Positions 1-64,000 of a DNA stretch of 64,000 bases are shown here, in pieces. A program made the translations under genes and the position numbers. Under the pieces are notes generated by a model, which was given only the letters and a program-made list of their open reading frames with translations, had not been told where the DNA came from and searched no databases. This DNA is from Desulfonatronum lacustre DSM 10312 (GTDB lineage Bacteria; Desulfobacterota; Desulfovibrionia; Desulfovibrionales; Desulfonatronaceae): positions 1,005,665 to 1,069,664 of the forward strand of contig NZ_KI912608.1 of assembly GCF_000519265.1 (NCBI RefSeq), given 5' to 3'. Within the stretch, counting starts at the first letter, position 1, and the number at the start of each line of letters is the position of its first letter.

Positions 1-280
1 ATCTTTCGAGACTTGGACCGTTCAGAGTGAAAGATAATAAAGAAATTTTCAAAGCAAAAATTTCATTTTTCAAGATTTGCTTGCAGGGAAGACATTTTCG
101 ATTCTTTTTTGAATATATAATTTTCTTCAATTATTTTTATGTCATCGCCTACGAATCAACGAACCAGGCCAAGGAAGCGAATTTCTGTTACAAAATGAAG
201 GAGAGAACACCTCGCATTCTGACCAGACATCGACGTATCTGGAAAATGTGGAATGAACCTGTATTGGTGACACTGATTGG
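1..280. other. AT-rich intergenic start of window
   Basis: This stretch is much richer in A and T than the gene that follows. The only long open frame (27-284) has low-complexity Phe/Tyr/Ile content and no plausible ribosome binding site, so I do not call it a gene. It probably holds the promoter of the GTPase gene at 281, but I cannot pick out convincing -35/-10 boxes. Confidence 0.4.
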
Positions 281-1507
281 ATGATGACAATCAAAATGCG
301 CATCGGAAACTTTGGCGAGAGGCTATGGGATGCCATATTCCGTCCCAAAATTGATGAGCAGGCCTTGAACGCGGCCCTGGGCAAGGCCAGGGCCGCGCAC
401 CCACCTCCCGTCGTCTGGCTGCTGGGCAAAACCCAGGCCGGGAAAACGTCGATTATTCGCTCGTTAACCGGCAGTCCGGACGCCGAAATCGGCAACGGTT
501 TTCAAAGCTGCACAAAAACGGCCCGGTTTTACGACCATCCCATGGACTTGCCCATTGTGCGCTTCCTCGACACCCAGGGTTTGGGTGAGGTGGCTTACGA
601 CCCAAGTGAAGACATTGCGTTCTGCGAGTCCCAGGCGCATTTGATCATCGCGGTCATCAAGGCGGGCGACAGCTTGCAGGATGCTGTTTTTGGCGTTCTG
701 CGCACGGTTCGTGAGCGGCACCCGGAATGGCCGGTGATCATTGTTCAGAGCTGTCTGCATGAAGTCTATTCCCCTGGAGTTGGGCACGTCCAACCCTATC
801 CTTTCACAGTGTCCGGTTGGGAATCCTCCGTTCCTGGGGACCTGGCCCGCTGTCTGCTCTTTCAGCGGAACACCTTGGGTGTTCTTCCGGGTAAAGGTCC
901 GGTCCATTGGGTCCCCGTGGATTTGACTCTTCCCGAAGATGGTTTTTCCCCTCCGGACTATGGACTGGAATCACTATGGGCCGCCATTGAGCAGGCATCC
1001 GCGATGCAATTGGAAAATCGGTTGCGCGGGGACCGGGGTGTTCGGGATTTGCGCCAGCAAACCGCGCATCAACATATCGTCGGTTATGCCAAGGCTGCCG
1101 TGGCGGTTGGGGCATTGCCCATGGTCGACCTGGCAATGATTCCGGCCTTGCAGATGAAGATGCTGCACAGCCTGGGAGAAATTCATGGCGGGGAATGGAA
1201 CAAGCGCCGGATCAGTGAGTTTGGTGGATTGTTGGGCGGCGGCTTCCTGGCCGGATATGGACTGCGACTGGTCGGACGAAGCGCCATTAAAGTCATTCCA
1301 GGCTACGGACAAACCCTCGGCGCGGCGTATGGGGCCGTCACCAGTGCCGCCGTCACCTTCGCTCTGGGCAAGACAGCCAGTTACTACCTGGAATGCTCCC
1401 TTGCAGGCAAGCTCCCCGGCAAAGCCACTTTGCGCGACGTCTTCAACCAAGCCCTGAACACGGGCAAAGGCATCGCGACATCGTTTCTCGGCAAGGAGCA
1501 GGCATGA
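281..1507 (+). CDS. GTPase with C-terminal DUF697-like domain
   Basis: A 408-residue P-loop GTPase. The G1 motif GKTQAGKTS is at residues 49-57 and a G3-like DTQGLGE at 97-103. The C-terminal third (about 260-400) is Ala/Gly-rich and hydrophobic, with a PxxDLAMIPALQMKM segment followed by glycine-rich helices, as in DUF697/YcjF-type membrane-associated domains. The same kind of domain recurs in the protein at 10568-11518. The stop overlaps the next GTPase start (ATGA), so the two are translationally coupled. An ATG at 296 is an alternative start; neither has a strong Shine-Dalgarno. The cellular role of such paired GTPases is not established; stress or membrane-associated defence roles are possible. 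The family assignment is by motif only. Confidence 0.75.
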   Translation: MMTIKMRIGNFGERLWDAIFRPKIDEQALNAALGKARAAHPPPVVWLLGKTQAGKTSIIRSLTGSPDAEIGNGFQSCTKTARFYDHPMDLPIVRFLDTQGLGEVAYDPSEDIAFCESQAHLIIAVIKAGDSLQDAVFGVLRTVRERHPEWPVIIVQSCLHEVYSPGVGHVQPYPFTVSGWESSVPGDLARCLLFQRNTLGVLPGKGPVHWVPVDLTLPEDGFSPPDYGLESLWAAIEQASAMQLENRLRGDRGVRDLRQQTAHQHIVGYAKAAVAVGALPMVDLAMIPALQMKMLHSLGEIHGGEWNKRRISEFGGLLGGGFLAGYGLRLVGRSAIKVIPGYGQTLGAAYGAVTSAAVTFALGKTASYYLECSLAGKLPGKATLRDVFNQALNTGKGIATSFLGKEQA

Positions 1508-3051
1508 TTACCAGAACACACCTCTTCCGACAGTTTGGGGGGCTACGAATGCTCTCCGTTGTTCTCGCGGGACTGCCGTTGCTGATCTTGCCCGTTCTCG
1601 GCCTTGTCTGGCTCTGGCAGGCTGATTTGCGGACGTACTGGCTGTTGGCTTTGGGTTTTTGTGCCGTCCTGGGCTATGGGCTGCACGCTTTGATGGCCAG
1701 GCAGGACAACCGCAGGGTTCCGCTTCAGGCGACCAGGCCGGACCCCAATTGGTCGCCATGGCAAGAAGCCTGCTGGGAAGTGGTGGAGCGCATGGCCGCG
1801 CAAACCACTCCGCAAGACTGGCCACTGGATGATGTTCAGAAATTGGCCCTTCTGGGAAGAAACACCCTGGAAACCGTAGCCAGGCAGTACCATCCGGAAA
1901 CGGAAAACCCGCTGTTGGAATTGACGATCCCCCATGCCCTATTGATTATCGAACGGGCCAGTCGGGATCTGCGCATGGAAATCGTGCAAGCCATCCCCTT
2001 CAGCCACACCTTGACCATGGGCATGCTGGCAAAGGTCAACCGCTGGAAAGAGCAAGTCAGGCAATACGAAACGTTGTACCGCGCTGGACGATTCGTCCTC
2101 TCCCCGTATTCGTCCCTCTTTTATGAATTTCGCCGCAAACTGGGCAACAACATCGCCAACTACGGACTGGATAACGTCAAAGGCTGGCTCCTGGGCGAAT
2201 ACGTCCGCAAGGTGGGCTATTACGGCATTGAACTCTACAGCGGCCAGCTCTTGCTGGATATGCAGGACCCGACGGCCAAGCCAACCTCGTCAACAAAGGA
2301 GGACCTGGCCAACGCGGACCGGGAAGAGACCAGTCAGGCAGAGCGTGGAGAACCGTTGCGCATTCTGGTTCTGGGCCGGGCCAATGCCGGGAAATCGAGC
2401 CTGATCAACGCCCTGTTCGGTAAGCTGACAGCCGCCTCTGACATCCTGCCCCACACCACGACTGCCGTGAAAGCCTATCGTTTATACCGGGACGGCGAGG
2501 AAGATGCTTTAATTTTTGACGTCCCTGGTTGCGATACGGATCTGTTCCCGCAAAAAGCCCTGGAAAAAGAAGTTCTGGACGCGGACCTCCTGCTCTGGGT
2601 CACACCGGCCAACCAGGCTGATCGGCAAGAGGATCATCGCCAACTGGACTGGATTCGCAAAGTGTTCGCCCAGAGACAAAACAGACGGCAGCCTCCCATG
2701 GTTGCCGTCGTCAGCCACATCGACAAACTGCGTCCGTTTCAGGAATGGCAGCCGCCGTATGATCTGACATCCTCCTCGTCGACCAAGGCCCAAAACATCG
2801 CGTCAGCCGTGTCCACCATCGCCACGGACCTGGGCTTCCCGCCCGACCTGACCATCCCCGTCTGCCTCGATCCGACCCGGCTCTACAATGTCGAGGATAC
2901 CCTCGCCGCTGTACTTCTGGAGGTTCAGGGTGAGAGCCAGCGAGCCAGGATGCTGCGGTGTCTTGAGGCCAGGAAGAGTCAGGAGAAGTTGGAAATACTC
3001 GCGGGTCAGTTCAAAAATATTGGGAAAAAAGTGTTTGGGTTGGTCAGGTGA
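1504..3051 (+). CDS. Membrane-anchored GTPase (Era/50S-binding GTPase-like)
   Basis: 515 residues from the ATG that overlaps the upstream stop; the open frame extends further upstream but inside the previous gene. The N terminus has two hydrophobic segments (about residues 17-60) suggesting a membrane hairpin. A helical region follows, then a GTPase domain with GRANAGKSS (G1, about 290-298), DVPGCD (G3, about 339) and SHIDK (G4, about 404). It ends with a tail containing LTIPVCL and RLYNVEDT. The tail is duplicated as a fragment at 6038-6214. It probably works with the upstream GTPase, since the two reading frames overlap by 4 bp. Substrate and partner are unknown. Confidence 0.75.
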   Translation: MITRTHLFRQFGGLRMLSVVLAGLPLLILPVLGLVWLWQADLRTYWLLALGFCAVLGYGLHALMARQDNRRVPLQATRPDPNWSPWQEACWEVVERMAAQTTPQDWPLDDVQKLALLGRNTLETVARQYHPETENPLLELTIPHALLIIERASRDLRMEIVQAIPFSHTLTMGMLAKVNRWKEQVRQYETLYRAGRFVLSPYSSLFYEFRRKLGNNIANYGLDNVKGWLLGEYVRKVGYYGIELYSGQLLLDMQDPTAKPTSSTKEDLANADREETSQAERGEPLRILVLGRANAGKSSLINALFGKLTAASDILPHTTTAVKAYRLYRDGEEDALIFDVPGCDTDLFPQKALEKEVLDADLLLWVTPANQADRQEDHRQLDWIRKVFAQRQNRRQPPMVAVVSHIDKLRPFQEWQPPYDLTSSSSTKAQNIASAVSTIATDLGFPPDLTIPVCLDPTRLYNVEDTLAAVLLEVQGESQRARMLRCLEARKSQEKLEILAGQFKNIGKKVFGLVR

Positions 3052-3346
3052 TTGCCATGGGGTGAAAAGAGACGGTTGGTGATTGAAACCGATGGCGGTG
3101 TGAGTGACCGACTGTACAACGTGGAAAAGCGATATGCCAGGCACGGGGAGCCTAGGACGGGCATTCGGTTGGATTGATGGGAACTTCTTGACACGTTTTC
3201 GTTCGTGGGCAAAAAGACCGGCACAGCGTGAATGTAGTTTTTCTTGACTCAATTTGTCGGGTATTTGGATTTGGCTGGGCATTTTTTTAAGTATTATGTG
3301 ATGGCATAATATAAAAAAAGTTATTTGAAATTGTAACTGGAGATCA
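3052..3346 (+). other. Intergenic region with a possible GTPase-tail scrap
   Basis: No intact gene. At 3106-3129 the plus strand encodes DRLYNVEK, echoing the RLYNVEDT in the tail of the preceding GTPase and in the fragment at 6038-6214, so this may be a third, badly eroded copy. From about 3200 the sequence becomes AT-rich and leads into the next gene. Confidence 0.3.
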
Positions 3347-3358
3347 TTGGAAATCGAT

Positions 3359-3658
3359 ATGGAGACCGTCCTACAGAAAGCCTTAGAAGCGATTACATCA
3401 CGAACGAATTTATCCACTGGCTTGGCGCACCCAAACGACGAGTATGCCGCGAAGGAGATGTTCAAGCGACTCCATGCATCAGGCATAACCTTGCGGGCAA
3501 ACGAAATTAGCTCATGGGCTCATATGAACGGATGGGGAAAAAAAGATGCTGATGAGTTGGGAGCGCTGGCTCAACAGATTGGAATGGGAAAAAGAGTGAA
3601 AATTAAAGACGGGCCTTGGTGGGAAAAAGATATTCTTGAAAGAATAATTAGAGATTGA
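3359..3658 (+). CDS. YoaC/DUF1889-like small protein
   Basis: About 99 residues from ATG 3359 (TTG 3347 is an alternative; GGAG lies at 3339-3342). The pattern KALEAI near the N terminus, AAKEMFKRL, a following helix with WAHMNGWG, and a KMxxGxRVxIK-like segment (GMGKRVKIKDGPWW) resembles the E. coli YoaC (DUF1889) family in order and length, by memory. That family has no known function. It is soluble, with no signal peptide or membrane segment, and stands alone at the start of an accessory block. Confidence 0.5.
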   Translation: METVLQKALEAITSRTNLSTGLAHPNDEYAAKEMFKRLHASGITLRANEISSWAHMNGWGKKDADELGALAQQIGMGKRVKIKDGPWWEKDILERIIRD

Positions 3659-3709
3659 CAATCAAATGCCGAATATAATCTCTTATGAAGGTGTTAACGC
3701 TTTGGAAAA

Positions 3710-4090
3710 ATGAACCCAGAGGAGTTGAGAGCTTGCTGAGGCTACTGGGTCAAGAATACAAGTGGTATTACAGCAGAAGCAATGGTCGGCATTTTTCAGG
3801 CCGTATTCCCCGCTGTTGGTTTCAAATCTTACCAGCACACTCTAATTATTGTTAACGCAATAATGAAAGCACTTATCGGGCGTGACTTGTCTTTTGCTGG
3901 CAATGTTGCTCTTACAAGGACTATGGTAATTTTTACTGGGCCAATAGGTTGGATAATTACTGGTCTTTGGACTGCTATTGATATTGCAGGTCCAGCCTAT
4001 CGGGTAACAATTCCAGCAGTTATTCAAGTAGCTGCTCTTCGTCAAAAATATCTTTATGAGAACCAAGCTGAGAGAGTTGAGCACATCTAA
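3710..4090 (+). pseudogene. Truncated YaaW/UPF0174-family copy with in-frame stop
   Basis: The frame encodes MNPEELRAC, then TGA (3737-3739), then about 117 further residues ending in GPAYRVTIPAVIQVAALR. It aligns position by position with the C-terminal part of the intact gene downstream (MTEDELREL to GPAYRVTIPVVCHVAYLR), so it is a 5'-truncated, stop-interrupted paralogue. A restart at ATG 3782 could still give a 102-residue hydrophobic peptide. It is more AT-rich than the intact copy. Confidence 0.7.
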
Positions 4091-4356
4091 TAGTATGAGC
4101 GGCACCTGGATATCAGTTCGAAGCTCTCGATGGAGGCATCTCCGCCCGTCTACCTTAACCGAAGGGGCATGGGCAAGCCAAAACAGAATCTCGGTATAGC
4201 CCGCCCAGAAGGGACATGGTCTTTGATTTGTTTGGCGCTCATGCCAGTCTGGCGTGGGGCTTATGCCTCATTGGAGAGAAAAGCGTTGGCATCGCTGGCC
4301 TCATCGCCAGGTACGCAAAGCGTGGAAGAACCCTAAAAACATGGAGGAATGTTCTT

Positions 4357-5091
4357 GTGACGCCCGACCCACATCTCACCGAGTTGTTCGGGACCTGTAG
4401 TGACGAGGACTTGATTCCGATAAGGGACTACATCCTCAAGGCAATGACGAACGGATTGGACACCGATGAGCACTATAAAAGGCAGCCTAACTTTCCAACA
4501 AGATACATAGACTCTCTAGTCTTCCAGATTCGAACTTTTGGTGGCAATAGCTTTGTCAACGTGTTCCGCGGCGATGGTGTGGCCTATGCCGAGATTGTGG
4601 AAGATGTCGCCAAGAAGCTCAAAGTCCACAAGGTGCCCGACTTTGATGACAAAACCGTCGAAGAGCGCGAGCAACTTGTGCTGGCGAAGATCGTGGAGGA
4701 CTCCATGAAGAATATGACTGAGGACGAATTGCGCGAACTCGAGGATCTTTTCGGCGAGGCGGGTCTCGAAGGTCGCAACTTACGAGGAGGTATACCACTC
4801 GCGGCACTGATTGCTCAAGGTGCCATTCAGCTCGCCGGATTTGCAGCATATCGCATGGCCGTAGTTGTAGCGAATGCGGTAGCCCGCCAAGTTCTCGGGC
4901 ATGGCCTCCGTCTCGCTACCAATGCTGCGCTCGCTCGCGGTATGGCAGTGTTCGCCGGGCCTATTGGGATTGCAATCACGGCAATTTGGACGCTATTCGA
5001 CATTTCTGGACCGGCGTACCGCGTGACAATCCCAGTTGTGTGTCACGTAGCCTACCTTCGAGCTAAGGCTGACTTCGCAGAATCGGTATGA
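4357..5091 (+). CDS. YaaW/UPF0174-family protein
   Basis: I place the start at GTG 4357 because an ideal GGAGGA (4343-4348) sits 8 bases upstream. The 244-residue product then has the length of E. coli YaaW (237). The N-terminal half carries a LFGTCSDEDL opening typical of the DUF3944-like part; the C-terminal half is Ala/Gly-rich and hydrophobic, ending in the family signature GPAYRVTIPVV. The molecular function of the family is unknown. The stop overlaps the start of the next gene (ATGA), so the two are probably made together. A broken paralogue lies just upstream. Confidence 0.7.
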   Translation: MTPDPHLTELFGTCSDEDLIPIRDYILKAMTNGLDTDEHYKRQPNFPTRYIDSLVFQIRTFGGNSFVNVFRGDGVAYAEIVEDVAKKLKVHKVPDFDDKTVEEREQLVLAKIVEDSMKNMTEDELRELEDLFGEAGLEGRNLRGGIPLAALIAQGAIQLAGFAAYRMAVVVANAVARQVLGHGLRLATNAALARGMAVFAGPIGIAITAIWTLFDISGPAYRVTIPVVCHVAYLRAKADFAESV

Positions 5092-6035
5092 CTACACGAC
5101 TTGACCAATTGGCCATTCTGTTTGCTGTTCCAAAGTGGATCACCGACGGCCTGAACGACGGCAATCTCATACGTCGCGGTGGCGTGATCCAAAATGCGAC
5201 GAACAACGAGATTGTCATGTGGCTACGCGAAGGCGTGCGGCTACGGGACTGGAAGCCGGACGCAACACCTCAAATTAATTCCGCGTTGCAGACGCAGTTG
5301 ACAGGTTTGAACGTGAAGGCCGACATGTTGCTCGGTTTGCAGGCGGTCAACCTCGCGGTGACCGTAGTCGGTTTCGCTACCGTCATGCACAAATTGCGGG
5401 CCATCGACCGGAAGATTGACAGTATTGTTGATCGACTCGATGCCGTTGCAAGGGATCTGAACTGGCTCGATCGACGTAAGGACATCGAGCTTCTCGCGTG
5501 TGTCGCCGCTGCGCTTGAGCAGGCATCTTGGGCTGAACGGACCGGACGTGAATCTATCGAGTTTGTCCGCGTGCGGACTCAGCTGGTTCGTGCGCATGTG
5601 CATTACACGCTGCTGTTGGACGCCATGCACGATAACGAACGGGCACATAGGCATCCGGGTATTTTCTCACGCTACTTCCACCAAGCGCAGCTGTGCGCGG
5701 CAGCCGTGACTCGCTGCGACGGCATGTTGGACGGCACGGATGCGGCACTTGCAGCCAACCTATTGCTGGGCGAGCGACTCACGCTGCTCGCCCAACGATA
5801 TCGTGACACACTCCTAAACCCACGAAAGCATCGACACCTTCTTATGCTCGCACCTCGGAATCGAGAGCAGGCTGTTTCAGTAGGCAAGGCAATCAACGAA
5901 ACAACCAATCGGATGGAAGGGCACCGTGCCGAGCTTGAGTGGTGCGCCCGTGAGCAGATCGGCTGGCGTGAATGGGAGGCGCTCGGAGACGAACACCCGG
6001 AAGCCGATCTAGTGTTTGTCTTAGCACAGAGATAA
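5088..6035 (+). CDS. Unknown protein coupled to YaaW homologue
   Basis: 315 residues, not recognised. The first 60 residues resemble a small adaptor region. A hydrophobic stretch (VNLAVTVVGFATVMHKL, about 85-101) is followed by a heptad-like segment rich in charged residues (IDRKIDSIVDRLDAVARDL, about 104-122), suggesting a membrane-proximal coiled coil. The rest is helical and Arg/His-rich. The ATGA overlap with the YaaW-family gene argues for a joint function. The gene ends one base before a fragment of the upstream GTPase, so this side marks an insertion junction. Confidence 0.6.
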   Translation: MTTRLDQLAILFAVPKWITDGLNDGNLIRRGGVIQNATNNEIVMWLREGVRLRDWKPDATPQINSALQTQLTGLNVKADMLLGLQAVNLAVTVVGFATVMHKLRAIDRKIDSIVDRLDAVARDLNWLDRRKDIELLACVAAALEQASWAERTGRESIEFVRVRTQLVRAHVHYTLLLDAMHDNERAHRHPGIFSRYFHQAQLCAAAVTRCDGMLDGTDAALAANLLLGERLTLLAQRYRDTLLNPRKHRHLLMLAPRNREQAVSVGKAINETTNRMEGHRAELEWCAREQIGWREWEALGDEHPEADLVFVLAQR

Positions 6036-6037
6036 AG

Positions 6038-6214
6038 ACGGGCCTGGACCTGACCATCCCGGTCTGCCTTGCCCAGGATCGGCTGTACAATGTGGAGGAT
6101 ACCCTGGCGGCGGTGATCCTGGAGCAACAGAACGAATGCGAAAAGGCCAGGTTTCTGCGCGTTCTGGAAGTTCGGAAAAAAGGGAAACCTGGGAGAAGGT
6201 TGTTGTGCAGATGA
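6038..6214 (+). pseudogene. Duplicated C-terminal fragment of the GTPase gene
   Basis: The frame reads LDLTIPVCLAQDRLYNVEDT and continues with LAAVILE and an RFLRVLEVRK segment. This matches the tail of the GTPase encoded at 1504-3051 (DLTIPVCL, RLYNVEDTLAAVLLE, RMLRCLEARK), and the DNA is also alike (gacctgaccatccc, gtacaatgt). No start or P-loop remains. It is a relic of a second GTPase gene copy or a recombination scar. Confidence 0.75.
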
Positions 6215-6310
6215 GGAATGCGGGGAGGGTGTTGAGTTCGTTGGTTAAGCGATAAGACTTGGTATGTCGCTGATGGCGATTATGGCAGGAATGGGGTGCA
6301 TATCTTAATC

Positions 6311-6463
6311 ATGATTGTAGGTGGGCGAGGATTCCTCCAGCGGGCGTTCCAAACAGGGGATGCTCAACTTCTCGAGGTGTTACGTCAATTCCGAATTACA
6401 AATAACACAGATGTTTTTGAAGAGGTCATTGCAGAAAGTCTTCGCTCATGGTCAATTGTATGA
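6311..6463 (+). CDS. Small ORF in gene-poor gap, doubtful
   Basis: A 50-residue open frame (begins MIVGGRGFLQ, ends SLRSWSIV) in the gap 6215-6694. It has balanced composition and acidic/hydrophobic alternation that look protein-like, but no clear Shine-Dalgarno. It may be a gene fragment. The rest of the gap shows nothing else I can support. Confidence 0.25.
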   Translation: MIVGGRGFLQRAFQTGDAQLLEVLRQFRITNNTDVFEEVIAESLRSWSIV

Positions 6464-6694
6464 TTGGCCAACGGATGATAGAGGGTGGCCGTGAAAACGT
6501 GGTCAAAACGTAGCAATAATGCCATAAAATTGGAGCTATTTCCGCCTTCAAATTTTACAAAAACCTAATTTTCGGAAACGCCTAATGTTCCCATACTGAT
6601 ACTGAGGCAGGGTATAGAGCTTTATGCGCACCAAAAACTGGATTGCTGACTTTCTCGAATTATCGGAACATCAAAATTAAGATAGGAGGAATCC

Positions 6695-7105
6695 ATGGAC
6701 AAGTACCATACTAACTCGCACGGTCCAGATCGCGAGGCTCTTGTACGTGCATACAAGCACACTCTTGAACTAGCCCAGGCAGGAAGTAGCGTTGCCTATA
6801 TTTCGACGCACACGACAAATAATGTGACATCAGGATTATCTGCAGTCCTTGGAAATACTGGCGTCAAGAGGCTCGTCAAAGAGAAATCACTGACAGTCGA
6901 TGGTGGCGTTATCTTGTATCTACAGACCGAGAAGATTGCTCCAGCCATCAGTGAATCTGGCCCTGTTCTTGCCCCATACGTTAGCTTGCAACTCGCATTG
7001 GCAGTTCTTGAAGACTCGAGGGCTTCTACTCTTGTCTATGTTCCGTGGACGGAAAAGGAACTCTCCACATATCTTGCAGCAAACGGGGATTCACAGGAAA
7101 TCTGA
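6695..7105 (+). CDS. Hypothetical protein, 136 aa
   Basis: The start is well supported: TAGGAGG lies just ahead of the ATG. The product is soluble with mixed alpha/beta predicted character (VAYISTHT, GGVILYLQ, LVYVPWTEKE) and no signal peptide or membrane segment. I do not recognise the family. The GC content drops here relative to the flanking GTPase genes, and the gene stands alone, consistent with acquired DNA. Confidence 0.6.
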   Translation: MDKYHTNSHGPDREALVRAYKHTLELAQAGSSVAYISTHTTNNVTSGLSAVLGNTGVKRLVKEKSLTVDGGVILYLQTEKIAPAISESGPVLAPYVSLQLALAVLEDSRASTLVYVPWTEKELSTYLAANGDSQEI

Positions 7106-7437
7106 TTCCAAAAAATGACGGGAGCATAATGCTCTTGATAGTGATAGTCTCTGACCAAATGCGGGCCTACTCAACTGAGGCGTATGCTTTGTTTATTGGT
7201 CAAAATCTCTACATTTGGCTATTTATGAAATGCCAAATATCCTGAATTTTAATGCCCTTTTAGCAAATGCATTTTTTAATGCTTCTTTTGGAATAGAAAT
7301 CTTTCATACAGTTTAAATTAATGGAGAGTTTGAAAATCTTTGAACGTGAATAAATTGAAAGTCAATAAGTAATACCGCGTTAGGATCAGGCGATAACATT
7401 TATAATAATTTTAAACTCAAAAGTAAATTAACATTGG
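7106..7437. other. AT-rich intergenic gap
   Basis: About 330 bases of very AT-rich sequence with no open frame that looks like a gene and no strong hairpin. It probably contains the promoter of the two-gene unit that follows, but no site can be named with confidence. Confidence 0.4.
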
Positions 7438-8016
7438 ATGCTTATTATGTTAGGAAAGAAAAATATTATCGTTGTCGCTCCCGATAAGTATAAAGACTTT
7501 GCTCGAGAATTATCACATTTAATATCTAAAAAGCATGGATTCTCGAGTTCATATTGGTCAGTAGAACACTTCGAGGCTAATGAATGTAATCTCAGTGGTG
7601 AACAGTATGCTATATTTATTGGCAATCCGGATGAAAATTCTCTTACAGAAGCTTATTTGCGTGTAATAGGCAATATAAGCAGCAAATATGGAGCATGTTA
7701 TGGATATGATTCATCAAAAGCTATTGTTTTTGGCGAAGGCAAAGAGGAGCAGTTGCAGCTTGTTAATCAAATCAACAATTCTATAAAAGGTATACTATCT
7801 TTAGAGGGGTCTACATCGAATGAAAATCGTTCTGAAATTTTAGTTTTTATAGACATAATAGATGATTTGTTAAAAAAAACAAATCCAGTATACTACTACA
7901 TACAAAAATATTTTTTGAATGGGCAGCTTGATGAGTTGAAAAATCAGCAGTTAAAGCTAGCTATCTTAACATTTTTGAATGAAGAGTTTAACGATTGGAC
8001 AAGTGTTGAAAATTGA
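7438..8016 (+). CDS. Unknown alpha/beta protein, first gene of a pair
   Basis: About 192 residues (ATG 7438, or 7447). It opens with a beta-strand KKNIIVVAP and a following helix, then an EQYAIFIGNPDEN strand-loop, then strand KAIVFGEG, which looks like a small Rossmann- or TIR-like alpha/beta domain over residues 1-110. A helical, Lys/Glu-rich C terminus follows. I cannot assign a family. Codon use is strongly AT-biased compared with the core genes. Only 10 bases separate it from the next gene, so both are likely co-transcribed. An effector-sensor or toxin-immunity arrangement is possible but unproven. Confidence 0.6.
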   Translation: MLIMLGKKNIIVVAPDKYKDFARELSHLISKKHGFSSSYWSVEHFEANECNLSGEQYAIFIGNPDENSLTEAYLRVIGNISSKYGACYGYDSSKAIVFGEGKEEQLQLVNQINNSIKGILSLEGSTSNENRSEILVFIDIIDDLLKKTNPVYYYIQKYFLNGQLDELKNQQLKLAILTFLNEEFNDWTSVEN

Positions 8017-8026
8017 GACAATCGTT

Positions 8027-9427
8027 ATGAATTCATTTGAATACTATTTCAGATCCGTGAATGATCAATCAGGTGGGACATTAGGCACATTTCATGGTAC
8101 TAATTATATTCAAGAAGTAGAAAGCGCAATTAATAACGCCAACAGAGCTCTTCAAAATGAAGCTAGCCATCGAAGTAACGTCTCTGTTGATTATCTCAAG
8201 GGCTGGTTAGCCGAACAATGGCACGCTGAGACATTAAAAGTGAATGCGTCTGCCAAAGGACGTGATGACATTTGGGCTAAAGTACAGTCAAATAATACAC
8301 CAGGGGAAGATGTCCTCTTCGGAAATGCCAATAAATCATTTGTAGCTGAAGTAAAATACTACAGGACAGGTGAAGACACCGCTAAAGCCATTAGCAGACC
8401 TGACTATGAAAACAGCTTCAAAGTTGTCCCAGGTGATCAGAAAGAAGTCGTTATACACGCAGCAGAGAGATTAGCCATAAAAAACCAGGTTAATCGTCCT
8501 GAACAGGCTGCCCATTATCATGACACTGCTAATCGTGCTTCGGACAGGTTGCATGTTGATAATGTCTCTTCTAGGCCACTAGATGAGCACGTAGCCAAAG
8601 ATATGTCAAAGGACTTTAAACGGGATGGTGATATTGACCTTGAAAAATATGGGCTTCTCAGCAAAAACTTTGTCGAATGGACAGATATTGCAAGGGAATC
8701 TGGTGAAGCTGCTTTACATGCTGCGGCTCTTTCCGCTGCCATAACAGCGGCACCTTATATCTGGGCTTGTATTGACAAGTCTTTTAAAGAAGGTTCGATT
8801 AATCTTGATTCACTGACTAATAATAGTCAAAACGTACTATTTGGAGCAGGTGCAGCAGGTTTAAGAGGTGGAATTGCCGCTTGCTTAACAGCTTCTTGCA
8901 AATCAGGATTGCTTGGGGAATCCTTAAAATCAATATCTCCTTTTGCAATAGGAATGGCTACGACAATAGCTATCAACACAATCAGTCACTCAATTCAATT
9001 GCGAAATGGAAAAATTTCAAAAAATGAATTTTCTTTTTACTGCTTAAGAGACACTTTTATTCTTTCTAGTTCAATCAGTGGAGCCTACATAGGCCAACTA
9101 TTAATTCCGATACCAATTCTTGGCTCTATTGCTGGAAATATTGTCGGAGCAACTCTTGGTTCGGTTATATTTTACGGAACAAATCATATAATGTTAGGTT
9201 TGTGTGTTAAAAATGGGTGGACATTTTTTGGAATTGTCGATCAAAACTATACTATTTCTGAAGCTATCTTGAAAAAGTCTGGATTTGATATGATACAACT
9301 CAAAAATTTTAATACCCATTTTTTTGAATATAACAGATTTAACTACGATAAGTTTGAGTTCAACAAACTTGAGATTTCTCAGGTTAAGCGAGGTATGATC
9401 TCGTGCAGGGCGGTTGGCTATGTTTAG
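8027..9427 (+). CDS. Unknown protein: nuclease-like N terminus, membrane C terminus
   Basis: 466 residues from ATG 8027 (the open frame extends upstream into the previous gene). Around residues 88-105 there is GEDVLF followed by FVAEVKYY, that is D-x13-E-V-K, which fits a PD-(D/E)xK nuclease core. From about residue 225 the protein becomes Ala/Gly-rich and hydrophobic (FGAGAAGLRGGIAACLTA, LIPIPILGSIAGNIVGA), suggesting several membrane helices or a glycine zipper. No signal peptide. AT-rich codon use as in its partner. The family is unknown to me; the nuclease reading rests on one short motif. Confidence 0.6.
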   Translation: MNSFEYYFRSVNDQSGGTLGTFHGTNYIQEVESAINNANRALQNEASHRSNVSVDYLKGWLAEQWHAETLKVNASAKGRDDIWAKVQSNNTPGEDVLFGNANKSFVAEVKYYRTGEDTAKAISRPDYENSFKVVPGDQKEVVIHAAERLAIKNQVNRPEQAAHYHDTANRASDRLHVDNVSSRPLDEHVAKDMSKDFKRDGDIDLEKYGLLSKNFVEWTDIARESGEAALHAAALSAAITAAPYIWACIDKSFKEGSINLDSLTNNSQNVLFGAGAAGLRGGIAACLTASCKSGLLGESLKSISPFAIGMATTIAINTISHSIQLRNGKISKNEFSFYCLRDTFILSSSISGAYIGQLLIPIPILGSIAGNIVGATLGSVIFYGTNHIMLGLCVKNGWTFFGIVDQNYTISEAILKKSGFDMIQLKNFNTHFFEYNRFNYDKFEFNKLEISQVKRGMISCRAVGYV

Positions 9428-9480
9428 TGTGACTCGCTGAAGTGAGTTGCAAATAATCGAGATTACTGCATGGTCATTTT

Positions 9481-10506
9481 ATGCCCATAATATCTCCCAT
9501 GCCCACCACGCTCCGCCACCTCGCCATGCTCCGGCGCATCCCCCGCGCACCGGCCTTCATCACAACGCCTGATCTCCGTTCCGCTCTGGAATCTCTTGAC
9601 TACACCGTAGACATCCGCACGGTGCAACGCGACCTGGAAGCCCTGTCCTCGGTTTTTCCTCTGTACTGCGACACGTCGTCCAAGCCCTTCCGCTGGCAAT
9701 GGCTGGCCGGAGGGGAGGTTTTCGACATTCCCGGCATTGATGCCCACAGCGCCTTGGTTTTCAAGCTGGCGGGCATGTTCCTGGAGCCCTTGTTGCCGGT
9801 ATCCGCCATGGAAACGCTGATGCCGTACTTCCGGTGCGCGGACAGGGTGCTTGGTGAATCCGGAGCACGGTGCGGGTCATGGTCGGACAAGGTCCGGGTT
9901 CTGCCGCGTGGTCAGCGTCTGCTCATGCCGGACGTATCGAGGACGGTTCTTGACGGGATTCACCAGGGCCTGTTTTTTGGCCGCATGGTCAAGATTCTCT
10001 ACAAATCCAGGGGCAAGCAGGATTTCAAGGAATATCTCATCAATCCCCTTGGGCTTGTCCTGCGCAATGGCCTGATCTACCTCGTCTGCACCTTTTCCGG
10101 CTACGAGGATATCCGCCAGCTTCTGCTGCATCGGATGCGACAGGCTGAAGTCGTGAACGAGCCCTGCGCGGTTCCTGATGGATTTGATCTGGACGGATAT
10201 ATCCAGGACCAGGAGTTTGATCTTGCCCGTGGCCGTCCGGACATCCCTCTCCGGTTTCGTTTCCGCGCCGTTCCCGCAAGCGCCCTGTATGAGACGCCCT
10301 TGAGCGCGGACCAGGTCATCACCCCTCTTGCCGACAGGCAATGGGTCGAGGTGAGTGCGACCGTCGCGGATACGGACCAGTTGCGCTGGTGGTTGTTGGG
10401 GTTTGGGAATCAGGTTGAAGTTTTGGAGCCGGTGGCCTTGCGGGAGGAATTTTGCGCGATTGCCCAGGATATGGGCAGATTGTATGCGGCTTCTGACTCG
10501 GTTTGA
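9481..10506 (+). CDS. WYL-domain transcriptional regulator
   Basis: 341 residues (ATG 9481 or 9499). The N terminus is a winged helix-turn-helix of the YafY type (LRHLAMLRRIP, RTVQRDLEALS). The middle and C terminus fit a WYL domain (VKILYKSRGKQ, INPLGLVLRNGLIYLV, LLHRMRQAEV) and a WCX-like end. WYL proteins bind small ligands or nucleic acid and often control defence or DNA-damage genes. It lies 62 bases upstream of the TerB/DUF697-like gene on the same strand and may regulate that gene or the accessory block to its left. Confidence 0.85.
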   Translation: MPIISPMPTTLRHLAMLRRIPRAPAFITTPDLRSALESLDYTVDIRTVQRDLEALSSVFPLYCDTSSKPFRWQWLAGGEVFDIPGIDAHSALVFKLAGMFLEPLLPVSAMETLMPYFRCADRVLGESGARCGSWSDKVRVLPRGQRLLMPDVSRTVLDGIHQGLFFGRMVKILYKSRGKQDFKEYLINPLGLVLRNGLIYLVCTFSGYEDIRQLLLHRMRQAEVVNEPCAVPDGFDLDGYIQDQEFDLARGRPDIPLRFRFRAVPASALYETPLSADQVITPLADRQWVEVSATVADTDQLRWWLLGFGNQVEVLEPVALREEFCAIAQDMGRLYAASDSV

Positions 10507-10567
10507 TTGGATTGTATTGGCGTGGGGCTTCGGATAGTCCTTCTTATTTCCTACAAGGGGAACTTCA

Positions 10568-11518
10568 ATGAACGAGCATGAACAGAAAGCAATACTGACC
10601 ATCTGCCTGATGGCCGCCTTTTCCGATGGCAGGAAGGACGAGCGCGAGCGGGAGCAAATCAAGCGCATTGCGGACAGCCTCGGCCAGGAGACCAGAATCG
10701 ACGTCGCCTCGCTGTACCAGGACGTTCTCCTGAAGCGCCGCACCCTGGACCATGCCGTCGCGTCCCTCACCAGCCCGGAGGCCCGCATGTTGGCCTATGA
10801 GATGGCCGTGTGCGTTTGCGATGCCGATGGAGTGAACACTGATGCGGAAGTGGCCTTCCTTGAACGCTTGCGTTCCGCCTTGGAGCTGGATGCCCAGGCA
10901 TCAAGCACTTTCGCTTCAGAGGCAGCGGCAATCGCGGACTACTCCTTTGAGACGGAAAGCCCACCAGCCCCACCAGTCACCAACAGGCCCGCGGCGCAGG
11001 TCAACGTCCCTGAGTTGGACAAGATGATTCTCAACACCGCCATCCTGAACGGCGCGCTGGAACTCCTGCCCCAGTCCCTGGCCTCCATGGCGATTCTCCC
11101 TCTGCAGATGAAGATGGTCTACAAGGTGGGCAAGGCCTACGGCTTTGAACTGGACCGGGGGCATATCAAGGATTTTGCCGCGACCCTGGGCATCGGGCTG
11201 ACCGGCCAGTACGTGGAACAGATGGGCCGCAAGCTCCTGGGCGGCATCCTGGGGAAGCTCGGCGGCGGGTTGATGGGCGGGCTGGGCAACGCCGCCACGG
11301 GCTCGGCGTTCTCCTTTGCCACAACCTACGCCCTGGGTCAGGTGGCCAAGGAATACTACGCCAGCGGGCGATCCATCAGCATGAACCAGCTCAAACAGAT
11401 TTTTGCGTCCCTGCTGGAAAAAGGCAAAGCCATGCAGTCCAACTACGCCGGTGAAATCCAGCAGCGGGCCAACACCGTCGATACCCGGCAGATCGCGGGG
11501 TTGATCCGGGGGCAGTGA
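10568..11518 (+). CDS. TerB-like protein with DUF697-like C terminus
   Basis: 316 residues, ATG preceded by AAGGGGA. Residues 1-125 look like a TerB/DUF533-type helical domain: MAAFSDGRKDEREREQIKRI, then CVCDADGVNTDAEVAFLERL, with the paired acidic motifs of that family. A linker rich in Pro follows. Residues 155-300 are a hydrophobic, Gly-rich domain with LPLQMKMVYKVGKAYG and AATLGIGLTGQYVEQMGRK, similar in order to the C terminus of the GTPase at 281-1507. The shared domain links the two loci. A membrane stress function is plausible; tellurite resistance is not implied. Confidence 0.75.
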   Translation: MNEHEQKAILTICLMAAFSDGRKDEREREQIKRIADSLGQETRIDVASLYQDVLLKRRTLDHAVASLTSPEARMLAYEMAVCVCDADGVNTDAEVAFLERLRSALELDAQASSTFASEAAAIADYSFETESPPAPPVTNRPAAQVNVPELDKMILNTAILNGALELLPQSLASMAILPLQMKMVYKVGKAYGFELDRGHIKDFAATLGIGLTGQYVEQMGRKLLGGILGKLGGGLMGGLGNAATGSAFSFATTYALGQVAKEYYASGRSISMNQLKQIFASLLEKGKAMQSNYAGEIQQRANTVDTRQIAGLIRGQ

Positions 11519-11552
11519 AGGTTTGTGGATTCAATAGAGAGTCAAGCCACGC

Positions 11553-12110
11553 TCACTCACCCAACACCTCGTCAAGCAAGGGCCGCAATACCGGCAACAC
11601 AGCGGCCACGATGGCGTCCACACCGGCCTCGTTGGGGTGCAGGCCGTCGGGGAGGGTCAGATCCAGGTTGCCGGGAATGCCTGGGAGAAAGTCGGGCATC
11701 AGGGGCACCTGCTTTTCCCTGGCCAGTTCCTGATAGAGATTGTGGAACCGTGCGTCGTACTCGCCCTGGCCGGACAGCGAGCGGACGCCGGTCAGGAGCA
11801 CCAGCGCACCGGCACCTTGGCATTTTTCGATGATCCGCGCCAGATTGGCCTTGATCTCTTCCACCGGCAACCCCGAATACCAGTCGTTGGTTCCGAACTC
11901 GACAATGACGAGGTCTGGGTTATGGGCAAGAAGGCGATCAATGCGGCGCAGGCCGTCATATGCCGTATCACCGGACACGCCGCCGTCGATCACTCGGACA
12001 TCCCTGCCTTCGCGATTCAGAATCTGTTCCAGCCGGGATGCAAAGGACGCTTCCGGCGCAAGGCCGTATCCTGTGGTCAGGCTGTCGCCCAGGGCCAGGA
12101 TCGTGATCAT
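11553..12110 (-). CDS. GDSL/SGNH-family esterase (TesA-like)
   Basis: 185 residues with all four SGNH blocks: ALGDSLTTGYG (catalytic Ser) at the N terminus, GGVSGDT (oxyanion Gly), EFGTNDW (Asn) and DGLHPNEAG (Asp/His) near the C terminus. Size and layout match TesA-type arylesterase/thioesterase I, but there is no signal peptide, so the enzyme should be cytoplasmic unlike E. coli TesA. Substrate cannot be told from sequence. Confidence 0.9.
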   Translation of the reverse strand: MITILALGDSLTTGYGLAPEASFASRLEQILNREGRDVRVIDGGVSGDTAYDGLRRIDRLLAHNPDLVIVEFGTNDWYSGLPVEEIKANLARIIEKCQGAGALVLLTGVRSLSGQGEYDARFHNLYQELAREKQVPLMPDFLPGIPGNLDLTLPDGLHPNEAGVDAIVAAVLPVLRPLLDEVLGE

Positions 12111-12128
12111 GATGGAGCTCCATGGTTT

Positions 12129-12395
12129 CTACGAAAAATGAAAACCGTTGGGCAATGCCAACGGGCAATCCTGCAAAAACAAAGGGGTTAAGCTTATGAT
12201 TGCCGTGACTTCGCCTTGAAGGTTTGCTTCAAATTCCATGTCCAAACAACCATATCCGTAACTCCCAACATTTGTCGTCACCCATTGGCTCGGAGCAAAC
12301 TCCGGCCAGTCCCAATCCTGGTCCAACTGGTACCCGAAGGTCTGATCGCCGCCGTTTGGCCGGTCGAAGCTTAGCTCATAACTGAGACTGGGGCC
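12129..12395 (-). pseudogene. Possible 3' fragment of an unknown gene
   Basis: Downstream of and partly overlapping the ATPase gene end, one minus-strand frame encodes a protein-like acidic/aromatic stretch (LSYELSFDRPNGGDQTF, LDQDWDWPEFAPSQW, LDMEFEANLQGEVTAI). No start codon or ribosome site fits it, so it looks like the tail of a truncated gene. Assignment is tentative. Confidence 0.3.
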
Positions 12396-13662
12396 GCCAA
12401 GCCCAGAATGTCGAAAGCGGCAGGCCGTAAATGTTCTCTCCCAATGCAAGCGGGCGGTCTCCAAGATAGAAGAGGATGCCGACAACCTGCCATGTCCTGC
12501 CAGGCCCCAAGGTTTTGAACCAGCGCAGGTTTTTGATGTCATCCGCGTTCAATGTCGATGACGCCTTGACCTCCATAGCCACGAGCATCCGATCGCACTC
12601 GGCCAGCAGATCCACTTCCCGGCCTTCCTGGTTGCGCCAGTGCCAGAGCCGCCAGTCGCGGGCCAGATAAGGCAGGTTTTTTACCAGTTCATTGTGGACA
12701 TAGGTTTCCAGAAGATGACCCAGTGCAGTCTGATCCCCTGTCGGTCCAAACGAGGTGGAAGAAAATCCCCTGATGGCGGCGGCAACCCCGGTATCAAGAA
12801 GGTGTACCTTGGGACGTTTAATTTCCCGACCCGCCGCTCCGGATGCCCAGGCACCCAGTCGCTGCGCAAACGACAAGCGGGTCAGGACATCAAGATATTG
12901 TTCCACCGTGTTGCGCTGGACACCGACCGCTGAGCATAACCGCTCAATGGAAAATTCCTCAGCGGTTCGGGAGGCAAGCTGATCAATCAGCCGACGCAAG
13001 GCGTCGGTTTTGCGGACTTTGAGAACATCGGCCACATCACGATCAACAAGAGCATCAATGGCATCACGGTATCGTTTGTTGCGAGGCCGGTCGGGCAGGT
13101 CGCGAATCTCGGGATAACCGCCTTGGACAATCAGGTCGATGTACGCTTGACGTCCGGCGGATGGGATGTCCGGAAGCGTGGCCAGGGATGGGTTTTCAGC
13201 TGCCCAGTCCAGAATCCTGGCCGGACCGTAGCGGAAAGCCTCGGCAGCGCTCAGCGGATGCAACATCAACGTGGAAACCCGCCCGGCCAGGGAATCGGTT
13301 ACATGTGCGGCGGCGAAGACGTTGGACGATCCGGTCAGGAGAAACTGCCCCTTCTGGCGACGTTCGTCCACAATGCGCTTGATGGCCAGTGCCAGCGCTC
13401 GGGATCGCTGCGCCTCGTCAATGACCACGGGTGCGTCTTTGGCGTTCGCCGTCAAAGCCGTCAGTTGGCCATAAGGATCGGTTTCCATCGCGGCGAGGAC
13501 GCCGGTATCGTCAAGGCTCACAAAGTGGCTTGAGCCGAGCAGATCCCTCACCAATGTGGTCTTGCCCACCTGACGCGGACCTATGACGTTCACGACCCGC
13601 GTTGATCGGAGCGCACTCTCCACCTCGCCGCACAGATGTCTCGGAAGTAATTGCTCAGACAT
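12376..13662 (-). CDS. DUF4143-family ATPase
   Basis: 428 residues. Walker A GPRQVGKTTLV lies at residues 28-38, Walker B-like VVIDEAQRS around 78-86, and sensor-like LLTGSSN at 108-114. The C-terminal DUF4143 part includes VHLLDTGVAAAI and a nuclease-like segment with EVDLLAE and VAMEVKASS, the E-V-D...E-V-K pattern of a PD-(D/E)xK fold. The family is common in genomic islands; its role is unknown. It is complete and isolated, with a repeat-rich gap upstream. Confidence 0.9.
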   Translation of the reverse strand: MSEQLLPRHLCGEVESALRSTRVVNVIGPRQVGKTTLVRDLLGSSHFVSLDDTGVLAAMETDPYGQLTALTANAKDAPVVIDEAQRSRALALAIKRIVDERRQKGQFLLTGSSNVFAAAHVTDSLAGRVSTLMLHPLSAAEAFRYGPARILDWAAENPSLATLPDIPSAGRQAYIDLIVQGGYPEIRDLPDRPRNKRYRDAIDALVDRDVADVLKVRKTDALRRLIDQLASRTAEEFSIERLCSAVGVQRNTVEQYLDVLTRLSFAQRLGAWASGAAGREIKRPKVHLLDTGVAAAIRGFSSTSFGPTGDQTALGHLLETYVHNELVKNLPYLARDWRLWHWRNQEGREVDLLAECDRMLVAMEVKASSTLNADDIKNLRWFKTLGPGRTWQVVGILFYLGDRPLALGENIYGLPLSTFWAWRPQSQL

Positions 13663-13974
13663 TCATTGTAATCTTATTTGGTTATGAGGGATGCTTCAGA
13701 AAAGGTCTGGACTTGGGCACAGGCGGCCACTGGTAGTGATGGCGGATCGTCCTTGTCTTCCTTGGATAATGGCGAGACGCCTTCAGTCCCAGCAATGCGC
13801 ATCTTGGAATGACAATCAATGACGAAACCGCCCCAGTTTTTCCGACGATTTGGCATGAACGTTCCGGAAAATTTGTAATAGCTTCCCCGGCAAAGTGTCA
13901 ACAGTTAAGCCGTCAAATTACCAATAGTACCCGATTCGGAAGATTGCTCAACACCGGCTGAAAGGGAGTCATCA

Positions 13975-14089
13975 TAGAGCCGGTGATTCCAATCACCGGA
14001 ATGCACCGCACAACAATCTCGAGTCCTTCCATGAGAAGGACTCATGACTGGGGGAGGCCATTTTCCGGTGGTTGAAACCACCGGCTCTA
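13975..14089. repeat. Inverted repeat element with inner hairpin
   Basis: The arms TAGAGCCGGTGATTCCAATC (starting 13975) and TGGTTGAAACCACCGGCTCTA (the region ending 14089) are inverted copies, each itself a small hairpin built around CCGGTG. Between them GAGTCCTTCC and GAAGGACTC (about 14021-14043) form a second hairpin. It lies in the 967-base gap 13663-14629, together with the element at 14111 and the small ORF at 14389. Confidence 0.6.
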
Positions 14090-14110
14090 CGATTGAATCC
14101 CTTCAGGATT

Positions 14111-14250
14111 AGTATCTACTCAGCACAATTTTACGTCCGCTCTTGTTCCGGCAATCGGGGTCGGTATCGGAATCGAAACAGGAAAAATTTTGAACGCTTC
14201 CCAGCGTTTTCGATCCCGATTCCGATTCCGACCCCGACAACAGCATTGCT
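14111..14250. repeat. MITE-like palindromic element, copy A (right end lost)
   Basis: The left end ATCTACTCAGCACA and the inner arms (GGGGTCGGTATCGGAATCG against CGATTCCGATTCCGACCCC) match the elements at 23495-23652 and 30270-30446. The right terminal repeat seen in those copies is absent here. Confidence 0.65.
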
Positions 14251-14388
14251 TTCATCCTTCGTCTTCCCCTCCCTAGCCAGAAAGATCGCCGCGCGGTCGC
14301 CTGTCCGCCCTTGATGCCAGTCACGTTTTCGGGAAGAATGCGAAGCGGGCGGCCTTGAAGCGAAAATGGCGGACCGTTCGAGGTCGCC

Positions 14389-14532
14389 ATGGGCTTTGAT
14401 GACGCCTTTATTTTTCTGGAGTTGAACACTCCTCCTGAAAAACGAGCCATTTCCATGATCAACCTGTTGCCGGAAGAGGCCAAAGAGGCCTTCACTCATT
14501 GGGAAATCAGGAACGACAAGATCGAGTACTAA
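14389..14532 (+). CDS. Small ORF or gene fragment, 47 aa
   Basis: An open frame encoding [19 protein letters not shown] and ending [10 protein letters not shown]. It is protein-like, with a helical acidic C terminus, but lacks a Shine-Dalgarno and seems to be the tail of a lost gene. No family recognised. Confidence 0.25.
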
Positions 14533-14629
14533 CGGAGAAAGCACCGGAATCGGAGTTTGTGCATCCCGCGGGCAAGGACCCGCTCCGCCCCCCAAAAAAC
14601 CACATCCCCCCAACCTTCCAGGAGACCTC

Positions 14630-16510
14630 ATGAAGTGTCCCACGCCGCGGCCCCAACCGGAATTCCTGCCCATGAGCCGTGCGGAAATGGACGCCTTGGG
14701 GTGGGACGAGTTGGACGTGCTGCTGGTCAGCGGGGATGCTTACGTCGACCATCCGGCCTTCGGTGTTCCGCTTTTAGGCCGGTGGCTGGTAGCCCAGGGC
14801 TTTCGGGTGGGGATCGTGGCTCAGCCGCGCTGGGATACGTTGGATGACGTCCAGCGATTGGGACGTCCCCGGCTTTTCGCCGGGGTCGGGGCCGGGGCGC
14901 TGGACTCCATGCTGGCCCACTACACCGCCTTTCGCAAGCTCCGCCGGGACGACGCCTATACCCCTGGAGGGAGCGCCGGAGCCCGGCCGAACAGGGCGTG
15001 CATCGTCTACGCCAATCTGCTGCGCCGGGCCTTTCCCGGGCTGTTCGTGGCCCTGGGCGGCATCGAAGCCTCCCTGCGGCGCATCGCCCATTACGACTTC
15101 TGGACGGACAAGGTCCGCCGCTCCATCCTCCTGGACAGCAAGGCCGACCTGCTGCTGTACGGCATGGCCGAACGCGGCATTCTGGAGCTGGCCCAGCGCC
15201 TAGATCAGAACCTGGGCCAAAATCTGGGCCAGACCGCCGATCCAGGCTCCACGCCCGCCCAACTCTCCGTCGGCCCTTCAGTCAGCCTGGACATTGAGAC
15301 CCTGCTCCAAATTCCCGGCGCGGCCTTTGTTTGCCGCCCGGAAGAACTGCCTCCGCTCCCTTCCACCCTGGAACTGCCTTCCCACGAAACCATCCTGGCC
15401 TCGTCGGACGCATTGCTCCAGGCCACCGCGCTGCTGGAAGAGCATGTCCACCAGGGCAAGGATACGGCCCTGCACCGGATCGGAGACCGACTCCTGGTGC
15501 TCACTCCCCCGGCCGCCCCGCTCACGGAAACGGAAATGGACGCGCTCTACGACCTGCCCTTCGCCCGCCGCGCCCATCCGTCCTATACCAAGCCGATTCC
15601 CGCCGCGGAAATGATCGCCTCCAGCGTCACCACCCATCGCGGCTGCGGAGGCGGCTGCTCGTTCTGTTCCCTGGCCCTGCACCAAGGCCGCCGGATCAGC
15701 TCCCGGAGCAAACGCTCCATTCTGGAAGAGATTGCGCGGATGAGCGCCGCGCCGAATTGGAAGGGGGTGATCAGCGACGTGGGCGGCCCCAGCGCGAACA
15801 TGTGGCGGGCCGTTTGCGCCCTCGAAAAAACAGAAATAGAGGGAAAAGAAGCTGGAAAGAAAGGGCCGGACGGAAAACCCGGCCCCTGTCGTCGGGCCAG
15901 TTGTCTGCATCCGACGATCTGCCGTCATTTCCGCGTTGACCAGCAGGCGACTTTGGCCATGCTCGAGGATGTCAGCCGCTTGCCGAAGGTGCGCCACGTC
16001 CGGGTGGCCAGCGGGGTGCGCTTCGACCTGCTGTTGCAAGACCCGCAAGCCGCTGAGCATCTGATTCGCCGGTTCGTGGGCGGCCAGCTTAAGCTGGCCC
16101 CGGAACACGCCTCCGACAAGGTGCTCCACCTGATGCGCAAGCCCGGTTTCAGCGTGTTCGAGCAGTTTCTGAGCCTGTTTCAGCGCCAGTCCGCCCAGGC
16201 GGACAAACAACAATTCGTCGTCCCCTACCTGATGAGCGCCTTCCCCGGATGTACGGCCCAGGACATGGCCGCCCTGGCCGACTGGCTGCGCCGCAAAGGC
16301 TGGCGGCCGCAACAGGTCCAATGCTTCGTGCCGACCCCCGGCACCATGGCCACGGCTATGTACCACGCCGGAAAGGACCCACGGGGCAACCCGCTGTTCG
16401 TGGCCCGCACCGACGCCCAGCGTCTGGCCCAACACCGGATGCTGGTCGAACCCCAATCACGATCCGGACCGCGAAAACCGAAAAAACAAGGTGATGGGAG
16501 AAGCGGCTGA
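14630..16510 (+). CDS. YgiQ-family radical SAM protein
   Basis: 626 residues, ATG preceded by AGGAGACCTC. The N terminus ([20 protein letters not shown], then [11 protein letters not shown]) is the family hallmark and is followed by a cobalamin-domain-like region. The radical SAM cluster motif is [19 protein letters not shown] (Cys near residues 339-346, CxxxCxxC), followed by GPSANM and a C-terminal part with [10 protein letters not shown] and [17 protein letters not shown]. The substrate of YgiQ proteins is unknown. It is convergent with ligA, the stops being 17 bases apart. Confidence 0.93.
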
Positions 16511-16526
16511 GGAACAAGGCTTTTCA

Positions 16527-19387
<2,861 letters not shown>

Positions 19388-19400
19388 TACGTTCTCTTGC

Positions 19401-19739
19401 ATGGATGCGATCACACAATTCAACGAATTGGAATCCAAGATGCCCCCTGAACGTCTGGCTCGGGCGGACTTGAAGGCCAAGGAAATTCTGACGGAAATGC
19501 TCATGGCCGAGATTAGAAGGCAGACCGGCTTGACGCAGAAAGAACTCTGCTCGGCGCTTACGGACAATCAATGTACTCCTGAAGCTGAAGCCCGGGAGGA
19601 AATCGGGATCAGTACGCTCCGGCGCATCGTCGAGGCCTTTGGGGGACAGCTTGAGTTGATCGCCCACCTCCCCAAAGGCGCCGTCCATCTCCTGCCGACT
19701 GAACGACACTCCCCCAGGAGCATGGCTGAAGTCGGATAA
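19401..19739 (+). CDS. HigA-like helix-turn-helix protein
   Basis: 112 residues. Helix-turn-helix region RRQTGLTQKELCSALTDNQ is followed by STLRRIVEAFGGQLELIAH, the typical Xre/HigA antitoxin layout. Its start is divergent from and abuts the glycosyltransferase gene (start 19387). No toxin gene lies beside it, so it is an orphan antitoxin-like regulator. The first helix-turn-helix turn is slightly longer than usual and Pro-interrupted (TPEAEAREE). Confidence 0.7.
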   Translation: MDAITQFNELESKMPPERLARADLKAKEILTEMLMAEIRRQTGLTQKELCSALTDNQCTPEAEAREEIGISTLRRIVEAFGGQLELIAHLPKGAVHLLPTERHSPRSMAEVG

Positions 19740-19780
19740 CGGACGACTCTCGTCCGTCCTCGCCCTCCCGCACTTGCACA

Positions 19781-21829
19781 TCAGCTTCCCCCATCTCCAT
19801 CGAGCATCTTGCGCCGCAGCAACGCCACTTCGTCGCGCAGTGCCGCGGCGCGTTCGAATTCCAGTTCCTTGGCCGCGACGCGCATCTCCCGTTCCAGGCT
19901 TTTGATCCGGCGGGCCATGTCCTTGGGGGAGAGGTTTGCGTCGCCGTATTTGCCCCCGGCTTCGCGCAGGGTCGCGGATTGGTCCTTGTCCCTGGCCTCG
20001 GCGTAGATGTGACCGAGAATGTTGTCCATGCCCTTGATGATCGTGGTCGGGACGATGTCGTGGGCCGCGTTGAAGTCCTGCTGGACCTGGCGACGGCGGG
20101 CGGTTTCCTCCATGGCCTCGGCCATGGAGCGCGTGACCTTGTCCGCGTAGAGAATCACCCGGCCCTGGACGTTGCGGGCGGCCCGGCCAAATGTCTGGAT
20201 CAGGGAGCGGAACGAGCGCAAAAAACCCTCTTTGTCCGCGTCCAGGATGGCCACCAGGGAGACTTCGGGCAGGTCCAGCCCCTCCCGGAGCAGGTTGATG
20301 CCCACCAGCACGGTGAATTCTCCCTTGCGCAAAGCCTGGATGATGGCCACCCGTTCCAGGGTGTCGATGTCCGAATGCATGTACCGGGCACTCATGCCCA
20401 TGTTTTGCAGGTACTCGGTCAGATCCTCGGCCATGCGCTTGGTCAGGGTGGTCACCAGGACCCGTTCCCTCCTTTGTTCGCGCAGCTTGCACTCGGCCAG
20501 CAGGTCGTCCATCTGCCCTTTCACCGGACGGACCTCCACCTCCGGGTCCACCAGTCCGGTGGGGCGAATGATCTGCTCCACCACCGTGCCGTTGCTTTGT
20601 TCCAGTTCAAAGGGGCCGGGAGTGGCCGAGACATAGACCACCTGCCCCACCCGGTCCCAGAATTCCTGGATGCTCAGCGGCCGGTTGTCCAGGGCCGAAG
20701 GCAGGCGGAAGCCGAAATCCACCAGGGTTTTCTTGCGGGACAGGTCGCCGTGGTACATGCCGCCGACCTGGGGCACGGTGATGTGGGATTCATCCAGGAA
20801 CAGCAGAAAATCCGAGGGAAAGTAGTCCAGCAAACAGGCCGGAGGCTGTCCGGCCCGGCGGCCGTCCAGATGCCGGGAATAGTTTTCGATCCCGGTGCAG
20901 TAGCCCAGTTCCTCGATCATCTCCAGGTCCAGCATGGTCCGCTGCTCCAGACGTTGGGCCTCCACCAGCTTGTTTTCGGCCTTGAGCAGGCGCAGCCGCT
21001 CCCCGAGTTCGTCCCGGATATCCGCCATGGCTCGCAGCAGGTTCTCCTTGTCCGAAACATAGTGGCTGGCCGGAAAGATTACCGTCTTCTGGATTTGGCA
21101 ATGGGTTTCCCCTGTCAGAGGGTCGATCTCGTGGATGGTCTCCAACTCGTCGCCGAAAAACTCCAACCGTAAGGCCCGCTCGTGGCTGTAGGCCGGGATG
21201 ATGTCCAGGCTGTCGCCCCGGACCCGAAAGGTGCCCCGGTGGAAGTCGATGTCGTTGCGCTCGTAGAGCACCTCCACCAGGCGGCCCAGCAGGTCGTCCA
21301 TGGAGAGCCGCTGCCCGGCCTCGATGGGAATGACCATCTTGGCGTAGTATTCCGGCGATCCCAGGCCGTAGATGCAGGACACCGAGGCCACGATGAGCAC
21401 GTCCCGACGGGTGAGTAGGGCATGGGTCGCGGCATGACGCAGCTTGTCGATCTCCTCGTTGATGGAGGAGTCCTTCTCAATGTAGGTGTCACTGTGCGGT
21501 AGATAGGCTTCTGGCTGGTAGTAGTCGTAATAACTGACGAAATACTCCACGGCGTTATTGGGGAACAGCTCCTTGAACTCATTGAAGAGCTGCGCGGCCA
21601 GGGTCTTGTTCGGGGCCATGACCAGGGCCGGACGCCCCAGCCGGGCAACGACCTGGGCCATGGTAAAGGTCTTGCCCGATCCGGTCACGCCCAGCAGAAC
21701 CTGATGCGCTTCACCGGACCGAACCCCGGCCACCAGGGCGTCGATGGCCTGGGGCTGGTCGCCTTGGGGCTTGTATGGACTGATCAGTTCAAACGGGGTT
21801 GTGGGCAAAGGGCCGGAAGAGGTCGTCAT
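19781..21829 (-). CDS. uvrB: Excinuclease ABC subunit B
   Basis: 682 residues from ATG 21829, where UvrB proteins normally begin ([18 protein letters not shown] follows); an in-frame ATG at 21913 would add 28 atypical residues. Walker A is [11 protein letters not shown]. The beta-hairpin region [14 protein letters not shown], helicase motifs ([25 protein letters not shown]) and the C-terminal UVR domain ([19 protein letters not shown]) are all present. It verifies damage in nucleotide excision repair with UvrA and hands over to UvrC. Confidence 0.97.
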
Positions 21830-22009
21830 TGCGGTACGTGGCGTCGGATGATAGGAAAAAATGTTGGATTCACGTTCATTATCAACCCAACGGCGAGTCG
21901 ACTCGTGAACCAAATGGACGGTCGCAGTCTAGAGATTTCCACTTGGGCTGTCATCATATGCCAATTCTCCTTCGGTAATGCGGTATTCGCATTGAAACAA
22001 TGCAGTTAT

Positions 22010-22110
22010 CGGGGTCGGAATCGGTATCGGCATCGGGATCGATACTGTTTGTTCGCCATAACCTTGATTCGACCCCGATTCCGATTCCGACCCCGATATC
22101 GAAAGAGAAG
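22010..22110. repeat. GATTCCGA-type palindrome, relative of the MITE-like element
   Basis: Runs of ATCGGGGTCGGAATCGGTAT on the left and CGATTCCGATTCCGACCCCG on the right form a long imperfect hairpin with a loop around TTTGTTCGCC. It shares the inner arms of copies A, C and D but not the ACTACTCAG ends. It lies in the gap between uvrB and the gene at 22175, and the rest of that 345-base gap shows nothing else recognisable. Confidence 0.55.
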
Positions 22111-22174
22111 CTTTGAACCAGAAACGGCATTTCCCGGCTAAACCTTATTGCACTCATGTTATGAGAGGAACCAC

Positions 22175-22672
22175 ATGGAACTGAACATTCTCTGTCCTGA
22201 AAAAGAACCGTCGGTCCCCCGGGCCCACGTGATGACCATGGCCATCAAGAGCTTCAAAGGGCGACGCAACGTCGAAGTTCATCTGTACCGGGCCGGCTGG
22301 AAGCCCGAAGAGTTGGACGCCTATGACTGGGACCACCTCTTGGGCGAACCGATGCAGGCGGACACTCCGATTCCTCATGAAAACAGCAAAAAAGTCCTCC
22401 TGGAGGCCTTCACCGCCGAGGAGCGGGATCAATTGGTCGCCTACCTGCAACACCGTTACGGGGAAAAGCTGGCCTCCATCTCGGCCTGCGCCCTGGACTT
22501 CCCCATCCCCAAGGGCCTGGCCGCCCTGTCCGACGTTCCCGAAGGCAAAAGCGTGGGCCGGATTCGCCTGGAAACCGTCCCCCAATTCACCCTGCCCTTC
22601 CCGGTCCATGGCCTGTACGACCTCGGTCAGCATGAACCGCTGATGGAGGCCAACGGACGGGAAGCCGCCTGA
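22175..22672 (+). CDS. Conserved-looking hypothetical protein, 165 aa
   Basis: Start chosen at ATG 22175, preceded by GAGAGGAA. The product is soluble and acidic, with a segment AEERDQLVAYLQHRYGEKL resembling a helix-rich domain and a Pro-rich C terminus (VPQFTLPFPVHGLYDL). I do not recognise it. GC content and codon use match the core genes, so it is likely a native lineage-specific gene. It is followed by repeat sequence. Confidence 0.65.
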   Translation: MELNILCPEKEPSVPRAHVMTMAIKSFKGRRNVEVHLYRAGWKPEELDAYDWDHLLGEPMQADTPIPHENSKKVLLEAFTAEERDQLVAYLQHRYGEKLASISACALDFPIPKGLAALSDVPEGKSVGRIRLETVPQFTLPFPVHGLYDLGQHEPLMEANGREAA

Positions 22673-22675
22673 AAA

Positions 22676-22790
22676 ATGTAGGGGCGGACCTGTGTGTCCG
22701 CCCTGGTGTAGGCCGTCATCCCGTGATGGGCGCACACACAAGTGCGCCCCTACATGATGGGCGGACACAGACAGGTCCGCCCATCCTCCC
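22676..22790. repeat. Composite GGGGCGGAC/GTCCGCCC hairpin repeat
   Basis: TGTAGGGGCG (22677-22686) and CGCCCCTACA (22745-22754) are inverted copies, and inside and after them GGGCGGACACA/TGTGTCCGCCC units recur. The unit TAGGGGCGGACCTGTGTGTC belongs to a widespread class of dispersed bacterial hairpin repeats. It fills the space between two convergent genes. Confidence 0.6.
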
Positions 22791-22795
22791 CATCA

Positions 22796-23479
22796 TCAAG
22801 CCTCCGTCCACCGGCCAAAAATGGTCGGCTGGACCGTGGCCTCTTCCAGGATGGCCATGAACTGCCAACGGCGGATCTCCTTGGCCCCAAAGCGTTGCAT
22901 GTGCGCCGTGGTCTGCTGACAATCCAACAGCCGGAAATCCCAGCGTCGCAATCGCTGAACAAGATGGACCAGGGCGACCTTGGACGCGTTGGGACGCAGG
23001 TGAAACATGGATTCGCCGAAAAAAACGCGGCCCAGGGCCACGCCGTACAGTCCGCCGACCAGTTCCCCGTCCTCCCAGACCTCCACGGAATGCGCCAGTC
23101 CGACCTCATGCAACAGGGTGTAGGCCAGCTGCATTTCCGGCACCAGCCATGTTCCCGGGCCATCCGGCCTGGAAGCGACGGCGCAGTGGCCGATCACCTC
23201 GGAAAATGCCCGGTCAAAGGAAACCTGAAATGGTTCCCTGCGCAAAACCTTGCGCAGGCTGCGGGAGACGTGCAGTTCTTCCGGAAACAACACCAGGCGC
23301 GGATCCGGCGACCACCAAAGAATCGGCGAGTTGGGCCCGTACCAGGGGAAGATGCCCTTGCTGTAGGCATGCAGCAACCGTTCCGGGGACAAATCCCCGC
23401 CCACGGCCAGCAACCCGTCCGGCTCGGCTTGTTCCACCGGGGGAAAGATGATCTGGGGATGCAGCGCATGGACGGGCAT
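22796..23479 (-). CDS. aat: Leucyl/phenylalanyl-tRNA-protein transferase
   Basis: 227 residues from ATG 23479 (the longer frame starts inside a repeat element and is rejected). Typical Aat blocks: GLLAVGGDLSPERLLHAYSK, GIFPWY, WWSPDPRLVL, and later EVWEDGELVGGLYGVALGR and GESMFH. It adds Leu or Phe to N-terminal Lys/Arg of proteins in the N-end rule. It lies directly beside clpA and clpS, the protease and adaptor that degrade such substrates, with the same orientation. Confidence 0.95.
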   Translation of the reverse strand: MPVHALHPQIIFPPVEQAEPDGLLAVGGDLSPERLLHAYSKGIFPWYGPNSPILWWSPDPRLVLFPEELHVSRSLRKVLRREPFQVSFDRAFSEVIGHCAVASRPDGPGTWLVPEMQLAYTLLHEVGLAHSVEVWEDGELVGGLYGVALGRVFFGESMFHLRPNASKVALVHLVQRLRRWDFRLLDCQQTTAHMQRFGAKEIRRWQFMAILEEATVQPTIFGRWTEA

Positions 23480-23494
23480 GGTTGAAAAGGGATG

Positions 23495-23652
23495 ACTACT
23501 CAGTACATTTTGTGTCCGATCTTGCTCCGGCAATCGGTGTCGGGGTCGGAATCGGAACAGGAAGAATTTAGAACGCATCCCGGCGTTTTCGATCCCGATC
23601 CCGATTCCGATTCCGACCCCGACAACAGAATTACTCTGTGCTGATTAGTTAC
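23495..23652. repeat. MITE-like palindromic element, copy C
   Basis: Ends ACTACTCAGTACA (23495-23507) and TGTGCTGATTAGTTAC (23637-23652) are imperfect inverted repeats. Inside are GTGTCGGGGTCGGAATCGG and CGATTCCGATTCCGACCCC arms around GCGTTTTCGATCCC. It lies between clpA and aat and carries no gene. Confidence 0.7.
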
Positions 23653-23703
23653 GAAAAGGGAAGAGCCTGGGGCGATTAGCGGGAAAGGTTTCGCCTCAAT
23701 GCG

Positions 23704-23735
23704 AAAAGGCCGAGCCACAAGCATGGCTCGGCCCT
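23704..23735 (-). terminator. Rho-independent terminator after clpA
   Basis: On the minus strand, GGCCGAGCCA and TGGCTCGGCC (10 bp perfect stem, 6-base loop) are followed by TTTT, 26 bases past the clpA stop. It should end the clpS-clpA transcript and separate it from aat. Confidence 0.8.
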
Positions 23736-23760
23736 TGTATTGGAGTCGAATACGAGCCGG

Positions 23761-26040
<2,280 letters not shown>

Positions 26041-26044
26041 ATAT

Positions 26045-26359
26045 CTATTCCTCTTCCATGGTACATTTCAGCGGAAAACCGTTCTTTCTGGCCATGTGCC
26101 GGACCAGGGCCACCTTGGCCTCGGCGATCTCCGCGGTGTAGACCCCGCAAATCCCCATGCCCTCCTGGTGCACCTTGAGCATGATCGCGGCGGCTTCGTT
26201 CTCGATCTTTCCAAAGACCACCTTCAGGACATGCACGACGAACTCCATGGTCGTGTAGTCGTCATTGTGCAGCAGGACCTTGTACCGCTTCGGCAGGTCC
26301 AGAAGGTCGTCAACCTCAATGTCTCCCTCGATCCGGGGATCGGATATTTCGACGCTCAA
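26045..26359 (-). CDS. clpS: ClpS adaptor protein
   Basis: 104 residues. The core YKVLLHNDDYTTMEFVVHVL with the Asn-Asp-Asp, then HQEGMGICGVYTAEIAE and a C-terminal GFPLKCTMEE, is the canonical N-degron adaptor. It delivers substrates with Leu/Phe/Tyr/Trp ends to ClpA. The start seems to be TTG 26359 with AAGGA ideally placed upstream; no in-frame ATG precedes the conserved core. Confidence 0.95.
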   Translation of the reverse strand: MSVEISDPRIEGDIEVDDLLDLPKRYKVLLHNDDYTTMEFVVHVLKVVFGKIENEAAAIMLKVHQEGMGICGVYTAEIAEAKVALVRHMARKNGFPLKCTMEEE

Positions 26360-26469
26360 CGGTTCATCCTTATCTTCAGCGATCCATTCGACAAAAAGAG
26401 AATCCGAGCACCCATCGTCGTTTCGCCTCGACCGGAAAGGGATACCTCGGATTCCTTCGGACTCGTCTC

Positions 26470-27822
26470 CTAACTAACATCCGCGATGCGCTTGTCAATT
26501 CCGGAAAAGTCCGGATTGAGCTCCTTGACCCGGAGGAACAGCGCCAGGGCTTGGTCTTTTTTCCGAACCTGCTGCATGGCCACCCCGATGTTGAACGCGG
26601 TGATGTCGTTGGAGAGCATGTTGATCTTGTTGACCTTCAAGGCTTTTTCGAACGCGTCGTGGGCGTCCCAGAACCGCCCGCCCTCCATGTAGGCCATGCC
26701 GATGTTGTAATGCACGATATCCGTATCAGCGGCCACGTTGAGGACCTTCTTGAATTCCTTGATGGCCTGCTCCCACTTGCCCTGCTTGCGCAACGCGATG
26801 CCCAGTCTGTTGAAAACATGAACATCCGACTGGGTCAAGGTGGACTTCCCGTCCAGTATTTCGCGAAAATACTTTTCGGCAAGGGCCGCGTCTTTTTTCA
26901 GGCAGGCCTCGGCCACGGTCAGCTTGACATGATCGAGCATGTCCCTGGCCTGCTTGGTGGAAATCTTCACCGCCTCCTTGAAATACGCATCGGCTTCCTC
27001 TGTGTTCCCCTGTTCCAGATGCAGCTCACCGATCTCGATCTTGCGGTCCATGTTCATCGGGCTGAGACGTTCCAGTTTTTCCAGGTATTCCAGTTGAGCC
27101 TGGAGGTCGTTCTTTTCCCGAAAGTATTCAACGATCTTTTTCAACGGCTCCAGGTACATCTTGGCTTGTTGGGCCGCGTGGAGATAGGACTGCAGGGACT
27201 CGGCGTCGCGCCCCATCCGGAGAAAGGCGTCTCCTTGGATCATCAAGGCCGCGGAACTGTTGGGCTTGATTTCCAGAATTTTCTCCACCACTTCCAGGGC
27301 TTTTTCATACTCTCCCTTTTGAATCAAATCCTTGCCGTGCCCCACCAGCTTGGGTAATTGCCCCTGAGGGCGGATGGTCAAGGCGATCTTCTCGATGAGC
27401 GTATTCACGGAAACCGGTTTGACGATAAAATTGTCGGCTCCTATTTCATGCAGATAAACCAGGAGATTTCGATCCGCCTCCGTGGTCATCAAAATGATAT
27501 AGGATTCCGGGTAGGTGGTCTTCAAAAACTTGATCAACTGGTTGTTGCTGCGGTTGTTGACGACGCGCTCGATGAAAAACAGCGGCTTCCCCTTGATGTC
27601 GACAATCCGGCGGGTATCCTTGAGCAGTTCGTCCTCGCGCAGCGCGAGTCGCATGCAGTCCTTCAACTGGAGATGGCTGGCGAAGGTGTTGCGCAGAATC
27701 TTCACCGCGATGGTATCATCGGTAAAGACAAGGCAATACCCGCGCTGATCCAACACGAAATCCTTGATCACCACCTCGTACTTCTTGAGTTGCTGCATCG
27801 CGGCCAACTGATTTTCATACAT
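26470..27822 (-). CDS. Receiver-like domain plus TPR protein
   Basis: 450 residues; start at ATG 27822 with AAGGAGGT 5 bases upstream. Residues 18-140 look like a two-component receiver fold (YEVVIKDFVLDQRGYCLVF, IILMTTEADRN, GADNFIVKPVSVNTLIEKI), retaining the Lys of the KP motif but with an unusual N terminus. From 150 onward there are tandem tetratricopeptide repeats (KGEYEKALEVVEKILEIKP, QGKWEQAIKEFKKVLNV). Such REC-TPR proteins act as scaffolds in signalling. The gene is divergent from the CYTH gene. Confidence 0.8.
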   Translation of the reverse strand: MYENQLAAMQQLKKYEVVIKDFVLDQRGYCLVFTDDTIAVKILRNTFASHLQLKDCMRLALREDELLKDTRRIVDIKGKPLFFIERVVNNRSNNQLIKFLKTTYPESYIILMTTEADRNLLVYLHEIGADNFIVKPVSVNTLIEKIALTIRPQGQLPKLVGHGKDLIQKGEYEKALEVVEKILEIKPNSSAALMIQGDAFLRMGRDAESLQSYLHAAQQAKMYLEPLKKIVEYFREKNDLQAQLEYLEKLERLSPMNMDRKIEIGELHLEQGNTEEADAYFKEAVKISTKQARDMLDHVKLTVAEACLKKDAALAEKYFREILDGKSTLTQSDVHVFNRLGIALRKQGKWEQAIKEFKKVLNVAADTDIVHYNIGMAYMEGGRFWDAHDAFEKALKVNKINMLSNDITAFNIGVAMQQVRKKDQALALFLRVKELNPDFSGIDKRIADVS

Positions 27823-27892
27823 CGACAACCTCCTTGGGAGCCAACCATTCAACCACGCCAAGCGGCGCGGTCGTTGAACAAAGGATCATCGC

Positions 27893-28546
27893 ATGTCCCT
27901 TGAAGTTGAAAAAAAATATTTAAAACCGAACCTGCAAGACGTCTGCAGACTTCTTTTGGACGCGGGGGCGACGTTTCGAGCCCACCACCTTGAGGAAAAT
28001 TGGCTGTTCGACACCCCGGACCTACGGCTGCGGGCCGCGAAGATCCTGCTTCGCCTGCGCCGAGCGGACGGGGCCACGCTGACGGTGAAAAAGAAGCCGG
28101 ATGCCGCCGTGCCGCTGGATCCGCGGTTCAAAGTGCTCGAGGAATTGGAGACGGAAGTCGCCGACTTGGCTTCGATGCGCGGCATTCTGGAGCTGTTGGG
28201 ATATGTCATCGTGTTCCAATATGAAAAGATTCGGGCGATATGGGAATGGCAGTCCTGCACCATCTGCCTGGATACGCTGCCCTTCACCCAGGTCGTGGAG
28301 CTTGAGGGAACGCCGGAATCCATTGAGCGGACCGCTCACCGACTCGGCCTGGATGGGTTGGAGTCATCCACCTGGAATTACATGCGGATGTATCAGGAGC
28401 ATTGCCGAACTCTGGGCGAACCGAACAATGATAGGTTTCTTTTTTCCAAGACGCAACGCAACACGGCCTTGGCGGCGTTGCGGGAGGCAGATGAAAGGCT
28501 CACCCCATGCGCAGTATTTCTCCGGCCAGATTTCCCAGGGGCATGA
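27893..28546 (+). CDS. CYTH-domain protein (class IV adenylate cyclase-like)
   Basis: 217 residues, ATG with AAAGGATC upstream. The family signature ExExK appears as EVEKKYL at residues 4-10, followed by the alternating charged strands [22 protein letters not shown] and [11 protein letters not shown], which build the CYTH tunnel. Members act on triphosphates (thiamine triphosphatase, CyaB cyclase); the activity here cannot be told. The C-terminal 47 bases overlap the end of cheB on the other strand. Confidence 0.8.
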
Positions 28547-29564
28547 CCTTGCGCACCCCGCCCAGCTTGATGGCCTCGTTGGGCATGCCGAACACCACGC
28601 AGCTTTGCTCGTCCTGGGCCACGGTATGGGCCCCGGCGTCGAACATCTCACGCATGCCCTTGGCCCCGTCGTCCCCCATTCCGGTCATGATCACGCCTAC
28701 CGTGTTGGCTCCGGCATACCGGGCCGCGGAGCGGAACAGGACGTCCACTGATGGCCTGTGCCGGGAAACCAACGGCCCATCCTTGATTTCCACATAATAC
28801 CTGGCTCCGCTGCGCTTGAGCAGCATATGCCGGTTTCCGGGCGCGATCAGGGCTTGTCCGCGGAGCATGGTGTCGCCGTCCCGGGCTTCCCGGACCGTGA
28901 TTCGGCAGATTCCGTCCAGGCGCTTGGAAAAGGCCGCGGTGAAGTTCTCGGGCATGTGCTGGACCACGGCGATGGCCGGACAATCCATGGGCAAGGCCTC
29001 AAGAAGAATGCGCAAGGCCTCGGTTCCGCCGGTGGACGCCCCCACCACCACGACCTTTTCCGTGGTTTTGACCATGGCCTTTGGCTGGTGGCTCATGGAG
29101 GGAATCACGGCATCCGCGGTCAGTTTAGGCCTGACCGTGACCGGCGTGTACACCCGCAGCTTGGCGCTGGCCGCGGCCTTGACCGCGTCACAGATGCGAA
29201 TCCGGGACTCCTCGAAAAACTTTTTGGTCCCGACCTTGGGCTTCTGGATGATCTCCACCGCGCCGTACTCCAAGGCCTTGAGGGTGGTTTCCGCCCCCTG
29301 TTCGGTCAGCGTGGAGCAGATGATCACCGGGATCGGATGCTGGGCCATGATCTTGCGCAAAAAGGTCAGCCCGTCCATGCGCGGCATTTCCACGTCCAGG
29401 GTGATCACGTCCGGAACGATCTCTTTCATCCGTTCCACCGCGGCATACGGATCTCCGGCGGCCCCGATCACCTCGATGCCCGGGTCCGAGGAAAGCAGTT
29501 CAATCAGCGTCTGCCGGACCAGGGCGGAATCGTCCACAACCAGCACCTTGATTTGCTGTTTCAT
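28500..29564 (-). CDS. cheB: Chemotaxis protein-glutamate methylesterase CheB
   Basis: 354 residues. Receiver domain ([18 protein letters not shown], phosphoacceptor Asp in [11 protein letters not shown]) and methylesterase domain with [11 protein letters not shown] (catalytic Ser), [11 protein letters not shown] (His) and [12 protein letters not shown] (Asp). It removes methyl groups from chemoreceptors and deamidates glutamines. Its start overlaps the end of cheD by 4 bases (ATGA). No CheA, CheW or CheR gene is in the window. Confidence 0.95.
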
Positions 29565-30124
29565 CGGCCTGACTCGTTTTGCTGGATTGTTGAATTGGAA
29601 CAGACGGTTCGATCATCCGGAAAAATAGAACGTTTGATCCGCTTGACCCAAACCTCGCCCGTATGACTCAAAAAATATAATTTCCGACCCACCGAGCCGC
29701 CGACATCCGAGGCCATGACCCGCAGCCCGGCTCGTTCCAGTTCCATGATCGCCATCTGAACGTTCTTTCGTCCGACGCTGCAAGAGGAAGAACGTTTACC
29801 ACCGGTGAATCCGAACAGTTCCGCGCCGCCGAAGACCTTGATCTGAATGTCCTTGCGCCGTCCGCCGTGTCGCTCAACGGCCGAGAGAATGCTCTGAATG
29901 GAGTGATTCACGAACCGACAGGGCTGCTTGGCGACATTCTCGCCGTTATAATCCGTCGAGTCCGGCAGCAGGGCATGAAATATGCCCCCCAGAGGAATGG
30001 CCGGTTGAAAAAAGGACACCGCGACGCAGGACCCCAGCACCGTGCAGACCAGCGTGGGGTCCTTGGACAGGAAACATTCTCCGATATGGAGATGAAAAAC
30101 CGGATAGTTTGAAAAATCCGTCAT
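29561..30124 (-). CDS. cheD: Chemoreceptor glutamine deamidase CheD
   Basis: 187 residues, with the catalytic Cys33 in LGSCVAVS and His50 in GGIFHALLP, and the typical [10 protein letters not shown] and SCSVGRKN blocks. It deamidates receptor glutamines and cooperates with CheB/CheC in adaptation. It is the first gene of a cheD-cheB operon; a repeat element precedes it. Confidence 0.95.
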
Positions 30125-30269
30125 TTGAAAAACCTTGTCCCCACACTTTCATGCGCGGATGATATTCGCGACACTGCCCCCCGCAAGGAGGCTTCGGCGA
30201 AAAACAGCGCGGCGCATCCCAAGATAGCCGACTTCCTCAAGGCTATCAATCCGTAAGCAAAAAAACCTG

Positions 30270-30446
30270 TAACGACTCAGTCCATTCTGTGTCCGCTCTT
30301 GCTCCGGCAATCGGTATCGGGGTCGGGGCTTCGCTATCGGAGTCGGAATCGAAACAGGAATTGAGAACGTATCCCAGCGTTTTCGATCCCGATCCCGATC
30401 CCGATTCCGACCCCGGCAACAGAATTACTCTGTGCTGAGTAGTTAC
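30270..30446. repeat. MITE-like palindromic element, copy D
   Basis: Ends GTAACGACTCAGTCCA and TGTGCTGAGTAGTTAC (30431-30446) are inverted. Inner arms CGGTATCGGGGTCGG and CGATCCCGATTCCGACCCC match the other copies. The left arm is longer here because of an inserted GGCTTCGCTATCGG. It lies in the gap 30125-30479 between cheD and the radical SAM gene, where nothing else is visible. Confidence 0.7.
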
Positions 30447-30479
30447 AAAAACCTTCGCATCGGTAATCCCTGGATCAGT

Positions 30480-32117
30480 TCAGGCTTCCGAACGTTCCCC
30501 AAAAAAGGGGGCGTGATTGGAGGTGAACAAGGGCGGGTCGCGGCGCAAAATCGCGGCAATGGCCGGATGACGTCTGAATTCCCGGTCTAGAAAACGACGC
30601 ACCAAGGGACGATCCCAGCCTTCGGGATGCTGAAAGCCGGCATACAGGGAAAGATCGTCATCGTACGGCAAAACCTCCAATCCGGCTCGCCCTCGCCCGG
30701 CCAACGGCAGATTGAACAAAGCCAGGTTCAGAAAGCTGATGGCGCGGCTGTTCCGGACCGTAAATTCCAGAGTGGCCCGGGCCTCGAACTCGGACTCCGA
30801 GGGCGTGCCGAACAGCAGGTAAACGTAACGGGCTATCCCGGCGGCGCGCAGACTCTCGAGCACCCGCTCGGCCAAGGCCAGGTCCACGCCCTTGTTTTCC
30901 CGATCCAGCACGGCCTGACTGCCGGACTCCAGCCCCAGCTTGAGCATCACGCAACCGGCCCGGCGCAGGGCGCGGCAGTACTCCGGGTCCGCGAGACGCG
31001 GAAAAAATCGGACGAAACCATACCAGGGAGGTCCCGGCGGGGTGCGGATCAGTTCGTCCAGCAGGGCCGGGCTCAGGGCGTTGTCCACCAGATGCAGCAG
31101 TACGGGCCGATGTCTTTCGGCCAAGGTCCGCAGGTCATCCACCACCCGGCCGCGGCCCACGGGAGCGTACCGGTTGCCCTCCGCCGGTTCCGGACAAAAG
31201 GCGCACCGATTCCAGTAGCACCCCCGGGAAGCGGCATAGGGCAGAATCAGCCCCGGCGCGAAATAATCGTTCAGGGGAAAAAGGCCATAGTCCGGGAGTC
31301 CGGGCCGAACCTTTCCTGGCGCGGCCTTGTCGAACCATTGGAGCAGCGGGCCTTCCCCCGGCCCGGAAATCACCGCGTCCACCAGTCCGGAGAAAAGACC
31401 ATCCAGGGTTTTTAAAGCATCCCTTGAAACGTCCCCTGAAGTCGCCCCCACCGATTCGCTCGACGGCTTCAGCTCACAACCCGTCAGTGGCTCATCTGCT
31501 TTGGCCAGTCTCCCGGACCACGAGGTGACCAGCCCGCCGCCCAGAAGAATCGCTGTATTCGGCCAGCGGCGACGGATGAAACCGATCAGGGCGAAGGTGC
31601 ACAGAGCCTGGCTCAGATAATTCAGGGAAAAGCCCACGGCCGAGGGCTGAAGCGTCTCCATGGCCCGAGTCAGCCGGGGCGCGAGAACGGGGAGAAAGGG
31701 ATTGGCTTCCGGGGTTTCCGCGGCCCGGAGCAGATCCCGGCTCCGCGTGGGAGCCAAGCGGTCGTCCTGGTAGTTGGCCAGGGAAATCCGGATGCCCGGG
31801 CTTGAACCGCCCGGAACGGACCGCTCCACCAGGCGATTCAGGTCCGCGACCACCCGGGCGTAGCGATCGGGCGAGTCATAGGTCTCCCTGCGGCGGATCG
31901 CGTCGAGGTTCCGGTCCCGGTGGCGCGCGGCCCGCCGGGTCCAAGCGTCGTCTCCGGCCACGTCTGCCCGAATCAATCCCCCCAGCCCCTCCAGATTCAG
32001 GTCCAGAACCGCGCAGTCCACTCCGGCCCGCTCCAGGGTTCCGAGCAATGCGGCAATGCCTCCCGGCGGCTCGCAGGCCTTGGCCACCGGGGGATGAATG
32101 AGAAGAATGGAGGGCAA
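30480..32117 (-). CDS. B12-binding-domain radical SAM protein
   Basis: 545 residues. The N terminus (ILLIHPPVAKACEPPGGIAA) is a cobalamin-binding-like Rossmann domain. The cluster motif is SRGCYWNRCAFCPEP (CxxxxxC-FC type: Cys, Cys, Cys), followed by HLVDNALSP and GLESGSQAVLDRENKG. The substrate is unknown. The start appears to be TTG 32117 directly after the pgm stop, so it is likely translated with pgm. Confidence 0.85.
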   Translation of the reverse strand: MPSILLIHPPVAKACEPPGGIAALLGTLERAGVDCAVLDLNLEGLGGLIRADVAGDDAWTRRAARHRDRNLDAIRRRETYDSPDRYARVVADLNRLVERSVPGGSSPGIRISLANYQDDRLAPTRSRDLLRAAETPEANPFLPVLAPRLTRAMETLQPSAVGFSLNYLSQALCTFALIGFIRRRWPNTAILLGGGLVTSWSGRLAKADEPLTGCELKPSSESVGATSGDVSRDALKTLDGLFSGLVDAVISGPGEGPLLQWFDKAAPGKVRPGLPDYGLFPLNDYFAPGLILPYAASRGCYWNRCAFCPEPAEGNRYAPVGRGRVVDDLRTLAERHRPVLLHLVDNALSPALLDELIRTPPGPPWYGFVRFFPRLADPEYCRALRRAGCVMLKLGLESGSQAVLDRENKGVDLALAERVLESLRAAGIARYVYLLFGTPSESEFEARATLEFTVRNSRAISFLNLALFNLPLAGRGRAGLEVLPYDDDLSLYAGFQHPEGWDRPLVRRFLDREFRRHPAIAAILRRDPPLFTSNHAPFFGERSEA

Positions 32118-33770
32118 TCAGACCACGCCGGCCGCCTGGAACGCGGCGTCCACCAAAGCTTGGGCCTCCTCGGCCAGTCGCTCCAGATGCGCCTGGTCGC
32201 GGAAGCTTTCGATATAGATTTTGTAGATGTCCTCGGTTCCCGACGGCCGGGCCGCGAACCAGCCGTTGGCCGCGACCACCTTCAGGCCCCCGATGGATGC
32301 GTCGTTGCCCGGAGCGTTGGTCAGCACGGCCTTGATCGGCTCCCCGGCCAGCGTATCCGCCCGGACCATCTCCGGGGTCATGGATTTGAAGGCCTTTTTC
32401 CGGGCCAGATCCGCCGGGGCCTGCCGTCGCTCGTAGACCGGCCTGCCCAGTTTGTCCGCCAGATCGTCATAGAGTTCCTGAGGCGTCTTGCCGGTCACGG
32501 CCAGCATTTCCGCGGCCAGCAGATCCATGACCAGCCCGTCCTTGTCCGTGGTCCAGACCGAGCCGTTTTTACGCAGAAACGATGCTCCGGCGCTCTCCTC
32601 GCAACCCAGTCCCAGGCTGCCGTCCAGCAGCCCGGGCACGAACCACTTGAAGCCCACGGGCACTTCGTGCACCTCCCGGCCCAGAGAGGCCGCCACCCGG
32701 TCCAGCATGGAACTGGTGACCACGGTTTTGCCCACTCGCACCTTCGCGCTCCATTGCGGGCGGTGAGCAAAGAGATAGGCCACGACAGCGGACAGATAGT
32801 GGTTTGGGTTCATCAACCCGGCCGGGGTGACGATGCCGTGGCGGTCATAGTCCGGATCGTTGCCGAAACAGAGGTCGAAACGGTCCTTTTGCTCCAGGAG
32901 TCCGGCCATGGCATACGGGGAAGAGCAATCCATGCGGATCACCCCGTCCCTGTCCAGGGGCATGAAGGCGAAGCGCGGGTCCAGGTTCGTGTTCACCACG
33001 GTCAGATCCAAACCGTAGCGCTCGGCCAAGGGCGCCCAAAAGGCGATCCCCGAGCCGCCCATGGGATCCACGCCCAGGTGCGGTTTGGCCCGGGCAATGG
33101 CTTTCATGTCCACCACATCGGCCAGGTCGGCGATATACGGCGCGATATAATCATATTCCTGGACGGTCTTCGCGGCCAAAGCCCGCGCCAGGGACACGCG
33201 CTTCACGCCGCGCAGATTCTGCTCCAACAGTTCGTTGGCCCGGTTCTCCACGACCTTGGTCACGTCCGTGTCCGCCGGGCCGCCGTGGGGGGGATTGTAT
33301 TTGAAGCCGCCGTGCTCCGGAGGATTGTGGCTGGGCGTGATCACCACTCCGTCGGCCCGAGATCCGGCATGGTCGCGATTGAAGGTCAAAATTGCGTGGG
33401 AAATCACCGGGGTGGGAGTGTAGCCCAATCCTTTCTGAATCATGACCTGGACGTCGTTGGCCGCAAACACCTCCAGAGCCGTGGCCAGAGCCGCCTCGGA
33501 CAGGGCGTGGGTGTCCATGCCCAGAAACAGCGGCCCGGTTATGCCGGCCCCGGTCCGGTACTCACAGACCGCCTGCGTCACGGCCAGGATGTGCGCCTCG
33601 TTGAAGGACCGGGCCTCGGCCACGCCGCGATGCCCCGAAGTGCCGAAGGCCACTCGTTCCTCGGCCAGGCCCGGGTCCGGCTCCAGAGTGTAGTATCGGG
33701 AAAGGGCGCGGGGAATATTGGGCAGCATGTCTTGGGGAGCGATTTTTCCGGCCAAGGGATGAACGGGCAT
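32118..33770 (-). CDS. pgm: Phosphoglucomutase
   Basis: 550 residues from ATG 33770 with AGGAGGTCCC just upstream (the longer open frame to 33971 is rejected). Phosphoserine loop [11 protein letters not shown] (Ser147), N-terminal FGTSGHRG, metal loop DPDYDRHG (in [12 protein letters not shown]), and the sugar-binding [11 protein letters not shown]-like [13 protein letters not shown] at the C terminus. It interconverts glucose 1- and 6-phosphate. E. coli Pgm is 546 residues. Confidence 0.95.
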
Positions 33771-33918
33771 GGGACCTCCTGGAGAATGAGTTCTTGTAGG
33801 GAGAATGGACGAGGCGGAGTGATGGGCGAAAGGTCCGCCATCAACGTCGCGGCGCCAGAAACGACTGGCCCGGATTTTGTAGAACTTCAGGGAACAATTC
33901 ACAACCAAGGAAGAGGAG

Positions 33919-35367
33919 ATGATCGTCAACCAACCCTGGTCGCCCTTGCTATTCCCCGGCCAACAGCACAAACCGTCTCCGCTCTCGGGCCAATCGCCGG
34001 GATCGGAACAGCGTCAGAACGCCGACTTTTTGGCCGAGATGCTCAAGATGTCCTTGAACGCCTCGGCCATTCAATCCATGGGCGATCTTCCCCAGCAGCT
34101 GGGAGGATCATCCGCTGATCCAACAGCCCAATTGCTGTCGGGCACATCCCCCTTGACGCACATGAGCCGGAAAGCCGCCTCGACACATGCCGTCCCGGAA
34201 ACAGCTACGGGAAAACTCACGGGAATACTCCCGGAATCGATCTCCAAAACCGTCTCGGAACAGATTCCGGAAACCCTGCAAAAGACCGTGTTGGACTCTC
34301 TCGCCCCAATGCTGAACGGAACCGGCGCTCCAGGTGCGAGCGGGCCAGATCCCCTCTCTCAACTGATCGGCCATGTCACCGGCTCCACGCAAAACCCCGC
34401 GGCAAGTTCCCTGATCGGTTCCCCGGCGGCTCTGGTAGCCCTGATCCAGTCCGCGGTGGTGCAACCGCCCTCTCCCCCCGCGCCGTCGCCCGCGAACCCG
34501 TCCACCCTGCGCCGGGCCATTTCCGCGTACACGCCCCAGTATTCAGTGGACGGCTTGCGCCAAAAAATTGACCATTCAACCCGCCGCGATTTGGGCCCGG
34601 CCCACCCCGGCCACGCGACACCGACCGAGCGGCTGCATGCCGGGCGCAGCGGGACGGCGGACGGAGGGTCATCGCTCCAGGCCGCGACGCCCTTCCTGGA
34701 ACAGAAGGCCGCCGGCCCAACGGAGCAAAGCATTTCACAGTCCCAGCCCGGGATTCTGGCGGCCCGGTTCGAGTCCGCCAGTCGCCCGGACGCCATCGGC
34801 TATGACCGCCTGGGCGGCACCTGCTACGGCACGTACCAACTGTCTTCCAGGACGGGTGGGATGGATGCCTTTCTCAAATTCCTGGACTCCGAGGCCCCTC
34901 AATGGGCCAAGCGGCTGCGCGAAGCTGGCCCGGCCAACACCAAAGGCCGCACCGGAGCCATGCCCGCGGAATGGAAGCGCATCCACCGGGAAAACCCGGA
35001 ACGGTTCGCCGGATTGCAGCACGCCTTCACCCAGAAGACCTACTACGATCCCGCGGCCAACCTGATAAATCGCCGCACCGGCATCGATCCGAACCAGGCT
35101 TCCCCGGCCCTGCGGGAAGTACTCTGGAGCACGGCGGTGCAGCACGGCGTCAACGGAGCCGCGAACATCTTCCAACGCGCCCTGGACACCGTTTCCGCCA
35201 ACGCCCCCCCTCGCGAGAGCGACCTGATCCAGGCCATCTACAGTGAGCGGAAAACCCGATTCACCGGCTCCACCCAGGCCGTGCGCTCCGCGGTCCAGAA
35301 CCGCTTCGAGCAGGAAATGCAACTGGCCCTGGCCATGTTGACCGAAGAGCGGGATGTCTTGGTCTGA
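33919..35367 (+). CDS. Lysozyme-like protein with long low-complexity N terminus
   Basis: 482 residues, ATG preceded by AAGGAAGAGGAG, divergent from pgm. Residues 1-270 are Pro/Ser/Ala-rich and appear disordered (Pro-rich run near 190-215). Residues 275-480 resemble the lysozyme-like module of phage- or VgrG-linked peptidoglycan enzymes: [18 protein letters not shown], then [12 protein letters not shown] and the helical rest; Glu in FES is the likely acid. No signal peptide is seen. It could be exported by a specialised system or belong to a prophage relic; neither is shown. Confidence 0.55.
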
Positions 35368-35405
35368 ACGGCCTGAATCATTTACCAGCTCCTGGCTGAG
35401 CACGG

Positions 35406-35699
35406 TCAGGAAAAATCCCGCATGGAGTCGAAAAACGTCTCCGCGTCCCAGTCTTCTCCGACCATCCGCTCCATCTCCGTAAAAAACGCATCCCACCCGC
35501 TGATTTCACCCAGCTTGGAACCGTTCTTGAAGACCTTGAACGTCGTTCCCTTGGGACACTTGGTCATGTTCACCTCCACCGAAGCCCCGGAGGACATTTG
35601 CTCGGTCCAGTGCGCGGACCAGGAACTCCGATCCCCTTCGGTTTTCTTGTACTTTTCAAAAAACTCCTCAAATACGCGGACGATTTCCTGCTGATCCAT
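35406..35699 (-). CDS. Hypothetical acidic protein, 97 aa
   Basis: Start ATG 35699. The product (MDQQEIVRVFEEFFEKYK at the N terminus, DWDAETFFDSMRDF at the C terminus) is small, acidic and aromatic, with no transmembrane segment. I do not recognise the family. Codon use fits the genome. Confidence 0.6.
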   Translation of the reverse strand: MDQQEIVRVFEEFFEKYKKTEGDRSSWSAHWTEQMSSGASVEVNMTKCPKGTTFKVFKNGSKLGEISGWDAFFTEMERMVGEDWDAETFFDSMRDFS

Positions 35700-35903
35700 C
35701 GCGGCGGCTCCTGTTTCGGTGTGAACCGGTTATGTTGTTTGGGTGCTGGATGTTTTCACGAAACAGGCGCATACTCAACACTTCAGTCCCTCACAACACG
35801 CATCTTGAGAGCCGCATCGTGTCCACCAGCAACAATCCTGCCTCCTCCCGGCATTGTCCACTCGGGATCATCACGACGATCCGCGTCCAAGGGAACGTTT
35901 TTC

Positions 35904-36176
35904 ATGCCGACTAAACCCTGCGTCGGTTGCGGATGGTGCTGCCTTACGGATCAATGCATGGAGTCCCACCGCAAGCACGGCTATCTGCCGCGTTGTCCGG
36001 AAATTGTCTGGGACGCGGAGAACGTTCGCTATAATTGTCGCCTGATGCAGGATCCCGTCAGCGGCGGGGCCTCTCGAAAGGCCCTGCTCCAGGGCAAGGG
36101 GTGTTGCGCTCCGCTGAATACCTGGCGAGACAACGTCCGCAATCGCGATCCGCTTCCGGCTGTTGGCCCCGCGTAA
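35904..36176 (+). CDS. YkgJ-like cysteine-cluster protein, 90 aa
   Basis: Start ATG 35904 with AAGGGAA upstream, chosen over earlier in-frame codons because the conserved part begins at MPTKPCVGCGWCCLTDQC. The CxxCxxCC pattern plus later Cys residues (PRC, YNC, GCC) recall the zinc/iron-chelating YkgJ family, though here it is short. The partner is unknown. It is convergent with tlyA. Confidence 0.6.
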   Translation: MPTKPCVGCGWCCLTDQCMESHRKHGYLPRCPEIVWDAENVRYNCRLMQDPVSGGASRKALLQGKGCCAPLNTWRDNVRNRDPLPAVGPA

Positions 36177-36183
36177 GCCTCGC

Positions 36184-36933
36184 TCACCTTCCCCCACCGA
36201 AACGCGCCAGATACTCCTGGTTCCCCTTGGGGCCAAGAATCCCGGACGGGACGATCCCCAGGCAGGTCAGCCCCAACACCTCTTCGGCATGGGAGCGGAC
36301 ATCCGCGACCACCCTCTCCCGGACTTCCGGGTCGCGGATCACGCCCTTGTCCCCGACCCCCGGTCCGGCCTCGAACTGGGGCTTGATCAGGGCGATGATT
36401 TCCGTGGTTGGTTTGCGGAAGTGCAGACAGGCAGGCAAGATCAGGCGCAGGGAGATGAAGGAGCAGTCCGCGACGATCAGGTCCACGGGCCCGGGCAGCA
36501 GGTCCGGTCCGGCATGGCGAAAGTTCACCCCTTCCAGATTGACCACCCGCGCATCCTGGCGCAGCTTCCAATGCAGTTGGCCCCGCCCCACGTCCACGGC
36601 GTAGACCTTGGCCGCGCCGTGCTGCAGGAGACAATCCGTGAACCCGCCGGTGGACGCGCCCACGTCCAGGGCGACCATGTTCCGGACGTCCAGACCGAAA
36701 TGCTCCAGAGCCGTGAGCAGCTTTTCCCCGCCCCGGCTGACGAAGCGCTCCCCGGCGGCGACCCGCAGCTCCGCATCCGGGGCCAGAGGTTGGCCGGGCT
36801 TGTCCACGGGCCGGGCTGAACCGCCCTGCACCACGGACACCCGCCCGGCCATGATCAGCCGTTTGCCCTGCTCCCGGCTTTCGACCAGACCCTGCTCCAC
36901 CAGGGCCTGGTCGGCCCGAACCTTGGCCGGCAA
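36184..36933 (-). CDS. tlyA: TlyA-family rRNA 2'-O-methyltransferase
   Basis: 249 residues. N-terminal S4 RNA-binding domain (KVRADQALVEQGLVESREQG) and a FtsJ-like methyltransferase with the SAM loop ALDVGASTGGFTDCLL and the K-D-K-E-like set (VDVGRGQL, VADCSFIS, ALIKPQFEAG). TlyA methylates 16S and 23S rRNA cytidines in mycobacteria. The start is TTG, 3 bases after the thrC stop, so it is in the thrC operon. Confidence 0.9.
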   Translation of the reverse strand: MPAKVRADQALVEQGLVESREQGKRLIMAGRVSVVQGGSARPVDKPGQPLAPDAELRVAAGERFVSRGGEKLLTALEHFGLDVRNMVALDVGASTGGFTDCLLQHGAAKVYAVDVGRGQLHWKLRQDARVVNLEGVNFRHAGPDLLPGPVDLIVADCSFISLRLILPACLHFRKPTTEIIALIKPQFEAGPGVGDKGVIRDPEVRERVVADVRSHAEEVLGLTCLGIVPSGILGPKGNQEYLARFGGGR

Positions 36934-36936
36934 GGC

Positions 36937-38400
36937 CTACCCTCGCTCCCTGACCTGCAAGCCGAGCACGCCCGCCACAGCCTGGGCCGCCTGGACCGTG
37001 AACTCCTGGGCCGGAAGTTCGGCCTTGACCTCCGGAGACAGGACCCGTTGCGGCGCGTTCATCAGTTCCTCTTTGGGCGTAATCCCGTATTCCGGCGGGA
37101 AGCTGTTCTCAAAGTACATTTCCTGGAATCCGATGAACTTCAGGGCATGGGCCGTGGCATCCAGCACCGCGGTTTCCCCGGCTTGCATCAGGCCCAGCTC
37201 CCGGGCCCGCAACAGCCCGGCCAGACATTCCCCGCCCTGGGTGCAGGCAATGTGGCCGTGGCGGTTGGCCAGGAGCATGCCCTCGATCACGGCCTGCTCC
37301 TCCACCTGGACCACATGGAACAGTCCCGGCCCGCCGGCCTGCTCGTACCGGTCCACCAGGTGGCGCACCCGGGGAAAGGAGACCGGATTGCCGATCATCG
37401 CCGCCTGAGCCACGCTGGCCCGGACGGTCACGGGCCGGTACGTCCGCTTGGCCGGATCGGCTTCGTGATAATACCGATACACCGGGTCGGCGTGGGATGA
37501 TTGCACCCCGAAAATCCGGGGCAGGTTCTCGATGATCCCCAGGTCGTGCAATTTTAGAAAACCGCTCATGATCGCCGTGACGTTGCCCGCGTTGCCGATG
37601 GGCACGAACACCGCCTTGCCCGCCAGATCCCAGCCGTAGTGCTGGGCCACTTCAAAGGCGTAGGACTCCTGGCCCAGGATGCGCCAGGCGTTCTTGGAAT
37701 TGAGCAGGGCCACCCGGTAGTTCTCGGCCAGATGCTCCACCACCTTCATGCAGTCGTCGAACACGCCGGGCAACTCCAGAACCACGGCCCCGCTGCCCAA
37801 AGGCTGGGCCAGCTGCTGCGGGGTGACCTTGCCCTGGGGCAACAGCACCACGCTCTTCACGGCCCCGCCCACATAGGCGGCGTACAGGGCCGCGGCCGCC
37901 GAAGTGTCTCCGGTGGAAGCACAGACCGTAAGCACTTGGTCCCAACCGTGCCGCCGGATCAGGGCCTTGAGATAGCTGAAGGCGCAGGCCATGCCCCGGT
38001 CCTTGAACGAGGCGCTGGGATTCTGGCCGTCGTTCTTGAAGGCCAGCTCCTGGCCCACATGCCCGGCCAGGGCCGGGGACGCGGGAATGATCGGCGTATT
38101 CCCGTCCCCCAGCCAGATGATGTCCTCCGGCTCCAGCACCGGGGCCATCAGTTCGTAGAACCGAAATATCCCCTTGAGTTCCGGACGCCTGGTAGCGGCC
38201 CGCAAATCAAAGGTCTCCCGCCACTGCCCGGGCTTCGTTTGCCGCAATGCGTCGAAATCCAGGTCCTCCAGAAGCAAAACCTCGTTGCATTGCGGACAGG
38301 TGTAATACAATTCATCAATATCCAACCGGGCCCCGCAGCCCAGACAAACATACTCCATCCGCCCCCGGCGGGACGGAAACTGATCAAAAATTGAGTTCAT
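36937..38400 (-). CDS. thrC: Threonine synthase
   Basis: 487 residues. An N-terminal rubredoxin-like zinc knuckle (CLGCGARLDID and YTCPQC) precedes a PLP fold with the lysine in NPSASFKDRGMA and glycine-rich loops STGDTSAAAALYA. It converts O-phosphohomoserine to threonine. The zinc-knuckle addition is common in deltaproteobacterial enzymes. It is followed by tlyA. Confidence 0.95.
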   Translation of the reverse strand: MNSIFDQFPSRRGRMEYVCLGCGARLDIDELYYTCPQCNEVLLLEDLDFDALRQTKPGQWRETFDLRAATRRPELKGIFRFYELMAPVLEPEDIIWLGDGNTPIIPASPALAGHVGQELAFKNDGQNPSASFKDRGMACAFSYLKALIRRHGWDQVLTVCASTGDTSAAAALYAAYVGGAVKSVVLLPQGKVTPQQLAQPLGSGAVVLELPGVFDDCMKVVEHLAENYRVALLNSKNAWRILGQESYAFEVAQHYGWDLAGKAVFVPIGNAGNVTAIMSGFLKLHDLGIIENLPRIFGVQSSHADPVYRYYHEADPAKRTYRPVTVRASVAQAAMIGNPVSFPRVRHLVDRYEQAGGPGLFHVVQVEEQAVIEGMLLANRHGHIACTQGGECLAGLLRARELGLMQAGETAVLDATAHALKFIGFQEMYFENSFPPEYGITPKEELMNAPQRVLSPEVKAELPAQEFTVQAAQAVAGVLGLQVRERG

Positions 38401-38440
38401 GATATCGGCTCTATGGTTTGATTGTTGAAAACACTTACCC

Positions 38441-39004
38441 CTACTCCGTCACGTTCCGAAACACCCGTTGCCAAGCAATCTCCAGCTTCAAACTGTCAAA
38501 ATGCAACGGCTTTTCAGCCAGCACATCACGCAAAGTCCAGACGCCCTCGTCCGTGCGCTGAAAGATATCCACAGCCAAGCGTTCCGGGTCAATCAACACG
38601 TACTCTCGCAAGGACGGGATCAAGCGATACCTGGCAAACTTCTCCCCCCGGTCATAGCCCTCGGTGGAAGGCGAAAGCACCTCGACCACCAGAACCGGCG
38701 AGCGCATGAACCGGTCCGCTTGATGATCCACCGGATCACAGGTCACGAACACGTCCGGATAATAATACACCTCACCCGCCACCGCCTCCACCATCATGTC
38801 CGCCATGTAGGCACGACAAGGGGTATCAGCCAGTATCTGGTCAAGTGCCGCAAAAACATTTCCCGCAACGGTCACATGCCGCCGGGAAGCGCCGCCCATG
38901 GCAAAGACTTCGCCAAAAAAATACTCATGCTTGCCCGCCTGCTCCGCTTCCCAGGCCAAATACTCCTGGGCGGTAAATGGGGATATGGGTTGAGGTTGGC
39001 CCAT
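38441..39004 (-). CDS. Uma2-family (DUF820) protein
   Basis: 187 residues, ATG 39004. The restriction-endonuclease-like fold signature is visible: EYLAWEAEQAGKHEYFFGEV, YYPDVFVTCDP and LVVEVLSPSTEGYDRGEK (Asp...ExxS region), YVLIDPE. Family members are abundant in cyanobacteria and island DNA; function is unclear, often assumed endonuclease. A second member lies at 58778. Confidence 0.85.
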   Translation of the reverse strand: MGQPQPISPFTAQEYLAWEAEQAGKHEYFFGEVFAMGGASRRHVTVAGNVFAALDQILADTPCRAYMADMMVEAVAGEVYYYPDVFVTCDPVDHQADRFMRSPVLVVEVLSPSTEGYDRGEKFARYRLIPSLREYVLIDPERLAVDIFQRTDEGVWTLRDVLAEKPLHFDSLKLEIAWQRVFRNVTE

Positions 39005-39054
39005 GATGTTCGCTCCTTCTTTTGACGCTGATGGAATGCGGGAATCGGATTACG

Positions 39055-39335
39055 GTTTGGGGAGGCGTCGGTCAAGATTGGTTAGCGCCTTGCCCTGGCG
39101 CACCTGAAGGCGGGGCTCGATCTGCATCACCAGCACATTGGCGCGACCAGTTGAGAGTGATCGCCTGTTGTGCGGACCAGCGACGAGGTATTCAGTTTAT
39201 CAAGCAGGGCGAGGTGATGATACCATGGCAATTGTGCAATCCCCTCCTGCACAAATTCAGCCTCGGGCCACGCCTCGACAAAGGAGAGCATATACTTGAG
39301 ATTTCGCGGTGAAAAGCCCTTTCATCGCCGGGCTC
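39055..39335 (-). pseudogene. Eroded DUF1016 nuclease gene fragment
   Basis: The plus-strand text runs parallel to the DUF1016 pseudogene at 44220-45261: ttggt(t/c)agcgccttgccctgg, ctcgatctgcat(c/t)accagcacattg, and atgagattggcgcgggagaagcctttcat-like sequences line up with the same order and spacing. Many indels remove any open frame. It appears to be a fragment of a related gene, fused to the integrase remnant. Confidence 0.6.
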
Positions 39336-39621
39336 TGTTTTCTCGGGCGATGATGCCATTTTCTCCGTCATGCGCCTGCGTCCTTCCAAGTAATACCACG
39401 CAACGCCTCTCGACGGACCGCGAAACGATCAGAAGCCGGATACGATTGCTTCCACTCCAAATGTCGTTTAAAGGCTTCAACATTTGGTACGTTATCGGTT
39501 TCCCGAAGCAGTACCGGAATTTGACGATGGCTTCCCGATATGCGTGATAACGTTCCGGTGGGACACTGGCCTTCAAGACCTTTTCCCAGTCGTCAAAAGT
39601 GATCACGGTTTCATCCGTCAT
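39322..39621 (-). pseudogene. Frameshifted integron integrase remnant (IntI-like)
   Basis: From ATG 39621 the frame encodes WEKVLKASVPPERYHAYREA and AIVKFRY, then loses sense. If one base is added at the TACTG-CTTCGG step (near 39505) the minus strand continues as RETDNVPNVEAFKRHLEWKQ, and a second shift restores ALRWYYLEGRRRM. That order is the N-terminal SAM-like domain of tyrosine recombinases of the integron integrase type. No catalytic Arg/His/Tyr box remains. Its orientation, minus strand next to a plus-strand cassette array, is the usual intI arrangement. Confidence 0.65.
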
Positions 39622-39872
39622 TTCCTCCGAGATTGGCTTTATGCCCCGCTCTTGTGGTGAGTATATGGCTGCCGCATAAAGCTAACTTCAGCACAAAGCA
39701 TAAAGCTGACCTCGGAGTCAAGAAGGATTTGACAGACATTTCCCAATATATTGAGATAACATGGCAAATGCGGACCTTTTTTTTCGAAAAGTGCTTGCCA
39801 AATCAGCAGTTGTAGGGCCGGAAATTTTAGGGGACGGATTTTTGTGAGTTCCGCATAATAACACTGTTGGGC
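39622..39872. other. Probable attI region with direct repeats
   Basis: The gap between the integrase relic and the first cassette has two direct repeats of GCATAAAGCT(A/G)AC at 39674-39686 and 39698-39710 and ends with the core-like GTTGGGC at 39866-39872, matching the GTTRRRY consensus at which cassettes join attI. A weak cassette promoter might lie here but none can be named. Confidence 0.5.
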
Positions 39873-39891
39873 AGCATGAAGGAGCAGATTC

Positions 39892-40881
39892 TTGGCTAAC
39901 GGAACTATTATAGATAGAACATTCGTGAGTGATCTTCGCAACCGCCTCTCTTCACTCGATATAGATCAGATTAAGAAAGAGATTGAAGAACGCATGCGAG
40001 GAAGGACAATCCGCGTTCCCCAAATCCCAGCAGGAGCCTTTGTATATCGAGCTAGGAAATTGGAAGGTTCTTTTAGCTCAACAAAAGGAATAGGGGTCGA
40101 ACATTTGAGCTATCCGCCAGCATCTATCTGTCCAGCCGGTAGGTTAAACAGAAAAGGTTTTCCTCTATTCTATGCGGCGACATCAAAATCACCGCTTCTG
40201 TTTGAGCTGGGAGCTCAGCCGGGTGAACAGTTTGTCTTCTCAATTTGGGAGATGCAGATAAGTCCAATTATATCATGCCTGGGGCACACGCATTCTGTCT
40301 ACACCTCTCTTGGTTCTGAACGTGAAGCGCCAACATGGTTGTCCAGTCGGCCTGTAGAGAAAGTTGCGACCTCAAATGACTTTTTGGCAGAAGACATACT
40401 AAGTGAATTATTTTCAGAGAAGATTATTTTGAACGAGCAGGACAAGTATAAGCTGACCGCAGCAATTGCTGAGCTTCACTATGAATTACTCGAAGGTGGC
40501 GATAAGAAATTTGCTGGTGTCATTTATCCATCCGTTGCGATGTGCGCCAATGGCGATAACATAGCGTTACTTCCTTGGTTCGTAGATGCACACCTTCAAT
40601 GGAAGAAGGCTATTCACATTAAAGTGGATTCCACTGATGGAAAGTTATTTTCGATTACAGAGTTAGATACTGCACGAGACCTTGATAGTAGTAAAATACT
40701 TCAATGGGCTGGACATCCCGGATTTCAAGTCCCCCCAGGTATTTCATCTGGTCATTGCGTCTTTACCGAAGGGCGAGATGAGCTTGGAGACTACATCTAT
40801 GGGAAAGACAACGTAGTGGGGCATTGGGTCTTTGTAGATGAAAAAACTGGCCGACAATTTGTCGGTGTAGATCCGGCATAA
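39892..40881 (+). CDS. RES-domain protein (cassette 1)
   Basis: 329 residues from TTG 39892, with GAAGGAG 7-8 bases upstream. It contains a RES-like core: VYRARKLEG (Arg53), RLNRKGFPLFYAA (84-96) and LLFELGAQPGEQ (Glu105), the conserved Arg and Glu of the family. RES toxins consume NAD+ in known TA systems, though the C-terminal half here is longer than in RES toxins. It has no antitoxin neighbour of the Xre type. It is the first cassette, bounded by attI-like and attC-like cores. Confidence 0.7.
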   Translation: MANGTIIDRTFVSDLRNRLSSLDIDQIKKEIEERMRGRTIRVPQIPAGAFVYRARKLEGSFSSTKGIGVEHLSYPPASICPAGRLNRKGFPLFYAATSKSPLLFELGAQPGEQFVFSIWEMQISPIISCLGHTHSVYTSLGSEREAPTWLSSRPVEKVATSNDFLAEDILSELFSEKIILNEQDKYKLTAAIAELHYELLEGGDKKFAGVIYPSVAMCANGDNIALLPWFVDAHLQWKKAIHIKVDSTDGKLFSITELDTARDLDSSKILQWAGHPGFQVPPGISSGHCVFTEGRDELGDYIYGKDNVVGHWVFVDEKTGRQFVGVDPA

Positions 40882-40898
40882 GACCAGAAGCAAATTCG

Positions 40899-40958
40899 GC
40901 CCAACCATCCAGCGCACCGGACGGCAAAAAGCTGCCGCCGGTGACCGGTACGTTAGCT
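40899..40958 (+). other. attC-like site 1
   Basis: R'' GCCCAAC (40899-40905) and R' GTTAGCT (40952-40958, one mismatch from GTTRRRY) frame a 60-base hairpin: CACCGGACGGCA pairs with TGCCGCCGGTG, leaving an unpaired base, the typical extrahelical feature of attC sites. The cassette joint is at 40952/40953. The next gene starts 14 bases after it. Confidence 0.75.
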
Positions 40959-40971
40959 TAAGGAGACCTTT

Positions 40972-42144
40972 TTGAAATCCGCAACTTTGCACTCGTTGAT
41001 GACAGCTAAAGCAGTACTAGGAGAAACGAAGCCGCTAGTCTCTTCGGGAAACGCTCATTCTTGCTCTGCAGGATTAATCTTGTTGCAGGATGCATTGGAG
41101 CTTGTTGTGCTGGCCGTCCTATTAGAGAAGGAGGTAGATCAGCAGAAAAACATTGAGTCAAAGAGCTTCGACGAGCTTGTTGGGGAGCTGAGGAAGCTAG
41201 GTCTACAGCTGCCTAAATCAGGGACAATAAAAGCGCTTAATAAACAACGAGTCATAACAAAGCATTACGGCCAGCTCGCAGAACCAGCAACAGTGAGAAA
41301 TTATTATGAGGCTGCGCACGTATTTATTGATGAAATACTAAGACAGGTCATTGGCAGAACGTTGGGTGACGTTATGCTGACGGACCTTTTGCAAGAAGGT
41401 GAGTCCAAACAGCTTCTCATGCAAGCAGCTGGTCTCAAAGACATAGGTAAATATTTCGAGTGTCTCATCGAAATCAGGAAAGCACTATTTGTTGAAATAG
41501 AACAAGATTATGCGATCCATCAATGGGTTGATGTCGAAGGCAATGGAGCAGGGCTTGGGCTATTGGGGCTAGGCCGTGGTGGCTTGAAAGCGCCATACTG
41601 GACTCGTAACAAGCGTTGGATTTCGGAGCATGTGAGGAGACCAACTGATTACGTACAAGTTGATCCAGAGCAATTGCGGCTTGATGCAATGGAGTGGGGC
41701 GTAAGAACCTCTGATGTGGAAAATCTACGCCGCTTAACGCCAGCAGTTTTCCGCGCTAGTCTGGATTCAAAATGGTCTGTGGACTACGAGCTTTCGCTTC
41801 CACCAAATGAGGGAACGCTTCACAATTGCGTTGAATGTCTTGATGCAGCAATCGAGGTTATACGCAAGAAAAAAGAACATGAACAGGCGCGACGATGGCC
41901 TGGACGCCAGCAACCCCATAAGGCTCCGGCAATTTATATAGGTCACCAAGTATATAAAGCTGCAAGAACCACCTCAGAAGTGATGCATATTGTACAGGAA
42001 GGATTCCTGTACACCATGCACCGAATCGTTTCCGGGTTTGACCCCAATGAGACGTTCTATCTCGTCACCGGAAACGAGGCGCCAGACGATGAAAACCCGT
42101 ACGGCAAGAACCATATTTCTGGGTACCTTCTCAAATTTGATTAA
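40972..42144 (+). CDS. Large HEPN-motif protein (cassette 2)
   Basis: 390 residues from TTG 40972, with AAGGAG 6-7 bases upstream. The N-terminal 130 residues are helical with ALNKQRVITKHYG, where Arg93 and His98 match the Rx4H pair of HEPN ribonucleases. The C-terminal 260 residues are not recognised: LGLLGLGRGG, GVRTSDVENLRRLTP, and FLYTMHRIVSGFD. It could be an RNase effector with an unknown C-terminal sensing domain. No start codon other than TTG fits. Confidence 0.5.
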   Translation: MKSATLHSLMTAKAVLGETKPLVSSGNAHSCSAGLILLQDALELVVLAVLLEKEVDQQKNIESKSFDELVGELRKLGLQLPKSGTIKALNKQRVITKHYGQLAEPATVRNYYEAAHVFIDEILRQVIGRTLGDVMLTDLLQEGESKQLLMQAAGLKDIGKYFECLIEIRKALFVEIEQDYAIHQWVDVEGNGAGLGLLGLGRGGLKAPYWTRNKRWISEHVRRPTDYVQVDPEQLRLDAMEWGVRTSDVENLRRLTPAVFRASLDSKWSVDYELSLPPNEGTLHNCVECLDAAIEVIRKKKEHEQARRWPGRQQPHKAPAIYIGHQVYKAARTTSEVMHIVQEGFLYTMHRIVSGFDPNETFYLVTGNEAPDDENPYGKNHISGYLLKFD

Positions 42145-42219
42145 ATTAACCATCAGCTGCACAGCGACCGATCCTCGCCGCTTCGCGGCTCCAAACCGCG
42201 CGTGAGCCGGGCGTAGGCT
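42144..42219 (+). other. attC-like site 2 (degenerate)
   Basis: Between cassettes 2 and 3 the sequence has AATTAAC (42144-42150, near RYYYAAC) and CGTAGGC (near GTTAGGC with one T missing, about 42213-42219). A hairpin is present with CCGCTTCGCGG, but its arms do not pair well throughout. It is probably a decayed attC. Confidence 0.4.
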
Positions 42220-42231
42220 CACAGGGAAAAG

Positions 42232-42744
42232 ATGTCGCACAGACCAGAAGCAATTGCGGAAACGTTTTGCGTCTATCCACCAACTCCTGATGAGTGGATG
42301 TCAAGACGCGACGTCGTTACCGGTCTCAGCCTCAAGCTGTACAACCTTTCTTCAGTCCGGAATTTGCCCGAGAGATTCGGCACTTTGGAGCGAGAGCTTG
42401 AGCGCTGTTACTGCTCAGGCGCCTACTTGGCGTGTGTTGTTCTTGCTCAGTCAATTGTTGAGACGCTACACCACAAAAAATCTGGCGGAGACAAGCGGGC
42501 AATGGACAGGTTTCTCGAGTACTGCGGGGATGAAGTTGATCGACTTCGTTCGCGCAGAAACGATCTGCTGCATGCTGGTCGTCCTTCGAATGACATCACG
42601 TTGGGCGACTACATCAGCGACCGAGAAGCTCTTGAAAACGATGCTCGTAGCGCTGTCTCAATCGTTTATCACGTGGCTCGCGCATTTGTGCAGTGTGAGC
42701 CTAATCATTTACTCAAGCAGACCGATCAATCGCTTCGCGATTGA
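42232..42744 (+). CDS. HEPN-motif protein (cassette 3)
   Basis: 170 residues, ATG 42232 with AGGGAAAAG upstream. An all-helical protein with the motif RLRSRRNDLLHAGRP, Arg109 and His114 fitting the Rx4H active pair of HEPN RNases. A hydrophobic helix CSGAYLACVVLAQSIVETL precedes it, as in that fold. No antitoxin gene is beside it. Its last codons overlap the following attC-like site, as is usual for cassette ORFs. Confidence 0.55.
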   Translation: MSHRPEAIAETFCVYPPTPDEWMSRRDVVTGLSLKLYNLSSVRNLPERFGTLERELERCYCSGAYLACVVLAQSIVETLHHKKSGGDKRAMDRFLEYCGDEVDRLRSRRNDLLHAGRPSNDITLGDYISDREALENDARSAVSIVYHVARAFVQCEPNHLLKQTDQSLRD

Positions 42745-42771
42745 TGCGGCCGCTTAGTTCAGGCGTTAAGT
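42699..42771 (+). other. attC-like site 3
   Basis: R'' GCCTAAT (42699-42705, one mismatch) and R' GTTAAGT (42765-42771, perfect GTTRRRY) frame a hairpin with the strong stem ATCAATCGC-TTC-GCGATTGAT. The joint is at 42765/42766. Size 73 bases. Confidence 0.7.
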
Positions 42772-42793
42772 TTATAGGGAGATTCAACTCGAA

Positions 42794-43510
42794 ATGGACG
42801 AAATAAAACAGAAAATAGCATTATTCATAGATGCAGATAATGCCCCTGCGAATAAATTTGAAGGCATTTTGAGCGAAGTAGCTAAATATGGTGTTGTGAC
42901 TATAAGGAAGGCTTATGGGAACTGGAAAGCGCCTACTCTAAAGCCATGGGAAGACCTTTTACACGAATACGCAATTCAGCCGGTTCAGCAGTATGACTTG
43001 ACAAAAGGTAAAAACGCCTCGGATATCGCGCTTGTTATTGACGCAATGGATATTATGTATACCAAAAATATTGATGTAATGTGTTTTGTTTCATCTGATT
43101 GTGATTTTACACCAATGGTCACACGTGCCCTTGCTGAAGGTAAGGTTGTTCTGGGATTTGGTGAGCGTAAGACTCCGGCTCCTTTTGTGAATGCGTGTTC
43201 AAAGTTTCTATTTTTAGATCAGGAACCAAAGCAGAACGGAACGGTACAGACAAAATCAAAAAACATTAAATCCGACACCAAACTTATAAATTTGTTGCGT
43301 CAGGCAATCGAAGCAACTGAGGAAGATGATGGTTGGGCAGCTCTTGGCCCTGTGGGCTCACATATATCGAACAAAACCTCATTTGATACTAGGAATTATG
43401 GTTTTAAAAATCTTAGTAGCCTATTTAAGGCCATTGATTTGTTTGAACTCAAGCGCGGACCGGGAAATTCTTACATGGTCAAGGATGCGCGAAAGAAAAA
43501 ATCAACTTAA
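42794..43510 (+). CDS. NYN-domain RNase with LOTUS-like C terminus (cassette 4)
   Basis: 238 residues. The NYN (PIN-like) core has FIDADNAP (Asp13, Asp15), NASDIALVIDAMD (Asp77) and VSSDCDFTPM (Asp102, Asp104), so the metal-binding acidic set is intact. Residues 155-235 form a winged-helix-like OST-HTH/LOTUS domain (LLRQAIEATEEDDGWAAL, YGFKNLSSLFKAIDLF). Related proteins degrade RNA. The stop is inside the R'' core of the next attC-like site. Confidence 0.85.
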   Translation: MDEIKQKIALFIDADNAPANKFEGILSEVAKYGVVTIRKAYGNWKAPTLKPWEDLLHEYAIQPVQQYDLTKGKNASDIALVIDAMDIMYTKNIDVMCFVSSDCDFTPMVTRALAEGKVVLGFGERKTPAPFVNACSKFLFLDQEPKQNGTVQTKSKNIKSDTKLINLLRQAIEATEEDDGWAALGPVGSHISNKTSFDTRNYGFKNLSSLFKAIDLFELKRGPGNSYMVKDARKKKST

Positions 43511-43560
43511 CACCCGGCTGCAGGCGACAGCGAAAAAAAACACGCTGCTCCTGAGGCGGA
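43505..43560 (+). other. Half attC-like site 4 at array end
   Basis: R'' ACTTAAC (43505-43511) is a perfect RYYYAAC, overlapping the cassette 4 stop. A hairpin follows (GCAGGCGACAGCG with ACGCTGCTCCTG), but no GTTRRRY partner follows at the expected place. The array therefore ends in a decayed site. Confidence 0.5.
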
Positions 43561-43636
43561 CCATAGGGCGATCGCCTTGACGTACGTACCGGAAGGCGTA
43601 CAATCGATAAAAAAATGAACACGCGAGAGGTGCGTC

Positions 43637-43879
43637 ATGACCGGAATCACAGCAACTGAGGCGCGCAGTAACCTTTATCGTTTGATTGATGAAACTGCCG
43701 AGTCCCACCAACCAATCGTCATCATGGGTAAGCGGAACAAAGCCGTCCTAGTGTCCGAAGAAGACTGGTCGGCAATTCAGGAAACACTTTACCTGCTGTC
43801 CATACCAGGTATGCGGGAGTCTATTCGTGAGGGGATGGGTACCCCCGTGGATGAATGTGATGAGGAGCTGGACTGGTGA
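43637..43879 (+). CDS. YefM/Phd-family antitoxin
   Basis: 80 residues, ATG preceded by GAGAGGTG. MTGITATEARSNLYRLIDET at the N terminus and PIVIMGKRNKAVLVSEEDW are classic Phd/YefM. It should bind and neutralise the toxin encoded next and repress their shared promoter. Stop overlaps the toxin start. Confidence 0.93.
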   Translation: MTGITATEARSNLYRLIDETAESHQPIVIMGKRNKAVLVSEEDWSAIQETLYLLSIPGMRESIREGMGTPVDECDEELDW

Positions 43880-44139
43880 CATGGAAGTTGGTTTACACCA
43901 AGCAAGCCCAGAAAGACGCGAAGAAACTGGCCTCCAGCGGCCTCAAGCCAAAAGCCCAGGCATTGTTGGCACTGATTGCAGAAGATCCATACCGCAAACC
44001 ACCTCCGTTTGAGAAGCTCATTGGTGATCTTGCGGGGGCCTATTCACGCCGCATCAATATTCAGCATCGTCTGGTCTACCAAGTGCTCGAGAACGAGCGA
44101 GCGGTAAAAGTTCTCAGGCTTTGGAGCCACTACGAATAA
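43876..44139 (+). CDS. YoeB/Txe-family mRNA interferase toxin
   Basis: 87 residues. LVYTKQAQKDAKKLASSG, FEKLIGDLAGAYSRRINIQH and HRLVYQVLE with the final VLRLWSHYE match YoeB toxins: the His and Tyr at the end are the catalytic region. It cleaves mRNA on ribosomes. Start is GTG 43876, overlapping the antitoxin stop (GTGA). Confidence 0.93.
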   Translation: MTWKLVYTKQAQKDAKKLASSGLKPKAQALLALIAEDPYRKPPPFEKLIGDLAGAYSRRINIQHRLVYQVLENERAVKVLRLWSHYE

Positions 44140-44143
44140 TGCG

Positions 44144-44179
44144 TAACAGTGATGGGACGGGGCCGTCCCATCACTGTTA
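44144..44179. repeat. Perfect 17-bp inverted repeat downstream of the toxin
   Basis: TAACAGTGATGGGACGG and CCGTCCCATCACTGTTA are exact inverted repeats with a 2-base loop (GG). No T-run follows, so it is not a standard terminator; it could be a transcription stop, or an attC relic. The near-direct repeat TTAACCCATCATAA that begins at 44177 recurs at 45380. Confidence 0.6.
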
Positions 44180-44219
44180 ACCCATCATAATAGCATCCGC
44201 GTGTCTTCGGAGGTCAGTT

Positions 44220-45261
44220 TCATACCTCCCTTCCCTCCAGTTCATACTCAATCTGCTCGATTGTCGGCAGGCTGCTTTGCAGGGATTCCGGCAAGGTCTC
44301 CAGCAGTTTGTATTCCGCGATACCCAGCGGCTGAGCGTTGTCACGCAGAGCGTATTCCGCAACCACCTTGTTCTTGCTCTTGCAAAGCAACAAACCGATC
44401 GTAGGGTTGTCCTGCTCGCTTTTGACCTGAGCATCAACGGCGGTCAGGTAAAAACTCAGTTGCCCCAAGTGTTCCGGCTTGAATTTGCCGGCCTTGAGTT
44501 CGATCACCACATAGCAGCGCAACTTGAGATGATAGAAGAGCAGGTCGATGAAAAACTCGTCGCCACCGACATCAATCAGGACCTGTCGGCCGACAAAGGC
44601 GAAACCCGCGCCCAGTTCCAGCAGGAATTGCGTGACATGCTGCACCAATGTCAATTCAATTGCGCGCTCCTGGGCCTCGTCGGTCAGACCGAGAAAATCG
44701 AACCGATAGGGGTCCTTCAATGACTCGCGGGCAAGGTCGGATTGCGGTTTGGGCAGGCGCTGGTCGAAGTTGGTCAGTGCCTTGCCCTGGCTGCTCCAGA
44801 AGGCGGGTCTCGATCTGCATTACCAGCACATTGCGCGACCAGGCGTTCTCGATGGTTTTCCGCGCATAGGCCAGCCTTTTTTCACGATCCTTGAGTTTGG
44901 TAAGCAGGACCAGATTGTGCCCCCACGGCAATTGTCCAACAGCCTGTTGGACAATTTGCTCGTCCGGCCAAGCCTCGGCAAATGCTCGCATATACATGAG
45001 ATTGGCGCGGGAGAAGCCTTTCATCTCCGGAAAGGCATTGGGCAGATCGTGGGCCAGTCGGGCAATGACCTTGGCCCCCCAGCCCTGATCGGCCTGCCGA
45101 GTCAGAATATCACGGCCGATCTGCCAGTAAAGCAGCACCAATTCGCGGTTAACCGCCAGGGTGGAGCGTTGCTGGGCTGTATGGATGCGGTATTTCAGTT
45201 CCGCCAGCCAGTCGGCGTAGCCCTAGGGCGGCGTGGTCAGGGATATGGGGTTATCGCTCAT
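44220..45261 (-). pseudogene. DUF1016 (YhcG-type) nuclease gene, doubly broken
   Basis: Starts ATG 45261, but codon 13 is TAG (45225-45223), right before GYADWLAELKYRI. The N-terminal domain then reads LVLLYWQIGRDILTRQADQG and FSRANLMYMRAFAEAWPD; near 44796 a frameshift separates it from KALTNFDQRLPKPQ. The C-terminal nuclease is intact: DLLFYHLKLRCYVVIELKAG (Asp...ExK of PD-(D/E)xK) and GLLLCKSKNKVVAEYAL. Both breaks could be sequencing errors but two in one gene suggest decay. Confidence 0.8.
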
Positions 45262-45370
45262 CCTCGTACCACCTCAAATGCAGGTTTGCGCCGAACCATG
45301 CCATGGCAGATTGTCGTTTCAACTGGTCAGAAAGACTGTCGTCCATGCCTTTGACCTGCAAGTTGGCCAT
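45251..45370 (-). pseudogene. Truncated ribbon-helix-helix antitoxin
   Basis: ATG 45370 with AAGGAAGAG upstream, 39 residues: MANLQVKGMDDSLSDQLKRQ is the strand-helix start of FitA/VapB-like RHH antitoxins. After that the sequence departs (WFGANLHLRWYEDER) and stops overlapping the DUF1016 ATG, so the second helix is lost. Confidence 0.5.
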
Positions 45371-45420
45371 TGCTCTTCCTTAACCCATCATAAATATCCG
45401 CGCGGTATTTCACCGGCCTC

Positions 45421-47145
45421 CTACACCTCGTCCATTCCGCTCCTGCGTATCGCCGCCACGCCCCCTTGCAGATTCAGGGCGTCGCCGATACCGGCCTCTT
45501 TCAAGGTGATCTGGGCCTCGTAGGACCGGCCTCCGGCGTTGCAGACCAGAACCAGCGGTTTGTCCCGGGGCACTTCGTCCAGCCTGACCCGCAGCTCATC
45601 CTGGGGGATGTTCATCCAGACATCGGGGTGTTTTTCCAGGAACGGTTGGGCATTGGCCGGTCCGCGGCAATCCAGGACCCGGAAGTCGCGGTCCTGGTCA
45701 TTCCAGAGCCGGGCGAATTCCGAGACGGTCATGGAGGCGCAGCGGCCCTCCAGGATGTTTTCCGCAGCGTTGGCCGCGGCGTTGACGATGTCCATGGCCG
45801 AGGAAAAGGGGGGAGAATAGGGATATTCCAGATTGCCGATCACGGAGACATGCGGATGGTCGCCCAGAACCGCGGCCACGGCCCCGACCCGGCCCACCAG
45901 ACCGTCCCCCTTGGCGCACAGCCCCTGCGCGCCAAGGACCCGGCCTTTTTTCGGGCCGCTTTTTTCCACGACCATTTCCAAGTGCATCAATTCGTTTTCC
46001 GGGAAAAAATGGGCCCGGTCCGACTGGACCACATGGGAATGAACGGCATCCAGCCCGGCCCGTTGAGCCGCTTCCGGGCACAACCCGGCTCCGGCCACGG
46101 AAATTTCAAACAATTTGACCGCGAAGCTGCCCACGGCTCCAGGAAACTCGGCGTCGCCGCCTGCCAGATTGGTCCCGATCACCCGGCCCTGGCGGTTGGC
46201 CAGCGAGCCCAAGGGGTAGTACCCAGGCTGGCCCGTGACGAGATTGGTCACCTGAACGCAGTTGCCGCCGGCGTAAATGTCCGGGTCCGAGGTCCGCAAG
46301 CGCGTATCCACGACAATGCCGCCGCGGGGCGACACCTCCAGCCCGGCGTCCTTGGCCAGTTCGGAGTTGGGAATCACGCCCACGGAGAGAATCACCAGAT
46401 CCGCCTCCAGTTCCTCTCCTTCCAGGAGCACCCGCTCCACGGCCCCGTCTCCGTCTCCGGCGGCTCCGGCAAATCCCTTTACCGTAGCCGACAACCGGAA
46501 GCTCACTCCCTGCTCCTGCATGTGATGCTGGGCCATCCGGGCCAGTTCTTGGCTGACGAAACCGGGGAGGATCTGGTCCGCGATTTCCACCACCGTGGTT
46601 TCCACGCCCCACATGTCCGAAAGCGCTTCGGCGATCTCCAAGCCGATGAACCCGGCCCCGACCACCACGGCCTTGCCCACCTTGCCCGCCTCCACCCGGG
46701 AGCGGATGCCCTCGGCCTCCTCCAGGTTGGACACCACGAAAACCCCATCCATATTCACTCCGGGCAGATCCGGCTTACGCGGTCGGCTCCCCGTGGCCAG
46801 GACCAGCTTGTCGTAGGGAAAGGTCGCGCTCTCGCCGGACTCCAGGTCTCGGGCATGGACGACCTTGGCTTGGCGATCAATGCGCTCGGCCCGCGTTCGG
46901 GTCAGGACGTCCACGCCCTTGGCCTCGTGAAAGAACTTCGGGTCGCGAATCATGTGGAAGCTGGTGGCCTGCAATTCCTTGACGTCGCTGACGTCCCCGG
47001 AAACATAATACGGAATGCCGCACCCGCCGTAGGAGACCCTGGCCCCCTGATCAATGATGGTCACCCGGGCATCCGGCATCAGCCGTTTCAACCGACACGC
47101 CGCCTTGGGCCCCAACGCCACTCCGCCGATAATCACAACATTCAT
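45421..47145 (-). CDS. FAD-NAD(P) disulfide/persulfide reductase with rhodanese domain
   Basis: 574 residues from ATG 47145, preceded by AAAGGAATAG. N-terminal FAD motif VVIIGGVALGPKAA, redox Cys42 in SYGGCGIPYY, NAD motif VVVGAGFIGLEIAEAL, C-terminal FAD region DIYAGGNCVQV. Residues about 475-570 form a rhodanese domain (VLDCRGPAN, LVCNAGGRSYEAQ with the Cys). This layout is that of CoA-disulfide reductase/NADH-dependent persulfide reductase enzymes. It likely handles polysulfide or thiol stress, consistent with sulfur metabolism. Confidence 0.9.
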   Translation of the reverse strand: MNVVIIGGVALGPKAACRLKRLMPDARVTIIDQGARVSYGGCGIPYYVSGDVSDVKELQATSFHMIRDPKFFHEAKGVDVLTRTRAERIDRQAKVVHARDLESGESATFPYDKLVLATGSRPRKPDLPGVNMDGVFVVSNLEEAEGIRSRVEAGKVGKAVVVGAGFIGLEIAEALSDMWGVETTVVEIADQILPGFVSQELARMAQHHMQEQGVSFRLSATVKGFAGAAGDGDGAVERVLLEGEELEADLVILSVGVIPNSELAKDAGLEVSPRGGIVVDTRLRTSDPDIYAGGNCVQVTNLVTGQPGYYPLGSLANRQGRVIGTNLAGGDAEFPGAVGSFAVKLFEISVAGAGLCPEAAQRAGLDAVHSHVVQSDRAHFFPENELMHLEMVVEKSGPKKGRVLGAQGLCAKGDGLVGRVGAVAAVLGDHPHVSVIGNLEYPYSPPFSSAMDIVNAAANAAENILEGRCASMTVSEFARLWNDQDRDFRVLDCRGPANAQPFLEKHPDVWMNIPQDELRVRLDEVPRDKPLVLVCNAGGRSYEAQITLKEAGIGDALNLQGGVAAIRRSGMDEV

Positions 47146-47173
47146 GGTTCTATTCCTTTCATGACAAAGGTTA

Positions 47174-47191
47174 TTGCCGGTCAACCGGCAA
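47174..47191 (-). terminator. Possible weak terminator after YihY-CNBD gene
   Basis: TTGCCGG and CCGGCAA pair with a 4-base loop; on the minus strand it lies 50 bases past the stop, followed by only TTT. It may stop transcription weakly before the flavoprotein gene. Confidence 0.3.
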
Positions 47192-47241
47192 CGTGAAAAA
47201 ACACGCTCGTTCAACAACAATGAGTTTGATCAGTAATGCGG

Positions 47242-48555
47242 TTACCCCGCTCCCGCCGCCTTCGTCGCCTGCTTCAACCGCAGCCCCAGGGAGCTGATGA
47301 TCTTTCGGGACACGCTGGGGCTGTGGGACAGGAGGTCTTCGAAGACGTTGGAGGAGAGGAGCAGGAATTCTGAGTCGGTTTCGGCTCGGGCCGTGGAGTG
47401 GCGGGGCTGGTCCAGAAGGTAGGCGGTTTCGCCGAAGAAGTGTTTTGGTTCGATGACGATCAGGGGCTCGGAGTCCGGGGTTGGGTTTTCGCCGAACAGC
47501 GCGACCTTGCCGGTGTGCAGATAGTAGATGTCCCGGCCCTGGTCGCCTTTGTGATAAATGACCTCTCCAGCCGGAACACTCTGGGCGTACTTGGAGAAAA
47601 TGCGCCGGGATGAGCCGAAGAGTTTGTCTTCCACGCGCCCGCTGATTCCGGTGGAATTGCTCTGGGAGGTAATGATCCGGTCCAGGGCCAGGATGTCCAC
47701 CCGGCCGGCCACTTCCACGAACTGGGCGAAGAGGAAAAAGAGCAGAAAGACGAGATAGACCCAGAGCAGCAGAAAGATCACCGCACCCAGGGACCCGTAC
47801 ACGTAGTTGTAGGTAGCCAGGGAGACGTACTGCAAGAAGGCCAGTTGCAATCCGTGGATGGACAAGGTGCACAGCCCCGCGCCCAGGGCCGCATGCCAGG
47901 TCTTGGGCTTGGTCAGGGGCAAAAAACGGTAGCAGATGAAGATCAGGCTGAAGACCAGGGCCAGCGGCACCACGAAGCCGGAAAGCGACAACAGCAGGTC
48001 GTAAATCTGGATCAGCCAGGAAAATTCCCCCAGCTTGTCGGACAGGAAGCGCAGAATCACGTTGGTCAGCGCGGAAAGCAACAGCAGAATCAGGACGCCG
48101 GGCACCAGGACCAAGGACAGCAGGTTGCTCCAAACGAAACTTCTGGAGTGATTGCTGGGGAAGATCACCCCAAAGGCGCTCTGGATGGAACTGATAATCA
48201 ACCGACTGGTCCAAAGCACTCCCAAAAGCCCCAATCCACTGATCGCGGCCTGCGTTTCCAGGACCCCGATGCGTCGAAAAAAGTCTTCGTTCAGCTCCGT
48301 GTTGAACTCGGCCAGAAAGGCGAACAGTTCCTCGGTCAGTTCCGGATGGTTGACCAGCGAGGTGTTCAGGATGGAGACGACCACCAGGATCAGCGGCCCG
48401 ATGGACAACAGAAAATAGTAAGCCGCCGCGGATGCGTGGCTGGAAAGCTGATTCTTCAGAAACTGGAGGACGGTGCCGTACGTGGTCTGCAAAAACCAGT
48501 TCAGCCCGTCCCCCAGAAGATGGAAGGGAAGTTTAAGCCACGACCTTGGCCACAC
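47242..48555 (-). CDS. YihY/BrkB membrane protein fused to cyclic-nucleotide domain
   Basis: 437 residues. Residues 1-300 fit the YihY/BrkB (UPF0761) fold with six hydrophobic spans: SSHASAAAYYFLLSIGPLIL, LLGVLWTSRLIISSIQSAF and YVYGSLGAVIFLLLWVYLVF. Residues about 315-430 form a cyclic-nucleotide-binding domain (VPAGEVIYHKGDQGRDIYYL, LHTGKVALFG, FFGETAYLLDQPRHSTARA; the GE..(x)..R..A core is kept). The fusion is unusual and suggests ligand-gated membrane activity. The start lies inside the end of leuB. Confidence 0.85.
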   Translation of the reverse strand: MWPRSWLKLPFHLLGDGLNWFLQTTYGTVLQFLKNQLSSHASAAAYYFLLSIGPLILVVVSILNTSLVNHPELTEELFAFLAEFNTELNEDFFRRIGVLETQAAISGLGLLGVLWTSRLIISSIQSAFGVIFPSNHSRSFVWSNLLSLVLVPGVLILLLLSALTNVILRFLSDKLGEFSWLIQIYDLLLSLSGFVVPLALVFSLIFICYRFLPLTKPKTWHAALGAGLCTLSIHGLQLAFLQYVSLATYNYVYGSLGAVIFLLLWVYLVFLLFFLFAQFVEVAGRVDILALDRIITSQSNSTGISGRVEDKLFGSSRRIFSKYAQSVPAGEVIYHKGDQGRDIYYLHTGKVALFGENPTPDSEPLIVIEPKHFFGETAYLLDQPRHSTARAETDSEFLLLSSNVFEDLLSHSPSVSRKIISSLGLRLKQATKAAGAG

Positions 48556-49585
48556 GATCGCCGACCTCGTCCGTGGTCATGCCCATGCGTCCGGCGGCCT
48601 GGCTGGCCATGGAGGGCAACAGGTTGATCACGGCCTGCTCCACGGCCTGGGCCGCCTGAGCTTCCTTGAGTTCAACGAGCATCATTTGTCCGGCCAGGAT
48701 CGCGGCCAGGGGGTTGGCCTTGCCCTGCCCCGCGTATTTCGGGGCCGAGCCGCCGATGGGCTCGAACATGGACACGCCCTCGGGGTTGATGTTCCCGCCC
48801 GCGGCAATGCCCAGCCCGCCCTGGGTGATGGCCCCCAGATCGGTGATGATGTCCCCGAACATGTTGTCCGTGACGATCACGTCGAACCACTCCGGGTTCT
48901 TGACCATCCACATGCAGGTGGCGTCCACGTGGGCGTAGTCCAGCTCCACCTGGGGATAGTCCTTGGCCAGCTCATGGAAGACCCGCTCCCAGAGGCCGAA
49001 GGCAAAGGTCAGGACGTTGGTCTTGCCGCACAGGGTCAGCTTTTTGCGCGGCCGGGAGGCGGCCAGTTCAAAGGCGTACCGCAGACAGCGCTCCACGCCC
49101 ATGTAGGTGTTCACGGACTCCTGGACCGCGATTTCATGCTTGGTGCCCTGGCGCAGGCACCCGCCGCTGCCGGCGTACAGGCCTTCGGTATTCTCCCGAA
49201 CCACCACGTAGTCGATCTGCTCCGGTCCCTTGTCCTTGAGCGGGCACTCCACGCCGGGATAGAGCTTCACCGGACGCAGGTTGATGTACTGGTCCAGAGC
49301 GAAGCGGATTTTCAGCAAAACCCCCTGCTCCAGGATGCCCGGCTTGACGTCCGGGTGGCCGATGGCCCCGAGGTAGATGGAATCCAGGCCGCGCATTTCC
49401 TCCAGCACGGAGTCCGGAACCAGCTCCCCGGTCTTCAGGTAGCGCTCCCCGCCCAGATCGATGTGCTGCCAGTTGATCTTGAATCCATATTTCGCCCCGG
49501 CCGCGTCCAGCACCTTGCGGCCCTGCATGGTCACCTCCGGCCCGATGCCGTCCCCGGGGAACCAGCCGATATTGTAACTGCGCAT
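48533..49585 (-). CDS. leuB: 3-isopropylmalate dehydrogenase
   Basis: 350 residues. NAD-dependent decarboxylating dehydrogenase signature: [36 protein letters not shown] and [18 protein letters not shown]. Size and leu context support LeuB rather than isocitrate dehydrogenase. It oxidises 3-isopropylmalate in leucine synthesis. A 217-base inverted-repeat element separates it from leuD; ATG with GAGGAG upstream. Confidence 0.93.
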
Positions 49586-49627
49586 GTCGTCGTTTCTCCT
49601 CAGTAAAGTTCATGGTTCACAAAAATG

Positions 49628-49844
49628 AACCGCACGCTTTCGATGGTCGCTCAAGGCGCAAAGTTCGCCAAGGAAAACATTTTGGAAAGCAGGGAAAGAG
49701 CTGCTTTCCAAAAGGATTGCCGCTTCCTGACGGGAGACAGAAACATCGCCGTCAGGCGGCAAAGCTTTTGCCTTCCGCATCTTTCCGGCGGAAGGCAAAA
49801 ATCTATTCTTGACGTCCTTGGCGGCTTGAGCGAAGCGGGCGGTT
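49628..49844. repeat. Inverted-repeat element E1 (AACCGCACGCT ends)
   Basis: Ends AACCGCACGCT (49628-49638) and AGCGGGCGGTT (49834-49844) are inverted (one mismatch). Inside are GGTCGCTCAAGGCGC and its partner GCGGCTTGAGCG, and the hairpin GGAAAGCAGG...CTGCTTTCC. A second copy lies upstream of leuA at 53231. No gene is supported. Confidence 0.6.
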
Positions 49845-49867
49845 CCCTCTTTCAAAAAACAGTCAGA

Positions 49868-50365
49868 TCACCCCTCCGTCATCTGCCTGCGCACATACCC
49901 CACCAGGCCCCCCTGGGCCAGGATTTCCCGCATGAACGGCGGGACCGGGGTGCAGGGGATGTCCGTGTTCTGGGTCAGGTTGCGGATCAGGCCTTTTTCC
50001 GGGTCCACTTCCAGGCGGTCGCCTTCGTTGATGGTGTCCGCGGCGTCGCCGATTTCCAGCAGGGTCAGGCCCATGTTGAAGCCGTTGCGATAGAATATCC
50101 GGGCGAAGCTGTGGGCCAGGACCACGGGCATGCCCGCGCCGAGAATGGCGATGGGCGCGTGTTCCCGGGACGAGCCGCAGCCGAAGTTCGGCCCGGCCAC
50201 CAGGATGTCGCCCTTTTGCACCCGGTTGATCCAACCCGGCTCCAGCCCTTCGAAGCAGTTCCTGCCCAACTCCAGTGGGTCCGTGGTGACCAGAAACCGG
50301 GCCGGGATGATGGCGTCCGTGTCAATATTGGTGCCGACCTTGCGGGCCGCTCCTGTGTAACTCAT
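49868..50365 (-). CDS. leuD: 3-isopropylmalate dehydratase small subunit
   Basis: 165 residues from ATG 50365 with GAGGAG upstream. [33 protein letters not shown] and [14 protein letters not shown] are the LeuD landmarks; the [10 protein letters not shown] loop lines the active site with LeuC. It is 1 base past the leuC stop. Confidence 0.95.
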
Positions 50366-50366
50366 T

Positions 50367-51638
50367 TTAACTCCTCCCCACGATTTCAGCCGGATGGCAG
50401 ATTCGTCCCGCAATCGCCGTGGCCGCGGCCACGCCGGCTCCGGCCAGATAGACCTCGCTTTCCAGGCTGCCCATCCGGCCCTTGAAGTTGCGGTTGGTGG
50501 TGGCCAGGACCTTTTCACCGGAAGCCAGGATGCCCATGTGGCCGCCCAGGCAGGGGCCGCAGGTGGGCGGGCCGACAACGGCCCCGGCGTCCATGAAGAT
50601 TTCCAGCAGGCCTTCACGCAGGGCCTGCTTGTAGATCAGCGGCGTGGCCGGGAGGATGATCAGCCGCAGGCCTTTGGCCGCCTTGCGGCCCTTGAGCAGC
50701 GCGGCGGCGCGGCGCAGGTCGCTGATTCGGCCGTTGGTGCAGGAGCCGATGACCACCTGATCCACGACCACGCCCGCCACCTCTTCCACGGGCCGGACGT
50801 TGTCCGGCAGGTGTGGGCAGGCGATCTGGGGTGAAAGGCCGGAGACGTCGAAGGTCAGTTCCTGCTCATAAACCGCGCCGGGGTCGGCGGCAATGGGGGC
50901 GGCATCAGCTCGCCCGGCGGCCCGGGTATAGGCCAGAGTCTTGTCGTCCGCGGCGAACAGCCCGACCTTGCCTCCGGCCTCAATGGCCATATTGGCCATG
51001 GTCATCCGGCCTTCCACGTCCATGGCCGCGATTACCGGGCCATCAAACTCCAGGGCCTTGTAGGTGGCCCCGGCCACGCCGATCTTGCCGATGAGCAGCA
51101 GAATCAGGTCCTTGGCTTCCAGGTGCTCGGGCATGGTTCCGGTAAAGGTCGCCCGGATGGTGGGCGGGACCTTGAACCAGGTTTCGCCCAGAGCCATGGC
51201 CGCGGCCACGTCCGTGCTGCCCATGCCCGTGGCAAAGGCCCCCAACCCGCCATAGGTGCAGGTGTGGCTGTCCGCGCCCACGACCACGTCGCCCGGACCC
51301 ACCAGGCCCAGTTCCGGCAACAGGGCGTGCTCCACCCCGGATTCGCCGCCGTCGTAAAAGTGGACTACGCCCATCTTGCGGGCGAAATCCCGGACCACCT
51401 TGACCTGCTGGGCCGAGTCGATGTCCTTGTTCGGGGTAAAATGGTCGCAGACCAGGAAGACCTTTTCCGGGTCAAAAACCTTGGTCGCGCCCATGGCTTC
51501 GAAGGACTTGATGGCCAGGGGCGCGGTGATATCGTTGGCCAGGACCGAGGACAGCCGGGTCCGGACTATCTGGCCCGGGCCGGTGATCGTCTCCTCGGTG
51601 CGGCCCTGAAGAATTTTTTCAGCTAAGGTCTGGGGCAT
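50367..51638 (-). CDS. leuC: 3-isopropylmalate dehydratase large subunit
   Basis: 423 residues, ATG with GGAGGAAAAAAT. Aconitase-superfamily: cluster cysteines in [14 protein letters not shown] and [12 protein letters not shown], and [17 protein letters not shown]. The short length is that of the LeuCD type found in deltaproteobacteria and archaea. It isomerises 2- to 3-isopropylmalate. The start overlaps the end of leuA by 16 bases. Confidence 0.95.
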
Positions 51639-53158
51639 ATTTTTTCCTCCATTTTTTTGGCGATGCGGTTCAGGGCGTTCAGGTAGGCCTTGGCGCTGGC
51701 CACGATGATGTCCGGATCAGCGCCCCTGCCCACGGCCGAAGCCCCCTGTTCCTCAATACGCACGGTCACCTCGCCCTGGGCGTCCGTGCCCCCGGTAATG
51801 GCGTTGACCGAGAACTGCAACAGTTTGGGATCTCGGCAGCAGAGCTTGGCAATGGTATGGAAGACCGCGTCGATGGGGCCGACGCCGAAGTCCGCCAACT
51901 GCTTCTCCTGGCCGTCCACCTCCAGCTTCATGGCCGCGGTGGGAATGGCCATGTTCCCGGAGAGCACGCTCAGGTAAAGCAGCTTGTACTTGTCCGGAAT
52001 GCGGTAGATTTCCTCCAGGACCAGAGCCTCGATGTCCTCGGTGGCGATCTGCTCCTTCTTGTCCGCCAAACGCTTCAGAGCCTGAAAGACCAGGTCCACC
52101 TGGTCCTCGTCCAGCCGGTAGCCCAGCTCCTCCAGCCGCTTCTTCAGGGCATGCCGACCGGAATGCTTGCCCAGGACCATTTCCGTGCCGGAACGGCCGA
52201 TGCTTTCCGGAGTCATGATCTCGTAGGTGGAGCGGTGCTTGAGCATCCCGTCCTGGTGGATGCCGGACTCGTGGGCAAAGGCGTTGGAGCCGACCACGGC
52301 CTTGTTCGCCGGGATGGGCCGACCGATGACCAGGGACAGCAGGCGGCAGGAGGGAAAGAGTTGCTCGGTCTTGATGGTCGTGGTCAGGTTGTAGACGTCC
52401 TTGCGCACGTTCAGGGCCATGACCACTTCTTCCAGGGCCGCGTTTCCGGCCCGCTCGCCGATCCCGCTCAGGGTCACCTCGGCCTGCCGGGCCCCGGCGC
52501 GCAAGGCCGCCAGGGTGTTGGCCACGCCCAGGCCCAAATCATTGTGGCAATGCACGCTGAATACGGCCTGGTCGCTGTTGGGCACCTTTTCCAGCAAATA
52601 GCGGATCAGGGCGCCGAACTCGTCGGGCTGGGCATACCCCACGGTGTCGGGGATGTTGATGGTCCTGGCCCCGGCGGCAATGACCCGCTCCACCACCGTG
52701 GCCAGGAAATCCCATTCGGATCGAGAGGCGTCCTCGGCGGAAAATTCCACATTGGAGGTATATTTGACCGCATGGCGCACCGCGGCCTCGGCCATCTCCA
52801 GAACCTGATCCGGAGACTTGCGCAGCTTGTACTCCATGTGCAGGGGCGAGGTGGCCAGAAAGGTGTGGATACGCGGGTTCGCCCCGTCCTTGATGGCCTC
52901 CCAGGCCCGGTCGATGTCCCCGGGCGTGGCCCGGCACAGCCCGGCCACCTGGCAGTCCTTGACCGCCCGGCTGATGGCCTGGACCGCTTCAAAGTCCCCC
53001 TGACTGGCGGCAGGAAACCCGGCCTCGATGATGTCCACGCCCAAAATTTCCAACTGCCGGGCCAGCCGGATTTTTTCCGGCATGCTCATGGTCGCGCCGG
53101 GCGACTGCTCGCCGTCGCGCAAGGTGGTATCGAAGAAAAGTACTCGTGAATCGCTCAT
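51623..53158 (-). CDS. leuA: 2-isopropylmalate synthase
   Basis: 511 residues. HMGL-like TIM barrel with FFDTTLRDGEQSPGATM, VFSVHCHNDLGLGVANTL and GIGERAGNAALEEV, and a C-terminal allosteric leucine-binding domain (GPIDAVFHTIAKLC, VNAITGGTDAQGEVTVRIEE). First enzyme of leucine synthesis. It is the first gene of leuA-leuC-leuD, preceded by a repeat element rather than an obvious leader. Confidence 0.96.
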   Translation of the reverse strand: MSDSRVLFFDTTLRDGEQSPGATMSMPEKIRLARQLEILGVDIIEAGFPAASQGDFEAVQAISRAVKDCQVAGLCRATPGDIDRAWEAIKDGANPRIHTFLATSPLHMEYKLRKSPDQVLEMAEAAVRHAVKYTSNVEFSAEDASRSEWDFLATVVERVIAAGARTINIPDTVGYAQPDEFGALIRYLLEKVPNSDQAVFSVHCHNDLGLGVANTLAALRAGARQAEVTLSGIGERAGNAALEEVVMALNVRKDVYNLTTTIKTEQLFPSCRLLSLVIGRPIPANKAVVGSNAFAHESGIHQDGMLKHRSTYEIMTPESIGRSGTEMVLGKHSGRHALKKRLEELGYRLDEDQVDLVFQALKRLADKKEQIATEDIEALVLEEIYRIPDKYKLLYLSVLSGNMAIPTAAMKLEVDGQEKQLADFGVGPIDAVFHTIAKLCCRDPKLLQFSVNAITGGTDAQGEVTVRIEEQGASAVGRGADPDIIVASAKAYLNALNRIAKKMEEKICPRP

Positions 53159-53230
53159 GATATCCTCGGTATGTTAATGATAGAGTTGATTTCATTCGGT
53201 TCGAGCTGACGCAAGCAGGAAACGGTTTTA

Positions 53231-53521
53231 AACCGCCCGCTCCCTCTGGTCGCTCAAGACGCCAGGGGCACCAAGAAAACATTTTGAAAGCGCAGGAAAG
53301 ATGCGCTTTCAAAAAAGTTGCTTCACCTCTGACGGGGTGTAAAAATCATGCGTTTGATAAGCCTAATCGCACAGTGGACAATGTCTTTCCCAATCGCATT
53401 GACGTCCATTCTATCGTTCCTTTGTCGCCGACAGGCGTGGAGCTTTCGGCTACCGCATCTTTCCAGCGGAAACCGAAAAATCTTCTTGGCGTCCCCCGTG
53501 CCTTGAGCGTAGCGGGCGGTT
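53231..53521. repeat. Inverted-repeat element E2 (AACCGCCCGCT ends)
   Basis: Ends AACCGCCCGCT (53231-53241) and AGCGGGCGGTT (53511-53521) are exact inverted copies. Inside: GGTCGCTCAAGACGC against GTGCCTTGAGCG, and the hairpin TTTTGAAAGCGC...GCGCTTTCAAAA (about 53281-53314). It fills the gap between leuA and pssA with no supported gene. Confidence 0.65.
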
Positions 53522-53636
53522 AGTATTTCAGAGGCTACAAATCTGCGCTCATTTTCGGAACACCATCGCGTCACCGCGAACTGTTCACGAAGCAAGGAGA
53601 GAAATCAAGAAAAACTATGAGGGGGTGGGGGGTTGG

Positions 53637-54398
53637 TTACGGGAGTTCATGAGGGGACTCCCGTAGCAGACGGACTTTGCGATAAGGTAGAATCAGGAAG
53701 GAGAGGACCAACCCGGAAATCAGGTAGGTCAGAAAAAACAGGAATCCCAAAACCTTGGGTTCGGAAGCGATGACCACGAAGATCAGCATGGCCGCCACGG
53801 TGGTCCGGAACGGATGGCTGCGAATACCGTCGAATTCTTTCAAAGACGGATAACGCACCCGACTGACCATCAAAAAGGAAAGCATGTACACCAAAACCAG
53901 GGTGATCGTGCCGTACTTGTCTTCGAGAAGGGCCGGGGATTGGGTGCTGAACAGGACCAGGGTAGCAAGGACGCAGGCCGCGGCGGGAATGGGAAGGCCG
54001 ATGAAGTATTTCTGGGAGATCTTTCCGGATTGAACGTTGAACCTGGCCAGCCGCAACGCGCCGCAGGCCACGATCAGGAAGGAGGCCAGCAAGCCAAGAC
54101 GTCCGAATTCCTGCAACTGCCACATGTAGACCATGATCGCCGGGGCCACGCCGAAAGCGACCAGGTCGGCCAGAGAGTCCAGCTGGACGCCGAACTCGCT
54201 GGTGGAGTGGGTCAGGCGGGCGACCATTCCGTCCATGCCGTCCAGAACACAACTGACCAAAATGGCCAGGGCGCTATACAAGAACTGCCCTTCAATGGCC
54301 CAGATGATCGCCAGAAAGCCGGAGAACAGGCTGGCGGTGGTGAAGAGGTTGGGGAGGAGGTAGACTCCTTTACAGATGGGCTGATTCGGACGGTTCAC
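53637..54398 (-). CDS. pssA: CDP-diacylglycerol-serine phosphatidyltransferase
   Basis: 253 residues from GTG 54398, which overlaps the psd stop (GTGA). The CDP-alcohol motif is complete: DGMVARLTHSTSEFGVQLD with the following SLAD. About seven membrane spans follow. It makes phosphatidylserine for the downstream decarboxylase encoded by psd in the same operon. The longer ORF from 54482 is rejected. Confidence 0.95.
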   Translation of the reverse strand: MNRPNQPICKGVYLLPNLFTTASLFSGFLAIIWAIEGQFLYSALAILVSCVLDGMDGMVARLTHSTSEFGVQLDSLADLVAFGVAPAIMVYMWQLQEFGRLGLLASFLIVACGALRLARFNVQSGKISQKYFIGLPIPAAACVLATLVLFSTQSPALLEDKYGTITLVLVYMLSFLMVSRVRYPSLKEFDGIRSHPFRTTVAAMLIFVVIASEPKVLGFLFFLTYLISGLVLSFLILPYRKVRLLRESPHELP

Positions 54399-55063
54399 GA
54401 GGACTCGGTGGTGTTGGTTTGGGCTTTCAGCTTGGCCATGGCCGTCAGGCCGGCGCAGGTTTGTTGCTGTTTCGTTACGCAAACTTCATAAGCATCCGGG
54501 AGGTAAAGGTCAACCCTGGAGCCGAATTTAATCAATCCAACACGCTGCCCGCGCCGCACGTCGTCGCCCTCTTCAGCCCAGCAAACAATCCGTCGGGCCA
54601 CCAAGCCCGCTATCTGAACCACGGTCCAGCCATGGCCGTGCTCGTCCACGATCCGAAACTGATTGCGCTCGTTGTCCTCGGAGGCCTTGTCCAAGGCCGC
54701 GTTCAGGAATTTTCCGGGAAAATAGGTGATCCTTTCCACCCGCCCGGTCACCGGAGTCCGGTTCACATGTACGTTGAACACGTTCATGAAGATGGAGACC
54801 TTTGTCCGCACCTGGCCCGTGGCCGGATCGACGGCGGGGCCGATGAAGACGATCTTGCCGTCCGCCGGTGCCACGGCAAGGCCCGGTTCCTGGGGCGTGA
54901 CCCGCTCCGGGTCACGGAAAAAGTTCAAGGTCAGGATCGTCAGGATCAGGGCGATTACAGCAGGAACTCCCCAGCCGAGAACGGCCAGGATCAATGTCAC
55001 GAAGGCCCCCAGTCCGATATACGGCAGGCCCTCTTTGGCGAGCCCGGGCGAAGATTGGCGCAT
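54395..55063 (-). CDS. psd: Phosphatidylserine decarboxylase proenzyme
   Basis: 222 residues, short prokaryotic form. One N-terminal membrane segment (FVTLILAVLGWGVPAVIALI), NFFRDPER, VSIFMNVFNVHVNR, and the self-cleavage site LIKFGSRVDLYLP (Gly181-Ser182), which yields the pyruvoyl group. It produces phosphatidylethanolamine and is coupled to pssA. Confidence 0.95.
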   Translation of the reverse strand: MRQSSPGLAKEGLPYIGLGAFVTLILAVLGWGVPAVIALILTILTLNFFRDPERVTPQEPGLAVAPADGKIVFIGPAVDPATGQVRTKVSIFMNVFNVHVNRTPVTGRVERITYFPGKFLNAALDKASEDNERNQFRIVDEHGHGWTVVQIAGLVARRIVCWAEEGDDVRRGQRVGLIKFGSRVDLYLPDAYEVCVTKQQQTCAGLTAMAKLKAQTNTTESS

Positions 55064-55152
55064 TTCAGTGCTCCTTATTGTCAGGATTATCAGATCAAGG
55101 TTTCAGGTTGAAAAATCCGTGGGATCGCCGCCACCAGTGGGGCATGGCTTGG

Positions 55153-56856
55153 TCAGTCTCCATTGGTAAATGACCCCATGAAACACTGCTCCGCCTCGGC
55201 ATTGCCGATCATGATCAATTCCGTGTCAGGTTCAATAGAGCTGCCTGGCGAGGGGTTGATGTTCAGTTGGCCCTTGTTGTCGATGGCGATCACGTTGCAA
55301 CCGGTCTTCTGACGGATATTGCTTTGCTCCAAGGTTTTTCCGACCAGTTTTTTGGGCGCGCGCAACTTGAAGATGTTCAGCCCTTCGGAGACCATCAAGG
55401 TGTTGTCCTGCAACAGGTAGTTCGTAATGCTGGTCACGCCCAGGGAGGCGTAGGACATCACCAGGTCGGCTCCGGCCCGGTGCAGCTTGGAAATATTTCG
55501 ATCCAACGTGGCGCGGGTGATGATCTGAATGTCCGGCCGGAGGCGACGACAATAAATGGTAAGGTAGATGTTCATGTCGTCGTCATGCGTGGTCACGATC
55601 ACCGCGGGCGCGGTGTCGATGCCCGCCTTGCGCAGGGTGTCCAGGTCCGCGGCGCTGCCGTGGACGTACTCGTCTTCCCGGCCCTTGATGGCGCGAATGT
55701 TTTTTTCCACGATCTTATAAGCCACCCCGCGGGCCTTGAGCGTATCCGCCGCGGCCCTGCCGACCCGTCCGCCGCCCAAAATCAGTACCGGCGCCTCGCT
55801 GGTCGCGTAGCCGCCGAATGTTTCGTCATACACGGCCAGCTGCTGATCCGAGCCTGCCAGGACAAGGACAGTAGAGGCGGAAATCATGGTATCCGGTAAG
55901 GGCACCTTGTACTTGCCCCGCTCCCAGACCCCGGCCACGGTGATCCCGGTCAGCTCCCGCAACCGGCTTTCCAGAATGGTCTTGCCCTCCAACGAACTGC
56001 GCATGGCCGGGACTTCGGCGATGAGCAGATCATCGAACCGACCGATGATGTTCGCCCGCATGCTCACGCCCAGGACCCGTCGGGCCAGGGACTGTCCGAG
56101 CATCTTGGTGAACTGGTAGACGTGGCTGCTGCCGGCCAGTTCAAGAATATCCACGGAATCGTCATCCGAGGCGTTGGATACGATGGGCGTTTTTTCGCAC
56201 AGTTCACGCAGGGTATAGACGATGTTGGTGTTGATCTTGTCCTCAGTGTGATTCACCACGATCAAGGCCGCCTTGTCGGCCTGAATCCGGCGGTACGTCT
56301 CAATATCGTCCAGTTCGCCGAGCACGACCTTGAAGCCCTGCTCATGCAAACCCTGGGCGTCTTGCTGATCGCCGACAACCAGATAACTGGTCCGCCCGTA
56401 CTGCTTCAGCTTGCCCACCAGGCTCAAACAGATCGGATCGATACCCACGATGATCACGTGGTTCGCCGTGTCCTCGGGCAGGGTGCGAATGGTCCGTGAC
56501 TTGGACTGGGCTTCAAGCCAGGGAGCGTAAAAAAACTGGATGAAAGTGAACGGCAGCATCACCAGCAGAAAAACCACGCCGGAAAGCAGAACCACAAGGG
56601 AAAATATCAGCCCTAAATCCGTATGGAAGATGATGTCCCCGAACCCCAGAGTGCTCATGGTGACCAACGTCCAGTAGACGCCGGCCACCCAGGAATAGGA
56701 GCGCCCCTCGTGGTGGACCATGATCACATGGAACAGAATGCTGTAAACCGTGACCAATGTCAGCAGGACCACGATGAACTTCAACAGAATCCGCAAGTCC
56801 CGCTTGGCCTTGTTTGTTTGAAGCAGGGCGATGATCTGGGAGGGAAGATACTTCAT
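55153..56856 (-). CDS. Potassium channel with two RCK domains
   Basis: 567 residues. Two membrane helices (about 23-45 and 82-108) flank a pore loop YWTLVTMSTLGFGDIIF with a GFGD filter instead of GYGD. The first RCK is at about 120-260 (NHVIIVGIDPICLSLVGKL) and the second at about 345-480 (PVLILGGGRVGRAAADTL). TrkA-C modules lie after each (about 280-340 and 485-560). It is a cytosolic-ligand-gated K+ channel, not a Trk transporter. The F in the filter is seen in some bacterial channels. Confidence 0.9.
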   Translation of the reverse strand: MKYLPSQIIALLQTNKAKRDLRILLKFIVVLLTLVTVYSILFHVIMVHHEGRSYSWVAGVYWTLVTMSTLGFGDIIFHTDLGLIFSLVVLLSGVVFLLVMLPFTFIQFFYAPWLEAQSKSRTIRTLPEDTANHVIIVGIDPICLSLVGKLKQYGRTSYLVVGDQQDAQGLHEQGFKVVLGELDDIETYRRIQADKAALIVVNHTEDKINTNIVYTLRELCEKTPIVSNASDDDSVDILELAGSSHVYQFTKMLGQSLARRVLGVSMRANIIGRFDDLLIAEVPAMRSSLEGKTILESRLRELTGITVAGVWERGKYKVPLPDTMISASTVLVLAGSDQQLAVYDETFGGYATSEAPVLILGGGRVGRAAADTLKARGVAYKIVEKNIRAIKGREDEYVHGSAADLDTLRKAGIDTAPAVIVTTHDDDMNIYLTIYCRRLRPDIQIITRATLDRNISKLHRAGADLVMSYASLGVTSITNYLLQDNTLMVSEGLNIFKLRAPKKLVGKTLEQSNIRQKTGCNVIAIDNKGQLNINPSPGSSIEPDTELIMIGNAEAEQCFMGSFTNGD

Positions 56857-56893
56857 AAGAGAGTGAAAAATTCAGGATTCATGACAGGGGGAG

Positions 56894-57322
56894 CTAATCC
56901 AGGATGAAAAACCGCACCACGTTGAGTCCGGTCCAGATCTGAACCAAGGCCAGGAACAGCACGACGGCGTTGTTCACCCCGTGCAGAACAGGCAGTCTTT
57001 TATACTTTCCCTTCTGCCTGTCCAGCAGCAGCCCGCTGACCAGGCCGAAGATCATCAGCGGCCCCAAGGCCAGGCCGATCCAGTAATGGTGCTGGGTATA
57101 GCCGATTCCTCCCCAGAAATACGCCGTGACCGCCGCGCCGCCGATCAAGCCGACCAGAAGAGCCGTCAGCGTGATCAGTCCGAGGGATACATGGCGTTTC
57201 CAGAGAAATGCCGCCTTTTTCCCGGAGAAAGCGGCCAGGAGTCGCGGCCATCCCAGGTAAAAAACATACACGGCGAGAATGGTCGCCGCAAACTGCCAAA
57301 GCGGATGAATGTAGTAGACCAT
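56894..57322 (-). CDS. DUF4079-like membrane protein
   Basis: 142 residues from ATG 57322 with GAGGTG upstream. Four hydrophobic helices with histidines suited to heme binding (YYIHPLWQF, WKRHVSLGLI, YTQHHYWIGLA, VLHGVNNAVV) resemble the DUF4079/cytochrome b561-like fold. It is divergent from the heme gene cluster, which fits a heme protein, but no function is known. Confidence 0.7.
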   Translation of the reverse strand: MVYYIHPLWQFAATILAVYVFYLGWPRLLAAFSGKKAAFLWKRHVSLGLITLTALLVGLIGGAAVTAYFWGGIGYTQHHYWIGLALGPLMIFGLVSGLLLDRQKGKYKRLPVLHGVNNAVVLFLALVQIWTGLNVVRFFILD

Positions 57323-57574
57323 GAGGCACCTCGATGGTTGTTTTCGCTGAGCTTTTTCCGACACAAGCACGGACGAGCGCGGGAAGAAGGTCGTGGAGAC
57401 GAGGACAATCCGGCGAAGACCGGGAAAATCTCAACTCACTCGGGCCTTGTCAAGGCGATTGTTTGGCCTTATCCACAATCCACTTCGCGCACGGGCAGTT
57501 TTTGCCTTCCGAAGTAAAATGACCTATATTTTCTTTTTGCATTTTTATTGCCACCCATCTTTGAAGAGGAAACC

Positions 57575-58768
57575 ATGATCGGTATATCAAAACTCTATTG
57601 CGGAACGATTGAGCCGTCCGACGCACTGCGTTACGGTCGGCATTCCGGCAAGCTGCCCTCGCATCTGCTCCAATTCTCCCAGGACAAAAAGCCCGTGGTG
57701 GTCTGGAACATGACCCGGCGCTGCAACCTGAAATGCGTCCACTGTTACGCCCAGGCCGTGGATCCCGACGGCACGGACGAAATCTCCACGGCCCAGGCCA
57801 AGACCATGATCGACGACCTGGCCGCCTTCGGCTCGCCGGTAATGCTCTTTTCCGGCGGCGAACCCCTGGTACGCAAAGATCTGGTGGAACTGGCCCATTA
57901 CTCCGTATCCAAGGGCATGCGCGCCGTGATCTCCACCAACGGCACCCTGATCACCAAGCAAAAGGCCAAGGAACTCAAGGACGTCGGCCTGTCCTACGTG
58001 GGCATCTCCCTGGACGGCGGCGAGGAGGTCCATGACCGCTTCCGCGGCGTGACCGGATCGTACAAGAAAGCCCTGGAAGGCATCTCCAACTGTCAGGCCG
58101 AGGGGCTGAAGGTCGGCCTGCGATTCACCATCAATAAGCGCAATGTCCAGGAAGTGCCGGTTCTTTTCGACCTGATAAAGGATCTGGAAGTCCCGCGGAT
58201 CTGTTTTTATCACCTGGTCTACTCCGGCCGCGGGTCGGACCTGATGAACGAGGACCTGGATCACGGCCAGACCCGGGAAGTGGTCCATCAGATCATTGAT
58301 CGCACCAAGGCCCTGTTCGACGCCGGGATGCCCAAGGAAGTCCTGACCGTGGACAACCACGCGGACGGGCCGTTGATCTACCTGCGCCTGCTCCAGGAAG
58401 ACCCTAAGCGGGCCGAGGAAGTCCGGGAACTGCTCTCCTTCAACGAGGGCAACAATTCCGGTCGGGGCATCGGTTGCATCTCCTGGGACGGCCAGGTCCA
58501 CGCCGACCAGTTCTGGCGCAACCACACCTTCGGCAATGTCCTGGAACGCCCGTTCTCCGAAATCTGGATGGACCCGAATATCGCATTGCTGGCCAAACTG
58601 AAGGACAAGAAGGCCCACGTCACCGGACGGTGCACGACCTGCCGCTTCCTGAGCGTCTGCGGCGGCAACTTCCGCGCCCGTTCCGAAGCCTTTCACGGCG
58701 ACATCTGGGCCCCGGACCCGGCCTGCTATCTGACGGACGAGGAAATTGCCGGACCGGCCATTGCGTAA
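57575..58768 (+). CDS. ahbC: 12,18-didecarboxysiroheme deacetylase
   Basis: 397 residues from ATG 57575, with GAAGAGGAAA upstream. Radical SAM cluster in TRRCNLKCVHCYA and a C-terminal SPASM-type cysteine set (GCISWDG, CTTCRFLSVCGGN). It removes acetate side chains from didecarboxysiroheme to give Fe-coproporphyrin in the siroheme-dependent heme pathway of sulfate reducers and archaea. hemB, ahbD and a siroheme decarboxylase subunit follow. Confidence 0.85.
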   Translation: MIGISKLYCGTIEPSDALRYGRHSGKLPSHLLQFSQDKKPVVVWNMTRRCNLKCVHCYAQAVDPDGTDEISTAQAKTMIDDLAAFGSPVMLFSGGEPLVRKDLVELAHYSVSKGMRAVISTNGTLITKQKAKELKDVGLSYVGISLDGGEEVHDRFRGVTGSYKKALEGISNCQAEGLKVGLRFTINKRNVQEVPVLFDLIKDLEVPRICFYHLVYSGRGSDLMNEDLDHGQTREVVHQIIDRTKALFDAGMPKEVLTVDNHADGPLIYLRLLQEDPKRAEEVRELLSFNEGNNSGRGIGCISWDGQVHADQFWRNHTFGNVLERPFSEIWMDPNIALLAKLKDKKAHVTGRCTTCRFLSVCGGNFRARSEAFHGDIWAPDPACYLTDEEIAGPAIA

Positions 58769-58777
58769 CGTCGCGCC

Positions 58778-59326
58778 ATGTCTCCACTTAAAGCCGAACA
58801 TCTTCCCCACTACACCTATGCGGATTATGCGCAGTGGGAAGGCCGCTGGGAATTGATTCACGGCGTGGCGTTCGCCATGGCTCCGGCGCCAAGCCCGCGT
58901 CACCAGATGGTCAGCCAGAAGATCGCCGCGGAGTTGGAGCGCTGCCTGTCCACCTGTCCGCAATGCCATGCCCTGCTCCCCGTGGACTGGAGAATTGCCG
59001 ACGATATTGTCGTGCAACCGGACAACCTGGTGATCTGCCACGAACCAGAAGGCCCGTATCTCACCCAGGCCCCGCACCTGATTTTTGAAGTCCTCTCCCC
59101 CTCCACGGCGCTGAAGGACAGGAACATCAAGTACGAGTTGTATGAAAGAGCGGGAGTCCTTTACTACTGCCTGATCGACCCGCAAATAAACCAGGCAACG
59201 ATATACAAGCTGGTCAACGGAAGATACGTCAAGGAAGCGACCATTTCAAAAGAAAACCTTGATTTCGAATGGGAGGGCTGCCGCCTGCCCTTCAACTTTT
59301 CAACTATCTGGGTCGAAGCAGCTTAA
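58778..59326 (+). CDS. Uma2-family (DUF820) protein
   Basis: 182 residues. YTYADYAQWEGRWELIHGV, IVVQPDNLVICHE and LIFEVLSPSTALKDRNIKYE match the nuclease-like Uma2 fold (Asp and Glu-x-(L)). It starts 9 bases after ahbC and lies inside the heme gene cluster without a known link to it. Confidence 0.85.
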   Translation: MSPLKAEHLPHYTYADYAQWEGRWELIHGVAFAMAPAPSPRHQMVSQKIAAELERCLSTCPQCHALLPVDWRIADDIVVQPDNLVICHEPEGPYLTQAPHLIFEVLSPSTALKDRNIKYELYERAGVLYYCLIDPQINQATIYKLVNGRYVKEATISKENLDFEWEGCRLPFNFSTIWVEAA

Positions 59327-59336
59327 GAGAAACTAC

Positions 59337-59648
59337 ATGCCAGTGTTCAACTCTGAATCCCGCGAGAACGTTCGGAAAAATCTCGTAACTTCTCTGTCGC
59401 CGGAACCGGAAGTACGACGAATTGTCGTGTTCGGGTCTTTTTTGTCCGCAACAGAGCCAGCTGACGTCGATGTGGCCGTGTTTCAGGACAGCAACGAAGG
59501 GTATCTCCAACTGGCCATGAAATATAGGCGACTGACTCGTGAAATCGCGAAAACGATTGCCCTGGACATCCTGCCGCTCAAGGAATCTCATTACCCGAGT
59601 GCTGTTCCGTTAAGCATTACCGAAGGCCAAGTGATATATGAGAGGTAG
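59337..59648 (+). CDS. MNT-domain nucleotidyltransferase antitoxin
   Basis: 103 residues, ATG 59337 with AAGAGAAAC upstream. The minimal nucleotidyltransferase motif VVFGSFLSATEPADVDVAVF (Gly33-Ser34, Asp43, Asp45) is intact. In known pairs the MNT protein AMPylates or otherwise inactivates the HEPN partner. Its end overlaps the HEPN gene by 11 bases. Confidence 0.85.
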   Translation: MPVFNSESRENVRKNLVTSLSPEPEVRRIVVFGSFLSATEPADVDVAVFQDSNEGYLQLAMKYRRLTREIAKTIALDILPLKESHYPSAVPLSITEGQVIYER

Positions 59649-60027
59649 ATCGAGTCAATGGGTTGCCTTCGCGGACGAAAACTTGTCCGCCGCCCGCTTG
59701 CTGCTTGACCATCTCCTCCTGAACGCATGTTTGCATAACATTCAGCAAGCGGTTGAAAAATATCTCAAGGCAATATTGATTCACTTTGAGAAGCCGTTCA
59801 AGAAAACACACAGCATTCGGGAACTGATCATCATCCTGTCGCGTCATGATATCCACATCGAAATCAGCGAAGATGACGTAGATTTTTTGGATTCGATCTA
59901 CCTCCCGTCAAAGTATCCCCTTGGGAGTGCGCTTCCTGATTTTTACCCCGATGAAGCAATCTGTAAAAACGCTCTGACCGTTGCGGAACATATCCAGGCA
60001 CAGTTTTTTCAAATAACTGCACCGTAA
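59638..60027 (+). CDS. HEPN-domain toxin partner of the MNT protein
   Basis: 129 residues. QWVAFADENLSAARLLLDH, then CLHNIQQAVEKYLKAIL and KKTHSIRELIIIL, the standard HEPN (PF05168-type) architecture. An Rx4H pair is not clearly visible, as in many members of this subfamily. The overlap with the MNT gene supports a two-gene system. Confidence 0.85.
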   Translation: MRGRSSQWVAFADENLSAARLLLDHLLLNACLHNIQQAVEKYLKAILIHFEKPFKKTHSIRELIIILSRHDIHIEISEDDVDFLDSIYLPSKYPLGSALPDFYPDEAICKNALTVAEHIQAQFFQITAP

Positions 60028-60048
60028 ACAGGATCGAGAATTAATCCC

Positions 60049-61020
60049 ATGACCTTCCACAGAGGACGCCGCTTGCGACGGACGGCCACGTTGCGTGGCC
60101 TGGTGCGGGAAACGACTCTTTCCCGCGACGACCTGATCCAGCCCTATTTCGTCGTGGACACGGACGACCCGAATTTCGTCAAGCCCATCGGAGCCATGCC
60201 CGGACAGAGCCAGCTCGGCCTGGGCAAACTGATGGAACGGGTGGGCCGGGCCGTGGACCTGGGGCTTGCGGCCTGCATCCTGTTCGGCATTCCCAAGACC
60301 AAGGACCCCACCGGCTCCCAGGGCTGGGCGGAAAATGGGATTGTTCAGCGGGCCGTGGCCGCCCTGAAGCGCTCCTACCCGGACCTGTGCGTGATCACGG
60401 ACGTCTGCTTGTGCGAATACACCTCCCACGGTCATTGCGGCTTGGTTTCGGGCGAGGAAGTCGTCAACGACCCGACCCTGGAGCTGCTGGCCAAGGTCGC
60501 CCTGTCCCATGCCCGGGCCGGAGCGGACATGGTCGCGCCCTCGGACATGATGGACGGTCGGGTGTTGGCCATCCGCGAGGCCCTGGACCACGAAGGCTTC
60601 ACCCATCTGCCGATCATGAGCTACGCCGTGAAGTACGCGTCAAGCTTTTACGGCCCGTTTCGGGAAGCCGCGGAGAGCCCGCCCCAGTTCGGGGATCGCA
60701 AGACCTACCAGATGGACCCGGCCAACCGCCGGGAGGCCTTTCGAGAAGCCCTGGCCGACCTGAACGAGGGCGCGGACCTGCTGATGGTCAAGCCTGCCCT
60801 GCCCTACCTGGACATCCTCCGCGACCTCCGCGAAACCACGGACGTGCCCCTGGCCGCCTACCAGGTCAGCGGCGAATACGCCATGATCAAGGCAGCGTCG
60901 GCCAACGGCTGGATCGACGAACAAACCGTGGTCTTGGAGACCCTGACCTCCATCAAGCGGGCCGGAGCGGATCTGATATTGACCTATTTCGCCGAGAACG
61001 TGTTGGACTGGACCAAATAA
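60049..61020 (+). CDS. hemB: Delta-aminolevulinate dehydratase
   Basis: 323 residues. Zinc-type active-site cysteines [14 protein letters not shown], Schiff-base lysines in [15 protein letters not shown] and [11 protein letters not shown]. It joins two ALA molecules to porphobilinogen, the shared early heme/siroheme/B12 step. It lies between ahbC and ahbD. Confidence 0.96.
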
Positions 61021-61044
61021 CCCGGACTTACTATCCTGATTATC

Positions 61045-62274
61045 ATGCAACATCCCCCCAAAGCGCATTCATCCACCCCGATTCATCACCAAAGCCAACT
61101 GGACGGCCCGCCTACCGGTCACACAGGCAACCCGAATGGCAATGCAACTAGCCACCCTGGAGGCCACCCCACCGGACACCCCAAAGGCCTCTCGGGCATG
61201 CCCAAAACCCTGCCCGACGGCTCACCGCCCTGCCGGCTGATCGCCTGGGAAGTGACCCGGTCCTGCAACCTGGCCTGCAAGCATTGCCGGGCCGAGGCGC
61301 ATATGGAGCCGTATCCGGGCGAATTTTCCACCGAGGATGCCAAGGCATTGATCGACACCTTCCCGGAGGTCGGGGACCCGATCATCATTTTCACCGGCGG
61401 TGAGCCCCTGCTTCGGTCGGACATCTTCGAGCTGGTCCGCTATGCCGACGCCAAGGGCCTGCGGTGCGTGATGGCCCCCAACGGCACCCTCGTCACCGCG
61501 GATGTGGCCCGGGAGATGAAGGAGGCCGGCATCCAGCGGGCCAGCATCTCCCTGGACGGGCCGGACGCGGCCAGCCACGACGTCTTTCGGGGGGTGGAGG
61601 GAGCGTTCGACGGGGCTTTGCGGGCCATCGAACACTTCAAGGATGTGGGGCTGCCCTTTCAGATCAACACCACCGTGACCCGGAACAACCTGGGCCAGTT
61701 CAAGGAGATTTTCCACCTGGCCGAGAGGCTGGGCGCGGCGGCGTGGCACATTTTTCTGCTGGTGCCCACGGGACGGGGCGCGAACCTGGGCCGGGAGGTG
61801 ATTTCCGGCGAGGAGTACGAAGAGGTGCTCAACTGGTTCTACGATTTCCGCAAGACCACCAAGATGCAGCTCAAGGCCACCTGCGCGCCCCACTATCATC
61901 GCATCCTGCGCCAGCGGGCCAAGGAAGACGGCATTCCGGTAACCATGGACAACTTCGGCCTGGACGCCGTCAGCCGGGGCTGCCTGGGCGGCACGGGGTT
62001 CTGCTTCATCTCCCATACCGGCCAGGTCCAGCCCTGCGGCTATCTGGAATTGGACTGCGGTCAGGTCCGGACTACGCCGTTTCCGGAAATTTGGAAAAAA
62101 TCCCCGCAGTTTCTGGAGTTTCGCGACCAGAAGACCTACCACGGCAAGTGCGGGGTCTGCGAATTTCACAAGGTCTGCGCCGGCTGCCGGGCCCGGGCCC
62201 AGACCATGAGCGGTCACTACCTGGCCGAGGAACCGCTGTGCACCTATCAGCCGAAAAAGGCTGAAGCCAAGTGA
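61045..62274 (+). CDS. ahbD: Heme synthase AhbD with His/Gly-rich N-terminal stretch
   Basis: 409 residues if started at 61045. Radical SAM cluster TRSCNLACKHCRAEA and C-terminal GKCGVCEFHKVCAGCRARA. It decarboxylates Fe-coproporphyrin III to heme, the final step. The first 51 residues are Pro/Gly/His/Asn-rich (e.g. GHTGNPNGNATSHPGGH), a metal-ligand-like tail. An internal ATG at 61198 would remove it, giving 358 residues; neither has a strong ribosome site. Confidence 0.85.
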   Translation: MQHPPKAHSSTPIHHQSQLDGPPTGHTGNPNGNATSHPGGHPTGHPKGLSGMPKTLPDGSPPCRLIAWEVTRSCNLACKHCRAEAHMEPYPGEFSTEDAKALIDTFPEVGDPIIIFTGGEPLLRSDIFELVRYADAKGLRCVMAPNGTLVTADVAREMKEAGIQRASISLDGPDAASHDVFRGVEGAFDGALRAIEHFKDVGLPFQINTTVTRNNLGQFKEIFHLAERLGAAAWHIFLLVPTGRGANLGREVISGEEYEEVLNWFYDFRKTTKMQLKATCAPHYHRILRQRAKEDGIPVTMDNFGLDAVSRGCLGGTGFCFISHTGQVQPCGYLELDCGQVRTTPFPEIWKKSPQFLEFRDQKTYHGKCGVCEFHKVCAGCRARAQTMSGHYLAEEPLCTYQPKKAEAK

Positions 62275-62320
62275 CCAGCACCGAAAGAGCCCCCAAAATA
62301 CAGCCCGAGATAAAACCACC

Positions 62321-62785
62321 ATGGACGCGACTGACAAGAAAATCCTGGACCTGATCCAGACCGACTTCCCCCTGGACCCGCGGCCCTACGCCCGGATCGG
62401 CGAACAATTCGGCCTGACCGAGGCCGAGGCCTTGGCCCGAGTGCGGGCCCTCAAGGGCAAGGGCATCATCCGCCGCATCGGCGCCAATTTCCAGTCCCGC
62501 AAGCTGGGCTGGACCAGCACCCTCTGCGCGGCCCAGGTCCCGGAAGACAAGCTGGATCAGTTCACTTCCGAAGTGAACCGCCACCCCGGCGTGACCCACA
62601 ACTACCTGCGCCAGCACATGTACAACGTCTGGTTCACCATGATCGCGCCCAGCGTGGACAAGGTCCGCGAAACCCTGGCCGAGATCACGGCCAGAACCGG
62701 CATCGAAATCCTGAACCTGCCCGCGGAAAAGACCTTTAAGATCAAGGTGGACTTTCCCATGTCCGACGAGAGCGAGCAAGAGTGA
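62321..62785 (+). CDS. Siroheme decarboxylase subunit (AhbA/AhbB family)
   Basis: 154 residues. Lrp/AsnC-like wHTH (DKKILDLIQTDFPLDPRPYA) and a C-terminal AhbA/AhbB domain (GIIRRIGANFQSRKLGWTST, HPGVTHNYLRQHMYNVWFTM). These subunits decarboxylate siroheme to 12,18-didecarboxysiroheme, the first step of the branch. Only one subunit is present here; the other may lie elsewhere. Whether it is AhbA or AhbB cannot be told. Confidence 0.85.
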   Translation: MDATDKKILDLIQTDFPLDPRPYARIGEQFGLTEAEALARVRALKGKGIIRRIGANFQSRKLGWTSTLCAAQVPEDKLDQFTSEVNRHPGVTHNYLRQHMYNVWFTMIAPSVDKVRETLAEITARTGIEILNLPAEKTFKIKVDFPMSDESEQE

Positions 62786-62848
62786 TTCGCCAGCGGAATA
62801 CTGTTCAGCCTGGCCAGGCAAGGCGCGACATGTGCAAAAATGAATCGG

Positions 62849-62887
62849 AAAAACGTCTGAACAGGTCCGACCTGTTCAGACGTTTTT
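62849..62887. terminator. Bidirectional rho-independent terminator
   Basis: Perfect 18-bp stem AAAAACGTCTGAACAGGT / ACCTGTTCAGACGTTTTT with loop CCG. Each strand ends in T5, so it can end the heme-cluster transcript on the plus strand and the LVIVD-gene transcript on the minus strand. Confidence 0.9.
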
Positions 62888-62944
62888 CATTGACGTCCCG
62901 ATAGTTAGATTGCTGTGTGGCCATGCAACCCATCCGGCATGATT

Positions 62945-63904
62945 CTAATTGCTTACAAGGTGTTGAAGATCAATAACCGTCAATTCATCTTTGTCGGCCA
63001 TGCTCAAGTAGGCCACGTTCTCACTTATGCACATGGCCAGACAGATGCCTTCCAATTCTTTTTTGCCGACTTCGACGATACGCTCAGGATTACTAATATC
63101 GAACACCAGAAATCCATCGTCCAGACTTGCAATGTAAGCACGGTCGCCCGCAATGGCAGCGACTGGCGACCTGCCGATGTCTATGGAGGTGACCATTCGA
63201 GGACTCGTGGGTGAAGCGATGTCTATGATGTGCATCCGACGCTCTGAAGTGTTCATATACAGATGTGTCCCCGAAACACCCAGCCCGCGGGGGCGTCCCG
63301 GCAAGTCGATAAATACCGTTTCCACCGGTCTGGCTGGATTCTGAAGATCAAAAACATGCAACCCTCCGTTGAAGTTGGCTACATATGCAAACTGATCAAC
63401 AACCGCCAGGGACTGCACCTGGGCTGGCGCGTCTATCCTTGATATTTCCTGCGGTACGGCGGGAGTGGAAATATCGAAAACACGCAATCCCTGTCCGGAC
63501 ACGGCCGCCAGCGCATATTGGCCGAAAATCTTGAAAGACTTAATCCCGCCGCCGTATTTGTGATACTTGCCGACAGTGGCGCATCGCTCCGGATTGCTGA
63601 CGTCGATGATCAGCAAGCCTTCTTGGTCGTCCACCACATAAGCGAATCCATTGGCAAAATCCATGTCCAGGACACACCCCTTGGTTTCCATGCAGCCGAC
63701 CATTTTCGGTTTTCCCGATTCAGACATTTCAAAAATCTTCAATCCTTGATCCGTATTGGACAAAAATGCATTTTCCCCCTCCAGGCGTACACATGCGCGC
63801 CCGGTGACCCCGATACATCCCGCATGGGCGATTACCGATATAAACGTTACCAAAACAAAGCAAAATAGAACACCAGTCAGACACTTCATTTTGAATGATT
63901 TCAT
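62945..63904 (-). CDS. Secreted LVIVD-repeat beta-propeller protein
   Basis: 319 residues, ATG 63904 with GGAGGT 8 bases upstream. A signal peptide is clear (KCLTGVLFCFVLVTFISVIA, cleavage near AHA-GC; the Cys next to it may allow lipoprotein processing). Six or seven repeats of the LLIIDVSNPERCATVGKY / LRVFDISTPAVPQ type build a propeller. Binding partner unknown. A terminator separates it from the heme genes. Confidence 0.85.
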   Translation of the reverse strand: MKSFKMKCLTGVLFCFVLVTFISVIAHAGCIGVTGRACVRLEGENAFLSNTDQGLKIFEMSESGKPKMVGCMETKGCVLDMDFANGFAYVVDDQEGLLIIDVSNPERCATVGKYHKYGGGIKSFKIFGQYALAAVSGQGLRVFDISTPAVPQEISRIDAPAQVQSLAVVDQFAYVANFNGGLHVFDLQNPARPVETVFIDLPGRPRGLGVSGTHLYMNTSERRMHIIDIASPTSPRMVTSIDIGRSPVAAIAGDRAYIASLDDGFLVFDISNPERIVEVGKKELEGICLAMCISENVAYLSMADKDELTVIDLQHLVSN

Positions 63905-63943
63905 AATCCATGACCTCCATTTTACATTGTAAAGAAAATCTGA

Positions 63944-63982
63944 CTACATTTTTGAAAGTCCATTACGCCATGCTTTCTTCAT
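63944..63982 (-). CDS. 12-codon ORF upstream of the LVIVD gene
   Basis: ATG 63982 follows AAGGGAGGTGATC, an almost ideal anti-16S match, and encodes MKKAWRNGLSKM then TAG. It is in frame with the LVIVD gene with 13 codons between. Possibly a leader peptide or a truncated start; not testable here, since the window ends 18 bases upstream. Confidence 0.3.
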   Translation of the reverse strand: MKKAWRNGLSKM

Positions 63983-64000
63983 GATCACCTCCCTTCACGG

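Follow-up and report, generated by a model that had tools for sequence, protein, structure and literature searches.

Two genes joined end to end near the beginning of the window, i.e., the whole 64,000-nucleotide stretch of DNA analyzed here, raise the question of what a remotely YaaW-like protein could be doing together with a 315-aa partner for which Pfam and NCBIfam scans found nothing. They had been described in the initial annotation as a possible membrane-acting two-gene module. The two-gene module has stood, and its members now carry a family assignment (JukA plus a JukB-like protein); membrane action is a suggestion drawn from one hydrophobic segment of the second protein. We consider it likely, with good confidence, that the genes at 4357-5091 and 5088-6035 constitute a divergent anti-phage pair of the Juk (jumbo phage killer) type.

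The known Juk system (JukAB) is characterized by protection against nucleus-forming jumbo phages and by a tetrameric pore. In the available text of two papers, Pseudomonas JukA is described as detecting an early phage protein at the phage vesicle and recruiting the pore-forming JukB (PMC13282480, PMC12931631). According to the available portions of two further reports, silencing of jukA in PA14 resulted in sensitivity to phiKZ (PMC12571901), and an authentic JukAB cloned in PAO1 conferred protection against none of 15 phages, an outcome for which the authors blame the phage panel (PMC12735699). Authentic JukAB is narrow in range, and the trigger in the host group of the window may differ from that of Pseudomonas Juk. 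The Pseudomonas aeruginosa system is compared here by the descriptions that the available text of these four sources contains, including any classification of JukB branches.

Judged by its sequence, the first gene (4357-5091, plus strand) encodes a JukA-family protein of 244 aa, the proposed phage sensor of the pair. PADLOC model PDLC04111 (JukA) matches it at E 2.8e-71 and 237.9 bits, and hhalign aligned it with the six JukAs adjoining strong JukBs at 98.6% over 209 columns. The remote YaaW-type match noticed in the initial annotation was indeed seen, with JukA as the better match: NCBIfam PRK10236, which we take to be YaaW, gives 61.8 bits, far under its cut-off of 395, and Pfam PF03981 (Ubiq_cyt_C_chap) gives 19.4 bits, under the gathering score of 21.5. 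The likeness to Escherichia coli YaaW and PF03981 is therefore a remote sequence relation below curated cut-offs, and the cytochrome chaperone function of PF03981 is not implied for JukA. A control search with the JukA model also gives matches in E. coli, and a PDB sequence search with JukA returned no match of note (best E 0.38). The nearest JukA found to the intact one is that of G544 (E 3e-59), and the JukA of G631 matches at E 4e-49; in the tree, the intact JukA is poorly placed (85/36 with G544) and stands outside the clade of JukAs partnering strong JukBs.

The reading frame of this gene is open from an ATG at 4216 to the TGA at 5089-5091 (291 aa, plus strand), and its likely start, as read from the sequence, is the GTG at 4357 rather than that ATG. 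The later start is favored by the position of a GGAGG at 4343-4347, by the two best PADLOC JukA models beginning at residues 55 and 53 of the 291-aa ORF, and by the PADLOC score of the 244-aa form, which loses nothing with respect to the 237.2 bits of the longer frame. Against it, in tblastn with the intact JukA, matches begin at residue 10 in Citrobacter and Enterobacter and at residue 25 in Azotobacter; the early-starting ones also extend upstream of the annotated jukA starts in the two records compared. At the other end, the TGA of jukA shares an ATGA (5088-5091, plus strand) with the ATG at 5088 of the second gene, just as the initial annotation had read it, and translational coupling of both genes is probable. 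A scan for promoters and terminators gave signals no commoner than in shuffled sequences.

The second gene (5088-6035, plus strand) encodes a 315-aa protein, proposed as the pore-forming effector, with a GGV motif, a hydrophobic segment and a charged stretch. The hydrophobic segment announced by the initial annotation is the one clear stretch of this kind, at residues 81-99 (mean Kyte-Doolittle 1.85), and is followed by the long charged stretch. PADLOC model PDLC04114 (JukB) matches residues 67-120 at E 2.2e-5, and automatic tools can miss the pair since this model gives its second gene only 22.1 bits. A profile of six strong JukBs (matches at 408-499 bits in genomes of the G713 family, where the other six matches are weak) gave a similar value by hmmsearch, 23.2 bits (E 3.2e-8 among 15 sequences). 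At the family level, the alignment of the five close members (the window protein, those of L042, L044 and L045, and that of Azospirillum) was matched by hhalign with the six strong JukBs over residues 11-146 at 98.1%, E 1.4e-13 and a score of 98.9, against 18.8 for the reversed alignment and 22.5 for the best of 40 column shuffles. Within this common region lie the GGV motif near the N terminus, the hydrophobic segment and the residues that follow it. Hhalign did not align the C-terminal half with the strong JukBs, and homology is therefore claimed for residues 11-146 only: on sequence grounds, the 315-aa protein belongs to a family whose homology to JukB covers about the first 146 residues.

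In the hydrophobic segment the two groups also resemble each other: the five close members have the pattern GLQ(AV/VA)N(L/T)A..V.GF, and the strong JukBs GLNLAV...GF. Across the 15 sequences compared, the 19-residue span of highest hydrophobicity starts between residues 58 and 99, and at residue 81 in the window protein. An AlphaFold2 model of the 315-aa protein built with 3 sequences is of low confidence (pLDDT 45.5, pTM 0.28), and a PDB sequence search with it gave no match of note (best E 0.23).

The refuting condition named in the initial annotation, that YaaW homologues elsewhere never neighbor the 315-aa family, is contradicted, since outside the window 10 of the 14 genomes with a JukB-like gene carry jukA directly upstream with overlapping ends. 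This count omits three weak matches, namely G535 (21 bits, inside an 869-aa frame), G386 (21 bits) and L021 (27 bits, a second place in Anaerolineae). JukB matches were found in 12 of 298 genomes of the G713 family (probably Pseudomonadaceae), a lower bound because not every candidate was scored, and nine of the 12 have jukA directly upstream, the exceptions being L040, L041 and L043. Azospirillum oryzae (L014 and L017, two strains counted as one) also combines jukA and a jukB-like gene through an ATGA, directly after a DNA-methyltransferase-like gene (labeled by eye); the Anaerolineae relative L016 shows no JukA within 6.5 kb, 1 kb of which lies upstream. In the 11 pairs, window included, the ends overlap by 4-10 nt, apart from L046, where counting from the first possible in-frame start gives 20 nt; the junction is exactly ATGA in five.

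The closest relatives found of the 315-aa protein (L042, L044 and L045; phmmer E 6e-28 to 1e-30, 32% identity) stand behind clear JukAs (E 1e-47 to 3e-50). The corresponding pairs of G841 (L044/L047), G865 (L045/L048) and G947 (L042/L046) are the closest to the window pair; their ends overlap by 8-20 nt, counted from the first in-frame start, and the junction reads ATGGCTGA in place of the ATGA of the window. Their surroundings are diverse: a WYL gene upstream in G841, a two-piece look-alike (by eye) in G865 and a tandem jukA in G947. With P. aeruginosa JukAB, the window pair shares the order jukA then jukB-type gene with overlapping ends, the N-terminal motif plus hydrophobic segment, and a patchy occurrence. 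It differs in its JukB-like protein, which reaches only 22-23 bits to strong JukBs and can be aligned over residues 11-146, in a JukA from another clade, and in a host that is apparently outside Pseudomonadota. A haem b synthase (AhbD) match suggests that this host is related to sulfate reducers, perhaps to Desulfovibrionales.

The relationship is not reciprocal, as JukA is no marker for a JukB-like effector. No JukB-like gene was found in the 12 kb around each of the JukAs of G544 and G631, and in G631 a different, 218-aa gene overlaps jukA. One of the three PADLOC JukA models gave matches in 10 of 398 genomes of the G403 phylum, and a phmmer search of the 1.5-kb flanks of these JukAs recovered a JukB-like gene in Azospirillum only; four of the ten matches lie inside longer frames of 547-616 aa, with a hydrolase-like motif in the two that were read (by eye), one adjoins a PDC-M09B gene and one is a 590-aa fusion. 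Methylomonas LL1 carries a 599-aa JukA fusion as well. This diversity of partners agrees with a statement in the available text of a review, according to which the effectors of JukA are diverse and JukA sometimes acts by itself (PMC13282480).

If the window pair is of Juk type, the following mechanism can be proposed by analogy. JukA would sense an early protein of the phage, anchored in the vesicle with which giant phages surround their injected DNA, and would recruit the JukB-like protein to it; the hydrophobic helix of the latter would then insert and assemble with other copies into a pore, and through the opened vesicle host nucleases could reach the phage DNA. Given a Juk-type pair, we lean slightly toward the phage vesicle as the target. 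A JukA-type sensor could instead be combined with a membrane effector that acts on the infected cell itself, killing or arresting it by abortive infection at the inner membrane and leaving the vesicle closed. JukA stands beside, or is fused to, quite different partners (also according to the available text of PMC13282480), and the 315-aa protein is far in sequence from the strong JukBs (22-23 bits), both in keeping with such an effector. We nonetheless regard it as unlikely, inasmuch as the family-level JukB match extends from the motif through the hydrophobic segment into the residues beyond, and known JukB is reported, in the same available text, to form its pores in the phage vesicle (PMC13282480).

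The same locus holds a second JukA sequence (3710-4090, plus strand), whose frame begins with the ATG at 3710, is interrupted by a TGA at 3737 and continues as an open frame to 4090 (ORF 3782-4090). PADLOC JukA matches it at E 3.3e-30. In tblastn, 3710-4066 aligns in a single frame with residues 125-244 of the 251-aa JukA of Methylomonas DH-1, a plasmid-borne solo JukA (72%, E 4.9e-52), so the first 124 residues or so are missing from the remnant; the 5' truncation and the TGA at 3737 given in the initial annotation are borne out. Its description as a broken copy of the intact gene is not: the remnant is 43% identical to the intact JukA over 96 columns and 75% identical to that of Methylomonas DH-1 over 102. 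In the tree, where it fills 40% of the columns, it joins Methylomonas DH-1 (96/96) inside a five-member clade of solo JukAs (100/100), apart from the intact JukA. This clade contains DUF3944 solo JukAs from Methylomonas, Acinetobacter and Escherichia plasmids, and the stretches compared around four of the solo JukAs (L008-L011) yielded no JukB-like gene. A broken duplicate of the adjacent jukA is ruled out by these identities and by the separate clades, which indicate that JukA genes from two clades have entered this locus. The remnant is, from its sequence, a decayed solo-type jukA of separate origin and a sign of defense-gene turnover here, and is probably a non-working part.

Side-by-side JukAs do occur elsewhere, as seen in the tandem of working-length jukA1-jukA2-jukB of G947 (L046), and the window could accordingly be viewed as a former three-gene, two-sensor system whose upstream sensor decayed. 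We find this improbable: the JukA1 of G947 is outside the solo clade to which the remnant belongs, the G+C content of the remnant (0.425) differs from that of jukA (0.537) and jukB (0.566), and the relatives L047 and L048 each show only one jukA in 13 kb. The separate origin of the remnant remains our preferred reading.

The pair is rare in its own phylum. The 315-aa gene is present in one of the eight genomes of its genus, namely its own. Within the 395 genomes of its own phylum, one of the three PADLOC JukA models gave two matches, its own genome and the weak G001 (L004, E 2.7e-4), which phmmer did not recover; a five-row JukB-like model also gave two, its own genome and the weak G386. A two-row JukB-like model gave two of 398 genomes in Pseudomonadota, Azospirillum and the weak G535. 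JukA matches occur in 17 plasmid records, where the 315-aa protein has one weak match (Azospirillum), and one JukA-like match was obtained in phage records, in an unannotated 8.4-kb Bacteriophage sp. record. Single-protein scans gave no relatives in genome contigs (JukA) or viral contigs (JukA and the 315-aa protein), and none was found at the DNA level in E. coli genomes; an alignment-based scan of genome contigs found two relatives.

The neighborhood offers a further view on how the pair came to stand here. Two GTPase genes (281-1507 and 1498-3051) lie upstream, and directly 3' of the jukB-like gene there is a remnant of the 3' end of the second of them, GTPase-B (6017-6181, plus strand; tblastn 60% over GTPase-B residues 440-494, E 5.7e-15), whose alignment extends a few codons into the jukB-like gene. 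This remnant marks an edge of the cassette. Part of it, 6047-6177, is a direct repeat of 2845-2975; with the copies at no more than 70% similarity, the idea of a fresh insertion duplication was dropped. A strong match to GTPase-B occurs in six of the eight genus genomes, its own included, and the two GTPase genes stand together at every one of the loci compared, five in relatives and one, a second copy, in the same genome. These six loci, covering 7-19 kb each, gave no tblastn match (E 1e-4) to jukA, jukB or the jukA remnant, nor to the other genes queried from 3347-12110, the GTPase remnant excepted. Taking together the absence of the pair from the other GTPase loci compared, the presence of the 315-aa gene in one of eight genus genomes and that of JukA in two of 395 phylum genomes (one a weak match), the pair is patchy and probably acquired. 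For comparison, according to the available text of PMC10896350, the surroundings of JukAB in P. aeruginosa are for the most part integrative elements and plasmids.

A toxin-antitoxin or housekeeping membrane pair with no part in phage defense would also display two overlapping genes and a hydrophobic partner. We give such a function very little credence: both proteins match defense models, the occurrence is patchy (one of eight genus genomes), the Azospirillum pair follows its DNA-methyltransferase-like gene (label by eye), and two of three jukA-less relatives adjoin BREX-like genes (by eye). Against a toxin-antitoxin system in particular, neither protein matches a toxin or antitoxin family in the Pfam, NCBIfam and PADLOC scans. 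The Juk-type reading transforms an unnamed gene pair into a testable phage defense and adds a divergent branch of JukB to the Juk family. What is new here is a divergent Juk subtype, rare in its own phylum, together with JukB-like genes placed elsewhere behind a partner other than JukA. The reading also makes it worth asking whether this host group is infected by vesicle-forming phages.

The genes with another partner are those of L049, L050 and L051, from the G713 family, where the JukB-like gene is preceded by that of a 233-236 aa protein with an overlap of 8-11 nt; in two of the three, the surrounding genes look BREX-like by eye. The preceding protein has hydrophobic stretches and is not JukA (hhalign 1.4 and 2.1%); no Pfam match above cut-off was found in the two scanned, and two of the three have a weak LeoBC match. 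The 315-aa family aligns with these jukA-less JukB-like proteins by hhalign at 97.8% (score 92.7, 224 columns), a score similar to that obtained with the strong JukBs, so the 315-aa protein, a relative of JukB, cannot clearly be placed closer to JukB proper than to those of L049-L051. The gene ahead of the JukB-type gene is thus JukA in the window and 10 other genomes and non-JukA in three genomes of the G713 family, and the JukB part may serve more than one sensor. We tentatively entertain, as a possibility with the odds against it, that JukB-type proteins are a modular family of pore-forming effectors working with different sensors, and that the window pair is a branch of a wider sensor-plus-vesicle-porin design reaching sulfate-reducer-like bacteria. 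If so, either vesicle-forming phages exist in sulfate-reducer-like bacteria or the target is broader.

Further along from the pair, a gene for a PDC-M09B-like protein (7979-9427, 482 aa, 43.5 bits) and a WYL regulator gene (9481-10506) make the region from 3.3 to 10.5 kb look like a small defense island. A gene for a 103-aa DUF1889 protein (3347-3658, plus strand; Pfam PF08986, E 4.3e-12; G+C 0.452) lies in the same low-G+C stretch as the jukA remnant, and is part of the context, outside the pair.

JukB-like genes preceded by a gene other than jukA were found at three loci of the same, probably pseudomonadaceous, family (L049, 5759-7448; L050, 5822-7511; L051, 6121-7768; all in reverse-strand coordinates), in which a hydrophobic protein of 233-236 aa is encoded ahead of the JukB-like gene with an overlap of 8-11 nt. 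JukA identity was rejected for this hydrophobic protein, which is possibly an alternative sensor for the JukB-type effector. Genes labelled by eye as BREX-like surround two of these three pairs.

Other genes are also situated beside jukA. On two enterobacterial plasmids, a WYL gene is followed by a 404-aa JukA-type gene and by a gene for a 528-aa protein (L007, 3160-6952; L015, 3019-6811); the L007 copy of the latter was scanned and matched PADLOC PDC-M40B (E 6e-62). In G631, a genome with a JukA match, a reverse-strand 218-aa gene (L024, 776-1432) overlaps the end of jukA; its product is not JukB-like by phmmer, and is perhaps another JukA partner. JukA is fused to a long C-terminal part in Methylomonas LL1 (L013, 3965-5764) and at L031 (124-1896). 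The PADLOC scan of the L013 fusion protein gave no JukB match. Judged by eye, the layout of the C-terminal part in both fusions is reminiscent of a JukB-type partner.

A clear PDC-M09B protein (536 bits) adjoins JukA in G725 (L025, 16-1179), another genome with a JukA match, and weakly matches in phmmer (E 7e-6) the 482-aa protein of the window (7979-9427), itself a PADLOC PDC-M09B match of 43.5 bits. A WYL-WCX regulator gene (9481-10506) adjoins a gene (10568-11518) whose 316-aa product gave TerB/DUF533 and DUF697-like matches.

The tandem GTPase pair (window 281-3051) comprises a GTPase with a DUF697-like part, then a second one with MMR_HSR1/dynamin matches, and a 3' remnant of the second lies behind jukB (6017-6181). 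The pair was found in six of the eight genomes of the genus, and the D. lacustre genome carries a second full copy at another place.
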